Positions 1 to 64,000 of a DNA stretch of 64,000 nt are shown here, piece after piece. This DNA comes from Methylocystis sp. Sn-Cys (GTDB lineage: Bacteria; Pseudomonadota; Alphaproteobacteria; Rhizobiales; Beijerinckiaceae). Below the pieces are notes generated by a model. The model saw nothing but the letters and a program-made list of their open reading frames with translations. It was not told the origin of the DNA and made no database searches. Position 1 is the first letter of the stretch; the number at the start of each line of letters is the position of its first letter. Made by a program: the position numbers and the translations under genes. The stretch covers positions 1 to 64,000 of the forward strand of contig NZ_JAERVJ010000001.1 in NCBI RefSeq assembly GCF_016745395.1, read 5' to 3'.

Positions 1-293
1 ACCGCATCCGCTGCAACCGTTGGCAGCGCCGCCGTCGATGAATGCGTTATACGGACCGGCGCTCTGGGTGTCAACACCTGTTTTTAACCGCGCTCATTGG
101 CCATAAACACGTATGAATATCAGTGTGTTGTCGGCCTATGCCTGCCTCCGAGGAAAAAGGGGCTGTCAAAAAATTTTCACGGAAAATGACGGGCCACAGG
201 AGCCTCGTCATTCCTTATGCGACGGCCGGCCGCCGTCATGCTCCTGCAACGGCGCGCGGGCACATCTGCGGGTGACAATCTAGGCGCCTTCAC
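1..293. other. Left-edge non-coding stretch
   Basis: No complete gene is supported here. Two forward frames are open from the first base and stop at about 87 and 105, so the last codons of a gene that starts outside the window may be present, but the peptides are not recognisable. From about 90 to 180 the DNA is visibly more AT-rich than the genes around it. No good -35/-10 pair and no strong Shine-Dalgarno was found before the ATG at 294. Confidence 0.35.
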
Positions 294-2270
294 ATGACCG
301 AACAGAAACTTGGGGTCTGCTACTATCCCGAACATTGGCCTGTCGCGCGCTGGGCCGAGGACGCCCGGCGCATGCGGGAAATCGGGCTGAGCGTCGTTCG
401 TGTGGGCGAATTCGCCTGGTCGCGGCTGGAGCCGAGCCTTGGGACCTATGATTTCGTCTGGCTCCGGCGGGCGATCGACACGCTGCATGAAGCCGGGCTC
501 GAGGTCGTTCTCGGCACGCCGACCGCGACGCCGCCGAAGTGGCTCGTCGACAGCATGCCGGGCATGCTGGCGCTCGATACGCAGGGTCGCCCGAGGAAAT
601 TCGGCTCGCGCCGGCATTATTGCTTCAGCCACGCGGGCTATGCGCGCGAATGCGAGCGCATCGTGACGCGCCTTGCGCAAGAATTCGGCGCCCATCCCGC
701 CGTCGCGGCCTGGCAGACCGATAATGAATTCGGCTGCCACGATACAGTCGAAAGCTATTCAGAAGCAGCGCTCGCGGGCTTCCGCGACTGGTGCCGGGGA
801 AAATATGAGGCGATCGAGACGCTCAACGAGGCCTGGGGCAATGTCTTCTGGTCGATGGAGCTCGCCTCCTTCGAGGAGATCGAGCTCCCCAATCTCACGG
901 TGACGGAAGCCAATCCTTCTCATCTCCTCGACTTCCAGCGGTTCTCGTCCGATCAGGTTGTCGCCTTCAACAAAAGGCAAGCGGATATCGTCCGCAGATA
1001 TTCGCCGGGGCGGCCGATCCTTCATAACTTCATGGGCGCCTTCACCGCCTTCGATCATTTCGCGCTGTCGCGGGACCTCGACGCCGCCGCCTGGGACAGC
1101 TACCCGCTCGGCTTTCTGGAACGCAGCCCCAATAGCGAGGCTTTCAAGTCGCGCTACATGCGCGTCGGCGACCCTGATTTCCAGGCCTTCCACCACGACC
1201 TCTATCGGGGTTGCGGGCGCGGACGCTGGTGGGTCATGGAGCAACAGCCGGGGCCCGTGAATTGGGCGCCGTGGAATCCGGCCCCCGCGAAAGGGGCGGT
1301 GCGGCTCTGGGCGCATGAGGCCTTTGCCGCGGGGGCGGAAACAGTTTGCTACTTCCGCTGGCGGCAGGCGCCTTTCGCGCAGGAGCAGATGCATGAGGCG
1401 CTGCTATTGCCAAATTCCGAACCGAACGAAGCCTTTCACGAGGCGCAGGATGTGGCGAGAGAGCTTGCCGCGCTCTCCGCACATGTCGGGAGGCGGCGCG
1501 CGGAGGTCGTCGTCGTTTTCGACTACGAGAGCGACTGGGCCTGGAAGATCCAACCGCAGGGTCAGGATTTCTCTTATAGCGAACTTGTCATGCGCTTCTA
1601 TCGCGCATTGCGGCGCGCGGGCGTTTCGATCGACATCGGCCCGCCAACAGCCGATACCGTCGCTGATCGCAAGCTCATTCTGCTGCCGGGGTTATTTACG
1701 GCCGGCGAGTCCCTAGTTGAAGGGCTGTCCAACAGCGCGGCCGTGATCCTCGCCGGGCCGCGCGCCGGCTCCAAAACGGAGCATTTCAACATCCCGGCCG
1801 CCCTGCCGCCCGGCGCCCTTCAGAGCCTGATCGACCTGCGCGTTCGACGCGTCGAAAGCTTGCGGCCGGGCGCGATCATTCCGATGAGCGACGGACATCC
1901 GGGGCATTTCGAACGGTGGCGGGAGTTTCTGGTTCTGGGCGACGAGGCGGCGATCGCCATGGCGTCGCGCGACGGGGAATGCGCCCTCGCGCAATGCGGC
2001 CACCGCTATTATCTCGGCGGTTGGCCGGATGAAACGCTTGCTGACGCCGTCGTCTCCCGCCTCCTGGCGGAAGCGGGCGTCGAGACGTTGAGATTGCCGC
2101 AGGACATCCGGGTTCGGGACAATGGCGGCTTGCGTTATGTTTTCAACTATGGTCCCGAGACGGCGGATATATCTTCACTCGTTGGCGACGCGTGGCTGCT
2201 GCTTGGCGAAACGAAGCTGCCACCCTGCGGCGTTGCCGCTTTTCGTAAGGACTCGTTGACGGAAAAGTAG
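294..2270 (+). CDS. GH42 family beta-galactosidase
   Basis: Cytosolic glycoside hydrolase of 658 residues that would cleave terminal beta-D-galactosides. The N-terminus (GVCYYPEHWP, residues 7-16) and the path of the TIM barrel are typical of GH42. The acid/base glutamate is E145 in DNEFG (143-147) and the nucleophile is E316 in VMEQQPG (314-320). Residues of about 390-600 form the trimerisation-type domain, and the C-terminal tail a small beta domain. Length is normal for the family (about 640-690), and there is no signal peptide. The gene stands alone: no sugar transporter, regulator or other glycosidase lies beside it, so the natural substrate cannot be read from context. It is followed by a palindromic repeat. 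The family call is secure; substrate specificity is inferred from the family. Confidence 0.93.
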   Translation: MTEQKLGVCYYPEHWPVARWAEDARRMREIGLSVVRVGEFAWSRLEPSLGTYDFVWLRRAIDTLHEAGLEVVLGTPTATPPKWLVDSMPGMLALDTQGRPRKFGSRRHYCFSHAGYARECERIVTRLAQEFGAHPAVAAWQTDNEFGCHDTVESYSEAALAGFRDWCRGKYEAIETLNEAWGNVFWSMELASFEEIELPNLTVTEANPSHLLDFQRFSSDQVVAFNKRQADIVRRYSPGRPILHNFMGAFTAFDHFALSRDLDAAAWDSYPLGFLERSPNSEAFKSRYMRVGDPDFQAFHHDLYRGCGRGRWWVMEQQPGPVNWAPWNPAPAKGAVRLWAHEAFAAGAETVCYFRWRQAPFAQEQMHEALLLPNSEPNEAFHEAQDVARELAALSAHVGRRRAEVVVVFDYESDWAWKIQPQGQDFSYSELVMRFYRALRRAGVSIDIGPPTADTVADRKLILLPGLFTAGESLVEGLSNSAAVILAGPRAGSKTEHFNIPAALPPGALQSLIDLRVRRVESLRPGAIIPMSDGHPGHFERWREFLVLGDEAAIAMASRDGECALAQCGHRYYLGGWPDETLADAVVSRLLAEAGVETLRLPQDIRVRDNGGLRYVFNYGPETADISSLVGDAWLLLGETKLPPCGVAAFRKDSLTEK

Positions 2271-2320
2271 GCGTGACCCTTTTTAGGCATCATACGCGAT
2301 CCGCTTGGTTGGTTCGCTAT

Positions 2321-2421
2321 CAATCCCGACGCTCGCGCAGCGAGTGATCGGGAATCCAGAGCAACCACTGCTATTTTGGCTCTGGATTCCCGGTCGGGCT
2401 TTCAGCCCGCCGGGAATGACC
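2321..2421. repeat. Palindromic repeat, family B copy 1
   Basis: An imperfect palindrome of about 100 bp lying between two genes. One arm reads TCCCGACGCTCGC...GATCGGGAATCCAGAGC and the other CTCTGGATTCCCGGTCGGGC...GGGAATGAC. Related copies occur at 40828-40997 (interrupted by a family A element) and at 60301-60345 and 60481-60579. The arms would form a long hairpin in RNA. It has no coding content. Confidence 0.85.
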
Positions 2422-2462
2422 GGACCCCAATGCGAGCTATTTAAACTGAAATCTTAGCCGTC

Positions 2463-2867
2463 ATGAAAAAGAACGCCTTTTGCATCCTTCTCGCCGCCCT
2501 GCTGCACGCATCGGCCGCTTCAGCGGAGTGGCGGCTTATATCGCAGGACGGCTTGTCCAAGATCTATCTCGACCCCGCGTCTCGCCAGAAAACGCCAGAG
2601 GGCGCCGTTTTCGCGCGCGCCCTCACCGATTACGATGCGCAATCTCCCGAGGCGGCGGCTTTCAAGCTTTCACAAAAGGGATTGTCCGAGATCGAGCGCG
2701 TGACGATCGACTGCGCGAAACACGCCTACCGCTCGGAAGGCGGAAGCTGGTTCGACGGGCATATGGCGACAGGCGCCCGCCGCGGCGATTATCCGGCGCA
2801 ATCGACCTGGTCCAAAGTCCCGGCTTACTACCTCGGCCTCTCCAAAAAACTTTGCGAGACGGAGTGA
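2463..2867 (+). CDS. Small exported protein, possibly surface-adhesin E-like
   Basis: A 134-residue protein with a clear Sec signal peptide (MKKNAFCILL, cleavage near ASA-EW at about 20-23). The mature part starts EWRLISQDGLSKIYLDP and has a pattern of short beta strands with two cysteines (one in DCAKHAY near residue 84, one in KLCETE at the C-terminus). The layout of a Trp-led first strand, a Tyr-Leu-Asp strand and a late 'DC' strand resembles the surface-adhesin E-like family of small periplasmic proteins, but this is recognition by pattern only. It is convergent with tamB, whose stop lies 15 bases away. No function can be assigned. Confidence 0.6.
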   Translation: MKKNAFCILLAALLHASAASAEWRLISQDGLSKIYLDPASRQKTPEGAVFARALTDYDAQSPEAAAFKLSQKGLSEIERVTIDCAKHAYRSEGGSWFDGHMATGARRGDYPAQSTWSKVPAYYLGLSKKLCETE

Positions 2868-2882
2868 GGCCCGCGCGTCATC

Positions 2883-5800
2883 TCAATACTCGTGCTCTAT
2901 GCCAATGCCGAGCGAGGTCGCGCCGCTCATGCTGGTCTCGCTTTGCAGGCGCACGCCGCGCGTCACGTCGACGCCCACATTGACCGAGCTTTGCTGCGGG
3001 TTGGCGCCCGTCTTTACGCCGACGTTCACGCCATTGGCGATATAGCGCGACGCGCCCACCGTCGGCCCATTGCCGCCGCCGGCGTCGAGGTCGAGCGAAT
3101 CGACGCCGAGCGCCTTGCGCATTTTCTCGAAAGCGTCGACTCCCGCGCCTGCGCCGGAGAGCTGCGCGAGCGCCGCCGCGAGCTGCACGGCCTGAAAGGG
3201 CGTGAGCGCGCCTGATGCCTTGGCGAAAAGCAGGCGCGAGAGCACTTCGTCCTGCGGCATCTCCGGCGTCGACGAGAAAGCGAAGGAGGGCGACGCCGCC
3301 GGCCCGGTGATGTCGATCTTCGCCGTGATGTCGGAGGCCGTGGTCTCCGCCTCGAAATCGAGCGCCGGCGTCAGCCCGCCGGCGAAAGTGAGCTTGCCGC
3401 GCGTAAGATCGATGCGCTGCGTGAGGAGCTGCATCTTGCCGCGCCGCAGCTCGAAGCCGCCCTGCACATTGGGCTTCTGGATCGTGCCCGAGATTTTCAG
3501 ACCGCCGCCGAACTCGGCGTCGATGCCGCGTCCGCGCACGAAAATCTTATTGGGAGCCGAAAGCGCGAGATCGAGCGCCGCGTCGAACCCGGATTTGTGC
3601 GCAGCCTTTTCCCGCTGCTTCTTTTCGAGCGCCAGCATTTGCGCAGCGAAACCCTTGGCGTCGATGTGCGTCGAGCCCGGCAGCGGCTTCAGATTGGCCG
3701 GCAGACGATCAGGGACGTTGACGTCCATCGAGTCGAGATTGACCTTGCCGGAGATTTTGGGATTGCGGGCGAGCGCGCCGCTGATCGTGAGATCGAGATC
3801 GCCGGTCGAGGAGACGATGTCCGTCGACGCGAGCTGCGCGTTGTTGGCGCCGATGCGGATGGAGCCGGGCATGCCGGCGTCGGGCGCGACCGTCACTTTG
3901 CCTGCAACGGCGATCCGCCCGCCGTTCTTCGTCTGCGCGGTGAGGCCGTCGATTGTGAGCTCCCGGCCGCGGCCTTCGATCTTTCCACTGATCTTCGTGA
4001 GGCTCACGCCGTTGAGCGGATCGTTGAAGGCTGCGTCGGCGATCGTGACCGCGCCGCCGATGATCGGGCTCGCCGCCGGGCCAGTGAGGCGCAGATCGAC
4101 ATTGGCCTTGCCGGTCGCCGTCTGTCCGTTCGCCGCGAGCATCGTATTGGCGAGCGCGGCGTCGAGCGCGCCTTTGACGGCAAGATCGAGCGCGCCCTCG
4201 CCGAGCGGCGCCGAGCCCGTGATCTTCAGCTTGCTCGACGCGCCGAGCCCGACGTCGGCGTCGAGGGTCGTGCGCTTATTGGCGAGGCGGCCATTGGCGG
4301 CGACATCGACGCTGGGCAAGCCGTTGGAACGGAGGTGCGGCGCGCTGACCTTGGCCAGTTTCACGCGCCAGTCGCCCTCCGGCGCGGCTTTCGTTCCGGT
4401 GACGCGCGCCTCGGCGTCGAGCACGCCGTCGAGGCCAAGAGACGGATCGACGATCGAGGCGATCGAGAGCGGCACGGCGCGCGCCTTGGCGGCGATGTCG
4501 AGACGCTCCCCGGCGACGCCGTCTATGTCGAGGCGGCCGGAGCCGAGCGCGAGGGCAAGGCCTTTGAGCGCCACCGCGCCATGCTGCAGGGTGACGACGG
4601 CCGGCTGCGCCAGCGCGATTTTCTTGCCGGCGCGTTGCGCGGAGAATTGCGCAATGTCGAGCCGGGTGGTTTCGCCCGGCGTGAGCGTCGCCCGGCTGGC
4701 GATATTGAAGCCGCGGGCGTCCAAGGTGAGATCGAGCGCCGCCGCGCCATCCGCCGCGGGCCGCGCGAGCAGACGCGCCTTGCCGATCGTCTCCTTGCCA
4801 AAACGCGCGTTATCGATCGAGACATCCCCATCGAGCGCCGGCCGGCGCAGGACGTCACGCGCCGAAAATTTTGCCGCGAGCCTGCCGACCCCGGCGCCTG
4901 CCGCCTCTATGCCCGCGCCCTCAGCATCAATCGACGCGTTCTGCCCGCCGTTGGAAGCCTCCAACGAAATATCGGCGTCGAGGCGTCCACCGAGCTTTCG
5001 CAACGCGAGCGCCGAGAGATCGTCGAGGCTCGGCGCCGCGATGCGCAGGCGCCCGTTCGCGAGCCCGGCGCCGTCTATCGCGAGCGCGCCCTTCGCCGTC
5101 GCGCCGCCAATGGCGAAATCGACATCGTCGAGCGTCCAGCCCGCGTCCGTCCGGGCGAGAGAAAGTCGGCCGCGCGCGGGCTTGCGATCGACGACGCCGT
5201 CGAGCGTCGCGAGCGCCGTGAGACGGCCGAGCACATCATGCGCCTCGCCTTGCAGCGCGAGCCTGGGGATCGGACGGCCGTTGGCGCTGGCGTCTTCGAG
5301 CGTCGCAAGAAGCGTCGCGTCGGGCTTTTCGAGACTTCCCGTCACCGACGCCGCGACATTGGCGCGGCCGGTGAGCGGCAGGCCGGCGTAGCGCAATTCC
5401 GGCAAGTCGATCTTCGCGTCGATCGCCGCTTTTTCTTTCGTCGCCTTGCCATCAATGAGGGCGGAGAGATGCTCGCCCGTGAGGGCAAGCTTGTCGAAAG
5501 CCAATCCGCCGCCGGGAAGCGTCGCGACCTTGCCCGTCAGACGCAGACGCTCCCCCGCAAGCCCGTCCACGGCCGAAACGCCGGAGGCCAGCGACGTCAC
5601 AGCGCCGTCGAGCGCCGCCTCCATCGCGCCGTCGAGCGGCGCCCCGGCAATATCGGCGGAAAGATCGAGGGCGCCGCGCAATTGGCGGCCGGCGAGGCGT
5701 GAGAAAGGAGCGAGATCGGCCGCCGCGAGATTGACCTTGCCAACCGCTTTGCCGTCGACGTCCATCCGGCCGGCGCCGTCGAGCTTGAAAGCCGAAGCCG

Positions 5801-6752
5801 CGAGCGCGAGGCGGTCGAGCGTCTTAGCGCCGTCGTCGGAGATATGCGCCGTTGTTTCGAGCTTCGTGGCGTCGGCGAAAAGCGATGCGAGGTCTTGCGG
5901 CAGGAGATCGGCGAGCCGCGCCGCGAGATCGAGGTCGAAACGGCGCGCAGCGCCCTCGCGCGTGATGCGGGCCGAGCCCTCGGCGCCCGCCTCGCCCGCC
6001 TTGGCGGCGATCTTCGCCACGAAAGCGTCGAGCGGGCCTTCGCCATCTATGGAGGCTTCCACCGGCGGCAGGCCAGGAATTTTGGCGACGCGCGCGATCA
6101 GGCCGTCGCCGGGCTCGGAGGCCGCGAATTTGAGGCGCAGCCTGTCGCCTTGCGCCGCATAAGCCGCGTCGACGCCAATCGACCCCGGCGCATCGAGCCG
6201 TTGCGCCTCCAGCCGCACGCTCGCTGCGGACCCGGTGAGCTCGGCGCCCGCGTGAATTGAGAGCGCGGCGGCGGCGTTCAACACCGGCTCGGCGAGAACG
6301 AGCTTGGCCAGCGCTAGCTCGCCCAGCCGAACGCCGATGGGCAGCTTCGGAGGGAAGGTTCCGCCGTCGCTGTTTTGTTCGGGCTTCTTTTCCGCAGCCG
6401 CAACCGGCGCGCGCAGCACGTCTGCTTCGCCGATGTCGATTTGGTCGACATCGAGCTTCATGCCAAGCAACGCGAGACGCGACCATTTGGCGGCGACGCG
6501 GTCGATCTTCAGCCAGGGACCGTCGCGGTCGGAGATGACGATGTCGCGCACGGACGGCGTGGCGGACAGAACGCCGTCGATTGCGCCAATCTCGATCTTC
6601 ACGTCAGGCGTAGACGCCGCCTCTGAAATCATGCGGGCGAGAGAGCGCCCGCCCGCGGCGCTATTGATCGAATAGACGCCGGCGCCTGCGCCGAGAATCA
6701 CAAAAGCCGCGAGGCCGCCGGCGATCACAAGGCCGCGAGAAGGCTTGCGCAT
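2883..6752 (-). CDS. tamB: Translocation and assembly module subunit TamB
   Basis: Inner-membrane-anchored periplasmic protein of 1289 residues that bridges to TamA in the outer membrane and is thought to move lipids or help insert outer-membrane proteins. The N-terminus MRKPSRGLVIAGG is followed by one membrane segment; the rest is the long, repetitive beta-strand region typical of the AsmA/TamB group, ending in a DUF490-type C-terminus rich in Gly and beta strands. The start chosen is the ATG one base after the tamA stop. A longer frame to 6953 exists but only covers the end of tamA in another frame. Length matches the family (about 1250-1500). Its high Ala/Asp/Gly content leaves very long spurious frames on the opposite strand. 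Confidence 0.93.
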   Translation of the reverse strand: MRKPSRGLVIAGGLAAFVILGAGAGVYSINSAAGGRSLARMISEAASTPDVKIEIGAIDGVLSATPSVRDIVISDRDGPWLKIDRVAAKWSRLALLGMKLDVDQIDIGEADVLRAPVAAAEKKPEQNSDGGTFPPKLPIGVRLGELALAKLVLAEPVLNAAAALSIHAGAELTGSAASVRLEAQRLDAPGSIGVDAAYAAQGDRLRLKFAASEPGDGLIARVAKIPGLPPVEASIDGEGPLDAFVAKIAAKAGEAGAEGSARITREGAARRFDLDLAARLADLLPQDLASLFADATKLETTAHISDDGAKTLDRLALAASAFKLDGAGRMDVDGKAVGKVNLAAADLAPFSRLAGRQLRGALDLSADIAGAPLDGAMEAALDGAVTSLASGVSAVDGLAGERLRLTGKVATLPGGGLAFDKLALTGEHLSALIDGKATKEKAAIDAKIDLPELRYAGLPLTGRANVAASVTGSLEKPDATLLATLEDASANGRPIPRLALQGEAHDVLGRLTALATLDGVVDRKPARGRLSLARTDAGWTLDDVDFAIGGATAKGALAIDGAGLANGRLRIAAPSLDDLSALALRKLGGRLDADISLEASNGGQNASIDAEGAGIEAAGAGVGRLAAKFSARDVLRRPALDGDVSIDNARFGKETIGKARLLARPAADGAAALDLTLDARGFNIASRATLTPGETTRLDIAQFSAQRAGKKIALAQPAVVTLQHGAVALKGLALALGSGRLDIDGVAGERLDIAAKARAVPLSIASIVDPSLGLDGVLDAEARVTGTKAAPEGDWRVKLAKVSAPHLRSNGLPSVDVAANGRLANKRTTLDADVGLGASSKLKITGSAPLGEGALDLAVKGALDAALANTMLAANGQTATGKANVDLRLTGPAASPIIGGAVTIADAAFNDPLNGVSLTKISGKIEGRGRELTIDGLTAQTKNGGRIAVAGKVTVAPDAGMPGSIRIGANNAQLASTDIVSSTGDLDLTISGALARNPKISGKVNLDSMDVNVPDRLPANLKPLPGSTHIDAKGFAAQMLALEKKQREKAAHKSGFDAALDLALSAPNKIFVRGRGIDAEFGGGLKISGTIQKPNVQGGFELRRGKMQLLTQRIDLTRGKLTFAGGLTPALDFEAETTASDITAKIDITGPAASPSFAFSSTPEMPQDEVLSRLLFAKASGALTPFQAVQLAAALAQLSGAGAGVDAFEKMRKALGVDSLDLDAGGGNGPTVGASRYIANGVNVGVKTGANPQQSSVNVGVDVTRGVRLQSETSMSGATSLGIGIEHEY

Positions 6753-6753
6753 A

Positions 6754-8721
6754 TCAGAAGCTTTCTCCGATGCCGAGGAAGATGGCGAGGCGACTGTCCT
6801 CCGGCCTCGGGTTGAGCGGCGTCGCGACATCGAAACGAATCGGACCAATGCCCGTATAGTATCGAAGGCCCACGCCAGCCGCGAAGCGCATCGTCGAACT
6901 GAAATTCGGCACAGAGGAGGAATAGGCGGCGCCGGCGTCGAGGAAGGGGACAATGCCGATTTCCTGCGTCACCTTCAGGCGCGCTTCGGCGGAGGCTTCG
7001 AAAAGGCTCAGGCCGCCGGTCGGAAAGCCGAAGCCATTGTCGGGGCTGATCGAGCGATAGCGATAGCCACGCACGGAGCCGCCGCCGCCGGCGAAGAAAC
7101 GGCGATTGGCCGGGACGTTTGCAATCGACGGGCCGACGATGGAGCCGACGGCGACCCGGCCCGCGAGAATATACCAGGCGTCTTCGTCGAGCGCGTGATA
7201 GGCCGACAATTGCCCCTTCGATTCCAGCATGCCGACGCCGTTGGAAAAAGCCTTCACATAAGGCGCGACGCGGGCCGTGGCGCGTATGCCGCGCGTCGGC
7301 GCGAGCGCATTGTCGGTGCTGTCATAGGCGCCCGAAACGGGGAATCCGAGCAGCGCGTAATTGTGCAGGCCGAAGACGTCGTTGAACTGGCCGCCTTCGA
7401 CTTCGATCCCGGCCTGGATCGACGCCGTGTCGCTGAAACGATGGCGGATCGCGCCGTTGAAATTGCCATAGGACGCCCAGTAGTAAACGGTGCGCTCGCG
7501 CACCGCCGCGGCGTCGAGGAGAAGGTCGTTGCGCGAGCCGAAGAGCGCGGGCTTCAAAAAGCTCGCGCGCGCCGAGCCGACGAGATTGCTCGCCTTCAAC
7601 TCCGGAAAGGAGAGAAAGGCGGACGAATTATTATAATAGGCGAGGCCGCCGTCGAGATCGAAACGCAGACGCTCGCCGCCGCCGAAGAGATTGCGATCGA
7701 CCCAATAGGTGCGCAACGTCGGGCCGTTTATGTTGGAGAACATCGCCGAAGCGCCGATCGCATGGCGCTTGCGCTCGGTCGTCTCGATGAAGAGCGGCAG
7801 ATTGCCGTTCTTGTCGAGATGGGCGCCGTCTTCGATCTTCACGCCGCCGAGCGCCTCGATGCGGGCGATGGATTTGCGCGTGTCGGCGATTTTCCTGGGG
7901 CTATAGGGCTCGCCCTCCTCCAGATAGATGAAGGAGCGGATAACATCGGGATCGACGCCCGGCGCGCCGGAGAGATGCACCTCGCCGATTCCGGCCTTTG
8001 GCCCCAGATCGATCGTGACCGCCACGTCCATCACATGGAGATCATGCAGGATCACCGGACGCGCAGAGACGACCTTGGCGAGCGGATAGGATTTCTCGCG
8101 CAGCGCATCGATCCACTCGGCCTCGCGCGCCCGTAGCGCGGCGGCGCGGGCGGGATCGTCCGGGTCCTGATCGAAGGCCTTGCGCGGGAAAAGCGCCGGA
8201 TCGATCGGCGCATTGACGCGCGCGTCATAGACGACGACATGGCGCAGCTTGAACAGCGGGCCGGGGTCGATCTCGAAGACGACCGGCGCGAGGGAAGCGC
8301 CGCGATGGCGCTCGGCGGCGGCCGCCGCCGCGTCGGCTCCATTGCCCTCCGGCGAGACGGTTACGCCGGCGACGCTCGCGCGCACGGTTGCGTTGAAATA
8401 GCCACTGGCCCAGAGCGCCTCGGTCAGGCGCGGATAATCCGCGATCACCCGACGCGCAAGGCCGACGCCCGCCGCGGGCGACTCCAGGCGCAGCCGCCAG
8501 CTATTCGACGCGTCCTTCAGAGTCTGCTCGAGCTTATCGTCGTCGATCCCCTTGAAGATCACCTCATAGGCGACCGCGCCGGGGGTCGGCTCGGCCTTTT
8601 CCGGCGCGCCGAACAGGCCAAAAAAGTCGAAGGCGCGCGCGGACGACATTTCGCCACACGCGATACTGCAACAGATAAGCGCACTTACGAAAAGCCGCAT
8701 CGGCGTCACGATGAATCTCAC
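6754..8721 (-). CDS. tamA: Outer-membrane translocation subunit TamA (Omp85 family)
   Basis: Outer-membrane beta-barrel protein of 655 residues, partner of TamB. The first roughly 30 residues are a signal peptide ending near ARA-FDFF. POTRA domains fill about residues 45-310, and the C-terminal 16-strand Omp85 barrel follows, including the conserved VRGYRYRS loop motif and a terminal strand ending in Phe (GIGESF). The start is GTG at 8721: AAGGA lies about six bases upstream, and the next in-frame ATG at 8700 would shorten the signal peptide by seven residues. It is the first gene of the two-gene tamA-tamB operon. Confidence 0.93.
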   Translation of the reverse strand: MRFIVTPMRLFVSALICCSIACGEMSSARAFDFFGLFGAPEKAEPTPGAVAYEVIFKGIDDDKLEQTLKDASNSWRLRLESPAAGVGLARRVIADYPRLTEALWASGYFNATVRASVAGVTVSPEGNGADAAAAAAERHRGASLAPVVFEIDPGPLFKLRHVVVYDARVNAPIDPALFPRKAFDQDPDDPARAAALRAREAEWIDALREKSYPLAKVVSARPVILHDLHVMDVAVTIDLGPKAGIGEVHLSGAPGVDPDVIRSFIYLEEGEPYSPRKIADTRKSIARIEALGGVKIEDGAHLDKNGNLPLFIETTERKRHAIGASAMFSNINGPTLRTYWVDRNLFGGGERLRFDLDGGLAYYNNSSAFLSFPELKASNLVGSARASFLKPALFGSRNDLLLDAAAVRERTVYYWASYGNFNGAIRHRFSDTASIQAGIEVEGGQFNDVFGLHNYALLGFPVSGAYDSTDNALAPTRGIRATARVAPYVKAFSNGVGMLESKGQLSAYHALDEDAWYILAGRVAVGSIVGPSIANVPANRRFFAGGGGSVRGYRYRSISPDNGFGFPTGGLSLFEASAEARLKVTQEIGIVPFLDAGAAYSSSVPNFSSTMRFAAGVGLRYYTGIGPIRFDVATPLNPRPEDSRLAIFLGIGESF

Positions 8722-9086
8722 GGATATCCTTGAACTAAACTATAAAATTAAACCGTAACGGCGTCCATTCCATTAAGCTTAGCGAACCCTTCTTGGTTAA
8801 TAACGCGTTGAAATAAAAAGATCCGACCGGCCTTTACGCTGGCGTCGGCCGCCAAAAATCGAATAGCGACGCCGCGTTACTTGCGCGCCTCCTCCAGGAA
8901 GGACAAGGCCGAGCCCCGGAGCCGTTCAAATTGTTGACAATTCGGTAACTGTTTGCGCACAGCCGCTCGTCTATGCCGCCGACCAACGGTCCAGCTTAAC
9001 TTTTATGGCACGAGCCGGCGCTAGGATGGCAGCCACTTGACGGCTGAAGCGCGCTTCCGCCCGACCATTAACTTTTCGAGGCAAAT
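8722..9086. other. Divergent intergenic region, tamA / PilZ
   Basis: These 365 bases separate tamA (leftward) from the PilZ gene (rightward) and should hold both promoters. A TTGACA occurs at 8934-8939 facing right, but no convincing -10 follows at 16-18 bases. The part next to tamA (8730-8830) is AT-rich. No palindromic repeat, RNA gene or additional reading frame could be supported. Confidence 0.4.
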
Positions 9087-9689
9087 ATGGGTATTCAGCA
9101 TCAGCAATTTTCTTATTTCGAAGCGGAGACGCAGCAGCGGCTGCAAATCACTTTCGAAGGCCGCTACATGCTGCTCAAGTCCAACGAGGAGTATCCTTGT
9201 CGGACTATTGAAATCTCATCTCATTCCGCGCGGCTTTGGGCGCCGGTCGCGATTCTGCCCGGGGAGAAGGTCGCGCTTTGCCTCAATGAGCTGGGCCGTT
9301 TCGCGGGCGTTGTCCTGCAGCCGACGCCAAACGGCTTCGACATGCGTTTTCATCTCATGCCGAAAAAACGCGAGAGGCTCGCCCGCCAATTGGAGTGGTA
9401 CGCCAACCGCTCCGCCGCCTATAGCGAGGGGCGTCACGATCGTGTCGTCATTCCTTTCATGGATCTCACGGTTCTACGGCTGACCTGCGGCGAAGAACAA
9501 ATCGTGCGCATCAGGAGCCTGTCGAACTCGGCCGTCGTGCTGGAAGCCGATCGCGCGATCCCGATCGGCGCCGAGGTTGCGGTAGGGAATACGCCGGCGA
9601 AAGTCGTCGGAATTCTCGACGACGGCGTCGCCTGCGAATTTCTCAAGCCTTTCCGTCCAGGGGAGATCGACGAAACGACGCGCCTTTGA
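9087..9689 (+). CDS. PilZ-type protein with two degenerate PilZ-like halves
   Basis: A 200-residue cytosolic protein with two beta-rich halves (about 10-95 and 115-195) joined by a basic helix (MPKKRERLARQLEWYANR, about 92-109). It has the same layout as the protein at 25421-26029, including a 'RL/KLAxQLxWxANR' linker. In the second half, the place where PilZ proteins carry the c-di-GMP motif DxSxxG reads LSNSAVVL, so the binding motif appears lost. It may be a protein partner rather than a c-di-GMP receptor. The start has GAGGCAAAT just upstream. Family membership comes from the paralogue and fold pattern; function is unknown. Confidence 0.65.
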   Translation: MGIQHQQFSYFEAETQQRLQITFEGRYMLLKSNEEYPCRTIEISSHSARLWAPVAILPGEKVALCLNELGRFAGVVLQPTPNGFDMRFHLMPKKRERLARQLEWYANRSAAYSEGRHDRVVIPFMDLTVLRLTCGEEQIVRIRSLSNSAVVLEADRAIPIGAEVAVGNTPAKVVGILDDGVACEFLKPFRPGEIDETTRL

Positions 9690-9705
9690 GGCGCGCCGAC
9701 GGCGT

Positions 9706-10095
9706 CTATCGCTCGAGCCTTATCCAGGCGACGACCGCGCCTCCCGGCTCCGCCAGCACCGCCATGCGGCCGACGCCCGGAATGTCGAAGGGCTCCTTGC
9801 AAGTTTTTGCGCCGGCCTCGACCGCCTTCTTCAGACGCGCATCTATGTCATCGACGGCGATGTAGGTCAGCCAATGCTCCGGCACGCCGTCGAATTGCGC
9901 GCCTTTCATCTCGAACATGCCGCCGACCCGCGCCTCGCCGGAGAAGATGATCCAATAGGTCATGTCCGGCGCCGCCATGGCCTCGAAGCGCCAGCCGAGC
10001 GTCTCGGCGTAAAATTTTTGCGCGCGCGCAATATCGCGGACGGCAAGTTCGCTCCAGCAAACGACGCCATGCGGGGCGGTCATTTCATTCGCCAT
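9706..10095 (-). CDS. VOC (glyoxalase/bleomycin-resistance fold) protein
   Basis: A 129-residue protein of the vicinal-oxygen-chelate superfamily with two beta-alpha-beta-beta-beta modules: GVVCWSELAVRDIARAQKFY at the start, WLTYIAVDDIDARLKKAVEAG in the middle and a GRMAVLAEPGGAVVAW end strand. This arrangement (an SELAVRD opening and PGGAVVAW ending) is that of the 'VOC family protein' group often annotated as glyoxalase-like without known substrate. Its ATG overlaps the end of the upstream SDR gene by 11 bases, so it is probably the last gene of the thiamine operon transcript. Substrate unknown. Confidence 0.8.
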   Translation of the reverse strand: MANEMTAPHGVVCWSELAVRDIARAQKFYAETLGWRFEAMAAPDMTYWIIFSGEARVGGMFEMKGAQFDGVPEHWLTYIAVDDIDARLKKAVEAGAKTCKEPFDIPGVGRMAVLAEPGGAVVAWIRLER

Positions 10096-10990
10096 TGCCG
10101 TCTCCGTCAGAATAGTGGACGCGAAGCTTGTCGCGCGTCTCGTGGAAGCCCAAACGACGCGCCACGAGCCAATCTACAAATCGCGCCGGCAGCAGACTTG
10201 GCAAGGTCCGACCGATCCCATTGGCGACGGGGATGCGCGCGGGCGGGCGGCGCGCAGTAAGGGCGCGCAGCACGGCATTGGCCACCAGCTCCGGCCCCGG
10301 TGCGGCGCGTCCGCCGTCGACGGCCCATTTTTGCATGCGACGCGCGGCAGGTCCGTAGATGGTCATGTCGAAAGGACTGAAGTCGCGGCTGTCCGCCTTG
10401 TCCCAGATCGGCGTCGCAATCATGCCGGGCTGGATCACGATGAGATCGACGCCATAGACCATCAATTCCCGGCGCAGCGCGTCCGACATGCCCTCGAGCG
10501 CGAATTTCGATGCGTTGTAGGCGCCCAGAAACGGCGAGGCCACACGGCCGGCGACCGAGCTCATATTGACGATCCGCCCCGGCGCGCCCCCCTGCGGCGC
10601 GCGCGCGCCCAGCAGCGGCGCGAAGGCCTGCGTCACCTGCAGCTGGCCGATAAGATTTGTTTCAAGCTGGTGGCGCAGATCCGCAATGGAAAGATGCAGC
10701 AGCGGCCCGGGCACGGCGACGCCTGCATTATTGACGAGGCCCGCGAGCGTCGCGCCGCCGAGTCGGGCTTCAACATCTTGTGCGGCGCGCGCGACGGCGG
10801 CCGCATCCGTGACATCGAAGAGAAGCGGCGAGAAATCATCGCCGAATCGCGACTGCAAGCGCTCGGCGTCCGCGCTCTTGCGGACCGACCCGAAGACGAA
10901 GAAGCCGTGTTTCGTTAGAATTTCCACACAGGCGAGACCGATGCCCGTCGAAGCGCCGGTGACGACGACCGCGCGTTTTTCAATAGCCAC
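10085..10990 (-). CDS. Short-chain dehydrogenase/reductase (SDR)
   Basis: Classical SDR of 301 residues: an NAD(P)-dependent oxidoreductase with the cofactor motif TGASTGIG (11-18), the structural NNAG motif, and the catalytic Ser plus YNASK (Tyr and Lys). The start is GTG at 10990, with AAGGAG six bases upstream; the longer frame to 11074 overlaps the preceding gene and has no ribosome site. It begins 11 bases after the ThiE-amidase stop and overlaps the VOC gene, so it is likely co-transcribed with the thiamine genes. The substrate cannot be read from the sequence; the C-terminal part is like SDRs acting on lipids or retinol-type alcohols, which is only a guess. Confidence 0.88.
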   Translation of the reverse strand: MAIEKRAVVVTGASTGIGLACVEILTKHGFFVFGSVRKSADAERLQSRFGDDFSPLLFDVTDAAAVARAAQDVEARLGGATLAGLVNNAGVAVPGPLLHLSIADLRHQLETNLIGQLQVTQAFAPLLGARAPQGGAPGRIVNMSSVAGRVASPFLGAYNASKFALEGMSDALRRELMVYGVDLIVIQPGMIATPIWDKADSRDFSPFDMTIYGPAARRMQKWAVDGGRAAPGPELVANAVLRALTARRPPARIPVANGIGRTLPSLLPARFVDWLVARRLGFHETRDKLRVHYSDGDGNGE

Positions 10991-11001
10991 GTAAAACTCC
11001 T

Positions 11002-12363
11002 TCAGGTCAAAAGGCGTGTCAGAACGTCTATGGTCGAGGCGTCGGCGCGCCCATCGACCCGCGCTGGCCGCCAATGCCGTTGAAAGGCAGCGACGGCCGA
11101 CGCCGTATCTTCATCATAGACGCCAGTCTCGTTGATTTTATAGCCGAAGGCCGCGAGCTGCCGTTGCAGCCGCGCGACCGCTTCGCCAGCGGAGTCGCCT
11201 TCAAGCGCCGGACCATCGTCGGGCGGCAAAGGTTCGACATAACGGCCGACGCCGGCGGCGGCGAGACGCGCCCAGGGAAAGAACTCGCCGGGGTCCATCT
11301 TGCGGCGCGGCGCGATGTCGGAATGGGCGAGCACGCGCTCGGGCGCGATCTTGTGACGCGCGCAAATGTCGCGCGACAGAGCAATTACGGCCTCGATCTG
11401 CGCTGGCGGAAAATCATGCGGATCGATATGGCCCGGATGGACGATCTCGACGCCGATGGAAGCCGAATTCATGTCGGTTTCGCCCGCCCAATAGCTGGCG
11501 CCCGCATGCCAGGCGCGGCGCGACTCGGGCACGAGCTGCAGGATGCGGCCGTCTTCCTCGACGAAATAATGCGCCGAGACTTCCGCGATCGGCGAGCATA
11601 AAAGCTCGAGCGCGCCCTCCGCCGTCGGGATGCCGGTATAATGCAACACCAGCGCCGAGACCGCGCGCGCGCGGGGGCCGTGGTTGGGCGAGGGGAAGAC
11701 TTTCGCGCCCGCGAACTCCGGGGAAAAGGCGCGCGTCAGCTCCGGCGAATCGCGCCAGGGCGCTGTCGTCGCCACCCATTCGACCGCCCGCGATTCCGGA
11801 TCGCGGGCGCGCAGTACGTCTGTGACGACGCAGGCGCTGTCGGCGCCCGCCGCCAGCGCGAGGCAGGCGCGGGCCGGCGTGAGGCCGCCGATGGCGACGA
11901 GCGGGATGTCGCCGATGCGCTCCTTCCAGGCGCCGAGCTTTTCGAGGCCCTGCGGCGCGAATTTCATTTCTTTCAGCAGCGTCGGCCAAACGGGCCCGAG
12001 CGCCACATAATCGGGCGAGATCGACAATGCGCGGTCGAGCTCGGCCTCGTCATGGGTGGAAACGCCGATTCGCACCTCGTGGCGGCGCAGGGCGTCGAGA
12101 TCGGCGCCGTCGAGATCTTCCTGCCCGAGATGCACGAAATCGCAGCCGGCGTCGATCGCAAGCTTCCAATAGTCATTGACGATGAGCTGCGCGCCCGCGG
12201 TGCGGCAGAGATCGCGCGCACGGAGGATCTCCTCACGCACTTCGGACTCAGGGCTATCCTTCACGCGCAATTGCACGAGGCGGACGCCGAGCGGCAGCAG
12301 CCGCGCCAGCCAGTCGGCGTTATCGACGATGAGGTAGAAGGGGTCGAGATTGAAGGTCGGCAT
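11002..12363 (-). CDS. thiE: ThiE-like thiamine phosphate synthase fused to Amidase_2 and PG-binding domains
   Basis: One uninterrupted frame of 453 residues joins two proteins that are normally separate. Residues 1-195 are a full-length ThiE TIM barrel, which condenses the thiazole and pyrimidine moieties: QLRVKD (31-36), IVNDYW (61-66), HLGQEDL (78-84), ALGPVWPT (121-128) and AIGG (157-160). Residues from about 215 to 378 are an N-acetylmuramoyl-L-alanine amidase of the AmpD/AmiD type: SPNHGPR, zinc ligands H241 (HYTG), H347 (AHSD) and D357 (DPG). Residues 393-452 are a peptidoglycan-binding type 1 domain. No stop codon separates them. A GTG at 11775 (residue 197) could start a free amidase but has no visible ribosome site. 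No signal peptide is present, so the amidase half would be cytosolic, as in AmpD cell-wall recycling. It follows thiG by 111 bases that hold a strong palindrome. Confidence 0.88.
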   Translation of the reverse strand: MPTFNLDPFYLIVDNADWLARLLPLGVRLVQLRVKDSPESEVREEILRARDLCRTAGAQLIVNDYWKLAIDAGCDFVHLGQEDLDGADLDALRRHEVRIGVSTHDEAELDRALSISPDYVALGPVWPTLLKEMKFAPQGLEKLGAWKERIGDIPLVAIGGLTPARACLALAAGADSACVVTDVLRARDPESRAVEWVATTAPWRDSPELTRAFSPEFAGAKVFPSPNHGPRARAVSALVLHYTGIPTAEGALELLCSPIAEVSAHYFVEEDGRILQLVPESRRAWHAGASYWAGETDMNSASIGVEIVHPGHIDPHDFPPAQIEAVIALSRDICARHKIAPERVLAHSDIAPRRKMDPGEFFPWARLAAAGVGRYVEPLPPDDGPALEGDSAGEAVARLQRQLAAFGYKINETGVYDEDTASAVAAFQRHWRPARVDGRADASTIDVLTRLLT

Positions 12364-12403
12364 AGGCGGCGGTCTACCGCTTTTCGAAGCTGTTTGCGAC
12401 GTT

Positions 12404-12468
12404 GTTGCGCGCCTGAAGGCGCGCGGTCCGATGCTCGCTAATGGACCGCGCGCTTTCAGGCGCGCAAC
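12404..12468. repeat. Strong inverted repeat between thiG and thiE (family C)
   Basis: Two 26-base arms (12404-12429 and 12443-12468) are reverse complements at 25 of 26 positions, with a 13-base loop. The core is CCTGAAGGCGCGCGGTCC and its mirror. It would form a very stable hairpin in the thi mRNA. No U-run follows, so it is not a classic terminator. A related palindrome with the same GGACCGC...CTTCAGGC core lies at 56103-56182 beside bioF. Confidence 0.85.
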
Positions 12469-12474
12469 AGTTTC

Positions 12475-13281
12475 TCAGAGCATATCCTCGAACGGCCGCC
12501 CGATCACCGGCGTCGAGGGCTCCGCCATGTCGCGGGGCGTCATCGGCTTGGCGCGGAACGCGAGCCGCCCAGCCTCGGCTGCAAGCCCGAAAGCGCGCGC
12601 CATGGCGACAGGATCGCCCGCCCGCGAGACAGCCGTATTCAGCAACACGGCGTCATAGCCCATTTCCATCACCGTCACGGCATGAGACGGCGCGCCGAGC
12701 CCGGCGTCGACGACGAGCGGCGTCTCCGGAAAATGCGCCCGCAAGGCGCGCAGCGCAAAAGCGTTGTTGACGCCGCGCCCCGACCCGATCGGCGCCGCCC
12801 AGGGCATCAAGACCTTGCAGCCCGCATCGAGCAGCTTTTCGGCGACGACGAGATCATCGGTCGTATAGGGAAAAACCTCGAAGCCGTCGGCGACGAGCGC
12901 CTTGGCCGCTTCGACAAGCCCGAAGACATCGGGCTGCAACGTATCCTCCTCACCGATGACTTCGAGCTTGATCCAGTCGGTCTCGAAGACCTCCCGCGCC
13001 ATTTGCGCCGTCGCAATCGCCTCCTTGGCCGTGCGGCAGCCCGCCGTATTGGGAAGCACGCGCGCCCCCAAGTCCCGAATGAGGCCCCAAAAACTCTCGC
13101 CCGCGCGTGAGCCGCCGGCCTCCCGCCGCAGCGACACCGTAACGATCTCGCAGCCCGAGGCGCGGATCGCGTCGGCAAGGATCGCCGGCGAGGGATAGCG
13201 CGCCGTCCCGAGCAGCAGCCGCGACCTTAGCGTCGCGCCATAGAAGGTGAGCGGATCAGCTTCGGTCATGAGCTCTTGCAT
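12475..13281 (-). CDS. thiG: Thiazole synthase ThiG
   Basis: Cytosolic enzyme of 268 residues that builds the thiazole phosphate ring of thiamine from deoxyxylulose phosphate, dehydroglycine and the ThiS thiocarboxylate. The Schiff-base lysine is K105 in DWIKLEVIG, followed by the characteristic LQPD, PYTTDD and [12 protein letters not shown] segments and the C-terminal phosphate-binding [12 protein letters not shown]. The ATG abuts the stop codon of thiS, so the two are translationally linked. Length is typical (about 255-270). Confidence 0.97.
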
Positions 13282-13479
13282 TCATCCGCCCTGCCGCGGC
13301 GTGACGATCTCCACCGCATCGCCCTCCTGCAGCGTGGTCTTCTCGCGGTCCCTGTCGCGCACGAATTCCTGATTCAGCGCCGTGCCGACCTTCTGATGCT
13401 CATAGCCCAACTCGCGCAGCAGGGCCTCCAATGTGGTGGCGTCCACGTCACGCGGACGCCCGTTCACCCGAATCTGCAT
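13282..13479 (-). CDS. thiS: Sulfur carrier protein ThiS
   Basis: A 65-residue ubiquitin-fold sulfur carrier. It ends in the required Gly-Gly (PRQGG), which is adenylated and thiocarboxylated before donating sulfur to ThiG. It starts inside the last codons of thiO (32-base overlap) with a strong ribosome site, GGAGGTGAT, two bases before the ATG, and its stop directly precedes thiG. The gene for the activating enzyme ThiF is not in this window. Confidence 0.96.
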   Translation of the reverse strand: MQIRVNGRPRDVDATTLEALLRELGYEHQKVGTALNQEFVRDRDREKTTLQEGDAVEIVTPRQGG

Positions 13480-14458
13480 CCATCACCTCCGGAAAATAGG
13501 CGCCGCGAAGAACAACCTCTGCGGCGCGCCGCGCCAGCGCGGGGGCGAGCAGGAAACCATGCCTGTAGAGCCCGTTGATATAGATCGTCTTTCCACGCTG
13601 CGTCAGGCGGGGAAGATTATCCGGATAGGCAGGGCGCACATCCGAGCCCGTCTCGACGAGCTCCGCCTCGGCGAAGGCCGGGTGAATGGCGAAGGCGGAA
13701 TTGACGAGTTCCACAACCGAGCGCGCCGTCACCCGCGCGCGCTCTTCATTCTCGATCATCGTCGCGCCGACCATGAACACGCCCTCCCCGCGCGGCACGA
13801 CATAGACCGGCCGGCGCGGATGCAGCATGCGGATGGGGCGGGAGAGGGAAATCTCGTCGCTGCGCAGAATCAGCATCTCGCCCTTCACGCCGCGCAGCCG
13901 GGCAAGCGCATCGCGCGCGGCGAACCCACGGCAATCGACGGTCCAGTCGGGAGAGGTAGCAAGCGCCTGCGCCTCCGCGCCATAATGCCGCACGACATTC
14001 GGCATTTCGGCAAGCCTGTCGGCAAGCGCCTTCATCGCGGCGCGCGGATCGAGATGCGCCTCGCGCGCAAAATAAAGCGCGGCGTCGAAGCGCTCGGCGA
14101 GATCGGGCTCCAGCCCCGCGACGCCCGCGCCGTCGAGCCGCTCGAAGTGATCCGTCCGCCGGGCGAAATCGAAAAGCTCCGCGCCTTCGCGCGGCGCGGC
14201 GACGACAAGAGTCCCGGCGACAGTGGCGACAGGAACGTCGGCCGTCCAGAAGGCGAGCGCCTCCTGGCCAAGCTCGGCCACGAGCGGCTCGGCGCTCTCC
14301 AGCTCGCACCAGGGCGCGATCATGCCGCCCGCAAAACGCGAGCAGCCCCGGCCTGGCGTCGCCTGGCGCTCGACAAGCTCCACCTGCGCCTCGGCGCGCG
14401 CCAAGGCATAGGCGGCGCAAAGCCCGGCAACGCCGGCGCCGATGACGCGCGCTAGCAT
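13448..14458 (-). CDS. thiO: Glycine oxidase ThiO
   Basis: FAD-dependent oxidase of 336 residues that converts glycine to dehydroglycine (iminoglycine) for the ThiG reaction; this is the aerobic replacement of ThiH. The start is the ATG at 14458, giving MLARVIGAGVAGLCAAYALA with the dinucleotide-binding GxGxxG motif at the very N-terminus. A frame extending to 14743 would translate the TPP riboswitch and is rejected. The C-terminal GLYRHGFLLAPALA is typical of ThiO/DAAO proteins. It is the first structural gene of the riboswitch-controlled thiamine operon. No thiC was seen in the window. Confidence 0.93.
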   Translation of the reverse strand: MLARVIGAGVAGLCAAYALARAEAQVELVERQATPGRGCSRFAGGMIAPWCELESAEPLVAELGQEALAFWTADVPVATVAGTLVVAAPREGAELFDFARRTDHFERLDGAGVAGLEPDLAERFDAALYFAREAHLDPRAAMKALADRLAEMPNVVRHYGAEAQALATSPDWTVDCRGFAARDALARLRGVKGEMLILRSDEISLSRPIRMLHPRRPVYVVPRGEGVFMVGATMIENEERARVTARSVVELVNSAFAIHPAFAEAELVETGSDVRPAYPDNLPRLTQRGKTIYINGLYRHGFLLAPALARRAAEVVLRGAYFPEVMDADSGERASA

Positions 14459-14489
14459 AGCGCGCCTGCAAAGTAACGAGAGTTGAACA

Positions 14490-14632
14490 CCATCCCTCCG
14501 CCAGCATCTGAACTGGATCAGGTTCGAAGGGTCGCCGCGCCCCACGTTCGTTACGAACGCGCTTCCGCAGCCTCTCAGCCCCGTGGCGGCGCGATCCTTC
14601 CGCCGCCGGGCGGGGCTCCCCCGGCGTCCGAA
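14490..14632 (-). promoter_or_regulatory. TPP riboswitch (THI element)
   Basis: Read on the minus strand, this leader contains the conserved THI-box pieces in order: GGGGGAGCCCC, a GC-rich extended P3 hairpin, GGGGCTGAGAGG, then ACCCTTCGAACCTGATCCAGTT and the closing GGCGGAGGGAT. The pyrimidine-sensing CTGAGA is at 14573-14578. It lies about 30-170 bases upstream of thiO. Binding of thiamine pyrophosphate is expected to turn off expression of the operon, probably by masking the thiO start region, since no U-rich terminator is visible. The outer stem limits are approximate. Confidence 0.95.
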
Positions 14633-14795
14633 GATTCGCGCAAAACAGCCGCCCGCGTCAAGCGCCGCGGCGGCGGCGCGTGACGTTTGTGTGGCAGGAA
14701 GCGGGCTTGCAAGACCGGCGCGGATCGCCCAAGCTCTGTTCATAAGAAATCGCGCCAGGGAACAAACCGGCGCGCCTGATCGGGAGTGAAATCAT

Positions 14796-15377
14796 ATGCG
14801 CCTCGTCTCTATGTCGGCTGGTCTTCGCGCGGCCGCCGCCGCCTTGTTCGTCGCCGGCGCCCTCGGCTTCGCCGCGCCCGCAGAAGCCGCCAAGCTCGGC
14901 CCCTATTTCCCGATTCCGAACGGCTTCAACCTCACAGGCGTCGCCAAAGACGCGCTGCTGAACATCCAGGCGAGCTGGCTGAAGAACGGCCTCGACAATC
15001 TCGAGAAGGCGAAGAAAGAGACGGAAGCCGCTCTGGAAAAGGCCAAGGACGGCGCGCAGGACCAGGTCGCGGCGCTCGAAGCAAAGGTCAAGGATCTCGA
15101 CAAGCTGATCGACGACACCAAGGCCGAGATCGCCGTCGCAACCGACACGACTGCCTCCCAAGCGGTTCAGAAAGACCGCAAAAACAAGCTTCTTCTCAAT
15201 CTCAATCAGTGGATCAACGAACTCAACCACATGGCGACCGAGCAGATGAAAATCGCCATCATGTCGGACGGCGCCGTGGCCATGACGGCGGAAAAGCTCA
15301 ATCACCAATATTCGCAAAATGCCGACGATCTCGAACATGCAAAGCGCGACGCGAGCGTCGAAAACTGGGGCAAGTGA
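14796..15377 (+). CDS. Exported alpha-helical protein of unknown function
   Basis: A 193-residue protein with a signal peptide (hydrophobic run 9-27, cleavage near AEA-AKLG). The mature protein opens with GPYFPIPNGFNLTG and then a long charged helix (about 68-120), rich in Lys/Glu/Ala and likely a coiled coil, followed by a second helical part with NQWINELNHMATEQ. GGGAGTG lies about eight bases before the ATG. An internal ATG at residue 6 is an alternative. No family was recognised. It follows the divergent thiamine riboswitch region and is monocistronic, ending before a palindromic repeat. Confidence 0.7.
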   Translation: MRLVSMSAGLRAAAAALFVAGALGFAAPAEAAKLGPYFPIPNGFNLTGVAKDALLNIQASWLKNGLDNLEKAKKETEAALEKAKDGAQDQVAALEAKVKDLDKLIDDTKAEIAVATDTTASQAVQKDRKNKLLLNLNQWINELNHMATEQMKIAIMSDGAVAMTAEKLNHQYSQNADDLEHAKRDASVENWGK

Positions 15378-15402
15378 TCGACCGCCGATAAGCGACTCCC
15401 TC

Positions 15403-15487
15403 TCATGATTGCGAGGAGCGGAGCGACGAAGCAATCCAGGGCAGCCACGGCGGCCCTGGATTGCTTCGCTTCGCTCGCAATGACGGG
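15403..15487. repeat. Palindromic repeat, family A copy 1
   Basis: An element of about 85 bp whose arms are the mirror pair ATTGCGAGGAGCG...GAAGCAATCCAGG and CCTGGATTGCTTCG...CTCGCAATGACG. It sits between two convergent genes. Other copies in this window: 19946-20031, 22653-22740, 40870-40953, 45414-45500 (inside cobK), 59209-59292 (inside the copA frame) and 60394-60478. Confidence 0.9.
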
Positions 15488-15547
15488 ATGAATTGCCCGA
15501 TACGCGAGCGTCGGAAATGCTTGCGAAGCCCTTCCCGCGCCCTTCCT

Positions 15548-15931
15548 TCAGAACGGAAAATCATCGCTGACGGCCGGCTTCCGCAAGTCGGCCTCGAGCC
15601 GCTCCAGCCGTTTCGCCGCGTCGTCCACCGCCGCCACCGCGCGTTCTTCCAGCGCCACAGAGGCTGTTTTCACAGCGTCGAGCTCGGCGCGCAAAGCGGC
15701 GAGCTCCGCCTCCAAAGCCTGCGCTTTGTTGCGCGCGTCGGCGGCCTCGTCGGCGATGCTCAACGCCGCCATCACCACGACGCGCTGCTCGCCGATCTCG
15801 CGGAAATTATCCTTCATCGAGAGGATCTTGCCCTCGACATAGCGCGCCAGCTCTTCGAGGCGCGGCTCTTCGCCGTCGTCGCAGGAGAGGCGGTAGGTGC
15901 GCCCGGCGATGCTGACGATGACGGCGGCCAT
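15548..15931 (-). CDS. zapA: Cell division protein ZapA
   Basis: A 127-residue ZapA homologue that bundles FtsZ filaments at the division ring. The N-terminal domain (MAAVIVSIAGRTYRLSCDDG, then LEELARYVEGKI) is the ZapA beta-alpha fold, and a long coiled coil (about 65-115) mediates dimerisation. The ATG at 15931 is chosen over a longer frame because it gives the exact family N-terminus and follows the DUF4164 stop by four bases. The acidic C-terminus ends SDDFPF. It pairs with the upstream DUF4164 gene, as commonly seen in Hyphomicrobiales. Confidence 0.9.
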   Translation of the reverse strand: MAAVIVSIAGRTYRLSCDDGEEPRLEELARYVEGKILSMKDNFREIGEQRVVVMAALSIADEAADARNKAQALEAELAALRAELDAVKTASVALEERAVAAVDDAAKRLERLEADLRKPAVSDDFPF

Positions 15932-15935
15932 GGCG

Positions 15936-16256
15936 CTATTCCCCGACCGGCGCGCCGCTCGCCTGCCCCAGCGCGGCGGCGACGTCGGCCCCTGCTTCAT
16001 CCAGGCGGCGCAGCACTTCGTCGCGCGCTTTCTCCAGCGCGCTGACATGCGCGAGCGCGGCGTCGAGCTCCAGAGCGAGGCGACCGCGGTCGTCCTGCAT
16101 GATGTCGAGCTCCTCCTCCAGCTCCGCAGCGGAAACATCGTCTTCCAGCTTCACAGCCATGCTTCGTTCCAGCCGGTCGAGAGCGGCGCCAAGGCGACCG
16201 AGCGCCTGATCGAGCCTTTCGGCGGATTTTCCAGCAGGCTTTTCGGAATGCGTCAT
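15936..16256 (-). CDS. DUF4164 coiled-coil protein
   Basis: A 106-residue acidic helical protein (MTHSEKPAGKSAERLDQALGR...) predicted to be coiled coil over most of its length, with RLDQALGRLGAALDRLE and LEEELDIMQDDR segments. The pairing with zapA and the sequence pattern match DUF4164, a small alphaproteobacterial family probably linked to cell division, though its role is not established. The ATG at 16256 is chosen; the longer frame runs into the gap promoter region. It is divergent from gap. Confidence 0.82.
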   Translation of the reverse strand: MTHSEKPAGKSAERLDQALGRLGAALDRLERSMAVKLEDDVSAAELEEELDIMQDDRGRLALELDAALAHVSALEKARDEVLRRLDEAGADVAAALGQASGAPVGE

Positions 16257-16392
16257 CGCCGGGCTGCGCCCTATTTCTCGCGGGGAAAAGGTTGCGGCCG
16301 GCCTGCGCCGATTCGCCGTAACAGGTTGGTAGCATGAAACGGGCGAATCCCAATTAGACAGCACGATCCATGCCGCACGGCGGCGCGCCGCG

Positions 16393-16420
16393 TTGACAGG
16401 GGGGCGCGAGGTGCTATCAC
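16393..16420 (+). promoter_or_regulatory. Likely sigma-70 promoter of gap
   Basis: TTGACA (16393-16398) and TATCAC (16415-16420) are separated by 16 bases and lie about 100 bases before the gap start. A good ribosome site, GAAGGAG, follows at 16504-16510, nine bases before the ATG at 16520. Confidence 0.55.
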
Positions 16421-16519
16421 ACCCTCGCCTCGCATCAGGCCCGGCGCGCGGCGCAAGAGACGCAGCCGGGTGAAAGCCGCTTTCCTCATGGAGCAAGCGG
16501 CGAGAAGGAGATTTTCCAA

Positions 16520-17527
16520 ATGACCGTGAGAGTGGCCATCAACGGCTTCGGGCGCATCGGCCGCAACGTCCTTCGCTATATCGTCGAATCGGGCCGCACG
16601 GATATCGAGGTCGTGGCCATCAACGATCTGGGCCCGGTCGAAACCAACGCCCATCTCCTGCGCTACGACTCGGTGCATGGCCGCTTCCCGCATCAGGTGA
16701 CGGTCGAGGGCGACACGATCGACGTCGGTCGCGGCCCGATCAAGGTCACCGCCATCAAGAACCCGGCGGAGCTCCCCTATAAGGAGCTGGGCATCGACGT
16801 GGCGATGGAGTGCACCGGCCTCTTCACCGCGCGCGACAAGGCGAAGATGCTGCTCGAAGCGGGCGCCAAACGCGTGCTTGTTTCCGCGCCTGGCGACGGC
16901 GCCGACCTCACGGTCGTTTATGGCGTCAACCATGACCGACTGACCAAGGAGCATCTGGTCGTCTCCAACGCCTCCTGCACGACCAACTGCCTCGCGCCGG
17001 TCGCCAAGGTCCTGAACGACGCCATCGGCATCGAGAAGGGGATCATGACGACGATCCACTCCTATACCGGCGACCAGCCGACGCTCGACACCTTCCACAA
17101 GGACCTCTATCGCGCCCGCGCCGCGGCTCTCTCGATGATCCCAACCTCGACGGGCGCCGCCAAGGCCGTGGGTCTCGTGCTGCCGGAGCTCAACGGCAAG
17201 CTCGACGGCTATGCGATCCGCGTGCCGACGCCGAATGTTTCCGCGGTGGATCTGAAATTCATCGCCAAGCGGCCGACGACCAAGGACGAAATCCACGCGG
17301 CCATCAAGGCGGCGGCCGACGGTCCGATGAAGGGCGTGCTTGCTTACACGTCGGAAAAGCTCGTCTCCTGCGATTTCAACCACTGCCCGGCCTCGTCGAC
17401 CTTCCACCTCGATCAGACCAAGGTGATGGACGGAAACCTTGTCTCCATCCTGAGCTGGTACGACAATGAATGGGGCTTCTCGGGCCGCATGACCGATACG
17501 GCGGCGGCGATGGGGAAGCTGATTTAA
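16520..17527 (+). CDS. gap: Glyceraldehyde-3-phosphate dehydrogenase (type I)
   Basis: Cytosolic enzyme of 335 residues that interconverts glyceraldehyde-3-phosphate and 1,3-bisphosphoglycerate in glycolysis, gluconeogenesis or the Calvin cycle. It has the N-terminal NAD fold NGFGRIGR (8-15), the catalytic C153 in SNASCTTNC and H180 in TIHSYTGDQ, and the C-terminal [10 protein letters not shown]. The AINDLG loop (33-38) contacts the cofactor; NAD versus NADP preference is not decided here. It heads an operon in which two small unknown genes separate it from pgk. No phosphoribulokinase or RuBisCO is present in the window to indicate a Calvin role. Confidence 0.98.
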
Positions 17528-17552
17528 GACGCAACCAATCGAGGAGCCTGGC

Positions 17553-17906
17553 ATGACGACGAGTGAGACAGGCTCCTCGACCCCGTCGAATGAAGCGTCG
17601 GACATCGAGACGCCGACCGGGGAAAGCGCGCTTGCCGAGCTGGGCCTCGCGCTGGAGAAGGCTTTCGCGGACATCAAATGTCTGCGGTGTGGCAATGAGA
17701 CTTTCTTCCTCGCCACCCCGGCCCAATATGTCTATGAAGGCGGAAACGCCTACGCCGCCGACGCTCGCCTCCATTGCTACGGAGGCCCGATGATCGAGAC
17801 GGTCAATCTGATTTGTAAGCGGTGCGGCATGGTCGAGTCGCACGCGTTAAATATTCTCAGAGATTTTGCTACGAAAGCCCTGCCGGAAGGTGCAAATGGC
17901 GAGTAG
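17553..17906 (+). CDS. Small zinc-ribbon-like protein between gap and pgk
   Basis: A 117-residue protein with an acidic, low-complexity N-terminus (1-25) and a probable zinc ribbon: C43-x2-C46 (CLRC) and C88-x2-C91 (CKRC), with another Cys at 75. It lies 25 bases after gap and overlaps the next gene by 11 bases, so it is part of the same transcript. Zinc ribbons of this size are often protein- or nucleic-acid-binding adaptors, but no function is known and no family was recognised. Confidence 0.72.
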   Translation: MTTSETGSSTPSNEASDIETPTGESALAELGLALEKAFADIKCLRCGNETFFLATPAQYVYEGGNAYAADARLHCYGGPMIETVNLICKRCGMVESHALNILRDFATKALPEGANGE

Positions 17907-18306
17907 GAAATTCGATGTTGTTCCCGGAGGCAAAAGCGACGGCGGCGGCCCGGAGGATCCCATGCTCGAAGCGCGTGTTGGAAAGCTCGAGGAGAAGGTC
18001 GATCGCATAGAGGCAATTCTCCTGCGCCTTGAGTCAAAGATAACGGAAACATTGCTGACGGGCGCCAAACAGGCGGATTTGACCAAACTCCAGCTTCAAG
18101 TTACCGAAATCGCGTTGACGGGCGCGAAGCAAACGGACTTGCATAAAGCTCAAACGGACCTCGCCGAGGTTAAGGGCAGAATTTCTGGCGTCGAAGCGCG
18201 TTTTTCTTCTCTCCCGACAACCTGGACAATGCTCGGCATCGTCTTCACGACCTGGGCGCTGGGCTCAGGCATCCTCATCTTCGCAATGAACTACCTCAAG
18301 AAGTGA
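17896..18306 (+). CDS. Tail-anchored coiled-coil membrane protein between gap and pgk
   Basis: A 136-residue protein: a polar Gly-rich N-terminus, a coiled coil (about 24-105) and a single membrane segment near the C-terminus (about 110-132, [18 protein letters not shown]). The coil holds a 20-residue duplication: TGAKQADL (55-62) and TGAKQTDL (75-82). The ATG at 17896 is chosen because GGAAGG precedes it at the right distance; it overlaps the zinc-ribbon gene and stops four bases before pgk. The architecture suggests a tether or scaffold facing the cytosol, which is inference only. Confidence 0.68.
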
Positions 18307-18310
18307 GCAA

Positions 18311-19501
18311 ATGACCTTCAAAACCCTCGACGACTTCGACGTCAAAGGCAAACGCGTTCTGCTGCGCGTCGATCTCAACGTGCCGATGGAGGAGGGACGC
18401 GTCACCGATGCGACCCGCATCGAGCGCATTCTGCCGACGATCAACGAGATCGCCAGCAAAGGCGGCAAGGTCATCCTGCTCTCGCATTTCGGACGCCCGA
18501 AGGGCCAGCGCGTCGACGAAGACTCGCTGCGCCAAGTGCTCCCGACCCTCGAACATTATCTCAAGCGCCAGATTCCCTTTGCCGACGATTGCATTGGCGC
18601 AGCGGCCGAGACGGTCGTTTCGGCGATGAAGGACGGGGACGTCGTCCTTCTCGAAAACACCCGCTTTCACAAAGGCGAGGAGAAGAACGATCCCGCTTTC
18701 GTCGCGGAAGTCGCAAAGCTCGGCGACCTATTCGTCAATGACGCCTTCTCCGCGGCGCATCGCGCCCACGCCACCACGGAAGGCCTCGCCCGTAAGCTCC
18801 CGGCCATCGCCGGCCGCACCATGCAGGCGGAACTCGAAGCGCTCGAATCCGCGCTTGCCAATCCGGCGCGGCCGGTGATGGCGATCGTCGGCGGCGCCAA
18901 GGTTTCCACCAAGCTCGAATTGCTCGGCAATCTCGTCGACAAGGTCGAGTACCTCGTCATCGGCGGCGGCATGGCGAACACCTTCCTCGCCGCGCAGGGC
19001 AAGGCGGTCGGCAAGTCTCTGTGCGAGCACGAACTCGCCGACACGGCGCGCGCAATTCTCGAAAAGGCGAAAGCCGCCAATTGCACGATCGTTCTGCCGG
19101 TCGACGCCACAGTGGCGCAGAAATTCGAGGCTCATGCGCCGTCGCATATCGTTTCCGTCGACCATGTCGGCGCGGATGACATGATCCTCGACGTCGGCCC
19201 GAAATCGGTCGCTCAGGTCGAATCCCTTCTCGCGCAATGCAAGACGCTCGTCTGGAACGGCCCCTTCGGCGCCTTCGAGCTGCCGCCCTTCGAGGAAGGC
19301 ACCAACGCCGTCGCGCAAACGGCGGCGCGCCTGACGGTGGAAGGGAAGCTCCTGTCGGTCGCCGGCGGCGGCGACACGGTCGCGGCGCTCAATCAGGCGC
19401 ACGCCGCCCAGGAGTTCTCTTATGTCTCGACGGCGGGCGGCGCCTTCCTCGAATGGCTCGAAGGCAAGACCCTCCCCGGCGTCGCCGCACTAAAGGCTTG
19501 A
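18311..19501 (+). CDS. pgk: Phosphoglycerate kinase
   Basis: Cytosolic kinase of 396 residues that transfers phosphate between 1,3-bisphosphoglycerate and ADP. It has the substrate-binding RVDLNVPM near the N-terminus, [16 protein letters not shown] at the hinge, NGPFGAFE and the C-terminal GGGDTVAAL nucleotide motif. It starts five bases after the upstream membrane-protein gene, indicating one gap-pgk transcript. Length is standard. Confidence 0.98.
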
Positions 19502-19526
19502 TTTAACGACACTATGATTGCTCTCT

Positions 19527-19550
19527 CTCGGCGCCGTTGACGGCGCCGAG
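19527..19550 (+). terminator. Hairpin after pgk
   Basis: A perfect 9-bp stem (CTCGGCGCC / GGCGCCGAG) with a six-base loop lies 26 bases after the pgk stop. No T-run follows, so it is at best a weak or factor-dependent terminator. Confidence 0.45.
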
Positions 19551-19603
19551 GGCGCTGCGCTACCAAATGCTGCAGTAAAATCTGCGTTAAAGGCGTCGTA
19601 AGA

Positions 19604-19936
19604 ATGCCGCGAGAGAGCATTGCCAAATTTGCGATCGGCCAGGTCGTGAAGCACCGCCGCTATCCATTCCGCGGCGTCATCTATGATGTCGACCCGGTGT
19701 TCGCCAACACCGAGGAATGGTGGCTGTCGATCCCAGAGGATTTGCGTCCGAGCAAGGACCAGCCCTTCTACCATCTCTTCGCGGAAAACGCGGAAACCGA
19801 ATATGTCGCCTATGTGTCGGAGCAGAATCTCATGCCCGACACTTCCGGCGAGCCCGTCCGCCATCCGCAGGTCGACGAGACGTTTGCGCGCGATGAAGAC
19901 GGCGTCTATCGCATCCGCGAGGCCAAGCGGCACTAA
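19604..19936 (+). CDS. hspQ: Heat shock protein HspQ
   Basis: A 110-residue HspQ/YccV-family protein. In enterobacteria HspQ binds hemimethylated DNA and acts as a specificity factor for Lon protease. The family pattern is clear: FAIGQVVKHRRYPFRGVIYDVDP near the N-terminus, then EEWW, QPFYHLFAE and EYVAYVSEQNL. It is monocistronic, and a family A palindrome starts 10 bases after its stop. Confidence 0.92.
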   Translation: MPRESIAKFAIGQVVKHRRYPFRGVIYDVDPVFANTEEWWLSIPEDLRPSKDQPFYHLFAENAETEYVAYVSEQNLMPDTSGEPVRHPQVDETFARDEDGVYRIREAKRH

Positions 19937-19945
19937 TTCCCGCTC

Positions 19946-20031
19946 CCGTCATTGCGAGCGTAGCGAAGCAATCCAGGGCCAACCGTAGCCGCTCTGGGTC
20001 GCTTCGTCGCTTTCGCTCCTCGCGATGACGG
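19946..20031. repeat. Palindromic repeat, family A copy 2
   Basis: It reads CGTCATTGCGAGCGTAGCG at the left and GCTCCTCGCGATGACGG at the right. An ATG inside its right arm opens a false N-terminal extension of the following transporter gene. Confidence 0.9.
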
Positions 20032-20096
20032 CTCCGATGGAGCCGGTTATGATGGGAGCCGCAAGCAGAGCGGCGCGCTCTCCTCGGGAGGCCAGG

Positions 20097-21305
20097 ATGG
20101 AGCAGGAACGTCTGGCGCGGATCAAATCCGGCGTTGTGGAGGAGGGAAAGCAACTCCTCGCCATCTTTCTTTATCTCTGGGTGCTGCTGACCCTGTTCAC
20201 TTTGCACAAGGCTTTCATTTTCAACGAGGATTTCCTGACCTATCAGCAGGGTCTGGCGCTCGTGAACGCGCTGGCGCTCGCCAAGATCATCCTCATCGGC
20301 CAAAAGCTGCATCTCGGCGAGGCGGGAAAAGACTCGCCCGTCGCCGCGCCCGCGCTCCTCAAATCCCTGCTCTTCGGCGTCCTGCTCGTCGCCTTCCACG
20401 TCGTCGAGGAAACGGCGATCGGCGTCTTCTTCCATGACAAAACGGTCGCCGATGCCGTTCCCAAGCTGGGCGACGGCTCGCTGCAGGCGATCCTGATGGC
20501 GGCGATCATTGCGAGCGTCGGGCTCATTCCCTTCTTCGCCTTCGTGGAGCTCGAACGCGTGCTGGGCACAGAGGAGCTGCGCACGATCCTCTTTGGGCGT
20601 CGCGCGAAAGCCGCGTCGGGCGAACATGTCGAGCGGCATTTTCTCAACTCCGAGACGGTGCGCGACGTGGTTATCGGCATGGCGGACGGCTTGACTGTCC
20701 CCTTTGCGCTCGCGGCGGGCATTACGGCGGCGATCGCCTCAACCCGCGTCGTGGTGACGGCGGGCCTCGCCGAGATTGTCGCAGGCGCGACCGCCATGGG
20801 ACTGGGCGGCTATCTCGCGGCGCGCAGCGATCAGGAGCATTTCCACTCCGAAGAGAAGCGTGAATATGCCGAGGTCGAAAAGCTCCCCGAGCAGGAGAAA
20901 AAGGAGCTGCGCGAAATTTTCGGCGAATATGGGCTCGGCAAGCCCGAGGTCGACACTGTCGTGGCGGCGCTTTCGGCGGACAAGAAACGCTGGGTCGATT
21001 TCATGATGCGTTTCGAGCTCGGCCTCGAAAAGCCCGACCCCAAGCGCGCGCCGGTGAGCGCCGCAACCATCGCCACGGCCTATTTCGTGGGCGGGCTGAT
21101 CCCGCTCGCGCCTTACATGATCGAGAGCGACATCAAAAAAGCGCTCATTTACTCGGCGGGGTTCACCGGCCTTGCTCTGCTCGTCTTCGGCGGAGTGAAG
21201 GGCAAGCTCACGGGCGTCGATCCGTTCAAATCGGGCTTTCAGACCTTCCTCGTGGGCGGGCTTGCGGCGGGCGCCGCTTATTATCTCGCCTCGTTTTTCG
21301 GCTGA
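20097..21305 (+). CDS. Two-part membrane protein: four-TM domain plus VIT1/CCC1-like transporter
   Basis: A 402-residue membrane protein. The C-terminal half (about 180-402) is a VIT1/CCC1-type iron or manganese transporter: VIGMADGLTVPFALAAG with the conserved DGLT, then GATAMGLGGYLAARS, a cytosolic acidic metal-binding helix pair (HFHSEEKREYAEVEKLPEQE, 248-267) and three more membrane segments. The N-terminal half (about 15-168) has four membrane helices, with HVVEETAIG between helices, and is not part of the usual VIT1 fold. The start is the ATG at 20097, with GGGAGG five bases upstream; the in-frame ATG at 20025 lies in a palindromic repeat. In this family the transporter exports or sequesters Fe2+/Mn2+; direction here is unknown. 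Confidence 0.8.
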   Translation: MEQERLARIKSGVVEEGKQLLAIFLYLWVLLTLFTLHKAFIFNEDFLTYQQGLALVNALALAKIILIGQKLHLGEAGKDSPVAAPALLKSLLFGVLLVAFHVVEETAIGVFFHDKTVADAVPKLGDGSLQAILMAAIIASVGLIPFFAFVELERVLGTEELRTILFGRRAKAASGEHVERHFLNSETVRDVVIGMADGLTVPFALAAGITAAIASTRVVVTAGLAEIVAGATAMGLGGYLAARSDQEHFHSEEKREYAEVEKLPEQEKKELREIFGEYGLGKPEVDTVVAALSADKKRWVDFMMRFELGLEKPDPKRAPVSAATIATAYFVGGLIPLAPYMIESDIKKALIYSAGFTGLALLVFGGVKGKLTGVDPFKSGFQTFLVGGLAAGAAYYLASFFG

Positions 21306-21391
21306 GAGACGGGAGGCCGGTTGCATGGCGCTTGCATCGGCGAGGCTGTATTGCAAAGCGCGCGCGACCATATGAGAAGCCTGGAGGCGGC

Positions 21392-22633
21392 ATGCAGACC
21401 ACGGATGTCATCGTTCTCGGCGCGGGCATGGTCGGCGTATCGGCGGCGTTGAGCCTACAGGCGCGCGGGCGCGCGGTGGTCATGATCGACCGGCGCGGGG
21501 CGGGGCTCGAGACGAGTTTCGGCAACGCCGGCCTCATCGAGCGCTCCTCGATCTTTCCTTATGTCTTCCCGCGCGACCCGGCGCGGCTCGTCAAATATGC
21601 GCTGAACCTTCTGCCCGAGGCGCATTATCATTTGACGGCGCTGCCCGGCGTCGGCCCCTGGCTCCTGCGCTATTGGCGCGAGAGCGCGCCCGAGCGCGTC
21701 GCAAAAAGCATCGTCGCGCGCCGCCCGCTGATCGAACACAGTCTCAGCGAACATGAAGCGCTCGTCGCCCAGGCGGGCGCGGATGCGCTGCTGCGCCATA
21801 CGGGCTGGATCAAGCTCTTTCGTAGCGAAACAACCTTCAGGGCCGGGATCGCGGACGCCGAGAGATTGGCGAAATATGATCTCCATATCGACATTCTGGA
21901 TTCGGCGGATGTCGCCGCGCGCGAACCGCATCTCGCGCCTGTCGCGGGCGCGGTGCATTATCTCGACACAGCCTCGGTGAGCGACCCTGGTGCCCTGGCG
22001 AAGGCCTACGCCGATCTCTTCCTCGCGCGCGGCGGGCGTTTCATTCACGGCGACGCCTCGAGCCTGACGCAGGAGGCGGATGGGCGTTGGAGCGTCGCGG
22101 GGCCGGAGGGGCGCATTCTCGCGCGCGACGCCGTCGTGGCGCTCGGCCCCTGGTCTGACCAGATTTTCAAGCCGCTCGGCTATGTCATGCCTTTCGGCTT
22201 CAAGCGCGGCTATCACATGCATTATGCGCCGGGAGAAGGCGCCAAGCTCAATCATCCCGTGCTCGACGCCGACAATGGTTATCTCCTTGCGCCCATGGCC
22301 AAGGGCGTCCGGCTCACGAGCGGCGCCGAATTCGCGCCTCGTGACGCGCCGCCGACTCCCGTGCAGATCGAACTATGCGAGCCGATCGCGCGGCGCCTTT
22401 TCCCACTCGGGAAAGCGCTCGATCCGGCGCCATGGAAAGGCGCGCGGCCCTGCCTGCCCGATATGCTCCCGGTCCTCGGCCCCGCCCCGCGCCACAAGGG
22501 GCTGTGGTTCGACTTCGGCCACGCCCATCACGGGCTGACCCTCGGGCCGGTCAGCGGGCGGTTGCTTGCCGAAATGATGACAGGCGAGACGCCTTTTACG
22601 GACCCATCGCCCTATCGCGCGGATCGGTTTTAG
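21392..22633 (+). CDS. FAD-dependent amino-acid oxidoreductase (DadA-like)
   Basis: A 413-residue flavoprotein of the DAO superfamily: N-terminal VIVLGAGMVGVSAALSLQARG, the ETSFGNAGLIE segment found in DadA-type D-amino-acid dehydrogenases, and the C-terminal PCLPDMLPVLGPAP...FGHAHHGLTLGP. It probably oxidises a D-amino acid or related amine and passes electrons to the respiratory chain. The ATG at 21392 has GGAGG four bases before it and is preferred over 21332. It is monocistronic. The exact substrate is not determined. Confidence 0.88.
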   Translation: MQTTDVIVLGAGMVGVSAALSLQARGRAVVMIDRRGAGLETSFGNAGLIERSSIFPYVFPRDPARLVKYALNLLPEAHYHLTALPGVGPWLLRYWRESAPERVAKSIVARRPLIEHSLSEHEALVAQAGADALLRHTGWIKLFRSETTFRAGIADAERLAKYDLHIDILDSADVAAREPHLAPVAGAVHYLDTASVSDPGALAKAYADLFLARGGRFIHGDASSLTQEADGRWSVAGPEGRILARDAVVALGPWSDQIFKPLGYVMPFGFKRGYHMHYAPGEGAKLNHPVLDADNGYLLAPMAKGVRLTSGAEFAPRDAPPTPVQIELCEPIARRLFPLGKALDPAPWKGARPCLPDMLPVLGPAPRHKGLWFDFGHAHHGLTLGPVSGRLLAEMMTGETPFTDPSPYRADRF

Positions 22634-22652
22634 GCCGCGCACTTGCCCAGCC

Positions 22653-22740
22653 CCCGTCATTGCGAGCGAAGCGAAGCAATCCAGGGCCGTGATGTGGCTC
22701 TGGATTGCTTCGTCGGCTTCGCCTCCTCGCAATGACGGGC
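22653..22740. repeat. Palindromic repeat, family A copy 3
   Basis: A complete copy between two co-directional genes, with arms CGTCATTGCGAGCGAAGCGAAG and its mirror CTTCGCCTCCTCGCAATGACG. Confidence 0.9.
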
Positions 22741-22826
22741 TCCAACCGCAGGCTTCACATTAGCGTCATGATCTGGAATTTTCGGGCCAACCCCGAATCG
22801 CGCCGCCGGGCGCCTATGGATCAGAT

Positions 22827-23945
22827 ATGCGCGCGCCTGCCACGAGACTTGCCTATATCGATGGTTGGCGCGTGCTCGCGATCATGCTCGTCTTTCTCGA
22901 TCATCTCGGCGCGAACCGCGAGATCGGCGCCTTTTACGAGGCGAGCCCGATCGGCTTCATCTCCCAATATGGCGAGACCGGCGTCTTCATCTTCTTTTTC
23001 ATCAGCGGCTATGTCGTCAGCCGCGCCTGCCTCGCCGAAGTAGACCGCTCGGGGGGATTTTCGGCTCTAGCCTTCTATGCGCGCCGCTTCTTCCGCATCG
23101 TCCCGCCGCTGATGCTCTATCTGGCCTTCTGCCTCGCTTTGGGCGCAGCCGGCTTCATAGACTTCTCTCCAGAAAACTTCCTGAGCGCCGCGCTTTATCT
23201 GTGCAACACCACGGCGCCGGACGTTTCCTGCAACTGGTATGTCGGCCATACGTGGACCCTCGCCTTCGAGGAGCAGTTCTACTGGCTCTTTCCGGTCGCG
23301 TTCGCCTATCTCGAGTTGGGCAAGGCGCCCCGGCCGATCGCCGCCGCCGCCCTGCTCTTTGCGGCCGCTCCTTTCGCCTTCACCGTCTGGTGGATCGGCA
23401 AGACGGGCTTCGTCATCGCCTATGCGCTCTTCTTCGCGGGCTACGCCGCGGCGAAGCACGGCGAGCGCGTTATCGCGGCGTCGCAAGGCTGTCGCGTCCC
23501 GGCGCTGATCGCGGCGATGGTGATCGTCTTCCTGCCGCGCGGCGTCGTCGCCTCCTTCGGGCAAGACGAAGCCGCGCGTGCGGAACTCATCGCCTATTAC
23601 CGGCTGCTCTATATTGCCGCCATCCCGGCCATGGTTCTGCTCTCGGGCGCGACAGGCCCGTTCCGCAGCATGCTCTCCAACCGGGCGTTGTCCTATGTCG
23701 GCCGGGCGAGCTATTCGATCTATCTCTGGCAACAGCTCTGCAATGGCCCGGTCTTCAACGACTTAGAGGCGATTGCCGAACTCGCTTTGACGGCGGCGAT
23801 GGTCGGATGTTGCCTGCTTCTCTTCCCACTGGAATTGAAGCTTGCCGGCTACGGCCATGCGCTCTCGAAGCGGCTTCAGGCCCGGCGGGGCGCCGTCGTC
23901 TCGGCGAGCGCTATCCCGCCGGCGGCGGCAGCCGTTCTGGAATGA
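22827..23945 (+). CDS. Acyltransferase family 3 membrane protein
   Basis: A 372-residue integral membrane acyltransferase with about ten membrane segments. The N-terminal LAYIDGWRVLAIMLVFLDHLG carries the catalytic-type His of the family, and HTWTLAFEEQFYWLFP is the second family signature. Such enzymes O-acylate surface polysaccharides, peptidoglycan or lipids (OafA/NodX group). No glycan locus flanks it, so the acceptor is unknown. It is convergent with the FecR/barrel gene, nine bases away, with no space for a terminator. Confidence 0.88.
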   Translation: MRAPATRLAYIDGWRVLAIMLVFLDHLGANREIGAFYEASPIGFISQYGETGVFIFFFISGYVVSRACLAEVDRSGGFSALAFYARRFFRIVPPLMLYLAFCLALGAAGFIDFSPENFLSAALYLCNTTAPDVSCNWYVGHTWTLAFEEQFYWLFPVAFAYLELGKAPRPIAAAALLFAAAPFAFTVWWIGKTGFVIAYALFFAGYAAAKHGERVIAASQGCRVPALIAAMVIVFLPRGVVASFGQDEAARAELIAYYRLLYIAAIPAMVLLSGATGPFRSMLSNRALSYVGRASYSIYLWQQLCNGPVFNDLEAIAELALTAAMVGCCLLLFPLELKLAGYGHALSKRLQARRGAVVSASAIPPAAAAVLE

Positions 23946-23954
23946 GATCGCGCG

Positions 23955-25253
23955 TTACCGGATAAGGCGCGCCAGATCGCCCGGCGAGAAGCCGAAATTC
24001 ACGCCGAAACGAATGCCGTGCATGCCGCTGTGATCGCCCACAGGAAAGGCCCCCGGCGCCGCGCTGGAGGTATAGGCCGGATAATGGTGCTGGAGTTTGA
24101 TGTAGAGATATTCGGCGTTGACGGAGATGTTCTGCGTCAGCGCGTAGCTCACGCCGCCGCCCACCGACCAGCCCGGCAGGAAGGCGTGGTCGAGGCTCGC
24201 GCCGGTCGAATAGCCCGCGCCGACCACGTTGAAGCCGGCGTAGCTCTTGGGCGCGATAATATGGCCATAGGCGAGACCGCCCGTGCCGTAGACCAGGATG
24301 CGGTCGAAGGCGTAGCCGAATTTGAGGCGCGCCGTGCCGATATAGCCCGGCCGGGAGCCGGAGACGGAGCCCTCGCCGTTGGATGAGCCGCCGATCGACG
24401 AACGAAACTGCGCGTCGGTCTCGAAGCCCACGACGATATTGGCCCAGATCGGCAGTATATAACCGATCTTTAGGCCGCCGGCGAAGGCCGCGCCGTTGAG
24501 CGGCACCGGATCAGCGAAATAGCTGTTGCCGACGACCGAGCCGGCGGTGAAGCCGATCGTGGGACCGCCCCAGTTGAAGCTGGGGGCCTCCCCGCCTGGC
24601 GGGGGCGGCGGCGCGGGTTCGCCCGGCGGCGGGTTGGAGCCATGGTCCGAGGGCGGCGGGGCGCCCTTGCAGGTGTTGTCGAAGCTCCAATCCTTCTTGC
24701 CGACCTTTTTAGGCTCGGAGACGTGGTTGGGCGTGACCGTGACGGTGGTGCAGGGCTTATCCAGCACGCGGCACTGAGCGCCCGACGCGTCGCAGACCTC
24801 GATCGCGCCGGCGTAGAGGACGGCGTCTGTCCGGCCTGAGCTCACCCGCACGCCGTAATTGGTGCCGCGCACGCCGATCGTCGCGGTGGGCGTTCGCACG
24901 TCATAGGGCTTGTGCTCGCCGGGGGCGGAGACGAAGCGAAAGGCGCCCTTGGCGGCGTTGAAAGTCGCGCCCGCGCCGCCCGCATAGACGAAACTGTCGA
25001 GCTTCACCCGCGACGAAGGGCCCATTTGCAGATCGGTGCGGTCCGAGAAGACGAACTTGCCGCGGCTTGCCGCGCCGGTGGTCAGCACCTCGTCGAAATA
25101 GACCTCGTCGCCCTTCGAAAGGCGCATGCTGCGCCCGCTGGAGAGGCCCTGCACGTCCTTCTCGATGGCGGCGGCGGAGCCGATCGTGTCCTCGGCGACG
25201 GCTGGGAGCGTCAAAGCGCAGAGAGCGGTTGTCGTGATCGCAGTTCTGCGCAT
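23955..25253 (-). CDS. FecR domain - Pro-rich linker - outer-membrane beta-barrel chimera
   Basis: A 432-residue exported protein. A signal peptide (1-20, cleavage near AVA-ED) is followed by a FecR-type domain (about 30-170), with SKGDEVYFDEVLTTG, GKFVFSDRTDLQMGPSSRVKLD and TPTATIGVRGTNYGV. Then comes a linker of mostly Pro/Gly (about 200-235) and an OmpA/Omp25-like eight-stranded barrel (about 238-432), with GYIGTARLKFGYAFDR, VYGTGGLAYG, WSVGGGVSYAL and AEYLYIKL, ending RFGVNFGF. Classical FecR is a single-pass anti-sigma regulator; here there is no inner-membrane segment and no sigma factor next door. The domain may instead be a periplasmic or surface sensor or binding module. The ATG at 25253 gives the signal peptide; a longer frame to 25343 is rejected. 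Confidence 0.85.
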   Translation of the reverse strand: MRRTAITTTALCALTLPAVAEDTIGSAAAIEKDVQGLSSGRSMRLSKGDEVYFDEVLTTGAASRGKFVFSDRTDLQMGPSSRVKLDSFVYAGGAGATFNAAKGAFRFVSAPGEHKPYDVRTPTATIGVRGTNYGVRVSSGRTDAVLYAGAIEVCDASGAQCRVLDKPCTTVTVTPNHVSEPKKVGKKDWSFDNTCKGAPPPSDHGSNPPPGEPAPPPPPGGEAPSFNWGGPTIGFTAGSVVGNSYFADPVPLNGAAFAGGLKIGYILPIWANIVVGFETDAQFRSSIGGSSNGEGSVSGSRPGYIGTARLKFGYAFDRILVYGTGGLAYGHIIAPKSYAGFNVVGAGYSTGASLDHAFLPGWSVGGGVSYALTQNISVNAEYLYIKLQHHYPAYTSSAAPGAFPVGDHSGMHGIRFGVNFGFSPGDLARLIR

Positions 25254-25420
25254 GAAGATCCCCCGGAAATGCCAGAATTCAAAAAAACGGCAGCGACTGC
25301 CTTTAGTTATAAAAGCTATCTCAATACCGGAGCGGGGGCGCAACCGGCCCGGATTAACCCGGGAGCTAATTTCTAGTTAAGTGGCTTTTTCGTCACATTG
25401 CCGCCGCAACGGGGGCGGCG

Positions 25421-26029
25421 TCAGAATCGAAGCCTGTCGGAGATTTGTCCTTCCTCGAAATACTGGTCGAATTCGGCGACGAAGCCGCCGTCGAAGATGC
25501 GCCCGACCACGGCGGTCTTCACCCCGAGCGACACCCGGTCGCCAATTGAGGCGTGCGCCGAGGTCTCGACGCTGATTCCCGAGCAGGAGACGTCGTTGAT
25601 CCAGGCCGCATTTTCCTTGCCGCCTTGCAAGCAGATCGTCGTCCACGGCATCCTCGGGACGATACGCTTGTGCCGGCGCGCGTCCGGCAGACCGAAGGCG
25701 TCCCGATTGGCGAACCAAATGAGCTGCGCGGCAAGCTTGCGGCGCCGTGTGACGATCAGATCGAGTCCGATGGCGAAACCGCCGTCGCTCTGCCGTTCGA
25801 CACGTCCCTCGAATCGGCCAAGTTCGGCGCTATGAATGAAAATCTTATCCCCGTAACAAGGCTCGGCCAGCGCCGAGAGCGCCATCTCGCCGGTCGAGGC
25901 CTCGACGATGCGGCAGGAATGCTCCGACCCGTCGGGCAATCTGAGACAGGCGTCGAGATCGACGCGCACGGTCGGGCCGTGAAGCGGCGTGCGAGCAATG
26001 TCGATGTGAAATCCGGCCTGTAGCCCCAT
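25421..26029 (-). CDS. PilZ domain protein
   Basis: A 202-residue cytosolic protein with two PilZ-like halves. The second half carries the c-di-GMP signature: a basic RRHKRIVPR stretch followed by DVSCSGISVE (DxSxxG). It is a paralogue of the protein at 9087-9689, with the same two-half layout and a 'KLAAQLIWFANR' linker, but it retains the ligand motif. It probably links c-di-GMP level to motility, surface polysaccharide or cell cycle. ATG at 26029 is used; a GTG three codons upstream is an alternative. No neighbour indicates the output. Confidence 0.82.
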   Translation of the reverse strand: MGLQAGFHIDIARTPLHGPTVRVDLDACLRLPDGSEHSCRIVEASTGEMALSALAEPCYGDKIFIHSAELGRFEGRVERQSDGGFAIGLDLIVTRRRKLAAQLIWFANRDAFGLPDARRHKRIVPRMPWTTICLQGGKENAAWINDVSCSGISVETSAHASIGDRVSLGVKTAVVGRIFDGGFVAEFDQYFEEGQISDRLRF

Positions 26030-26213
26030 GCTGCCCACCGCGCCGACGCGTTTCCCGAAGTCAGCGTATCGGAAAATCCTTACATATGGTTAACAGATTA
26101 ACGGAAATTAATCCGTTCGCGAGCCTCCTACGGGCGAAGCGCCTTTGCGCCGCGGCCTGGGCTATGGCAGAAACGTCTCCACCTTCCGAAAAATGATGCT
26201 TTAGGGGACCACC

Positions 26214-26945
26214 ATGGCGGCGGACGTCACTTTTCCAGCGGCTGCGGCGGCTGGGCTTCTGTCCTTCCTCTCCCCTTGCGTCCTGCCGCTGGTGCCTCCT
26301 TATCTGACCTATCTGGCCGGCGTCAGCATGGAGGATCTGGAGATCGAGTCGCGCTCGCGCGCACGGCGCGACGTCCTCCTGTCGGCTGTTCTTTTTGTTC
26401 TCGGCTTCTCGACCGTTTTCGTCGCGCTCGGCGCGACGGCGAGCGCCTTCGGCGCGGTGATCCGCGCCAATCTCCAAATTCTCTCCTGGGTCGCGGGGGC
26501 AATCATCATCCTGATGGGCCTCCACTTCGTCGGCCTGCTCAAGGTGAGCCTGCTCTACCGCGAGAAGCGCGCGGAAATCACGAAGCCCATGGGACTCTTC
26601 GGCTCCTATGTGATGGGCCTCGCCTTCGCCTTCGGCTGGACCCCCTGCATCGGGCCGATTCTGGCGGCCATTCTCGCCGTTGCGGGAACGCAGGACACCG
26701 TCGCGCGCGGCGCCGCGCTGCTCGCCACCTATTCGCTCGGCCTCGGCCTGCCCTTCATCGTCGCTGGCTTCGCGCTCGGGCGATTCCTCGCCTTCGTCGC
26801 CCGCTTCCGCCGGCATTTCGGCAAGGTGGAGAAGATCGTCGGGGTGCTGCTGATCTTTACCGGCGTCGCCTTCCTCACCGGCGGCGTGCAGGAAATGTCC
26901 TTCTGGCTCCTCGAATTATTCCCGGGGCTCGCGACGCTGGGATGA
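26214..26945 (+). CDS. ccdA: Cytochrome c biogenesis protein CcdA
   Basis: A 243-residue inner-membrane protein with six membrane segments that carries electrons from cytosolic thioredoxin to periplasmic thiol proteins for cytochrome c maturation. The two redox cysteines are in LSPCVLPLVP (helix 1) and WTPCIGPIL (helix 4), as in the CcdA/DsbD family. Length fits the short CcdA type. The next gene starts within its stop codon (ATGA overlap), so the two are co-translated. Confidence 0.93.
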   Translation: MAADVTFPAAAAAGLLSFLSPCVLPLVPPYLTYLAGVSMEDLEIESRSRARRDVLLSAVLFVLGFSTVFVALGATASAFGAVIRANLQILSWVAGAIIILMGLHFVGLLKVSLLYREKRAEITKPMGLFGSYVMGLAFAFGWTPCIGPILAAILAVAGTQDTVARGAALLATYSLGLGLPFIVAGFALGRFLAFVARFRRHFGKVEKIVGVLLIFTGVAFLTGGVQEMSFWLLELFPGLATLG

Positions 26946-28114
26946 GGGACGGTCCCAGCAAGCAGCTAGACGATACGCGCCTGCCGGAAATCGACCGGCT
27001 GCGCGGCCTCGTCATGGTCATCATGGCGCTGGACCATATGCGCGACTTCTTCGACGCCGACGCCCTGCGCTTCAGCCCCACCGATCTCGACCACACCTAT
27101 CCCTTTCTGTTCTTCACCCGCTTCATCACCCACTTCTGCGCGCCGACATTCGCCGTCCTGGCGGGCGTTAGCGCATATCTTTACGGCGCGCGGCGGAGCC
27201 ACAAAGAACTCACCCTTTTCCTCGCGACGCGGGGCGTCTGGCTCATCCTGCTCGAGATCGTCGTGATCAGCCCGACCTGGGGTGGGCCAGGACGCATCAG
27301 CCTCGGCACGCTTTGGGCGATCGGTTGCGGGCTGCTGGCGCTCTCGGTCCTGTCGCTCGCGCGGCCGGCGGTCGTTTTCGCTATCGGCGCCGCGATCCTT
27401 CTCGGCCACAACCTTCTCGACGGGATCAAGGCGGCGGACTTTGGCGCCCTGGCGCCGTGGTGGCGGCTGCTTCATGAACCAGGCGCCTTGCCGTTCGACC
27501 TCCCCGGCCATCTGCTGTATCCGGCCCTTCCCTGGATCGGGGTTCTGGCGCTCGGCTATGGGCTCGGGCCGCTGTTCAAACGCCCCGCCCAGGAGCGCGA
27601 CGCCGTCCTGCAAAAGGCGGGGCTCGGCGCGCTGGCGCTTTTCATCGTCCTGCGGGCGACCAATTTCTACGGCGACCCGCGCGCCTTCACTTTACGGGCC
27701 GACGAGATCGGCTCGGCGCTTTCCTTCCTCAACGTCACGAAATATCCGCCCTCGCTTCTCTATTTGCTGGTCACGCTCGGCGGCGCGGCGCTCGCCCTGC
27801 CCGCATTGGAGCGTCTTCGCGGGGCGGTCGGGCGCGCGCTCGTCGTTTTCGGCCGCACGCCCCTGTTCTTTTACGTGTTGCATTTATACGCCGGCGCCGC
27901 CGGGGCCTTGGCGCTCGCGGCCTGGCGGGGCTACTCGCTCCAAGACATAAGCGCGGTCATCAAGTCTGGGGCGCCGCCAGCCGATTTCGGGACAGGCCTC
28001 GCCGGCGCCTATGTCGCCTGGATTCTCGTGGTCGTGGGACTTTACCCGCTCTGCCGTTGGTTCGCTGAAATCAAACGGCGCCGGAGCGACCTCTGGTGGC
28101 TGAGTTATCTGTAA
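26942..28114 (+). CDS. DUF1624 / heparan-alpha-glucosaminide acetyltransferase-like membrane protein
   Basis: A 390-residue multi-pass membrane protein. RLPEIDRLRGLVMVIMALDHMRDFF at the N-terminus, with the invariant DH in the first helix, is the hallmark of the DUF1624/HGSNAT-like group, related to acyltransferases that use membrane-embedded histidines. It starts with the ATG overlapping the ccdA stop. An open frame extends upstream within ccdA but is not coding. Why it is coupled to ccdA is unclear; the acceptor is unknown. Confidence 0.85.
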   Translation: MRDGPSKQLDDTRLPEIDRLRGLVMVIMALDHMRDFFDADALRFSPTDLDHTYPFLFFTRFITHFCAPTFAVLAGVSAYLYGARRSHKELTLFLATRGVWLILLEIVVISPTWGGPGRISLGTLWAIGCGLLALSVLSLARPAVVFAIGAAILLGHNLLDGIKAADFGALAPWWRLLHEPGALPFDLPGHLLYPALPWIGVLALGYGLGPLFKRPAQERDAVLQKAGLGALALFIVLRATNFYGDPRAFTLRADEIGSALSFLNVTKYPPSLLYLLVTLGGAALALPALERLRGAVGRALVVFGRTPLFFYVLHLYAGAAGALALAAWRGYSLQDISAVIKSGAPPADFGTGLAGAYVAWILVVVGLYPLCRWFAEIKRRRSDLWWLSYL

Positions 28115-28243
28115 TCCTTAACGATCGCCCGCATTTTCCTGTCCCGGCGCCTTGGTGGGTCGGCCGCGCTCGCGTATAGAAGAATACAATAATTAGCGGT
28201 TATTCCGTTGGGCAACGTCGCAAATGTGGTCCGGGGTCAGGTA

Positions 28244-30844
28244 ATGTTGGAAAAACTGGTGGCCTTCTGTCTTCGCTGGCCCTGGACAGTGGTTCTTCTC
28301 ACGCTGGCTCTCACGGGCGGGGGCGTTTACCTCACCGTCGAGCGTTTCGCGATAGATACGGACACCACAAATCTTTTTTCGCCGAACATGGCCTGGCGGA
28401 AAAACCAGACGGCGCTCTATCGCGCCTTCCCCCAGCTCGAGAATTCGATTGTCGCCGTCATCGACGCGAAGACCGGCGAAGCCGCCGACGACGCGGCGGC
28501 GCGGCTCGCCGCCGCGCTCACGGGCAAGCCGCTGATGCAGCGCGTCTGGCGCCCCGACGATCCAGCCTTCTTCATGAAAAACGGCTTGCTCTACCTCGAC
28601 CTGCCCGAGGTGGAGCATACGGTCGGCATGATGCTCGGCCAGCGCGACGTGCTGACGCCGCTGGCCCAGGACCCGACCTTGCGCGGCCTCTCCACCGTCC
28701 TCGTCGCCAACCAGAAACGCGCCGCCGGCAGCGAGCGCGCGACGGCCATGTATCTTGCGGGGCTCGACGAATTCTCGCGCGCCTTCGAAGAGACGCTTGC
28801 GGGTCGCCAGACGCAGGTCGACTGGGAGAAGCTGCTCGCGGGCGGCAAGGCCGACGCCGCCCCGGCGGGTCCGCCGCTGGAGAAGCGCCGCATCGTGCTC
28901 ATTACGCCGACACTCGATTTCACCGCGCTGCAGCCCGCCGCCGACGCGATCGCGCTTGTCCGCAAGACCGCGGCCGAGCTCGGCGTCACCAAGGAGAACG
29001 GCTTCCTTTTCCGCCTGACCGGCGAGGCGCCGCTCGCGGATGAGGAATTCGCCACGCTCTCCGAGAACATGGCGCTGAACACCGCGGGCACGCTCGTCGT
29101 CGTCTCGTTCATCCTGCTCGCCGCGCTGCGCTCGCCCAAGCTTATCCTGGCGGTGCTGCTCACGCTGCTTGCCGGCCTCGCCATGACCTCCGGCGTCGGC
29201 GTGCTGCTGATCGGCCGTTTCAATCTGATTTCGGTCGCCTTCGCCGCCCTGTTCATCGGGCTGGGGGTGGATTTCGGGATTCAGTTCGCGACCCGCTACC
29301 GTGAGGAGCGCCACGGCCACGGCGATCTGGAGCGCGCCCTTCTCGCGGCGACGCGCGGCATCGGAGGATCGCTCACCCTCGCCGCCGTCTCGCTGCTCGC
29401 CGGCTTTTTCTGCTTCCTGCCGACGAAATTTCTGGGCGTCGCGGAGCTGGGGCTCATCGCCGGCGTCGGCATGATCATCGCCTATGTCGCGACGCTCAGC
29501 TTCCTGCCGGCGCTGATCAAGATTTTGCATCCGCCGGCCGAGCATGTGCCGATCGCCACCCATTCGCTGGCCACGGTCGATCACTGGATCGCCCACCACC
29601 GCAAGCTGGTCCTTTTTGGCACCGCCGCCGTCGTTCTCGCCGGAACGCCCTATCTCTTGCGGCTGCGTTTCGACTCCAATCCGATGAATCTGCGCGACCA
29701 GAAAGTCGAATCGGTCGCAACCTTCCTGGACTTGAACGCCGATCCCAAAACCGCGCCCAACAAGATCGAGACGCTGGCGTCTTCCTTCGAGGCCGCCCGC
29801 GAGCTGAAGCAGAAGATTCTGGCCCTGCCCGAGGTCGATCATGTCGACTCGATCGAATCGCTCATCCCGGTGGATCAGGACGAGAAGCTCGCGCTGATCG
29901 AGCGCGCGTCGAAGGAGCTGCATGACGCGCTCTATCCCAAGGTGAGACCTGCCCCGAGCGACGCCGAGACGATCAAGGCCCTGACCAACGCCGCGAGAGC
30001 GCTGCGCGCGGCGGTCGCCAAAGCGCCCTCGCCTCAGACGCTCCGCTTCGCCGCGGCGCTCGACGGCCTCGCCAAGGCACGCCCCGAAATCCGCGAAAAG
30101 GCGCGCGCCGCCGCCTTCACGGGCTTCGAAAGGCTCATGGGCCAAATGCGCGAGGCGCTGAAAGCGCAGCGCGTGACGCCCGAATCCTTGCCGGAGCAGC
30201 TCCGGTCGGACTGGATGACGGCCACCGGCGTCCTGCGCCTGGAGACGACGCCGAAGGGCGATGGCAACGATCTCGAGGTGATGACGAAATTCGCGGACGC
30301 CGTGCTTTCGGTCGCGCCAGAGTCGAGCGGCGCGCCGGTCATCATTTCGGAAGCCGGGAAAACCGTGACCCAAGCCTTTCTGCAAGCCGGAATCTACGCT
30401 TTCGTGGCCGTCTTCCTGATTCTGGCCATCGCCCTGCGCAACGCCAAGGACGTCGCGCTGACGCTCGGGCCGCTCGTGCTCGCCGGCGTGATGAGCCTTC
30501 AGGCGGCGGAAATATTGGGCGTGCCGCTCAATTTCGCCAATATCATCGCGCTGCCGCTGATGTTCGGCGTCGGCGTCGCCTTCCACATCTACTATGTCAT
30601 CGCCTGGCGAAAGGGCGTCGTCGATATGCTGGCGTCGAGCCTGACGCGCGCCATATTCTTCAGCTCTCTGACAACGGGAACGGCTTTCGGCAGCCTTTTT
30701 CTGTCGAGCCATCCCGGCACGGCGAGCATGGGCGAATTTTTGACAATTTCCCTCTTCTTCACTCTGCTCGCGGCCTTCATCATCGTGCCGGCGTTCCTCG
30801 GACCGCCGCCGCATCCGGCCGAAGGCGAGGCTGATGCGGCTTGA
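28244..30844 (+). CDS. hpnN: Hopanoid transporter HpnN (RND superfamily, MMPL type)
   Basis: An inner-membrane protein of 866 residues that in related bacteria moves hopanoids to the outer membrane. It has two RND halves: a membrane helix at about 12-32, a large periplasmic loop, helices at about 270-430, then a second loop and the C-terminal helix cluster (about 710-850). DTDTTNLFSPNMAWRK after the first helix and GLGVDFGIQFATRYREE in helix 4 are typical. ATG at 28244 (AGG upstream) is preferred to a TTG twelve codons earlier. No squalene-hopene cyclase or other hpn gene is in the window. A frame of similar length on the opposite strand is a shadow. Confidence 0.9.
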   Translation: MLEKLVAFCLRWPWTVVLLTLALTGGGVYLTVERFAIDTDTTNLFSPNMAWRKNQTALYRAFPQLENSIVAVIDAKTGEAADDAAARLAAALTGKPLMQRVWRPDDPAFFMKNGLLYLDLPEVEHTVGMMLGQRDVLTPLAQDPTLRGLSTVLVANQKRAAGSERATAMYLAGLDEFSRAFEETLAGRQTQVDWEKLLAGGKADAAPAGPPLEKRRIVLITPTLDFTALQPAADAIALVRKTAAELGVTKENGFLFRLTGEAPLADEEFATLSENMALNTAGTLVVVSFILLAALRSPKLILAVLLTLLAGLAMTSGVGVLLIGRFNLISVAFAALFIGLGVDFGIQFATRYREERHGHGDLERALLAATRGIGGSLTLAAVSLLAGFFCFLPTKFLGVAELGLIAGVGMIIAYVATLSFLPALIKILHPPAEHVPIATHSLATVDHWIAHHRKLVLFGTAAVVLAGTPYLLRLRFDSNPMNLRDQKVESVATFLDLNADPKTAPNKIETLASSFEAARELKQKILALPEVDHVDSIESLIPVDQDEKLALIERASKELHDALYPKVRPAPSDAETIKALTNAARALRAAVAKAPSPQTLRFAAALDGLAKARPEIREKARAAAFTGFERLMGQMREALKAQRVTPESLPEQLRSDWMTATGVLRLETTPKGDGNDLEVMTKFADAVLSVAPESSGAPVIISEAGKTVTQAFLQAGIYAFVAVFLILAIALRNAKDVALTLGPLVLAGVMSLQAAEILGVPLNFANIIALPLMFGVGVAFHIYYVIAWRKGVVDMLASSLTRAIFFSSLTTGTAFGSLFLSSHPGTASMGEFLTISLFFTLLAAFIIVPAFLGPPPHPAEGEADAA

Positions 30845-30917
30845 CGGCGCCGGCGTTCGGTTTTTCGCTGCGTGAGGACCGATATATTCTGCAAATGCGA
30901 ATCAGGGGCCGGGCGTC

Positions 30918-31535
30918 ATGAAGAGACTAATGCTGAGCATCCTCGCCGTGACGGCTTTTTGCGCGCCCGCTGCGGCTTCCGGCACGGACATTTATGGCGT
31001 TTGGGCGCGCGACGGCCATCCGACGGACAAGCTGGAATTCTTCGATTGCACAGGCAAGCTCTGCGCAAAGGGCATACTCCCCATGCGCGACGGCAGCCCG
31101 CCGCCGCTCATTCTGCGCTCCGCCGCCAAGACCGGCCCGAATAGCTGGAAGGGCGACCTCTACAACCCCGAGGACGGCAAAACCTACACGGGCAAAATTA
31201 CGCTCGATTCGCCGGATCAGCTCACGTTGAGCGGCTGCCTCGTCGCCTTCCTTTGCCAGAGCGAGACATGGACGCGCATCTCGGGCCCGACCAAGACGAT
31301 CGCCCCCGCCGACAAGACGGAAGCCAAGGGCGCCAAGGCGCCTGATTCCGCCAAATCCTCGGATAAAGACAAAGACAAAGCCCCGCCGAAAGCGGCGGCT
31401 CAGGACGCCGCCAAGGGCGCGAGACCCGCGCTGCGGCCGAGCGACGCCAAATCGTTGCCCGCAAAGCCCGCGCCGGCAAAGGCGGCGGCTCCAGCAAAGC
31501 CGGCGGCGCCCAAATCGGGCGACGCCGAGGAGTGA
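30918..31535 (+). CDS. DUF2147 exported protein with Lys/Ala/Pro tail
   Basis: A 205-residue protein with a signal peptide (cleavage near AAA-SGTD). The DUF2147 domain (about 25-118) opens with DIYGVWARDG, a lipocalin-like single domain with two Cys pairs in DCTGKLC and SGCLVAFLC. The C-terminal 85 residues are low-complexity Lys/Ala/Pro/Asp, perhaps a cell-wall or surface-contacting tail. It is located upstream of the RND efflux operon but separated by 166 bases. Function of DUF2147 is not established. Confidence 0.8.
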   Translation: MKRLMLSILAVTAFCAPAAASGTDIYGVWARDGHPTDKLEFFDCTGKLCAKGILPMRDGSPPPLILRSAAKTGPNSWKGDLYNPEDGKTYTGKITLDSPDQLTLSGCLVAFLCQSETWTRISGPTKTIAPADKTEAKGAKAPDSAKSSDKDKDKAPPKAAAQDAAKGARPALRPSDAKSLPAKPAPAKAAAPAKPAAPKSGDAEE

Positions 31536-31568
31536 GCGGCTTTCGCCGCAGGTTAAAGATAGGTAACT

Positions 31569-31598
31569 TGACGCTTGCTACGCCGTAGGCGAGCGTCA
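31569..31598. promoter_or_regulatory. Palindrome upstream of the RND efflux operon
   Basis: A 30-base imperfect palindrome with outer arms TGACGCT / AGCGTCA and an inner CTAC-GCC-GTAG. It lies about 100-170 bases before the NodT gene, and could be an operator for a TetR/MarR-type repressor or the terminator of the preceding gene. No such regulator gene is adjacent and no T-run follows. Confidence 0.4.
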
Positions 31599-31701
31599 CC
31601 GGACAAACCGGCGCGACCTTCGCCGGAGTGGTTTTGTCGTTCCAGCCTTGACTGGCTAAATCCCACATGTTCGATAGAGTTATCTTGACCGCGGCCTGTT
31701 T

Positions 31702-33303
31702 TTGGCGGACAGACCTCAGCGGAACAACAAGGACAAGCTTCCGTTGACGGCCGACGTCGTGTTCGCACTTGCTGGGAAAAAACGGAGCGCCGCGTTCAGC
31801 GCGGCGGCTGCGTTGTGCCTATCGTCCTGCAACCTGGACTGGGAGAAGCCGGACCTCGCGACGCCCCCGCCCGAGAGCTTCCGCGAGGCCAAACCGGCTT
31901 CCGCCAAGCCCATCGCGCGGGGCCCGGACTTCGCGGTCAAATTCGGCTCCAGGGAGCTGACGACGCTGGTGGAGCAGGCGGTCGGCGACAATCTCGACAT
32001 CGCCGCCGCCGTGGCGCGCATTCAGCAGGCGGACGCCCAGGCGCGCGTCTCGAGCGCGGCGCTCTGGCCGAGCATCTCCATGCAGGACATCGCGCGCAGA
32101 ACGCGCACGCCCGGCACGACGACCAACATCGGCTCGGCGAGCAGCGGCTTCACCCCGGCGACGACATCGTCTTCGACGACAACGTCATCCTCGAACACCT
32201 TCAGCGCGCGCGAATTCAATTTCTTCCAGCTCGGCCTGACGGCGAGCTACGAGATCGACTTCTGGGGCAAGAACGAAGACGCCTCCTATGCCGCGCGGCT
32301 GCTGGCCAACGCCAGCCGCTTCAACCGCGACACAGTGGAGATTTCGACGATCGCCGCGGTGCTGAACGCCTATTTCCAGGTGTTGACCGCCCAGGACCGC
32401 CTGGCTATCGCCCATAACAATGTCGCCATCGCCGAACGCGTCTACCGGGCCATTCAGGCGCGCTTCGAGGTCGGCGTCGCCAGCGTGCTCGACACGGCGC
32501 AGCAGGAGACCGTGGTCGCCCAGCAGCGGGCGAGCATCCCGCCGCTGGAGCAGACACTGCGGCAGACGCGAAACCAGCTCGCCGTGCTGGTCGGCCAGAC
32601 GCCCGAAAGCCTTTCTGTTAAGGGCGGATCGCTCACCAAGCTCTCCTATCCGAAAATCGCGCCGGGCATGCCGTCGGAGGTGCTGCTGCGCCGCCCGGAC
32701 ATTGCAAACGCCGAGGCCCAGCTCGCCTCGCAGGAATTCTCGGTGCTGCAAGCGCGGGCGATGTTCTTCCCCTCGATCACGCTCACCGGCCAATACGGGG
32801 TGCAGACCGCCTTGCTGCACAATCTTCTGCGCCCCGAGGCGATCGGCTGGCAAATCGCCTCGAATCTCGCCCAGCCGATTTTCGACGGCTATAATCTGCA
32901 GGGAAATTACGAGCTGCAGAAAGGCCGCTACGCCGAGCTTGGCGCGCTCTACAAAAAACAAATCCTGACGGCGCTCTCGGACGCGGAGAATGCGCTCATC
33001 GCCTCGAAGCAGACCGCGCAGACGGTCAGGCTGCAGGGCCTCGCCGTCGCGGCCGCCCAGCGCGCGCTGACAGCCGCCGAGATGCGCCTGCAGGAAGGCA
33101 CGATCGACATCGTTACGCTGTCGACGACGCAGAACACTCTGTTCCTGGCCCAGGATCAACTTGCTCTGGCCCGGCTGTCTTATTTTCAGTCGGCGACGAG
33201 CCTATATCAGGCTCTCGGCGGCGGATGGTCACCCACCACGAGAGACGCCGAAATCGCTTCCGCAAACGCCGCCTATGAGGCGGACAAAGGGATCCATCCA
33301 TGA
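31702..33303 (+). CDS. Outer-membrane efflux lipoprotein, NodT family
   Basis: TolC-like outer-membrane channel of the RND pump, 533 residues in the longest frame. A lipoprotein signal is visible: KKR, a hydrophobic run, then CLSSC, with the lipidated Cys at about residue 43. The two outer-membrane-factor repeats follow (LTTLVEQAVGDNLDIAAAVARI near 87; LLRRPDIANAEAQLASQE in the second). Residues 138-169 form a Ser/Thr-rich insertion, unusual in this family. The start is uncertain: the TTG at 31702 is the longest; TTG at 31744 (AAGGA upstream) or GTG at 31759 would place the signal peptide better. Its stop overlaps the adaptor gene. Confidence 0.88.
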   Translation: MADRPQRNNKDKLPLTADVVFALAGKKRSAAFSAAAALCLSSCNLDWEKPDLATPPPESFREAKPASAKPIARGPDFAVKFGSRELTTLVEQAVGDNLDIAAAVARIQQADAQARVSSAALWPSISMQDIARRTRTPGTTTNIGSASSGFTPATTSSSTTTSSSNTFSAREFNFFQLGLTASYEIDFWGKNEDASYAARLLANASRFNRDTVEISTIAAVLNAYFQVLTAQDRLAIAHNNVAIAERVYRAIQARFEVGVASVLDTAQQETVVAQQRASIPPLEQTLRQTRNQLAVLVGQTPESLSVKGGSLTKLSYPKIAPGMPSEVLLRRPDIANAEAQLASQEFSVLQARAMFFPSITLTGQYGVQTALLHNLLRPEAIGWQIASNLAQPIFDGYNLQGNYELQKGRYAELGALYKKQILTALSDAENALIASKQTAQTVRLQGLAVAAAQRALTAAEMRLQEGTIDIVTLSTTQNTLFLAQDQLALARLSYFQSATSLYQALGGGWSPTTRDAEIASANAAYEADKGIHP

Positions 33304-34559
33304 TACGCGCCGACCGGCGTATTCTCATGGCGCTCGGCGCGCTCGCAGTCGCCCTTGCCGCGGGCGGGGCCTATCGCGCCGGCGTGCTGCCGGGTTTTCC
33401 CGCCGCGGATAAACCCGCCGCCGACCAGCCCGACGGCAGACGCGGACGCGGCGACGCCGTCGTCACCGTGACGACGGCGCAAACGCGCGTTCAGGACGTG
33501 CCGGTGACGATCGACGCCGTCGGCACGGTGCAGGCGCTCAACTCGGTCACGATCCGGACCCAGGTCGACGGACGGCTGCTGCGCCTCGACTTCACCGAGG
33601 GCCAGGATGTCAAGAAAGGCGACGTCCTCGCCGAAATCGACCCGGCGCTCTACAAGGCGCAATATGATCAGGCCGTCGCCAAGAAAGCGCAGGACGAGGC
33701 CAATCTCGCCAACGCCCGCGTCGACATGGCGCGCTACGAAAAGCTCGTCGCCGGCAAGTTCCTGTCGCAGCAGCAATATGCGACCCAGAAAGCGCAAGTG
33801 AGCCAGCTCGAGGCGCAAGTGCGCGCCGATCAGGCGGCGATCGACAACGCAAGGACGACGCTCGATTACGCCACCATCCGCTCGCCGATCGACGGACGCG
33901 TCGGCATCCGCCTCGTCGACGTCGGCAATATCCTTCACCCGTCCGATCAGAACGGCATCGTCATCATCACGCAGCTCAAGCCGATCTACGTCGTCTTCAC
34001 GCTGCCGCAGCAGGCGCTGCCGGCGGTGCAGAAGGCGCAGGCCAACGGCGCCGCCACGGTGCGCGCGCTCGGCCCCGACAATGCGAGCGTGATCGAGACG
34101 GGCGAGCTGAAAGTGGTCGACAACCAGATCGACCAGCTCACCGGGACAGTGAAGCTGAAGGCCGTTTTCGCGAACGATAATCTGGCGCTTTGGCCGGGCC
34201 AGTTCGTCAACGTCCGCCTGATGCTCGATACGATCCACAATGCGATCGTCGCGCCGAGCCCCGCCGTGCAGCGCGGACCGAACGGCGCCTTCGTGTATAC
34301 TCTTAGCGAAGACGGTCGTGCGAAAATGAAAAGCGTCACGACCGGACGGCAGGATGAGAATCTCGTCGTCGTCACGTCGGGGCTGGAGCCCGGGACGACG
34401 ATCGTGACCAGCGGTTTCTCGCGCCTTTCCGAAGGCGCCAAGGTCCAAGTGGTCAAAGCCGAGGAGCCCGTCGCCGCGGCGGCCGGCCCCGAAACCAAGC
34501 CAGAGCAGATCAATCGCCGCCGAGGCGGCGCAAAGGGAGAGGGCTCTCCCGGAAAGTAA
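33300..34559 (+). CDS. mdtA: RND efflux periplasmic adaptor (MdtA-like)
   Basis: Membrane-fusion protein of 419 residues: an N-terminal membrane segment (about 8-28), a low-complexity linker, then the biotinyl-lipoyl and hairpin domains. VTIRTQVDGRLLRLDFTEGQ, the alpha-hairpin with FLSQQQYATQKAQ, and TIRSPIDGRVGIRLVDVGN are typical of MdtA. It ends in a basic RRRGGAKGEG tail. The ATG overlaps the NodT stop (ATGA), and the first pump gene starts 12 bases after its stop, so the four genes form an operon. Substrates in this subfamily include bile salts, novobiocin and metals, but none can be deduced here. Confidence 0.92.
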   Translation: MIRADRRILMALGALAVALAAGGAYRAGVLPGFPAADKPAADQPDGRRGRGDAVVTVTTAQTRVQDVPVTIDAVGTVQALNSVTIRTQVDGRLLRLDFTEGQDVKKGDVLAEIDPALYKAQYDQAVAKKAQDEANLANARVDMARYEKLVAGKFLSQQQYATQKAQVSQLEAQVRADQAAIDNARTTLDYATIRSPIDGRVGIRLVDVGNILHPSDQNGIVIITQLKPIYVVFTLPQQALPAVQKAQANGAATVRALGPDNASVIETGELKVVDNQIDQLTGTVKLKAVFANDNLALWPGQFVNVRLMLDTIHNAIVAPSPAVQRGPNGAFVYTLSEDGRAKMKSVTTGRQDENLVVVTSGLEPGTTIVTSGFSRLSEGAKVQVVKAEEPVAAAAGPETKPEQINRRRGGAKGEGSPGK

Positions 34560-34571
34560 ACAGAAAGCGGC

Positions 34572-37500
34572 ATGAATATTTCGGCGCCCTTCATCAACAG
34601 GCCGGTGGCGACCTCGCTCATGGCCTTCGCCGTCCTGCTGTTCGGCCTGCTGGGATATTCGCGTCTTTCCATCTCGCCCCTGCCGCAGGTCGATTTTCCG
34701 ACCATTCAGGTCACGACGCAGCTTCCGGGCGCCAATCCCGACACGATCGCCTCGCTGGTGACGGCCTCGCTCGAGCGTCAGTTCGGGCAGATTCCCTCGC
34801 TCGCCGGCATGTCGTCGCAAAGCTCCTTCGGCCTGTCGCAGGTCACGCTGCAATTCGCTCTCGACCGCGACATCGACGCCGCCGCGCAGGACGTGCAGGC
34901 GGCGATCAACGCCGCCGCCTCGACACTGCCGCGCGATCTCCCCTACCCGCCGGTCTACGCCAAGGTGAACCCGGCCGACACGCCGGTGCTGACCCTCACG
35001 CTGCGCTCCAAAACCGCGACGCTGCGCGATTTGAGCGATCTCGCCGACACGCTGATTGCGCCGCAATTGTCGCAAGTCTCCGGCGTCGGCCGCGTGTCGG
35101 TGCAGGGCGGCGTGCGCCCCGCCGTGCGCATCGAGGCGGATCTCGCGCGGCTCGCCGCCAATCGCATCGGCATGGAGGATTTGCGCCAGGCGGTCGCGGC
35201 CGCCAACAACGCCGGCGCCAAGGGGTCGCTCGACGGCAAGCGCCAATCCTACACGCTCGACGCCAACGACCAGATTCTGCAAGCCAAGCAGTATGAGACC
35301 ATCATCGTCGCCTGGCGCAATAATTCGCCGGTGATGCTGCGCGACGTCGCCAAGGTCGCGGACGGACTCGAAAACGCCCGCGTCGGCGGCTGGTACAATG
35401 GCGAGCAGTCCATTGTACTCGACGTAATGCGCCAGCCGGGCGCCAATATCATCGCGACTGTCGAGCTCGTTAAAGAGGCGCTGCCGAAACTGCGCGGCGA
35501 GCTGCCGGCCGGCATGAGCCTCGACATCGTCAACGACCGAACCGACACGATCCGCGCCTCGATCCACGAAGTGGAGATGACGCTTTTTATCGCCGGGGGC
35601 CTCGTCGTCGCTGTCGTGCTGCTGTTCCTGGGCAGTTGGCGGGCGACGCTCATCGCCGGCGTCAGCCTGCCGCTGTCGATCATCGCCACTTTCTTCGTCA
35701 TGTGGGGAATGGGCTTCTCGCTCGACAATCTCTCGCTGATGGCGCTCACCATCGGCACGGGCTTCATCGTCGACGACGCCATCGTGATGATCGAGAACAT
35801 CGTGCGCAACATCGAGCACGGAAAGAAGCCGCTTCAGGCGGCGCTCGACGGCGCCCGCGAAATCGGCTTCACGGTGGTGTCGCTGACGGTCTCGCTCATC
35901 GCCGTGTTTATCCCGCTGCTGTTCATGACCGGCATCGTCGGGCGCATGTTCCGGGAATTCGCGCTGACGCTCTCCATCGCCGTCGTCATCTCGGCGGTCA
36001 TTTCGCTCACGCTGACGCCCATGCTCTGCGCGGTGCTGCTCAAAAGCGCGCCAACGCGCCCGCATTCGACATGGGAGATCGTGTCGCTCTGGCTCGACCG
36101 CCTCTATTATCGCTCGCTCGACTGGGCGTTGAAGCGCGAGACTTTCATGCTCGCGCTGACCGCCGGCACGCTTGCTTTGACGGTGGCGCTCTACATCTAC
36201 ATTCCGAAAGGCTTCCTGCCGCGCCAGGACACGGGCGTGCTGAGCGTCGTCATGGAGGCTGCGCCCGACGCGTCCTTCGAGCGCATGAAAGCGCTGCAGG
36301 CGCAGGTGACGGACGTCTTCCGCAAAGACCCTGAAGTGACCGGCGTCACCTCGGTGCTCGGCATCGGCCCGCTCAACGCCACGACGAATGTGGGCCGCCT
36401 CACGGTGACGCTGCGCAGCCGCGAGATCCGCGACACGAGCGCCGACGCGATCGCCGATCGGTTGAAAACCGCCGGCGAGAAGGTCCCCGGCGTCTCGCTC
36501 TTCGTCGAGCCCGTTCAGGACATTCAAATCACGACGCGGCCGAGCCGCTCGCAATATCAATATACGCTGACCTCCGCCGACGCGGGCGAGCTTCTGCGCT
36601 GGTCCAACCGCCTCGTCGACGAATTGCGCGGGACGCCTGGGCTGAAGAACGTCGCCGCCGAGACGCAGGACGGCGGCCTGCGCGCGCTGATGAAGATCGA
36701 TCGCGAGAAGATGGGCCGGCTCGGCATTTCGGCGCAGGACGTCGATAATGTGCTGAACGACGCCTTCGGCCAGCGGCAGATTTCGACCATCTACACGCAG
36801 TCGAACCAATATCGCGTCATCCTGGAGGCCGCGCCGCAATATTTGCGCGACATGTCGGCGCTGGAGAAGCTGTATGTGGCGCCGATCGGCGGCGGGCCGC
36901 AGACGCCGGTCGCGACCTTCGTGCGCGTCGAGAATAAAGCCGCGCCGCTTTCCGTGGCGCATCAGGATCAGTTCCCCGCCTCCACCATCAGCTTCGATCT
37001 TGCCGACGGCGTCGCGCTCGGCGACGCGGTGAAGCTGGTGGCCCAGGCGCAGACGGCGATCGGCATGCCCTCGTCGATCATCGGCGTCTTCAGCGCCGAC
37101 GCCGCCGAGTTCAACAAATCGCTCGCGAGCGAGCCCTGGCTCATTCTGGCGGCGATCATCGCCATCTATGTGGTGCTCGGCGTTCTGTACGAGAGCTTCG
37201 CCCATCCTTTCACCGTGCTCACCACTTTGCCGTCGGCGGGCGTCGGCGCGCTGCTTGCGCTGATGATCCTTCGCATCGATATGTCGATCGTGGCGCTGAT
37301 CGGCATCGTGCTGCTCATGGGCATCGTGAAGAAGAACGCGATCATGATGATCGACTTCGCGCTCGAGGCGGAGCGCGACGAAGGGATGTCGCCCCGCGAC
37401 TCCATCGTCCATGCCGCGCATATGCGTTTCCGGCCGATCATGATGACGACGCTCGCCGCGCTCTTTGGCGCGCTGCCGCTCGCCCTCACGACCGGGCCGG

Positions 37501-37709
37501 GCAGCGAATTGCGCATTCCGCTCGGCGTCTCGATCATCGGCGGCCTGCTCCTCTCCCAGGCGCTGACGCTTTACACGACGCCGGTCATCTATCTGCAGGT
37601 CGACCGGCTGCGCCGCCGCTTCTTGAAGCCGCTGCGGCAAGACGACGAAGAAGAAACTTTCGGCGCGGCGACCGAGGAGACGCTGCAGCGGCGGGAGGCG
37701 GCGGAATGA
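34572..37709 (+). CDS. mdtB: RND efflux inner-membrane pump (MdtB-like)
   Basis: Proton-driven inner-membrane transporter of 1045 residues with the 12-helix RND layout: N-terminal PFINRPVATSLMAFAVLL, large periplasmic loops after helices 1 and 7, and the proton-relay DD in GFIVDDAIVMIEN (helix 4, near residue 400). LYESFAHPFTVLTTLPSAGVG and GIVKKNAIMMIDFALE are conserved C-half motifs. It is followed, with an ATGA overlap, by a second pump gene, the arrangement of MdtBC heteromultimeric pumps. Confidence 0.94.
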   Translation: MNISAPFINRPVATSLMAFAVLLFGLLGYSRLSISPLPQVDFPTIQVTTQLPGANPDTIASLVTASLERQFGQIPSLAGMSSQSSFGLSQVTLQFALDRDIDAAAQDVQAAINAAASTLPRDLPYPPVYAKVNPADTPVLTLTLRSKTATLRDLSDLADTLIAPQLSQVSGVGRVSVQGGVRPAVRIEADLARLAANRIGMEDLRQAVAAANNAGAKGSLDGKRQSYTLDANDQILQAKQYETIIVAWRNNSPVMLRDVAKVADGLENARVGGWYNGEQSIVLDVMRQPGANIIATVELVKEALPKLRGELPAGMSLDIVNDRTDTIRASIHEVEMTLFIAGGLVVAVVLLFLGSWRATLIAGVSLPLSIIATFFVMWGMGFSLDNLSLMALTIGTGFIVDDAIVMIENIVRNIEHGKKPLQAALDGAREIGFTVVSLTVSLIAVFIPLLFMTGIVGRMFREFALTLSIAVVISAVISLTLTPMLCAVLLKSAPTRPHSTWEIVSLWLDRLYYRSLDWALKRETFMLALTAGTLALTVALYIYIPKGFLPRQDTGVLSVVMEAAPDASFERMKALQAQVTDVFRKDPEVTGVTSVLGIGPLNATTNVGRLTVTLRSREIRDTSADAIADRLKTAGEKVPGVSLFVEPVQDIQITTRPSRSQYQYTLTSADAGELLRWSNRLVDELRGTPGLKNVAAETQDGGLRALMKIDREKMGRLGISAQDVDNVLNDAFGQRQISTIYTQSNQYRVILEAAPQYLRDMSALEKLYVAPIGGGPQTPVATFVRVENKAAPLSVAHQDQFPASTISFDLADGVALGDAVKLVAQAQTAIGMPSSIIGVFSADAAEFNKSLASEPWLILAAIIAIYVVLGVLYESFAHPFTVLTTLPSAGVGALLALMILRIDMSIVALIGIVLLMGIVKKNAIMMIDFALEAERDEGMSPRDSIVHAAHMRFRPIMMTTLAALFGALPLALTTGPGSELRIPLGVSIIGGLLLSQALTLYTTPVIYLQVDRLRRRFLKPLRQDDEEETFGAATEETLQRREAAE

Positions 37710-40700
37710 ATGTTTCGGAGCCCTTCATCCGGCGCCCCGTGGGGACGACTCTCCTCGGCGCCGCGCTCTTCCTGCTGGGCGCCGTCGCTTATTTCTTCCT
37801 GCCGGTCGCGAGCCTGCCTGCCGTGGATTTCCCCGCCATCGGCATCGGCGCGTCGCGCCCCGGCGCCGACCCGGAGACGATGGCCGCCTCAGTCGCTGCG
37901 CCGCTCGAAAGGCGTCTTTCCGGCATATCGGGCTTGAACGAGCTGACCTCGACGAGCTCGCTCGGCAGCACGCAGATCATCGCGCAATTCGACATCGACA
38001 AGAATATCGACGCCGCCGCCCGCGACGTTCAGGCGGCGATCAACGCCGCTCTCGTCGATCTGCCCACCGATCTGCCCACCGCGCCGAGCTTTCGCAAAGC
38101 CAGCCAATCCACCATGCCCGTCCTGGTGCTGGCGCTGACCTCCGACACGCTGCCCACCAGCGCCATTTTCGACGCCACCGATTCGGTGATCGCTCAACGC
38201 ATCTCGCAGGTGCCGGGCGTTGCCGAGGCGCGCATCGCCGGCGCCGAGCAGCCGGCCATTCGCGTGCAAGTGGATTCGGCTCGGCTCGCCGCGATGAATC
38301 TCGGCGTCAACGAAGTGGGCAAGGCGCTCTTTACCGCCAACGCCCACGCCGCCGTCGGCGCGCTCTCCGGGGGCTCGCAGGAGATCACCTTCGATACGAC
38401 GGATCAGCTCTCGACGCCGGAAGACTATCGCAACATCGTCGTCGCGTCGCGCAATGGCGCGATCGTGAAGCTCGGCGACGTCGCCAGAGTGGAGCGGGGC
38501 GTGCGCAATCGCATGTCCGCCGGCTGGTTCAACGGCAAGCCCGCGGTCATCATCATCGTCACCAAGCAGCCCTCGGCGAACGTCATCGAGACCGTCGACC
38601 ATATCAAGTCGCTCCTGCCGCAAATGCAGCAGTGGATTCCCGCCGGCATCAAAATCCACGTCTTCGCCGACCGCACTCAGACCATTCGCGCCAGCATTCA
38701 CGACATTCAACTGACGCTCGCGATCTCGGTCGGGCTCGTCATGATGGTGGTGTTTTTCTTTCTGCGTCGCGCGACGCCCGTCATCGCCGCGGGAATCACA
38801 GTGCCGCTGTCACTCGTCGGCACTTGCGCCGCCATGTGGCTCGCCGGTTTCTCGATCGACAATCTGTCGCTGATGGCGCTCACCATCGCCGTCGGCTTCG
38901 TCGTCGACGACGCGATCGTGATGATCGAAAATATCGAGAGCTATCAGGAGCGCGGCCTCAGCCGCTTACAGGCGGCGCTCGAAGGTTCGAAGCAAATCAG
39001 CTTCACGGTCGTCTCCATCAGCCTGTCGCTCATCGCCGTCTTTATACCGCTGCTCTTCATGGAAGGCGTGATCGGGCGGCTTTTGCGCGAATTCTCGGTG
39101 ACGCTCACCTTCGCCATCCTGATTTCGACGGTGGTGTCGCTGACCGTCACGCCCATGATCTGCGCCTGGCTGCCGGCGCCGAGGCGCGATCACAAGACGC
39201 GCTTCGATCGCCTGGTCGAGAACGGGCTCGATGCAATCGTCTCCTTCTATGCGCGCACCTTGCGGCCCGTCGTGGACCATCCCTGGATCACGCTCGTCGT
39301 CATTCTGGTCTCCGTGCTCTGGACCGTGCAGCTCTACCGGACGATCCCGAAGGGCAATCTTCCCCAGGACGACATCGGCCTCATCAATGGCACGTCGGAA
39401 GCCGCGCCCGACGTCTCCTTCGAGGAGATGGTGCGGCTGCAAAGGCAGGTGAACGATGTCTTGATGAATGATCCGGACGTCGCCAATGTCGGCTCCTTCA
39501 TCGGCGCCAACTCTCTCACCGCGTCGGGGAATCAGGGGCGCCTTTTCGTCGCCCTGAAGCCGATCAACGAACGCAAGTCGTCGAGCCGCGAAGTCGTCGA
39601 CAGGCTGCGCGTATCCTTCGCAAAGATTGCGGGCGTCAGCGTCTATATGGTGCCGTCCCAGGATCTGCGCTCGGGCGGCCGCGTCAGCAAATCGCAATAT
39701 CAGTTCACGTTGTCCGACGCCTCGCTCGACGAACTCGAGGAATGGCGCGTGAAGGTTCTCGCGCGGCTCAAGCAACTGCCCCAGCTCGCCGACGTCACCT
39801 CCGACAAAGAGGTCGGGGGACTGCGCGCCCAGCTCATCATCGACCGCAACGCCGCCTCGCGCCTGAACGTGCCGATCGCCGCCATCGACAATGCGCTCAA
39901 CAGCGCCTTCGGACAGCGACAGGACACGATCATCTATACACAACGCAACCAATACCGCGTGATCTTCGAGACGCCGCCGTCGCGCCAGCGCGACATCCGC
40001 GACCTCGCCGGGATCTATGTGTCGAGCGCCTCTGGCGCGCAAATTCCGCTGACGGCTCTCGCACGCGTGGAACGCAGCTCGATGCCCCTCGTCGTGAACC
40101 ATCAGGGCGTGCTGCCGGCCGTCACCATCTCCTACAATGTCGCGCCGGGCGCCACCCTCGACGCCGCGACCGCAGCCGTCGAAAAAGCCGTCGAGGAGAT
40201 GAACCCGCCGAGCGGCTTGCGTACCGGTTTTGCCGGCGACGCCGCAGACTTCCGCAAAGTGGCGCGCGGCATGGCGACGCTCATCCTTGCCGCGCTGCTC
40301 GCGGTCTACATCATTCTCGGCATTCTCTACGAAAGCCTCGTGCATCCCGTCACGATCATCTCGACCCTGCCTTCGGCGGGCCTCGGCGCGCTTCTGTCGC
40401 TCGAAGCCTTCGGCGTCGAATTCACCGTGATCGCCTTTATCGGCATTCTGCTGCTGATCGGCATTGTGAAAAAGAACGGCATCATGCTCGTCGACTTCGC
40501 GCTCCATGCCGAGCGCGAGCGCGGATTGTCCATCCACGACGCGGCGCTGGAGGCGGCGAAGGAACGCTTCCGCCCGATCCTGATGACGACGCTCGCCGCC
40601 ATGTTCGGCGCGCTGCCGCTCGCTTTTGCCGGGGGAATCGGCGCCGAGCTGCGCCGCCCGCTCGGCATTACGATCATCGGCGGGCTGCTGCTGAGCCAAG

Positions 40701-40807
40701 TGCTGACGCTCTATTCGACGCCGGTCATTTATCTCTTGATGAGCAAGCTGCGTCGCAAACCGCGCGAAGAATCATTTGCGCGCGAGCGGGCGGCGCCCGC
40801 AGAATAA
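37706..40807 (+). CDS. mdtC: RND efflux inner-membrane pump (MdtC-like)
   Basis: Second RND subunit of 1033 residues: N-terminal EPFIRRPVGTTLLGAALFLLG, the helix-4 motif GFVVDDAIVMIENIE (near residue 400) and GIVKKNGIMLVDFALHAE in the C-terminal half. It is clearly homologous to, but divergent from, the preceding pump, and the overlap of start and stop codons points to stoichiometric translation of a B2C-type trimer. It is the last gene of the operon; a nested pair of palindromic repeats follows. Confidence 0.94.
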   Translation: MNVSEPFIRRPVGTTLLGAALFLLGAVAYFFLPVASLPAVDFPAIGIGASRPGADPETMAASVAAPLERRLSGISGLNELTSTSSLGSTQIIAQFDIDKNIDAAARDVQAAINAALVDLPTDLPTAPSFRKASQSTMPVLVLALTSDTLPTSAIFDATDSVIAQRISQVPGVAEARIAGAEQPAIRVQVDSARLAAMNLGVNEVGKALFTANAHAAVGALSGGSQEITFDTTDQLSTPEDYRNIVVASRNGAIVKLGDVARVERGVRNRMSAGWFNGKPAVIIIVTKQPSANVIETVDHIKSLLPQMQQWIPAGIKIHVFADRTQTIRASIHDIQLTLAISVGLVMMVVFFFLRRATPVIAAGITVPLSLVGTCAAMWLAGFSIDNLSLMALTIAVGFVVDDAIVMIENIESYQERGLSRLQAALEGSKQISFTVVSISLSLIAVFIPLLFMEGVIGRLLREFSVTLTFAILISTVVSLTVTPMICAWLPAPRRDHKTRFDRLVENGLDAIVSFYARTLRPVVDHPWITLVVILVSVLWTVQLYRTIPKGNLPQDDIGLINGTSEAAPDVSFEEMVRLQRQVNDVLMNDPDVANVGSFIGANSLTASGNQGRLFVALKPINERKSSSREVVDRLRVSFAKIAGVSVYMVPSQDLRSGGRVSKSQYQFTLSDASLDELEEWRVKVLARLKQLPQLADVTSDKEVGGLRAQLIIDRNAASRLNVPIAAIDNALNSAFGQRQDTIIYTQRNQYRVIFETPPSRQRDIRDLAGIYVSSASGAQIPLTALARVERSSMPLVVNHQGVLPAVTISYNVAPGATLDAATAAVEKAVEEMNPPSGLRTGFAGDAADFRKVARGMATLILAALLAVYIILGILYESLVHPVTIISTLPSAGLGALLSLEAFGVEFTVIAFIGILLLIGIVKKNGIMLVDFALHAERERGLSIHDAALEAAKERFRPILMTTLAAMFGALPLAFAGGIGAELRRPLGITIIGGLLLSQVLTLYSTPVIYLLMSKLRRKPREESFARERAAPAE

Positions 40808-40827
40808 AGCGGTCAATTGATTTACGT

Positions 40828-40997
40828 CATTCCCGACGCTCGCGCCGTTTGGAGACACAGGGAATCACCGCCGTCATGCGAGGATGCGGAGCCGACGAAG
40901 CACCAGAGCCGCATCGCTGCCCTGGATTGCTTCGCTTCGCTCGCAATGACGGGCTCTGGGCAAAACCTGTCGGGCTTTCAGCCCGCGGGGAATGACA
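40828..40997. repeat. Palindromic repeat, family B copy 2, interrupted
   Basis: The left part (CATTCCCGACGCTCGC) and right part (GTCGGGCTTTCAGCCCGC..GGAATGAC) of a family B element are separated by a complete family A element at 40870-40953. This nested order suggests that A entered B. Confidence 0.75.
40870..40953. repeat. Palindromic repeat, family A copy 4, nested in family B
   Basis: An imperfect copy with CCGTCATGCGAGGATGCGG at the left (bases lost relative to other copies) and GCTTCGCTCGCAATGACGG at the right. Confidence 0.8.
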
Positions 40998-41043
40998 TGG
41001 CCCAATGATGCTGTTCAAACGGAAGCGATGCGAGAGCGCGCGC

Positions 41044-41331
41044 TCAATGCGCCTCGGTCTCAGGCTGTTCGAAGAAAAAGCGCAGCACTTGCGCCTCGCC
41101 GCAATCCTCGACCGGCACGTGCCAGAACTTTGAATCCATGAAAGGGAAGCGCTCCATCGGCAGTTGGATCTGCGTGAGGCGCGCATGATTGTCGAAGCCC
41201 CGTCGCATGGCGCGTTCGAGCAGCTTTATCAGCTCTTCCTCACATTCGGGCACTTCTGTCACGGTGAGGATCAAATTATTCGCAATCGGGAACGTTTTGT
41301 CGAAAAGCTGCTCGAATCGCGCCGTCGCCAT
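41044..41331 (-). CDS. Small conserved-looking protein of unknown function
   Basis: A 95-residue cytosolic protein (MATARFEQLFDKTFP..., ending EQPETEAH) with a mix of helix and strand, including LTVTEVPECEEELIKLLERAM and a WHVPVEDCGEAQVLRFFF strand pair. No signal peptide, no metal motif and no recognised family. It lies 142 bases downstream of bluB on the same strand, perhaps with its own promoter. Codon use and composition match its neighbours, so it is likely a real gene. Confidence 0.6.
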   Translation of the reverse strand: MATARFEQLFDKTFPIANNLILTVTEVPECEEELIKLLERAMRRGFDNHARLTQIQLPMERFPFMDSKFWHVPVEDCGEAQVLRFFFEQPETEAH

Positions 41332-41473
41332 CTTTGTGGTCTCCGCTGCTCATCACATGGAGCGTCGCGATTATCTTTCGGTTATTGCCGCGCTCCAATC
41401 AGCGTCGTTTCCGTCGCTTAAAGGTGCGGTTGACAGCCGAATGACCCTTCGCTGAAGGATTTATTACGGAAAT

Positions 41474-43220
<1,747 letters not shown>

Positions 43221-43224
<4 letters not shown>

Positions 43225-44678
43225 CGCGCAATCTCCAACAGGGCGTCGAGGTCGATATGCGCTTCGCAATGCGCTGCGAGCGCGTCGAGCGTTTCCTCGA
43301 CCATGTCCTCGAAGCGCAGGGGCGACGCCTCGGCGCCGACCCATCGCAAGAACGCCGCGCGAAAGGCGTCGTCGGAAAAGAGGCCGTGCACATAGGCGCC
43401 CATGACGAGGCCATTGCGTGATATGGCACCGTCGAGGCGACCGCTATCGAAACGCAAGAGCGGCCGCGCGCAATCTTCGCCCGAGGTCTCGCCTATGTGC
43501 ATTTCGTAGCCATGGAAGCGCGCGTCGAACGCGATCGCCTGACCCGTGACGCTCGTCAGCGTCTTCTTCTCCGTGAGCGTCGTCTCTATGTCGAGCAGGC
43601 CGAGCCCTGCCGCTTGCGCCACATCGCCTTCCATGCGCTGCGGATCGCAAATCATGCGGCCGAGCATTTGATAGCCCCCGCATATGCCGAAGACGCGCCC
43701 GCCGCGCCGCGCATGTGCGAGAAGGTCAATATCCCAGCCATTGGCGCGTAGCGCCGCAAGATCGGCGATTGTCGCCTTGGAGCCCGGAAGAATGACGAGC
43801 GCCGCCTCCGCCGGCAAAGGCGCGCCGGGCGGAATGAGTCGGAGATCAACTCCGGGCTCCGCCTTCAACGGATCAAGATCGTCGAAATTAGCGATATGCG
43901 GCAACAGCGGAACGGCGATGATGACGCCATTGCTTTTGTTGCCGCGCGCGGCGCGCAGGCCGAAGGCGTCCTCGGCCGGCAGCCTTGTGGCGGCATCGAA
44001 ATAGGGAACGAGGCCCAGAGCCCGCCAGCCGGTGCGCGCGCCGATGAAGCGCATGCCGTCATCGAACAGGGAGGCGTCGCCGCGCATTTTATTCACGATG
44101 AAGCCCTGGACCATCGCCGCGTCTTGCGGATCGAGCACCGCCTTGCAGCCGACGAGCTGCGCAATGACGCCGCCCCGGTCGATATCGCCGACGAGAATGA
44201 CGGGCGCGTCGGCTTCGCGTGCAAAGCCCATATTGGCGATGTCATTGGCGCGCAGATTGATCTCGGCCGCGCTGCCGGCGCCTTCGACAATGACGAGATC
44301 GCTTTGCGCCTTGAGGCGCGCAAAGCTTTCCATGACGGCGGGCTTCAGGCGCGGCTTCCAGTCCTGATACTCGCGCGCCTTCGCCTGCCCAGCGATGACT
44401 CCGCGCACCACGATTTGCGAGCCGTTCACGCCCTGGGGCTTCAACAACACCGGATTCATGTCGACGGTGGGCGCGAGCCTCGCCGCGCGCGCCTGAAGCG
44501 CCTGGGCGCGGCCAATCTCGCCGCCATCGGCCGTCACCGCCGCATTGTTCGACATATTCTGCGGCTTGAAGGGCGCGACCCTGAGGCCGCGATTGACGAA
44601 GGCGCGCGCGAGCCCTGCGACGATGAGCGACTTGCCGACGTCGGACCCCGTGCCCTGGATCATCAAGACGCGGCTCAT
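43221..44678 (-). CDS. cobQ: Cobyric acid synthase CobQ
   Basis: A 485-residue glutamine-dependent amidotransferase that amidates the peripheral carboxylates of adenosylcobyrinate a,c-diamide. The N-terminal synthetase domain has the P-loop GTGSDVGKS (10-18) and [10 protein letters not shown]; the C-terminal triad-type GATase domain has its nucleophile in [10 protein letters not shown] and the histidine in YVHGLF. Start and stop codons overlap cobK upstream and cobC downstream by four bases each. Confidence 0.97.
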
Positions 44679-45544
44679 GATGCGAGCAGCGCCATGACAG
44701 CGTCGATACTATGCGCGATGGCGGCGCCCGCGCGCGACGGCGGCTGGATCATGACGAGGGGCAGCCCAAGCGCGCGCGCCGCTTCGATCTTGGCGTAGGT
44801 GAGCGCGCCGCCGCTGTTCTTGCTGACGACGACATCGATGCGTTTTTCGCGCATGAGCGCGATTTCATCGGCGCGCGTGAACGGGCCGCGCGCGGACATC
44901 ACCGCGCATTTAGGCGGAAGGTCGCTTGTTTCGGGCGGCTCGATCACACGCAGCAGATACGCATGCTGGGGCGCGGCGCGAAAATCCGCGACGCCCTGCC
45001 GGCCGATAGTGAGAAAGACGCGGCGGGGCGCAGCGCCGAGCGCTTGCGCCGCCGCTGCGTTGCTGTCGACTTCGATCCAGCGATCGCCGGCTATGGGCCG
45101 CCAGGGTTCCCGCGCATAGACGACCAGCGGCAGGCCGAACGAAGCGCAGGCAGCCTGTGCATTGGCGGAGATTTGCGCGGCGAAAGGATGGGTGGCGTCG
45201 ACGACATGCGTGATGCGCTCATCGACTAGATAACGCTTCAGCCCCTCTACCCCGCCAAAGCCGCCGACGCGCGTGGGCAAGGCGAGCGCGATCGGCGCAC
45301 TGGTGCGGCCGGCAAGAGAGGCGATGGCGTCGTCGCGCGCCTCGGCGGCGATGCGCTCGGCGAGCGCGCGCGCTTCGCTCGTTCCGGCCAGCAGAAGGAT
45401 GCGGCGGCGACCTCCGTCATTGCGAGCGAAGCGCGGCAAACCAGGAGCCGCGTCGTGGCTCTGGATTGCTTCGTCGCCTTCGGCTCCTCGCAATGACGGC
45501 GGGGATGTTCTCGGATTGCCGGCCGATTTCACTGCGGCGTTCAC
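44675..45544 (-). CDS. cobK: Precorrin-6A reductase CobK with a repeat-encoded N-terminal extension
   Basis: NAD(P)H-dependent precorrin-6 reductase of the cobalamin pathway. The real domain begins at about residue 46 ([20 protein letters not shown]), continues through [15 protein letters not shown], and ends [26 protein letters not shown], all typical of CobK. Residues 15-44 are translated from a complete family A palindromic element. The frame opens with GTG at 45544, overlapping the stop of the oxidoreductase gene (GTGA), a coupling arrangement that argues this is the native start; a TTG inside the repeat is another option. With the extension the protein is 289 residues. The repeat length (87 bases) keeps the frame. 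Confidence 0.9.
45414..45500. repeat. Palindromic repeat, family A copy 5, inside the cobK frame
   Basis: A complete copy with both arms (CGTCATTGCGAGCG and GCTCCTCGCAATGACGG) lies within the first codons of cobK. Its length is a multiple of three, and the frame used contains no stop. Confidence 0.9.
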
Positions 45545-48500
45545 TCTGCGGCGAGCTTCACGGCGGGCGGGCTGCGGAGTTCGGCGAGGAGCCTCTCGCG
45601 CTCGACGTCGGCGGCCGCGATATGGCGCGCTTTTACATTGCCGAAGCCGCGGATTTTCTCGGGAACGCGCGCGAGCGCCACCGCGACAGCGTGGTTCTCC
45701 GGCGTCAGCGAGGTCAGAAGCTCATCGATCAGCGCCTCATATTCCGCCAGCAGCCGCCGCTCGACGATGCGATCATGATTGAAGCGCGTGAAGTCGAAGA
45801 AGGAGCCGCGCAGCCATTTGAGTCTGGCGAGAACCTGCATCACCTTGAACATCCAGGGGCCGAAGGTGATCTTGCGCGAACCGCCGAAGTCCGTCTTCCG
45901 CTGCAGGAAGGGGATCGGCGGCGCGAGATGCAGTTCGAGCTTGAGATCGCCTTCGAAAGTCTCGGAAAGCTGGCGCTGGAAGGCTTCGGTCGTATATAGG
46001 CGCGAGACTTCGAACTCGTCCTTGAAGGCCATGAGCTTGAAGAGATAGCGCGCGACGGCTTCGGCCAATTGCTGCGCGCCGGGAACGCGCGCCTTTTCGA
46101 GCTGGGCGACCGCCGCGACACGGGCGCGGTAATGCGCGGCATAGGCCTCGTTCTGATAATCGGTGAGATAGGCGGCGCGGCGCTCGATCACCTCTTCGAG
46201 CGTCTTGGAGCGCTCGCGCGTCTGCGTCGGACGTTGCAGCGACTCAACCACCGCCTCGACGCTCCTCATGTCATGCGCGGCGCGACGGCCCCAGAGGAAA
46301 GCCGAATGATTCATCGGCACGGATTCGCCGTTAAGCTCGATCGCGCGCAGGATGGCGGCCTCCGAGAGCGGCAGATAGCCTTTCTGCCAGGCGTAGCCGA
46401 GGATGAAGACGTTAGCGGCGATCGAGTCGCCGAGCAGCGTCTGGGCGAGCGCCGTGGTGTCGATGAAAGTGGCGTCGGGCCCGCCGGCCCGGCGGATGGC
46501 CTGCCTGACCTCCTCCGACGGTAGAACGAAATCGGGATTGCGCTCGATATCGCCGGGGAAGACCTCCGCGCTGTTGACGAGCACATGCGTCTTGCCCTGC
46601 TCCACGGTCGCCAATACGTGCTTGGCGCCGGCGACGACCAGATCGCAGCCGAGCAACAAATTCGCTTCGCCTGCGGCGATGCGGATGGCGTGCACCTCGG
46701 CGGGCGTGCGGCCGATCTTCACATGGCAATAGACGGCGCCGCCCTTTTGCGCGAGGCCGGCCATGTCGATGACGCCGACGCCCTTGCCTTCAAGATGCGC
46801 CGCCATGCCGAGAAGGGCGGAGATCGTCACGACGCCCGTGCCGCCGAGCCCCGCGATAAGAATGCCGTAAGGCGTTTCGCCGATGTCAGCGATAGCGGGC
46901 TCAGGAAGCGCCGGCTGGCCGCTCGCGTCCTCTTTCGTCGGCAGCGGCGCCTTCTTCATGCGCCCGCCATGCACCGTCACGAAGCTCGGGCAGAAGCCCT
47001 CCAGGCAAGAAAAATCCTTGTTGCAGACGGATTGGTCGATGCGGCGCTTGCGGCCGAATTCGGTCTCCACCGGCTGCACGGCGACGCAGTTCGACGCCGT
47101 GCCGCAATCGCCGCAGCCCTCGCACACCAGCTCATTGATGATGACGCGCGCGTCGGGGTCGGGGAAGAGTCCGCGCTTGCGCAGCCGGCGCTTCTCGGTC
47201 GCACAGGTCTGATCGTAGATGAGAACCGTGACGCCCTCGGTCTGCGCAAGCTCGCGCTGAACCTCGTTGAGGACGTTGCGGTGGTGGATGGTGAGACCCG
47301 GCGGCCAGGCGATACTCGGCGGGTATTTTTCGGGCTCGTCGGAAACGAGTGCGATCTTTTTCACGCCTTCCGCGGCGACCTGACTCACGATCGACTCGAC
47401 GGTCAGCTCGCCTTCGTGCTTCTGGCCGCCGGTCATGGCGACGACGCCGTTATAGAGAATCTTGAAGGTGATGTTCGTCTTGGCCGCGACGGCGAAGCGG
47501 ATGGCGAGCGACCCCGAATGATTGTAGGTGCCGTCGCCCAGATTCTGGAACATATGCTTGCGCGTCGAGAAGGGCGCCTCGCCAATCCAATTGGCGCCCT
47601 CGCCGCCCATATGGGTGTAGCCCTCGGTGGAGCGGCCCATCCATTGCGCCATGTAATGGCAGCCGATGCCCGTATAGGCGCGCGCGCCTTCCGGCACATG
47701 GGTCGAGGTCGAATGCGGGCAGCCGGCGCAGAAATGCGGCACGCGCACCGTGACGTCGGTCATCGTCTTGCGCCGGTCCTGCAAGCGCTCCAGCCGCCGC
47801 ACGCGGGCGTCGAGTTCTTCGGAGGGATGGTATTTCAGCAGCCGCCGGCCGATGGCGATGGCGATGTCATTGGCGTCGAGCGCGCCCTTTACAGGAAAGA
47901 GCCACTCGCCGCGTTCGTCCTTCTTGCCGATGCAGACGGGCTGATGCGCCGAGCCGTAAAGCTCCTCGCGCAGTTGCACCTCGATGAGCGAGCGTTTCTC
48001 CTCCACGACCATGATGAGGTCGAGGCCGCGCGCGAAGTCGTGCAACCCCTTGGGTTCGAGCGGCCAGGGCGCGGCGATCTTATAGAGGCGCAAGCCGAGA
48101 TCATTGGCGCGCGCCTCGTCGACGCCGAGATCGTCGAGCGCCTGTCTTACGTCGAGATAGGATTTACCGACGGTGATGACGCCGATCTTCGGATTCGCGC
48201 CGCCCGAGGTAATGATCCTGTTCAGACGATTGGCGCGGATGAAGGCGAGCATGGCGTCGCGCTTGCTTTCCTGCAGCCGCTCCTCCTGCGCGAGCACGGG
48301 ATCGCCCGGGCGGATATTGAGCCCGCCAGGCGGCAGGACGAAATCCTCCGGGATGAGCGGCTGCACGCGATCGAGAGACGCGTCGATCGAGGCGGTCGAC
48401 TCCACCGTGTCCTTCAGAAGCTTCAAGCCGACCCACACGCCGGCGAAGCGCGACATCGCAAAGCCGTAAACGCCATAATCCAATATCTCCTGCACGCCGG

Positions 48501-49056
48501 CGGGCGAGAGGATCGGCATCATCACATCCACGAAATGAAAGTCGGACTGATGCGCTGTCGTCGAAGATTCGGCGGTGTGATCGTCGCCCATGAGCGCCAA
48601 CGCGCCGCCAAAACGCGATGAGCCCGCGAGATTGACATGGCGGAGCGCATCGCCGCTGCGGTCGACGCCCGGCCCCTTGCCGTACCAGATGGAGAAAACG
48701 CCGTCATATTTGCCTTCGCCGCGCATCTCGGCCTGCTGCGCGCCCCAGACGGCGGTGACGGCGAGATCCTCGTTGAGGCCCGGCATGAAGAGAATGTCAT
48801 TGGCGTCAAAGAGGGCTTTCGCCCTGTGCATCTGGGCGTCGACGCCCCCGAGCGGCGAGCCGCGATAGCCGGTGATGAAGCCCGCGGTATTGAGCCCGGC
48901 GCGGCGGTCGCGCTCCTTTTGCATCAACAGCAAGCGCACAATAGCCTGCGTGCCGGTGATCAGCACGCGGTCTCGGGCAAGGTCGAAACGGTCCGAGAGC
49001 CTAGCCTCGGCGAAGGCGGAGCCGGGGTTCAAGGCGCCGGCGACGTGATCCGCCAT
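45541..49056 (-). CDS. Indolepyruvate:ferredoxin oxidoreductase, fused alpha/beta type
   Basis: A large oxidoreductase of 1171 residues that decarboxylates aryl- (or branched-chain) 2-oxoacids to acyl-CoA with a ferredoxin acceptor. N-terminal pyrimidine-binding region (GFITGYRGSPLGGVD), TPP-binding domain with CAGCPHSTST and IGCHYMAQWMG, a cysteine-rich iron-sulfur segment (CEGCGDCGTASNC and SCLEGFCPSF) and the C-terminal gamma-like domain (GGTGVVTISALLG). This one-chain form is common in aerobic proteobacteria. AGGAGA lies eight bases before its ATG. It heads a run of overlapping cob genes, so the cob genes likely depend on its promoter. The true substrate may include arylpyruvates other than indolepyruvate. 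Confidence 0.92.
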   Translation of the reverse strand: MADHVAGALNPGSAFAEARLSDRFDLARDRVLITGTQAIVRLLLMQKERDRRAGLNTAGFITGYRGSPLGGVDAQMHRAKALFDANDILFMPGLNEDLAVTAVWGAQQAEMRGEGKYDGVFSIWYGKGPGVDRSGDALRHVNLAGSSRFGGALALMGDDHTAESSTTAHQSDFHFVDVMMPILSPAGVQEILDYGVYGFAMSRFAGVWVGLKLLKDTVESTASIDASLDRVQPLIPEDFVLPPGGLNIRPGDPVLAQEERLQESKRDAMLAFIRANRLNRIITSGGANPKIGVITVGKSYLDVRQALDDLGVDEARANDLGLRLYKIAAPWPLEPKGLHDFARGLDLIMVVEEKRSLIEVQLREELYGSAHQPVCIGKKDERGEWLFPVKGALDANDIAIAIGRRLLKYHPSEELDARVRRLERLQDRRKTMTDVTVRVPHFCAGCPHSTSTHVPEGARAYTGIGCHYMAQWMGRSTEGYTHMGGEGANWIGEAPFSTRKHMFQNLGDGTYNHSGSLAIRFAVAAKTNITFKILYNGVVAMTGGQKHEGELTVESIVSQVAAEGVKKIALVSDEPEKYPPSIAWPPGLTIHHRNVLNEVQRELAQTEGVTVLIYDQTCATEKRRLRKRGLFPDPDARVIINELVCEGCGDCGTASNCVAVQPVETEFGRKRRIDQSVCNKDFSCLEGFCPSFVTVHGGRMKKAPLPTKEDASGQPALPEPAIADIGETPYGILIAGLGGTGVVTISALLGMAAHLEGKGVGVIDMAGLAQKGGAVYCHVKIGRTPAEVHAIRIAAGEANLLLGCDLVVAGAKHVLATVEQGKTHVLVNSAEVFPGDIERNPDFVLPSEEVRQAIRRAGGPDATFIDTTALAQTLLGDSIAANVFILGYAWQKGYLPLSEAAILRAIELNGESVPMNHSAFLWGRRAAHDMRSVEAVVESLQRPTQTRERSKTLEEVIERRAAYLTDYQNEAYAAHYRARVAAVAQLEKARVPGAQQLAEAVARYLFKLMAFKDEFEVSRLYTTEAFQRQLSETFEGDLKLELHLAPPIPFLQRKTDFGGSRKITFGPWMFKVMQVLARLKWLRGSFFDFTRFNHDRIVERRLLAEYEALIDELLTSLTPENHAVAVALARVPEKIRGFGNVKARHIAAADVERERLLAELRSPPAVKLAAE

Positions 49057-49346
49057 ACAACAACTCTCCTGCGCGAAAGGGCGCGCGCTTGGCTTACGCG
49101 CGACGAACGCAATGACGACTAGGAACGAGCATAGAAGCCCTCTCTCCGAGAGCCCAATCGCAAGGCGCGAGCCGCCGCCTATCTCTCATCCAATGGCCAT
49201 CCGCTGGCGCCCCAGGGAGGCGCGGCTCTCCATGCTCGTATTTTATGACAGAGCGAATAATGTTTTCAAGAACCCATATAGAGAGACGCACAGGGGCTGG
49301 CGGCGCGCCCTGTTTTCGCCGATTTCCAGCCCTAGTCGGAACAGAC
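49057..49346. other. Divergent control region between the oxidoreductase-cob operon and DUF1007-NicO
   Basis: These 290 bases separate two divergent operons that may both serve cobalamin. The right half (49230-49290) is AT-rich. No B12-box or other cobalamin riboswitch core was recognised, and no clear metal-regulator palindrome was found. An open frame from 49245 that would extend the DUF1007 protein lacks a signal peptide and is rejected. Confidence 0.4.
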
Positions 49347-49988
49347 ATGAAACCCCTCAAAATCACTCTTCTTTCCGCTTTGGCCCTGGCCTGGGTCGCC
49401 GTCGCGCAAGCTCACCCGCATGTCTGGGTCGCCGTCCGCAGCGAGACGGTCTTCGGCCCCGAGGGGAAGATTCTGGGCGTGCGCCACGCCTGGGAATTCG
49501 ACGAAATGTATTCGGCCTTCGCCGTCCAGGGGCTCGGCAAGGGCGGCAAGCCGCCCACACGGGAGGAGCTTGCGCCGCTCGCCAAGACCAATGTCGAGTC
49601 GCTCGCCGAGTTCGACTATTTCACTTATGCGAAGCAGAACGGCGCCAAGGCCGCCTTCAAGCCGCCGGAGGGCGTCTATCTGGAGGCGAACGACAAGAAG
49701 ATCGTGACGCTGCATTTCTTCTTGCCGCTCGAGACGCCTGTCCCCGCAAAAAAACCCTTCTCTTTTCAGGTCTATGACCCGACCTATTTCGTCGCCTTCG
49801 CCTTTGAGAAGAAAGACCCCGTCAAGCTCGCGCAAGCGCCGAGCGGCTGTTCGATCAGCCTCGTCGAGCCGGCGCCGCTCGTCGCGACGGATAATCAGAA
49901 GCTGAGCGAAGCCTTTTTCCAGAACATGTCGCCCGGCGCCGATTTCGGCGTGAAGCTCGCGACCCGCGCCATCGTGGCCTGCCCGTGA
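49347..49988 (+). CDS. DUF1007 periplasmic metal-binding protein
   Basis: A 213-residue exported protein: signal peptide 1-22 (AQA-HPHVW) with the mature chain starting HPHVW, the family hallmark, whose histidines are likely metal ligands at the free N-terminus. DUF1007 proteins occur next to NicO/RcnA-type transporters and are thought to bind Ni, Co or Zn in the periplasm. The next gene, a NicO transporter, starts within its stop codon (GTGA). The ATG at 49347 is chosen because it gives the signal peptide. Confidence 0.88.
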   Translation: MKPLKITLLSALALAWVAVAQAHPHVWVAVRSETVFGPEGKILGVRHAWEFDEMYSAFAVQGLGKGGKPPTREELAPLAKTNVESLAEFDYFTYAKQNGAKAAFKPPEGVYLEANDKKIVTLHFFLPLETPVPAKKPFSFQVYDPTYFVAFAFEKKDPVKLAQAPSGCSISLVEPAPLVATDNQKLSEAFFQNMSPGADFGVKLATRAIVACP

Positions 49989-50992
49989 CGCCGCGGCGGT
50001 TGGGGTTTCTCGCGGTCGCCGCCCTGGCGCTGGCGATCTGCGCCATCGAGCCCGCGGCCGCCCAGCGCCATCCCTTCGCCATTGGCGCCGGCGAGACGGC
50101 CTGCGGCGCCGGGGGCTTCGCCGGCCTCATGCTGGCGTGGCAAGGCAAGTTCAACGCCGAGCTGCAGGCGGCCGCGCGCGCGCTGAAAACCGACCCCTCC
50201 GCCTTTCTCGCCCTCGCCGCGGCAAGCTTTGCCTATGGCGTCTTTCACGCCGCCGGGCCCGGCCACGGCAAGGCCGTGCTGACCTCCTACATGGTCGCCA
50301 ATGAAGTGCAACTGAAGCGCGGGCTGACGCTGGCCGCCCTCGCCGCTTTGCTGCAGGGCGTGGTGGCGATTGCGCTGGTCCTCGTCGTGGCGCTCGTCTT
50401 CCGCGCCACGGCGGGCCAGATGACCAACGCCGCGCGCGTCATCGAGATCGCAAGCTATCTCGCCATCGCCGCGCTCGGCGCGAAGCTCCTATGGTCCAAA
50501 GGCTCTGGCCTTCTCGCCGCTCTGCGCCAACCGGCCGTGGCCGTCGCCGCTGCGAGCGGCTCCAGCCGGTTCCTGTGCGAAGCGATCGACGATCCCAGCC
50601 ACACGCATGGTCCGAGCTGCGGCTGCGCGCCTGATCCAGCGACGCTCTCCGGCCCGGGCTTTCGCTGGGGAGACGCTCTCGCGACCGTGTTCGCGGCGGG
50701 ATTGCGGCCTTGCTCCGGCGCCATTCTCATTCTGGTCTTTACGCTGTCGCAGGAGACGCTGGCGGCGGGCGCCGGCGCGGTTCTGGCGATGTCGGCGGGC
50801 ACAGCCGTGACGACAGGCGCGCTCGCCGCCGTCGCCGTCTACGCCAAGGACCTGGCGCTGCGAGTCAGCGGCGGCGGCGCGCGGCGCATGGCGATCGTGG
50901 CGCGCACGGCCGAGCTTCTCGCCGCGCTTCTGGTATTTGGCCTCGGCCTCGCATTGCTCGCCGGCATGGGCGCTTCTTGCAGCGCATCGTAA
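49985..50992 (+). CDS. NicO-family nickel/cobalt transporter
   Basis: A 335-residue inner-membrane protein with a signal-like first helix (to about 26) and six further helices. The metal motif FHAAGPGHGKAVL (HxxGPGHxK) and the second conserved block AAGLRPCSGAILIL mark the NicO/RcnA superfamily. A Cys/His-rich loop (DDPSHTHGPSCGCAP, about 201-215) is probably a cytosolic or periplasmic metal-binding site. It starts with GTG overlapping the DUF1007 stop. RcnA exports Ni/Co while other NicO proteins import; given the facing cobalamin operon, cobalt uptake is plausible but unproven. Confidence 0.9.
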   Translation: MTPRRLGFLAVAALALAICAIEPAAAQRHPFAIGAGETACGAGGFAGLMLAWQGKFNAELQAAARALKTDPSAFLALAAASFAYGVFHAAGPGHGKAVLTSYMVANEVQLKRGLTLAALAALLQGVVAIALVLVVALVFRATAGQMTNAARVIEIASYLAIAALGAKLLWSKGSGLLAALRQPAVAVAAASGSSRFLCEAIDDPSHTHGPSCGCAPDPATLSGPGFRWGDALATVFAAGLRPCSGAILILVFTLSQETLAAGAGAVLAMSAGTAVTTGALAAVAVYAKDLALRVSGGGARRMAIVARTAELLAALLVFGLGLALLAGMGASCSAS

Positions 50993-51129
50993 ATTTCGTG
51001 CGCCGCAGCACAATTCTCGCGGCTCGGCCGCCGTTAAACGGCTGACACACGCGCTATTTTCATTGCAGAAAACGATTCGGCGCCAGACCGTTCGAATTGC
51101 GACACGATTCCTATTTTCGAGGGTGGAAA

Positions 51130-52860
51130 ATGACGAGCGCAGAGCAACAGCACGACCCCTATGCGACGCGGCCCTGGCTCGCTTCCTATCCGGCGGGCGT
51201 TCCGGCCACGATCGACCCAGGCCGTTCGACCCTCGTCGATCTCCTGCGCAAAAGCGCCGCCGCCTATGCCGATCGTCCGGCGATGGAAAGCTTCGGCGCA
51301 CGGCTCAGCTATCGCGAATTGACCCGCGCCGCCGAAGCCGTCGCGTCCTGGCTGCAAAGACAAGGGCTGGAGAAAGGCGATCGCGTCGCCATCATGTCGC
51401 CCAATGTTCTCGCCTATCCGGCGATCCTCTTCGGCGTTTTATTGGCGGGGGGCGTCGTCGTGAACGTCAATCCGCTCTATACGCCGAGCGAGCTCGAATT
51501 CCAGATCAACGACGCCGGCGCGCGTTTCCTCTTCGTTTTCGAAAATTTCGCACATACCGCGCAAGCCGCCTGGCCGCGCATGAAAGTCGAACGGGCGATC
51601 ATCGTCGCGCCCGGCGATCTCATGGGGCTGAAAGGCTTCCTCGTGAATTTCGTCTCCCGGCAGGTCAAGAGGGCGGTTCCCGCTTATGCAATTCCAGAGA
51701 GCCTGTCCTTCGCCGAGGTTTTGCGCGAAGGCGGCAAGCGTCCGTTCACACCGGCCCAGGTCGCGCCTGAGGACGTCGCCTTTCTGCAATATACGGGCGG
51801 CACCACAGGCGTGGCCAAAGGCGCGATTTTGCTCCACCGCAACGTCGCCGCCAATGTCGAGCAGACCTGGGCCTGGCTCGACTCCTATCTCGGACCGACC
51901 GGCCCGCATGTGATGGTGACGGCGCTGCCGCTCTATCACATCTTCGCGCTCACGGCCTGCTGCATGCTGACGATGCGTGCGGGCGGCTGCTGCCTGCTCA
52001 TCGCCAATCCGCGCGACCTCAAGGGGCTTATCGCGACGGTGCGCAACGCCCGCTTCACCGTCTTCTCGGGCGTGAACACCCTCTATGCAGCTCTCGCCGA
52101 TCACCCGCGTATCAGGGATGTCGATTTCTCCAATCTCAAGATGAGCATCTCCGGCGGCATGTCGACACAGCAGGTCGTCGCGCAAAAATGGAAGGCGATA
52201 AGCGGAAAACCGATCGTCGAAGGCTACGGCCTCTCCGAGACGTCGCCGATCCTGACCGTCAACCGCGCAGACATTGCGGAGTTCACCGGCGCCATCGGCT
52301 ACCCCCTTCCCTCGACCGAGATCACGCTGCGCGACGAGCATGGCGACGCGGCGCCCTTTGGCGAGCGCGGCGAACTCTGGGCGCGCGGCCCGCAGGTGAC
52401 GCCGGGCTATTGGCGCCGCCCCGACGAGACCGCCAAGGCAATGACCTCCGACGGCTTCTTCAAGACCGGCGACGTCGCCGTCATGCAGCCGGACGGCATG
52501 TTCAAGATCGTCGATCGCCTGAAGGACATTATTCTCGTCTCGGGATTCAACGTCTATCCCAATGAGGTGGAGGCGGCGCTCGCCGAACACCCGAAAGTGA
52601 AGGAGGTGGCCGTCATCGGCGTGCCCTTCGCCCATTCCGGCGAAGCGCCCATGGCCTTTGTCACGGCGCGCGATCCGAGCCTTACAGCCGACGAGCTGCG
52701 CCGCTTCGCCCATGAGCGGCTCACCGGCTACAAGGTGCCGCGCTTCTACGAGTTTCGTGATTCCTTGCCGAAAACCAATGTGGGGAAGATTTTGCGCCGC
52801 GCGCTACGCGACGAATATTTCGCGCGGCCCAAGGCGGCGGCCAATGAGGAGCAGGCATAG
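51130..52860 (+). CDS. fadD: Long-chain fatty acid:CoA ligase
   Basis: Adenylate-forming enzyme of 576 residues that activates long-chain fatty acids to acyl-CoA. It has the AMP-binding P-loop YTGGTTGVAKGA, YGLSETSP, the TGD motif in FFKTGDVAVM and a C-terminal lysine motif (KTNVGKILRR). The FACS linker DRLKDIILVSGFNVYPNEVE is clear. ATG at 51130 with GGGTGG upstream is chosen over an earlier in-frame ATG. It is monocistronic and convergent with bioA; its proximity to biotin genes is probably incidental, though a pimeloyl role cannot be excluded. Confidence 0.92.
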   Translation: MTSAEQQHDPYATRPWLASYPAGVPATIDPGRSTLVDLLRKSAAAYADRPAMESFGARLSYRELTRAAEAVASWLQRQGLEKGDRVAIMSPNVLAYPAILFGVLLAGGVVVNVNPLYTPSELEFQINDAGARFLFVFENFAHTAQAAWPRMKVERAIIVAPGDLMGLKGFLVNFVSRQVKRAVPAYAIPESLSFAEVLREGGKRPFTPAQVAPEDVAFLQYTGGTTGVAKGAILLHRNVAANVEQTWAWLDSYLGPTGPHVMVTALPLYHIFALTACCMLTMRAGGCCLLIANPRDLKGLIATVRNARFTVFSGVNTLYAALADHPRIRDVDFSNLKMSISGGMSTQQVVAQKWKAISGKPIVEGYGLSETSPILTVNRADIAEFTGAIGYPLPSTEITLRDEHGDAAPFGERGELWARGPQVTPGYWRRPDETAKAMTSDGFFKTGDVAVMQPDGMFKIVDRLKDIILVSGFNVYPNEVEAALAEHPKVKEVAVIGVPFAHSGEAPMAFVTARDPSLTADELRRFAHERLTGYKVPRFYEFRDSLPKTNVGKILRRALRDEYFARPKAAANEEQA

Positions 52861-53015
52861 GCCCCCTCCCCAGCCCTCCCCCGCTTCGCGGGAGAGGGAG
52901 TAGGTCGTGGCCTTCATCCAGAAGGTTGATCGTGAGCGCCCCCTCTCCCGCCATAGCCCGTCGAGAGACGGGCGTCTTGCAGACGCCCTATGGCGGGGGA
53001 GGGACAGGGAGGGGG
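52861..53015. repeat. GC-rich repeat between convergent genes (family D)
   Basis: It contains a short hairpin CCCCCGCTTCGCGGGAGAG near 52879 and a pair CCCTCTCCCGCCATAG (52941-) / CTATGGCGGGGGAGGG (52988-) that would form a second long hairpin. It fills the whole gap between the ligase and bioA and could act as a bidirectional terminator. Confidence 0.7.
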
Positions 53016-54281
53016 TCACCCTCCAAATTGGCGCGCCGCCTCGTCGATCCCCGCATAAACGAGATCCAGCTCCTCGCCCGTCACGCAATAAGGCGGCAGC
53101 ACATAGATCGTCGGCCCGAGCGGGCGCAGCAGCAATCCGCGCGCATTGAAGAAGCGCATGAGATCGAGGCTGATGGTGGCGAGATAGCCGCTCTGCGCGA
53201 CTTTCATATCGAGCGCCACGATCGTGCCGAGCTGACGCACGGACGAGAAGCGTGAGTCTTGCGCAAAGCGCGCCGCGCGTTCGGCCTGCAAGGAGCAGAG
53301 ATTTGCGACGCGCGCGCGCGCGTCCGTCTTTTCCCACACTTCCAGATTGGCCAAGGCGGCGGCGCAGCCGATCGGATTGGCGGTGTAGGAGCTCGAGTGG
53401 AAAAAGGCGCGGGCGCGGTCCGGCGCATAATGCGCGTCGTAAATCTCGCGCTTGCACATGGTGACGGCGAGCGGCGCAGCGCCGCCGGTAAGGCCTTTCG
53501 AATAGCAGGCGATGTCGGGCACGATACCCGCCTGCTCGCAGGCGAAAAGCGTTCCCGTGCGGCCGAAGCCCGTCATCACTTCATCGGCGATGAACAGCGT
53601 CCCGTATTCTTCGCAGATGCGCTTCATCTCGCGCAGCACTTGCGCGCTGTAGGTCAACATGCCGCCGGCGCCGAGGATCAGCGGCTCCACGATAAGGGCC
53701 GCCGCGCCCTCGCGGCAAAACTTCTCCAGCGCGTCGAGCGTGTCCTGCTCGGCGCCCGCATGCGGAAAAGGCGCGCGCGCGACGTCGAAGAGCAAGGGCT
53801 CGTAAGGCGCGTTGAAGACCGAGCGCGCGCCGGCCGACATGGTCCCGACCGTATCGCCGTGATAGGCATGCTCTAGCGCGATCACGCGCGCGCGCGTCTC
53901 GCCGCGATGGCGCCAATAGCCGAGCGCCATTTTGATTGCGACCTCGACCGACGTCGAGCCGCTGTCTGAATAGAAGACGTAATCGAGCCCCGGCTGCGTG
54001 ATCTCGACGAGACGGCGCGCGAGCGCTTCCGCAGGCTCGTGGGTGAAGCCCGCGAAGATGATCTGGTCGAGCGTCTCCGTCTGCTTGCGGATCGCCGCCA
54101 TGATCTCAGGGCGACGATGGCCGTGGGTGATGACCCACCATGAGGAGATGGCGTCGAGAAAGCGCGTTCCGTCTTCCGCCGTCAGCCATGCGCCTTCGGC
54201 ATGCGCAATCTTATAGGCGCCCGGCTGCAAAGCGTGTTGCGTGAACGGGCGCCACACAGGCGAATCGGTGACGATGCTCAT
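53016..54281 (-). CDS. bioA: DAPA aminotransferase BioA
   Basis: PLP-dependent class III aminotransferase of 421 residues that makes 7,8-diaminopelargonate from KAPA, with S-adenosylmethionine as amino donor. WRPFTQHALQP at the N-terminus is specific for BioA; SGSTSVEVAIKMAL binds the cofactor phosphate, IADEVMTGFGRTG follows, and K262 in CYSKGLTGG is the Schiff-base lysine. Its ATG directly abuts the bioD stop. It is the last gene of the bioF-bioD-bioA cluster. Confidence 0.97.
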   Translation of the reverse strand: MSIVTDSPVWRPFTQHALQPGAYKIAHAEGAWLTAEDGTRFLDAISSWWVITHGHRRPEIMAAIRKQTETLDQIIFAGFTHEPAEALARRLVEITQPGLDYVFYSDSGSTSVEVAIKMALGYWRHRGETRARVIALEHAYHGDTVGTMSAGARSVFNAPYEPLLFDVARAPFPHAGAEQDTLDALEKFCREGAAALIVEPLILGAGGMLTYSAQVLREMKRICEEYGTLFIADEVMTGFGRTGTLFACEQAGIVPDIACYSKGLTGGAAPLAVTMCKREIYDAHYAPDRARAFFHSSSYTANPIGCAAALANLEVWEKTDARARVANLCSLQAERAARFAQDSRFSSVRQLGTIVALDMKVAQSGYLATISLDLMRFFNARGLLLRPLGPTIYVLPPYCVTGEELDLVYAGIDEAARQFGG

Positions 54282-54908
54282 CTATTCGAAATCCGTTCGC
54301 GAGAAGGCCGCGTCGAAAGCCGCGCGCAGCGATTCTTTCGACAAGACGGGAAGGCGCGGCAGGCGCCCGAGCGCCTTCACCTCGCCGATGCGCACGATCG
54401 TATCTTGCGCCGCCCGCTCTTCCTCGCCTACGAAGGCGACGCCATGAATGGCGATATCGCGATGGCGCAAGGCTTCGATCGTCAGGAGCGAATGATTGAT
54501 CGTACCGAGCCGCGTGCGCGCCACCAAAATGACAGGCAGGCGCCAAAGCGCCAGAACATCGATCGTCAGGATATTATCCGTGAGCGGAACCATCACGCCG
54601 CCTGCCGTCTCGATGACGAGTGGGCCCGCAACATCTGGCGGCGCGAGACGCGCGGCGTCTATCTCCACGCCTTCAGCGCGCGCGGCGATATGCGGCGAGG
54701 CGGGAAGCCGTAAGCGCCAGGCTTCGGGAAGAATGCGCTCTTGCGGCGCGCCCGAGAGCCGCGCCACAGTCTGCGAATCCGTCTCCTCGTCGAGCCCCGC
54801 CTGCACGGGCTTCCAATAAGTGGCGCCGAGCGCCTGCACGAGCCCGGCCGAGAAGATCGTCTTGCCGACGCCCGTATCCGTCCCCACGATCACGAAGCGG
54901 CGCGTCAC
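54282..54908 (-). CDS. bioD: Dethiobiotin synthetase BioD
   Basis: A 208-residue ATP-dependent carboxylase that closes the ureido ring of dethiobiotin. It has the P-loop GTDTGVGKT at residues 8-16, the substrate motif YWKPVQAG and ETAGGVMVPL. The start is GTG overlapping the bioF stop (GTGA), confirming coupling. Length is normal (about 210-235). Confidence 0.95.
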   Translation of the reverse strand: MTRRFVIVGTDTGVGKTIFSAGLVQALGATYWKPVQAGLDEETDSQTVARLSGAPQERILPEAWRLRLPASPHIAARAEGVEIDAARLAPPDVAGPLVIETAGGVMVPLTDNILTIDVLALWRLPVILVARTRLGTINHSLLTIEALRHRDIAIHGVAFVGEEERAAQDTIVRIGEVKALGRLPRLPVLSKESLRAAFDAAFSRTDFE

Positions 54909-56047
54909 GCCTTCGCCTTCGCGAGTTCTTCGGCGAGATCCGAGATCATTTGCGTGGTCTGCGCTGCGCTGACGTTCAGCGTCAGCGATAGCCGCAGACG
55001 CGCCGTTCCTTCCGGCACAGTCGGCGGGCGAATGGCGCGAATATCATAGCCGCGCATGCGCATCCGCGACGCAAGCGACATCGCCAAAGCATCTGCGCCG
55101 ACAATAACCGGCTGCACCTGCGAGCCGGACGGCGCAACGCCGCAGAGGCGCTGCAACTCGCGGCCCGCGAGCGCAACGCGGTCGCGCAAAGCGGCGCGGC
55201 GATCCTCCGAGCTTTCGACGATCTTCAAGGCGGCGCGCACGCAAGCCGCGACAAGCGGCGAGGGCGCGGTCGCGAAGATGAAATTGCGGCAGCGGTTGAC
55301 GAGAAAATCACGCAGCGGCGCGGTAAGACAGACCAGCGCCCCCGAGGCGCCGAGCGCCTTGCCGCAGGTATGAACCGAAATCACATTCTCCCGCCCCTCG
55401 AAACCCGCAGCGAGGCCACGGCCGCCGGGGCCGTAGACGCCGGTCGCATGGGCTTCGTCGATCAGCAGAAAGGCGTCATGGCGGTCCGCCAAGGCCATCA
55501 GCTCGTGGAGCGGCGCGATGTCGCCATCCATGCTGTAGAGGCTTTCGACGGCGATCCAGGGACGCCCCTTGCCGCCTTTCGCGCGCCAGCCAACAATCGC
55601 GTAGCCGAGCGCGCCGACGTCATTATGCGCGAAGGCGGCGCAGGGCGCGCGGGAGAGCCGCATGCCGTCATGCGCGCTCGCATGAATGAGCGCGTCGTAG
55701 AAGATCATATCCTCGCGCTGCGGCAGCGTCGACAGCAGCGCCTCATTGGCCGAGAAGCCCGCGCCGAAGAACAGCGCGCTTTCGGCGTGGAAGAAGCGCG
55801 CAGCCTGCGCCTCCAGCGCCTCGTGCTCCGGGTGATTGCCGCGCAGCAGCCGCGAGCCGCCGGCGCCCACGGGAACGCCGCGCGCGACCGCAGCCGCCGC
55901 GGCGGCCGAGAGCTCGCGCGACTCGGCAAGGCCCAGATAGTCGTTGGAGGCGAAGTCGAGCCCGGCGCGCGGCGCGAGCGTCCGCAGCCGGTCGCGCGCG
56001 GCGAGGCCGGCAAGGTCCGCCTTGTAAGGCTCGAGCGTCTCCGCCAC
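54905..56047 (-). CDS. bioF: 8-amino-7-oxononanoate synthase BioF
   Basis: PLP enzyme of 380 residues that condenses pimeloyl-thioester with alanine to KAPA. DFASNDYLGLA (31-41), DEAHATG (198-204) and the PLP lysine K230 in HTCGKALGASG are all present. The start is the GTG at 56047, with AGGGAG six bases upstream; the frame continues to 56428 but that part crosses a palindrome and the divergent gene. First gene of the bio cluster; bioB is not in the window. Confidence 0.95.
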   Translation of the reverse strand: MAETLEPYKADLAGLAARDRLRTLAPRAGLDFASNDYLGLAESRELSAAAAAAVARGVPVGAGGSRLLRGNHPEHEALEAQAARFFHAESALFFGAGFSANEALLSTLPQREDMIFYDALIHASAHDGMRLSRAPCAAFAHNDVGALGYAIVGWRAKGGKGRPWIAVESLYSMDGDIAPLHELMALADRHDAFLLIDEAHATGVYGPGGRGLAAGFEGRENVISVHTCGKALGASGALVCLTAPLRDFLVNRCRNFIFATAPSPLVAACVRAALKIVESSEDRRAALRDRVALAGRELQRLCGVAPSGSQVQPVIVGADALAMSLASRMRMRGYDIRAIRPPTVPEGTARLRLSLTLNVSAAQTTQMISDLAEELAKAKA

Positions 56048-56102
56048 GTGTGGCTCCCTGATTTCGAGGGGTTTGGTAAAGACTGGCGCGAATGGGGTCA
56101 AT

Positions 56103-56182
56103 GGACCGCGGGCCCCTGGACCGCGAGCCTTCAGGCTCGCTTCGAGAATGCGGGCCTGAAGGCCAGCGGTCCAGGGGCCCGG
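56103..56182. repeat. Inverted repeat upstream of bioF (family C)
   Basis: An 80-base near-palindrome: the left arm contains GGCCCCTGGACCGCGAGCC and CTTCAGGC, the right arm GGCCTGAAGG and GCGGTCCAGGGGCC. It shares the GGACCGC...CTTCAGGC core with the palindrome between thiG and thiE. It sits in the divergent gap between bioF and the methyltransferase gene. Confidence 0.8.
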
Positions 56183-56246
56183 CTTGGGCGCGGGGTTGAA
56201 AATTCGGGCTCGTCTCGCGATGTTAGGGGCGCTCGGAGTTCCGATC

Positions 56247-56723
56247 ATGCCCTCTCCCGACGCCCCGCCCGCCCGCGCGCCCTGGCCGCCGATCTTAATT
56301 GCGCTGACGATTCTCGCCGGTCTCGCGCTCGACCGCGCGAGCGGCGGCGCCTTTGCGGGGCTGGTCGCCTTCCCCGGCGCCCCGCTCCTCGGCGGCGTCA
56401 TTATCGCGCTCGCGCTCGCCAATGACATTTGGTGCGCCCAAGCCTTCGCGCGTCACAAGACGACGATCCTGCCGCACCGCGCCGCCGCGCATCTCGTCAC
56501 CGATGGCCCCTTCCGCTGGTCGCGCAACCCCATCTACATTTCACATGTCGCGGTTGTTCTGGGCGTCGGGCTTCTCATCGGCTCGCCCTTCACCGTGCTT
56601 TTGACGCCGCTTCTCGCCTTCGGGCTGCAAAAGCTCGCCGTCGAGCCGGAGGAACGGCATCTCGCAGCAAAATTTGGAAATGATTACCGGGCCTATATGG
56701 CGCGCACGCGTCGCTGGCTTTGA
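56247..56723 (+). CDS. Isoprenylcysteine carboxyl methyltransferase-family membrane protein
   Basis: A 158-residue membrane protein with three or four helices and the family core HLVTDGPFRWSRNPIYIS (RNP motif) followed by a helix pair and the C-terminal EPEERHLAAKFGNDYRAYMARTRRWL, with the conserved E-E and Y residues. The bacterial members methylate unknown small molecules or lipids with SAM. The ATG at 56247 has GGAG upstream. It lies 11 bases before the copper ATPase, so the two are probably co-transcribed, but a link to copper is not established. Confidence 0.85.
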   Translation: MPSPDAPPARAPWPPILIALTILAGLALDRASGGAFAGLVAFPGAPLLGGVIIALALANDIWCAQAFARHKTTILPHRAAAHLVTDGPFRWSRNPIYISHVAVVLGVGLLIGSPFTVLLTPLLAFGLQKLAVEPEERHLAAKFGNDYRAYMARTRRWL

Positions 56724-56734
56724 AGGAGGAATAG

Positions 56735-59533
56735 TTGAGCGCCGAGACCACGCGGTTCGACTTCAACGTGCGCGGCATGACTTGCGCCTCCTGCGTCTCG
56801 CATGTCGAGAAGGCGCTCACGGCAACGCCCGGCGTCGCCTCGGCGAGCGTCAATCTTGCGACCGAACGCGCCGATGTCGCGCTGGCGCCGGGCGCCGATC
56901 CGGCGGCGATCGCCAAATCGGTGGCGGACGCCGGATACGAGCCCGTCATCGAGACGATCGAGCTCGGCGTCGGCGGCATGACCTGCGCCTCCTGCGTCGC
57001 CCATGTCGAGAAGGCGCTCAAAAGCGTTCCGGGCGTGTTGGAGGCGAGCGTCAATCTCGCCACCGAGCGCGCGAGCGTGCGCGCCCTCTCCGGCCCCGGC
57101 CTCGCCGAGCGCCTGCGTCGCGCCATTACAGAGGCCGGCTATGAGCCGCGCCGCATCGAGACCGACGCCGGCGCGACCGACCGCGAACGCGCTAGGCGCG
57201 AGGCGGAAATGAAGACGCTGCGCTTCAATCTCATCCTCTCCGCCGTACTGAGCGCGCCGCTGTTCATCGTCGAGATGGGCGGCCACCTTGTGCCCTCCTT
57301 TCATCATTGGACGATGATGACGATCGGCGAGGAGTTGGTGCGCCAATTCTCCTTCCTGCTCGCGACGCTCGTCCTCTTCGGGCCGGGCGCTGTCTTCTTC
57401 GTCAAAGGCGTTCCGGCTCTGCTGCGCGGCGCGCCGGATATGAATGCGCTCGTCGCGGTCGGCACGCTCAGCGCCTATCTCTATTCCTTCGTCGCGACCT
57501 TCCTGCCGCAGCTTCTGCCGGCCGGCGCGGTCTATGTCTATTACGAGGCGGCGGCGGTCATTGTGACGCTCATCCTCTTCGGCCGCTTTCTCGAAGCGCG
57601 CGCCAAGGGCCGCACCTCGGAAGCCATTCGCGCGCTCGCGAAGCTGCAGCCCAAGACCGCCCGCGTCGAACGCGACGGCGAGACAGCGGATGTCGACATC
57701 GACGACGTGCGCGTCGGCGATATTGTGTTAGTGCGGCCGGGCGAACGTATCCCCACCGATGGCGTGGTGACGGCGGGCGCTTCCTATGTCGACGAATCCA
57801 TGGTGACGGGCGAGCCCGCGCCGGTCGCGAAAACCATCGGCGCCACTGTCACGGGCGCGACGGTGAACGGCTCCGGCGCCTTCTCCTTCCGCGCGACGCG
57901 GGTCGGCGCCGATACGGTTCTCGCCGGCATCATCCGAATGGTGGAGCAGGCGCAGGGCGCGAAGCTTCCCATTCAGGCGATGGTCGACCGCGTCACCGCC
58001 GTCTTCGTGCCGGCGATCTTCGCCATCGCTGCGATCACCTTCGTCGTCTGGATGGCGATTGGCCCCGAGCCGCGGCTCACTTATGCGCTGGTCAGCGCCG
58101 TCGCCGTGCTCATCATCGCCTGCCCCTGCGCCATGGGGCTCGCGACGCCGGCCGCCATCATGACCGGCACCGGGCGCGCGGCGGAACTGGGCGTGTTGTT
58201 CCGAAAAGGCGAGGCGCTGCAAACCTTGCAAGACGTGACGCTCATCGCCTTCGACAAGACCGGCACGCTGACCTTCGGCAAGCCGCGCCTTACCGATCTG
58301 ATCCCGACGCCCGGCGAAGACGAAGCGGCGCTGCTGCGGCTAGCGGCGAGCGTCGAGGCGCAGTCGGAGCATCCCGTCGGCGCGGCGATCGTCGCCGCCG
58401 CGAAGGATCGTGGGCTAGCGGTACCAGCGGCCGAGCAGTTCGAGTCTGTTTCAGGCATGGGCGTCGCCGGCCTTGTCGATAAGCGGAAGGTCGTCATTGG
58501 CGCCGCGCGCTATATGGCCTCGCTGGGCCTCGATACGACGGCCTTCGAGACAGACGCCGCCGCGCTCTCCGACGAGGGCAAGACGCCGTTCTATCTCGCG
58601 GTGGATGGCGAGACGCGGGCGATCCTCTGCGTCGCCGACGATTTGAAGCCCACCACCAAGCCCGCGATCGACGCGCTGCACGCCATCGGCGTCAAAACCG
58701 CCATGATCACCGGCGACGAGGCGCGCACCGCCAACGCCATTGCGCGGCGGCTCGGCATCGACGAAGTGATCGCGGGCGTCCTGCCCGACGGCAAGGTCGC
58801 CGCGCTCGAACGGCTGCGCGAGAGCGAAAAGATCGCCTTTGTGGGCGACGGCGTGAACGACGCCCCGGCGCTCGCCGCAGCGGACGCCGGCATCGCCATC
58901 GGCACGGGCACGGACATCGCCATCGAAGCCGCCGACGTCGTGCTGATGTCGGGCGATCTCGCCAAAGTGCCTGCGGCGCTGGCGGTGTCGCGCGCGACGA
59001 TGCGCAACATCAAGCAGAATCTCTTCTGGGCCTTCGGCTATAACGCGCTGCTCGTTCCTGTCGCGGCCGGCGCGCTCTATCCGGTGAATGGCGTGCAGCT
59101 CTCGCCCATGCTCGGCGCCGGCGCCATGGCGCTTTCGAGCGTTTTTGTGCTGACCAATGCGCTACGTCTGCGCAGGTTACAGCCGCCGGTCATCGCAGAG
59201 GCGCCTCCCCGTCATCGCGAGGAGCGCAGCGACGAAGCGACCCAGGAGGCTCATCACGGCTCTGGATTGCTTCGCTCCGCTCGCAATGACGAGAGCGCCT
59301 CATTAAACACCAATCAGAAGGAGGAAAGAATGACCACTTTCAATGTGCAAGACATGACCTGCAACATGTGCGTCAAGCATGTCACCAAAGCGGTGCAGGC
59401 GGTCGAGCCCGGCGCGGATGTGAAGGTCGATCTCGCCAGCGGCAGGGTCGACGTCTCGCCGACGCCGAAGGACCCCGAGGCGCTGGCGAAGGCCATCACA
59501 GACGCCGGCTACCCGGCGCAAGTCGCGGCCTGA
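56735..59533 (+). CDS. copA: Copper-transporting P1B-type ATPase, read through into a CopZ-like domain
   Basis: One frame of 932 residues. Residues 1-815 are a complete Cu+ exporting ATPase: two N-terminal HMA domains with GMTCASC (C17/C20 and C84/C87), the phosphatase motif VTGEP (358-361 region), the membrane copper site CPC (463-465), the phosphorylated D507 in DKTGT, and [10 protein letters not shown]. The start is TTG with GGAGGA four bases upstream. After the last helix ([10 protein letters not shown]) the frame runs without a stop through a family A palindrome (about residues 825-852) and into a third HMA domain (866-932, MTCNMC with C876/C879) that has its own ribosome site and ATG. 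So both a long fusion and a separate small chaperone may be made. Confidence 0.93.
59209..59292. repeat. Palindromic repeat, family A copy 6, inside the copA frame
   Basis: A full copy with CGTCATCGCGAGGAGCGC at the left and GCTCCGCTCGCAATGACG at the right. It is 84 bases long (28 codons) and open in the copA frame. It seems to have replaced or displaced the original stop codon of copA. Confidence 0.9.
59330..59533 (+). CDS. CopZ-like copper chaperone (internal start)
   Basis: A 67-residue heavy-metal-associated domain that would carry Cu+ in the cytosol to the ATPase. The CxxC metal site is MTCNMC (C11, C14), and the ferredoxin-like fold ends [10 protein letters not shown] strong ribosome site, AGGAGGAAAG, stands just before the ATG, which shows that this is, or was, an independent gene. 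It is in the same frame as copA and shares its stop codon with the readthrough product. Confidence 0.85.
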
Positions 59534-59575
59534 CGGCTAAAGCCGATCGGCGTCTAAAATTTACACAGCGCCTGC

Positions 59576-60277
59576 ATGCCGCGTTCGATATTTCGAACAA
59601 AAGCGGATATTATGCCGGCCGACTCAAAACAGGGAGCCGGCCGGGGCGGCGTGAACGCAATGGGCGTCGAAGGGAAAGAAAAACACAAGATTCTCGAAGC
59701 GGGCGCGCTGGCGCTCTCGGGTCAGCTCGGCGCCACCGTCCAGCGGCTACGCAAGGCCTATAATCTCTCGCTCTCGGAATTGTCTCAGCAGTCGGGCGTC
59801 GCCAAGTCGATCATCAGCCAGATCGAGCGAAACGAGACGAACCCGACGCTCGCCACCATCTGGCGTCTGGCGCAGGCGCTCGACGTCTCGATCGAGCGCG
59901 TGCTTCAAACGACGGAAGACGAGCCTTTCCTCGAGAAAACCAGCAAAGCCGATACGCCGATCCTCGTCTCCGACGACGGCAAATGCCGATTGGCGATCAT
60001 CGGCTGGATCAAGACGGTCGAATGGCTGCAATCCTACGAGCTCTCCGCCGATCCGGGCGGCGCGCTCGAATCGGACGCCCATCAGCGCGGCTCGGTCGAA
60101 AGCCTCTCGGTGCGCGAAGGCGAGCTGGAGGTGGAGGTCGCCGGCGTCAAGGAGACGGTGAAGGCCGGCGAGACGCTGCGCTATCGCTGCGACCGTCCGC
60201 ACATCATCCGCAACATCGGCAAGGCGCAGGCGCAGGCGACCATGGTGTGCATTCTGAAAGCAGCGGTGATGGAGTAA
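59576..60277 (+). CDS. XRE-family regulator with C-terminal cupin domain
   Basis: A DNA-binding regulator of 233 residues in the longest frame. HTH_3 domain (about 50-110): LGATVQRLRKAYNLSLSELSQQSG, then VAKSIISQIERNETNPTLATIWRLAQAL. The C-terminal cupin (about 165-228) has the small-barrel pattern with VREGELEVEV and LRYRCDRPHIIRN. XRE-cupin proteins bind a small ligand and often control polyamine, amino-acid or envelope genes. The start is uncertain: ATG 59576, 59612 or a later GTG/ATG near 59650. It lies 42 bases after the CopZ stop; it is not a typical copper regulator (CueR/CsoR). Confidence 0.87.
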   Translation: MPRSIFRTKADIMPADSKQGAGRGGVNAMGVEGKEKHKILEAGALALSGQLGATVQRLRKAYNLSLSELSQQSGVAKSIISQIERNETNPTLATIWRLAQALDVSIERVLQTTEDEPFLEKTSKADTPILVSDDGKCRLAIIGWIKTVEWLQSYELSADPGGALESDAHQRGSVESLSVREGELEVEVAGVKETVKAGETLRYRCDRPHIIRNIGKAQAQATMVCILKAAVME

Positions 60278-60300
60278 TATGGAAGTGCTTGATTGATCTG

Positions 60301-60345
60301 CTCACGAAGCGAGTGATCGGGAATCCAGAGCAAGGTTAGCGCTTG
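60301..60345. repeat. Partial palindromic repeat, family B copy 3
   Basis: One arm only (AAGCGAGTGATCGGGAATCCAGAGC), followed about 50 bases later by a family A copy. The gene-free stretch 60278-60631 consists almost entirely of repeats B, A and B in this order, and nothing else was found in it. Confidence 0.7.
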
Positions 60346-60393
60346 CTGGGCGATCTAGTGCGCGAGCCCGTGCTGAAGTGGCGCCCAGCGTCT

Positions 60394-60478
60394 CCGTCAT
60401 TGCGAGGAGCGTAGCGACGAAGCAATCCAGAACAGCTATTGCGGCCCTGGATTGCTTCGCTACGCTCGCAATGACGGG
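60394..60478. repeat. Palindromic repeat, family A copy 7
   Basis: A complete copy, CGTCATTGCGAGGAGCG to CTACGCTCGCAATGACG, flanked on both sides by family B sequence. Confidence 0.9.
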
Positions 60479-60480
60479 GG

Positions 60481-60579
60481 TCCCGACGCTCGCTTGAGCG
60501 AGCGATCGGGAATCCAGAGCAACACCAGCGCTTTTTGGGCTCTGGATTCGGTCGGGCTTTCGGCCCGCCGTGAATGACA
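60481..60579. repeat. Palindromic repeat, family B copy 4
   Basis: A full copy with TCCCGACGCTCGC...GATCGGGAATCCAGAGC and CTCTGGATTCGGTCGGGC, nearly identical to the copy at 2321-2421. Confidence 0.85.
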
Positions 60580-60631
60580 AATCCCCGTCGAGCTGTTCAA
60601 ATGGAAATGGGATAACGCCTGCGGCCCTGCC

Positions 60632-61651
60632 TCATTCCTTCTTCAAAATGGCGACGATCTGCCGACTGGTGGGGTCGACGACGCCGATCCGTTGTCCCGA
60701 GACGATGAATCGATAGCCGCGCAATACCGCCTCGCGCGCGACCAGCCGGCGCGGGAAAATGGCGAGTCGGACGCCACGCGGAACGATAGCTCCGGCGGCG
60801 ATGGCGAAAGACGCGTCTTTGACGCGCGCCGATCGCCAATCGCCGACAGTCGAAAAAATCTCCTGCTCCCGCTCCGGAGAAATCCCAAGGGATTGCCGGG
60901 CGTCGCCTGACGCCTCCTGATTGTTGCTATCGCTCGCAACGATGGCAGGCTTTTCCCTTGGTATTTCCCGAAAATCGGCGGGCGGAGGGAGCGGCGCCTC
61001 CGCTCTCTGGCGATCGAGCGCGGCCATTTGAGCCGGCGGCGAAGCGGGGGAATGCCGACTGAGCTTGGGCGACACGAAGCTCGCCAAATAGGCCGCCACG
61101 GCAAGAGCGGAAAGCTGGGCGGCGACGACGCCGAATTGCAGGACCGGCCCGTGACGGTCCTTTCCTACCGGCTCGGGCGCTGAAACTTCTTCGACGAGCG
61201 CCTGACGCGTCTGCGCCGCGCGCTTTGCGGTCTTCTGGGTCTCCGCCGCCGCGGCGGCGAAAGCGATCAGCGAATCCCGCGACGCCTGCTTTCCGGCATC
61301 CGCAACGCGACCATCGAAGGTCAGATTGTCATTTATAGACCGCACGCAGATTCGCCGGCGCATGAGATCGCGGATCGCGTCGGTTATTTCAGCGTAGCTT
61401 TCGCCGAGGCAGCCGACTCCGCTGACGACGAGCGTGTCTCCCGCTTTGAGCTTGTCGTAGACAGGACGGCGCTCCGTGGGGACGTCCGCCTCCTGCTCGG
61501 TGAAAGCCTGGTCGATCGCAAGGCCCACGGCTTCGGCGCGACGCCATTGCGTCGCAAGCGATTGTCGCGATTGAGACGCGGGCGCGTCGTAAAGATAGGT
61601 GGTCACATCCGGTCCATGCGCGTCGGGAAGCAAGACACATATTGTGCGCAT
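60632..61651 (-). CDS. Degenerate serine-recombinase domain - TM - DUF1236-like protein
   Basis: A 339-residue protein with an unusual order of parts. Residues about 15-115 resemble the catalytic domain of serine recombinases: a first strand and helix (TTYLYDAPASQSRQSLATQ), an acidic strand, GDTLVVSGVGCLGESYAEI and the closing RRRICVRSINDNL. The catalytic motif YxRVSTxxQ reads YLYDAPASQ and the Arg pair normally in 'DRLGRS' is GCLGES, so it should be inactive. No DNA-binding recombinase domain or HTH follows. A single membrane segment (about 172-194) leads to a Pro-rich linker and a DUF1236-like domain (about 285-338) with VPRGVRLAIFP, RGYRFIVSGQ and VDPTSRQIVAIL. Expected topology: N-terminus in the cytosol, DUF1236 in the periplasm. 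Function unknown. Confidence 0.75.
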   Translation of the reverse strand: MRTICVLLPDAHGPDVTTYLYDAPASQSRQSLATQWRRAEAVGLAIDQAFTEQEADVPTERRPVYDKLKAGDTLVVSGVGCLGESYAEITDAIRDLMRRRICVRSINDNLTFDGRVADAGKQASRDSLIAFAAAAAETQKTAKRAAQTRQALVEEVSAPEPVGKDRHGPVLQFGVVAAQLSALAVAAYLASFVSPKLSRHSPASPPAQMAALDRQRAEAPLPPPADFREIPREKPAIVASDSNNQEASGDARQSLGISPEREQEIFSTVGDWRSARVKDASFAIAAGAIVPRGVRLAIFPRRLVAREAVLRGYRFIVSGQRIGVVDPTSRQIVAILKKE

Positions 61652-61803
61652 GGAGCGTTTGGCAGCTCCGTATTACTCCCGCAGATCGCCTGAACTCGCA
61701 GACGCCCCCTACGGACCGAAAAAATACTCCTGAAACCCCGATATTTCTGGGCCGGCGCGCTTGCGCGGGCGGCCACCCACAGGCCGCCTGCGCACGCATC
61801 CCA

Positions 61804-62283
61804 TTAGGACGAAAGCCCGCCCATATGCTTCTGGCTGTAGAGCTGCACGCCGAGCTGCCGGATCAGCTCCTGCTGGGTCTCGAGGAAGTCGATATGTCCT
61901 TCCTCGCTCTTGATGATGCTCTCGAAAAGCTCCATCGACACGCGGTCGTCCACGGAGTCGCAATAAACGGCGGCCTCTATGTACAGCTTGCGAGCGTCCG
62001 ACTCGGTGGCGAGATCGGCGGCGATGATCTCCTCGACGGTCTGGCCGATGCGCAGCGGGTCGAGCACCTGCATATTCGGGAAGCCTTCGAGGAAAAGGAT
62101 GCGCTTTGTGAAATGATCGGCGTGATACATCTCCTCGATCGATTCCTTACGCCATTTCTCGGCCAGCTCCTTGAAACCCCAATTGTCGAAAATGCGATAA
62201 TGCAGCCAATATTGGTTGACCGCCGTCAGCTCGGCGCGAAGCCCGCGATTGAGATATTCGATAACCTTCGCGTCGCCGCGCAT
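61804..62283 (-). CDS. bfr: Bacterioferritin
   Basis: A 159-residue iron-storage subunit of the haem-containing 24-mer. All ferroxidase ligands are in the standard positions (E18, E51, H54, E94, E127, H130), and M52, the haem ligand, is present. ATG at 62283 is chosen, with AAGGGA six bases before it; the frame extends to 62442 through the bfd gene, which is rejected. It lies 28 bases after bfd and is surely co-transcribed. The C-terminal GLSS replaces the shorter tail of the E. coli protein. Confidence 0.97.
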   Translation of the reverse strand: MRGDAKVIEYLNRGLRAELTAVNQYWLHYRIFDNWGFKELAEKWRKESIEEMYHADHFTKRILFLEGFPNMQVLDPLRIGQTVEEIIAADLATESDARKLYIEAAVYCDSVDDRVSMELFESIIKSEEGHIDFLETQQELIRQLGVQLYSQKHMGGLSS

Positions 62284-62311
62284 GCGCAATCCCTTTCCAT
62301 GTTTCTTAAAC

Positions 62312-62548
62312 TCACGCCGCCAAACCGTCGGCGCGGCAGCTATCACAATCGCTCGTTCCGCGACATTCGTCCAGTCTCGCCGTGGCGTGCTGATCGACAA
62401 GCGCGACGATGCTGCGCACGCAGCGTCCGCATTTCGCCTCACAGCCCATGCTGCGGAATACCGCCCCCACGGAGGGACGATCGGCGCGCGCGCTGAGAGA
62501 TTCGCGCACGTCGCGGTCGGAGAGGACGTTGCAGGAGCAAACGATCAT
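62312..62548 (-). CDS. bfd: Bacterioferritin-associated ferredoxin
   Basis: A 78-residue [2Fe-2S] protein that reduces the bacterioferritin core to release iron. N-terminal MIVCSCN (C4, C6) and KCGRC (C40, C43) are the cluster ligands. It is placed immediately upstream of bfr, the usual arrangement. The C-terminal tail (DQHATARLDECRGTSD...) has extra cysteines outside the cluster motif. The 250 bases upstream (62549-62799) contain an AT-rich stretch that should hold the promoter, but no Irr or Fur box could be assigned with confidence. Confidence 0.93.
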   Translation of the reverse strand: MIVCSCNVLSDRDVRESLSARADRPSVGAVFRSMGCEAKCGRCVRSIVALVDQHATARLDECRGTSDCDSCRADGLAA

Positions 62549-62732
62549 GGCTTCGCCCAGTTTGGAAAGATTGCAAACTACGTTTTACATCAGTAGCTTA
62601 CAAAGCTTCCCTCGTTTTGCAACCCGTCAGTGTCGGTTTCCCGACATGGCTCTGGCGGTCACGGGCAAAATCGCAATCGACGTGCCGCCGATATGAAATT
62701 TGGAACTCTTCCACGCTAAGCAAAGATGGCGC

Positions 62733-62762
62733 AAAAAAAAGCCGCGACGAAACCGTCGCGGC
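62733..62762 (-). terminator. Rho-independent terminator of the secreted repeat protein gene
   Basis: Read on the minus strand, the hairpin GCCGCGAC-(6)-GTCGCGGC with a perfect 8-bp stem is followed by a run of eight T. It lies about 37 bases after the stop of the gene at 62800-63150. Confidence 0.93.
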
Positions 62763-62799
62763 CTGTCTGTGCGTTTCTTTCGAAAGAAGCCTGTCCGGC

Positions 62800-63150
62800 T
62801 CAGTAGCCCGGCCCCCAGGGACGCGGATGCGGGCCGTAGACCGGGGGGCGCGGGCGCGGCCCATAGCCGTAGACCGGGGGACGCGGACGCGGTCCATAGC
62901 CATAGACTGGAGGACGCGGACGCGGTCCATAGCCGTAGACAACCGGGGGGCGCGGGCGCCAGCCATAACCATAACCCGGTCCGCCAGGGCGGCAGCCATA
63001 GGGCCCACACCAAACCTTTTCGACCTTTGGCCCGCCGCCGACGGCGACGCCAGGGTCCAGGGCCGGCATGGCCTGAGCCGACGAAAGGCCGAAGGCCAGC
63101 CCGCCGGCGACGGCCAGTCCAGCGAGCGTTTTGACGGTAACCAATTTCAT
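62800..63150 (-). CDS. Secreted Pro/Arg/Gly/Tyr-rich repeat protein
   Basis: A 116-residue exported protein: MKLVTVKTLAGLAVAGG signal peptide (cleavage near AQA-MPAL), a short spacer with WCGPYGC, then about four tandem copies of an 11-residue unit of the type VYGYGPRPRPP, encoded by near-identical 33-base DNA repeats, ending HPRPWGPGY. The ATG at 63150 has AGGAG eight bases upstream. Small secreted 'GPGPRPP' proteins of this kind are common in Hyphomicrobiales and have no known function. It ends with a strong terminator. Confidence 0.85.
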   Translation of the reverse strand: MKLVTVKTLAGLAVAGGLAFGLSSAQAMPALDPGVAVGGGPKVEKVWCGPYGCRPGGPGYGYGWRPRPPVVYGYGPRPRPPVYGYGPRPRPPVYGYGPRPRPPVYGPHPRPWGPGY

Positions 63151-63268
63151 GAGGCATTCTCCTGGAGCCAAAAGGGCGCCTCGCCCAGTCTAAGGTGGGG
63201 GAGAGTGGCGCAGCGGTCTTGAACTAAGCATTAAGCGGCCGTTCAGCAAGGATTCAGAAAGGCGCTCC

Positions 63269-64000
63269 ATGCGGCGTTTCATCGGCGCGATCGACCAGGG
63301 CACGACCAGCACGCGCTTCACGGTCATCGACGCGGCAGGCGAAATTCTCGCCTTCGACCAGCGTGAACATGCGCAAATTTATCCGCGCCCGGGCTGGGTG
63401 GAGCATGATGCGGCCGAGATTCGCGCCAACGCCTGTCTCGCAGTCGAAGGGGCGCTGGAAAAGGCCGGGCTTTTGCCAAAGGACCTCGCGGCCGTCGGCG
63501 TCACCAATCAGCGCGAGACCTGTCTGTTGTGGGACCGCGCGACGGGCGCGCCGCTTCATAACGCGCTGGTTTGGATGGATACGCGCACGCAGCCGCTCGT
63601 CGATAAATATCTGGCGCAAGGCGTCGGCGAGCTGGTGCGGATGAAAACCGGTCTGCCGCTCGCGACCTATTTCTCGGCGCTGAAGCTCATCTGGCTGCTG
63701 GAGAATGTCCCCGGCGCGCGCGCAAAGGCCGAGCGCGGCGAGGCCCTTTTCGGGACGATGGATAGTTGGCTCCTGTGGAGCCTGACCGGCCGCCACATCA
63801 CCGACGCCACAAACGCCGCCCGCACGCAGCTCGTGAACCTCTCGGCGCTGCAATGGGACGAGGAGCTGCTCGCGCTCTTCGGCGTCCCGCGCGCCTGCCT
63901 GCCGCAGATATGCTCGTCGAGCGAGGTTTATGGCGATTGCGCGGGGCCGCTAGAAGGCGTTCCGCTCGCGGGCGCGCTCGGAGATCAGCACGCGGCGCTT
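63269..64000 (+). CDS. glpK: Glycerol kinase, 5' part (cut by window edge)
   Basis: The first 244 codons of a FGGY-family carbohydrate kinase that phosphorylates glycerol. The N-terminus [16 protein letters not shown] carries the ATP-phosphate motif DQGTTS, followed by [27 protein letters not shown] and [14 protein letters not shown], and the frame runs to the last base at the GDQHAAL segment that precedes the catalytic region. AAAGG stands six bases before the ATG. No glycerol transporter or glpD is seen on this side; they may lie beyond the edge. Confidence 0.95.

Follow-up and report, generated by a model that had tools for sequence, protein, structure and literature searches.

Serine recombinases and DUF1236 proteins

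Small serine recombinases such as Tn3/gamma-delta resolvase, Sin and Hin (PF00239) are the closest described relatives of one half of the protein reported here. Two papers describe helix E as the site of dimer contacts in active resolvases; in the active tetramer its packing changes (PMC4513852; PMC9943657). Mobile-element recombinases have been recruited by cells many times, and cases described in one review retain DNA chemistry (PMC8987985). The other half resembles exported proteins of Hyphomicrobiales that carry DUF1236 (PF06823), a domain of unknown function. A DUF1236 gene of Rhizobium is upregulated about 8-fold under aluminium, according to one study (PMC8909678).

The gene described here joins these two families in methane-eating Methylocystis. 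It lies in the window, which is the whole 64,000-nucleotide stretch of DNA that was analysed; the genome it comes from is called G000 below. Judged by sequence, each half belongs to a known family and the combination is new. In the open-access literature searched, no paper was found that pairs DUF1236 with a resolvase, treats a resolvase as a pseudoenzyme, or joins Methylocystis, a serine recombinase and the membrane; nothing fitting an inactive membrane-bound serine recombinase was found there either, as judged partly by titles and the beginnings of abstracts. Family members are deposited as hypothetical protein, DUF1236 protein or DNA invertase Pin-like recombinase, names under which annotation overlooks or misreads the fusion.

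Domain architecture of the fusion protein

A preliminary description placed the gene at 60632..61651. The open reading frame there, 339 aa on the minus strand, is real, and its start most likely lies at 61606 and not at 61651, because a GTG stands at the start of VTTYLY in 6/6 genome copies and the 15 residues upstream of VTTYLY are without conservation in the family alignment. The shorter gene of 324 aa is thus the most likely one on these sequence comparisons (Table 1). Residues are counted from this GTG unless stated otherwise; numbers in the 339-residue form are 15 higher.

Table 1. Coordinates of the gene, its parts and neighbouring features in the window
Feature	Position	Strand	Remarks	Basis
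Gene (most likely extent)	60632..61606	-	GTG start at 61606; 324 aa; stop included	ORF list, start-codon comparison
Recombinase-like globular part	61310..61606	-	residues 1-99	Pfam, phmmer, structure model, structural matches
GCLGE	61400..61414	-	D-R-L-G-R in active relatives; Asp67, Arg68, Arg71 replaced	alignment
Long helix E	61181..61297	-	residues 104-142; 103-141 in the structure model, whose first residue is residue 2	structure model
Predicted membrane helix	61073..61147	-	residues 154-178; Gln157 and invariant Gln164	model, hydropathy, conservation
Low-confidence Pro/Ala-rich linker	60887..61072	-	residues 179-240	structure model, conservation
DUF1236 domain	60635..60886	-	residues 241-324; WRSA motif	Pfam, model, alignments
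bfr, bacterioferritin-like (context)	61804..62289	-	adjacent in 3/6 genomes only	
bfd, BFD-like [2Fe-2S] (context)	62312..62548	-		ORF list, Pfam
HTH and cupin regulator, other side (context)	59576..60277	+		ORF list, Pfam
84-nt palindromic dispersed repeat (context)	60394..60477			repeat search
84-nt repeat copies, first four	15408-15486, 19946-20031, 22654-22738, 40871-40952			
84-nt repeat copies, last three	45414-45499, 59209-59291, 60394-60477			

The same description had proposed a serine-recombinase fold in the N-terminal 100 residues, with the nucleophile Ser, the Arg flanking it and the Arg pair of the second motif replaced (YLYDAPASQ and GCLGES, both present in the window protein), no HTH, a single transmembrane helix and a C-terminal DUF1236-like domain. 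In outline this architecture holds. Pfam matches the Resolvase N-terminal domain to residues 29-150 of the 339-aa numbering (25.3 bits against a cut-off of 23.3, E 1.8e-5) and a phmmer search of PDB sequences matches gamma-delta resolvase to residues 23-151 of the same numbering (E 2.5e-6), so the resemblance to a resolvase is real. Pfam and the predicted model agree on the catalytic-domain fold with a long helix E. Structural matches concur; in these VIA-align lists the absence of other families excludes none of them. Among 24 members Pfam detects the Resolvase and DUF1236 families only, and no HTH domain.

Active-site columns, named in gamma-delta numbering, were scored over the 23 full-length family members against 8 active relatives; P0013, a 248-aa protein without DUF1236, is outside these counts. 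The Asp67, Arg68, Arg71, Ser39, Arg8 and Ser10 columns are all retained in 8/8 active relatives. In the family, the Asp67 column is Gly in 23/23, Arg68 is lost in 23/23 and Arg71 in 22/23 (P0025 retains it), the Ser39 column is a gap in 23/23, and Arg occurs at the Arg8 column in 0/23. The second-motif losses are therefore family-wide, as the proposed alignment of Ser and Arg positions brings out, and extend to Asp67. The claim about the nucleophile stands for the window protein, which has Ala at the Ser10 column, and not for the family, in which 3/23 members have Ser there. Decay of the active site is uneven across the family by this alignment, because a shifted R-x-S (YGDR-x-S, one residue past the expected place) occurs in 10/23 members, Gln14 is retained in 15/23 and Arg71 survives in P0025. 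The Arg45 column has Arg in 7/23. Two members, P0011 and P0012, have no counterpart of the stretch that links strand 1 to helix B; in both, strand 3 to helix E is retained. Gly58, Asp59, Gly70 and the Phe and Gly of FDG are unchanged in 23/23.

As a control, we used non-family recombinase frames from the returned loci, 51 in all, in which the second motif could be recognised, a set that is no census; a plus-strand frame in L029 was dropped as an antisense false match. Y-x-R-x-S is present in 51/51 of these frames and D-R-L-G in 50/51, the remaining one having S-R-L-G, and their best 19-mer hydropathy is at most 1.53. No other dead or membrane-tied recombinase of the order was found among the fetched best matches. 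On these residue criteria, the protein does not qualify as a working serine recombinase. Column conservation is 0.66 in helix E and 0.71 in the strands before it, versus 0.56 in the former active-site part.

The window protein has one 19-residue segment with a mean hydropathy of 1.96, which the predicted model shows as a helix at 153-177 (model numbering). A single, internal, strongly hydrophobic stretch with 19-mer hydropathy of 1.6-2.5 is found in 22/23 family members; the outlier, P0012, scores 0.94 in a scan that started at residue 131, inside its hydrophobic stretch. The mean majority of the membrane-helix columns is 0.68 against 0.56-0.71 in the folded parts, and it is 0.36 in the juxtamembrane stretch and 0.37 in the linker. 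Gln164 occurs in 23/23 and Gln157, seven residues earlier, in 22/23; position 163 is Ala or Gly in 21/23, 167 is Ala in 19/23 and 171 is Ala in 18/23 (164, 157, 163, 167 and 171 are 179, 172, 178, 182 and 186 in the 339-residue form). Spaced in this way, Gln and small residues favour helix association. No N-terminal signal peptide was found, the protein beginning with the recombinase strand VTTYLY. We infer an N-in/C-out topology because there is no such signal and because other DUF1236 proteins are exported; charges flanking the helix are about equal on both sides and do not decide the topology.

Pfam matches DUF1236 to residues 281-336 of the 339-aa numbering (38.5 bits against a curated cut-off of 32.4, E 9.8e-10), and 23/24 members have a DUF1236 match at E <= 0.01. 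A WRSA motif marks 23/23 family DUF1236 domains versus 0/26 others. The C-terminal domain of CigR (PDB 4ew5), presumably of the RcnB type, stands among the nearest described systems as a comparison for the periplasmic domain, and metal binding has been reported for RcnB. The DUF1236 columns conserved in at least 21/23 members hold no His or Cys and one Asp, and metal sensing through conserved ligands is unsupported. The window genome has one other DUF1236 protein (L002; G000:C18:186650-187288), with two DUF1236 domains after a long low-complexity stretch.

Distribution, origin and genomic setting

The fusion forms a small conserved family. A search of 5.8 billion proteins returned 23 full-length members, including that of the window, and one fragment; the named organisms among the matches are all Methylocystis, M. 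parvus and M. echinoides included. In the genus, 6/39 genomes have the full architecture and 33/39 are without a full-length copy. With at most five candidates scored per genome, it was found in 6/397 genomes sampled from the family, all six within Methylocystis, and in 1/397 sampled from the order, which is the window's own. A scan of genome contigs returned one locus. The phage collection gave no match, and none of the 44 matching plasmid records covers 80% of the query (29-35% among the best 20 of the 44). Carriage as phage or plasmid cargo was rejected because neither collection has a full-length match.

In a tree of 87 N-domain rows, the 24 family N-domains, that of P0013 included, fall on one side of one branch (SH-aLRT 99), and the window genome's one other PF00239 protein (L003) lies on a separate branch with distant resolvases. 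In a tree of 49 DUF1236 rows, from which duplicates and matches of less than 55 residues had been removed beforehand, the 23 family domains fall on one side of one branch (SH-aLRT 95). Both trees come from quick searches supported by SH-aLRT alone, and long branches prompted a warning from the program. Distances between members in the N and C halves are correlated (r 0.84), with 0/2000 permutations as high. A single fusion event is the simplest reading and a likely one, and the long stem branches weaken it. Likely on one occasion, a resolvase frame was joined to the gene of a DUF1236 protein; the signal peptide of that protein may be the origin of the internal membrane anchor.

The comparison of G000 with G022 gives these dN/dS values: N-domain 0.20, helix E 0.17, membrane part 0.24, linker 0.31 and DUF1236 0.16. 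The pair G007/G015 is contrary, with 0.61, 0.38, 0.89, 0.59 and 0.37 for the same parts, and the DUF1236 of G000 and G006 differs by 4.5 non-synonymous versus 0.5 synonymous changes, which are too few to judge. Synonymous sites are saturated in several of the distant pairs. Over these comparisons, dN/dS is mostly low in both halves.

The preliminary description also placed the gene beside bfr/bfd in a repeat-rich spot. This is so in the window, and as a neighbourhood it extends to only 3/6 genomes: G000, G006 and G022 have the gene flanked by the HTH/cupin regulator and bfr, while in G003, G007 and G015 it is elsewhere with different neighbours and bfr is at another place or on another contig. 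The six genomes give four different settings and no constant neighbour, and in G002 and G035 the regulator and bfr are side by side and the gene is absent. An operon with bfr/bfd as a general link was rejected on these grounds. No fixed partner accompanies the gene as it is gained or lost, and this speaks against a signalling pair bound together in an operon. Nor does the gene neighbourhood support the signalling role that the preliminary description had considered for the N-domain.

Several observations concern the surrounding DNA. The 84-nt repeat has 7 copies in the window, which are 84-100% identical to the one next to the gene, and further copies at the G002 and G006 loci. Around the gene lies an 18-nt inverted repeat (60271-60288 and 61662-61679) whose arms, 1373 nt apart, are 83% complementary; it may be chance or a trace of the gene's arrival. 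A heavy-metal P-type ATPase frame (56735-59533, plus strand) runs stop-free through the repeat copy at 59209-59291 into a third HMA (CopZ-like) domain. The joined frame is also found in G022 (L006); two genes may have been fused here by the repeat. At 62800-63171 on the minus strand lies a short frame without a Pfam match; it begins like a signal peptide, and its tail is a Gly/Tyr/Pro/Arg repeat (GPRPRPPVYGY).

Possible roles and comparison with known systems

We lean, with slightly better than even confidence, towards a role of the dead recombinase domain in the cytosol as a module that pairs two DUF1236 domains in the periplasm; pairing, topology and role are what we infer. In this reading, a serine-recombinase domain without the Asp/Arg set, joined by one predicted membrane helix to DUF1236, would pair in the cytosol by way of helix E, with which active resolvases form dimers. 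The membrane helices may also pair through the invariant Gln and the mostly small residues at three positions four apart. Pairing would keep two DUF1236 domains next to each other in the periplasm, where the pair may have a structural or envelope-stress role. We favour it because helix E and its supporting strands are retained, active-site residues are lost, no HTH is detected and the predicted membrane helix is conserved. About equal flanking charges, uneven decay, selection in the G000/G006 and G007/G015 pairs and rarity in the genus count against it.

The N-domain might instead be a mere anchor that retains the N-terminus in the cytosol and stabilises the protein, with no pairing and DUF1236 acting alone. 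Other DUF1236 proteins are exported although they have no such domain, and P0011 and P0012 tolerate losing a large piece of it. The N-domain is, however, constrained about as firmly as DUF1236 by dN/dS, and helix E and the strands are conserved more than the former active-site part, which leaves this account rather unlikely. A transmembrane sensor is about as doubtful. Here DUF1236 would bind an envelope signal and the dead-recombinase dimer would rearrange, as resolvases do between dimer and tetramer, altering a cytosolic partner. Conservation of the membrane helix and both domains, the aluminium response in Rhizobium and the family-specific WRSA motif agree with a sensor, whereas the four settings in six genomes without a conserved neighbour, the lack of conserved His/Cys and the absence of a signalling output domain in Pfam do not. 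It is likewise improbable that a mobile-element recombinase was domesticated as a receptor's cytosolic switch, its dimer, without catalysis and DNA binding, reporting across the membrane on the state of a paired DUF1236 domain. If true, such use as a signalling module would be of a new kind; in this class of receptors, a rearrangement of helix E that formerly served strand exchange would transmit a signal.

A recombination inhibitor, which would pair with active resolvases and pull them to the membrane or poison them, would fit the retained dimer-making element. L003, the sole other PF00239 protein of the window genome, groups with distant resolvases, so no close active partner is present there; the idea was rejected and is very improbable. 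Least credible of all is a local in-frame accident or decaying pseudogene. Dispersed repeats adjoin the gene, and it is missing from the same spot in G002 and G035, yet 23 full-length proteins in several settings, mostly low dN/dS and the correlated divergence of the two halves led us to reject it. The preliminary description had allowed for such an accident, together with relatives lacking the N-domain. Relatives of the latter sort do exist, for example L014 (36% identity over residues 235-336 of the 339-aa numbering), which has its own signal-peptide-like start; the accident is not borne out by the trees or the 23 proteins.

If the N-domain pairs, a mobile-element enzyme would have become a membrane-protein assembly module, and DUF1236 would gain a testable handle. 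In contrast to the reviewed cases of recruitment, this family has kept the fold and given up active-site residues; a DNA-binding domain was not detected, and the recombinase-like part is joined to a predicted membrane helix. The family shares the catalytic-domain fold with helix E with small serine recombinases; unlike them, it is without Asp67, Arg68 and Arg71 (the last in 22/23), has Arg in 0/23 members at the Arg8 column, and has a hydrophobic helix and DUF1236 with no HTH match. With exported DUF1236 proteins of Hyphomicrobiales, it shares a DUF1236 domain above the Pfam cut-off. Those proteins have signal-peptide-like starts (11/17 frames, strict pattern) and WRSA in 0/26, whereas the family has a recombinase domain and an internal membrane helix instead, and WRSA in 23/23.
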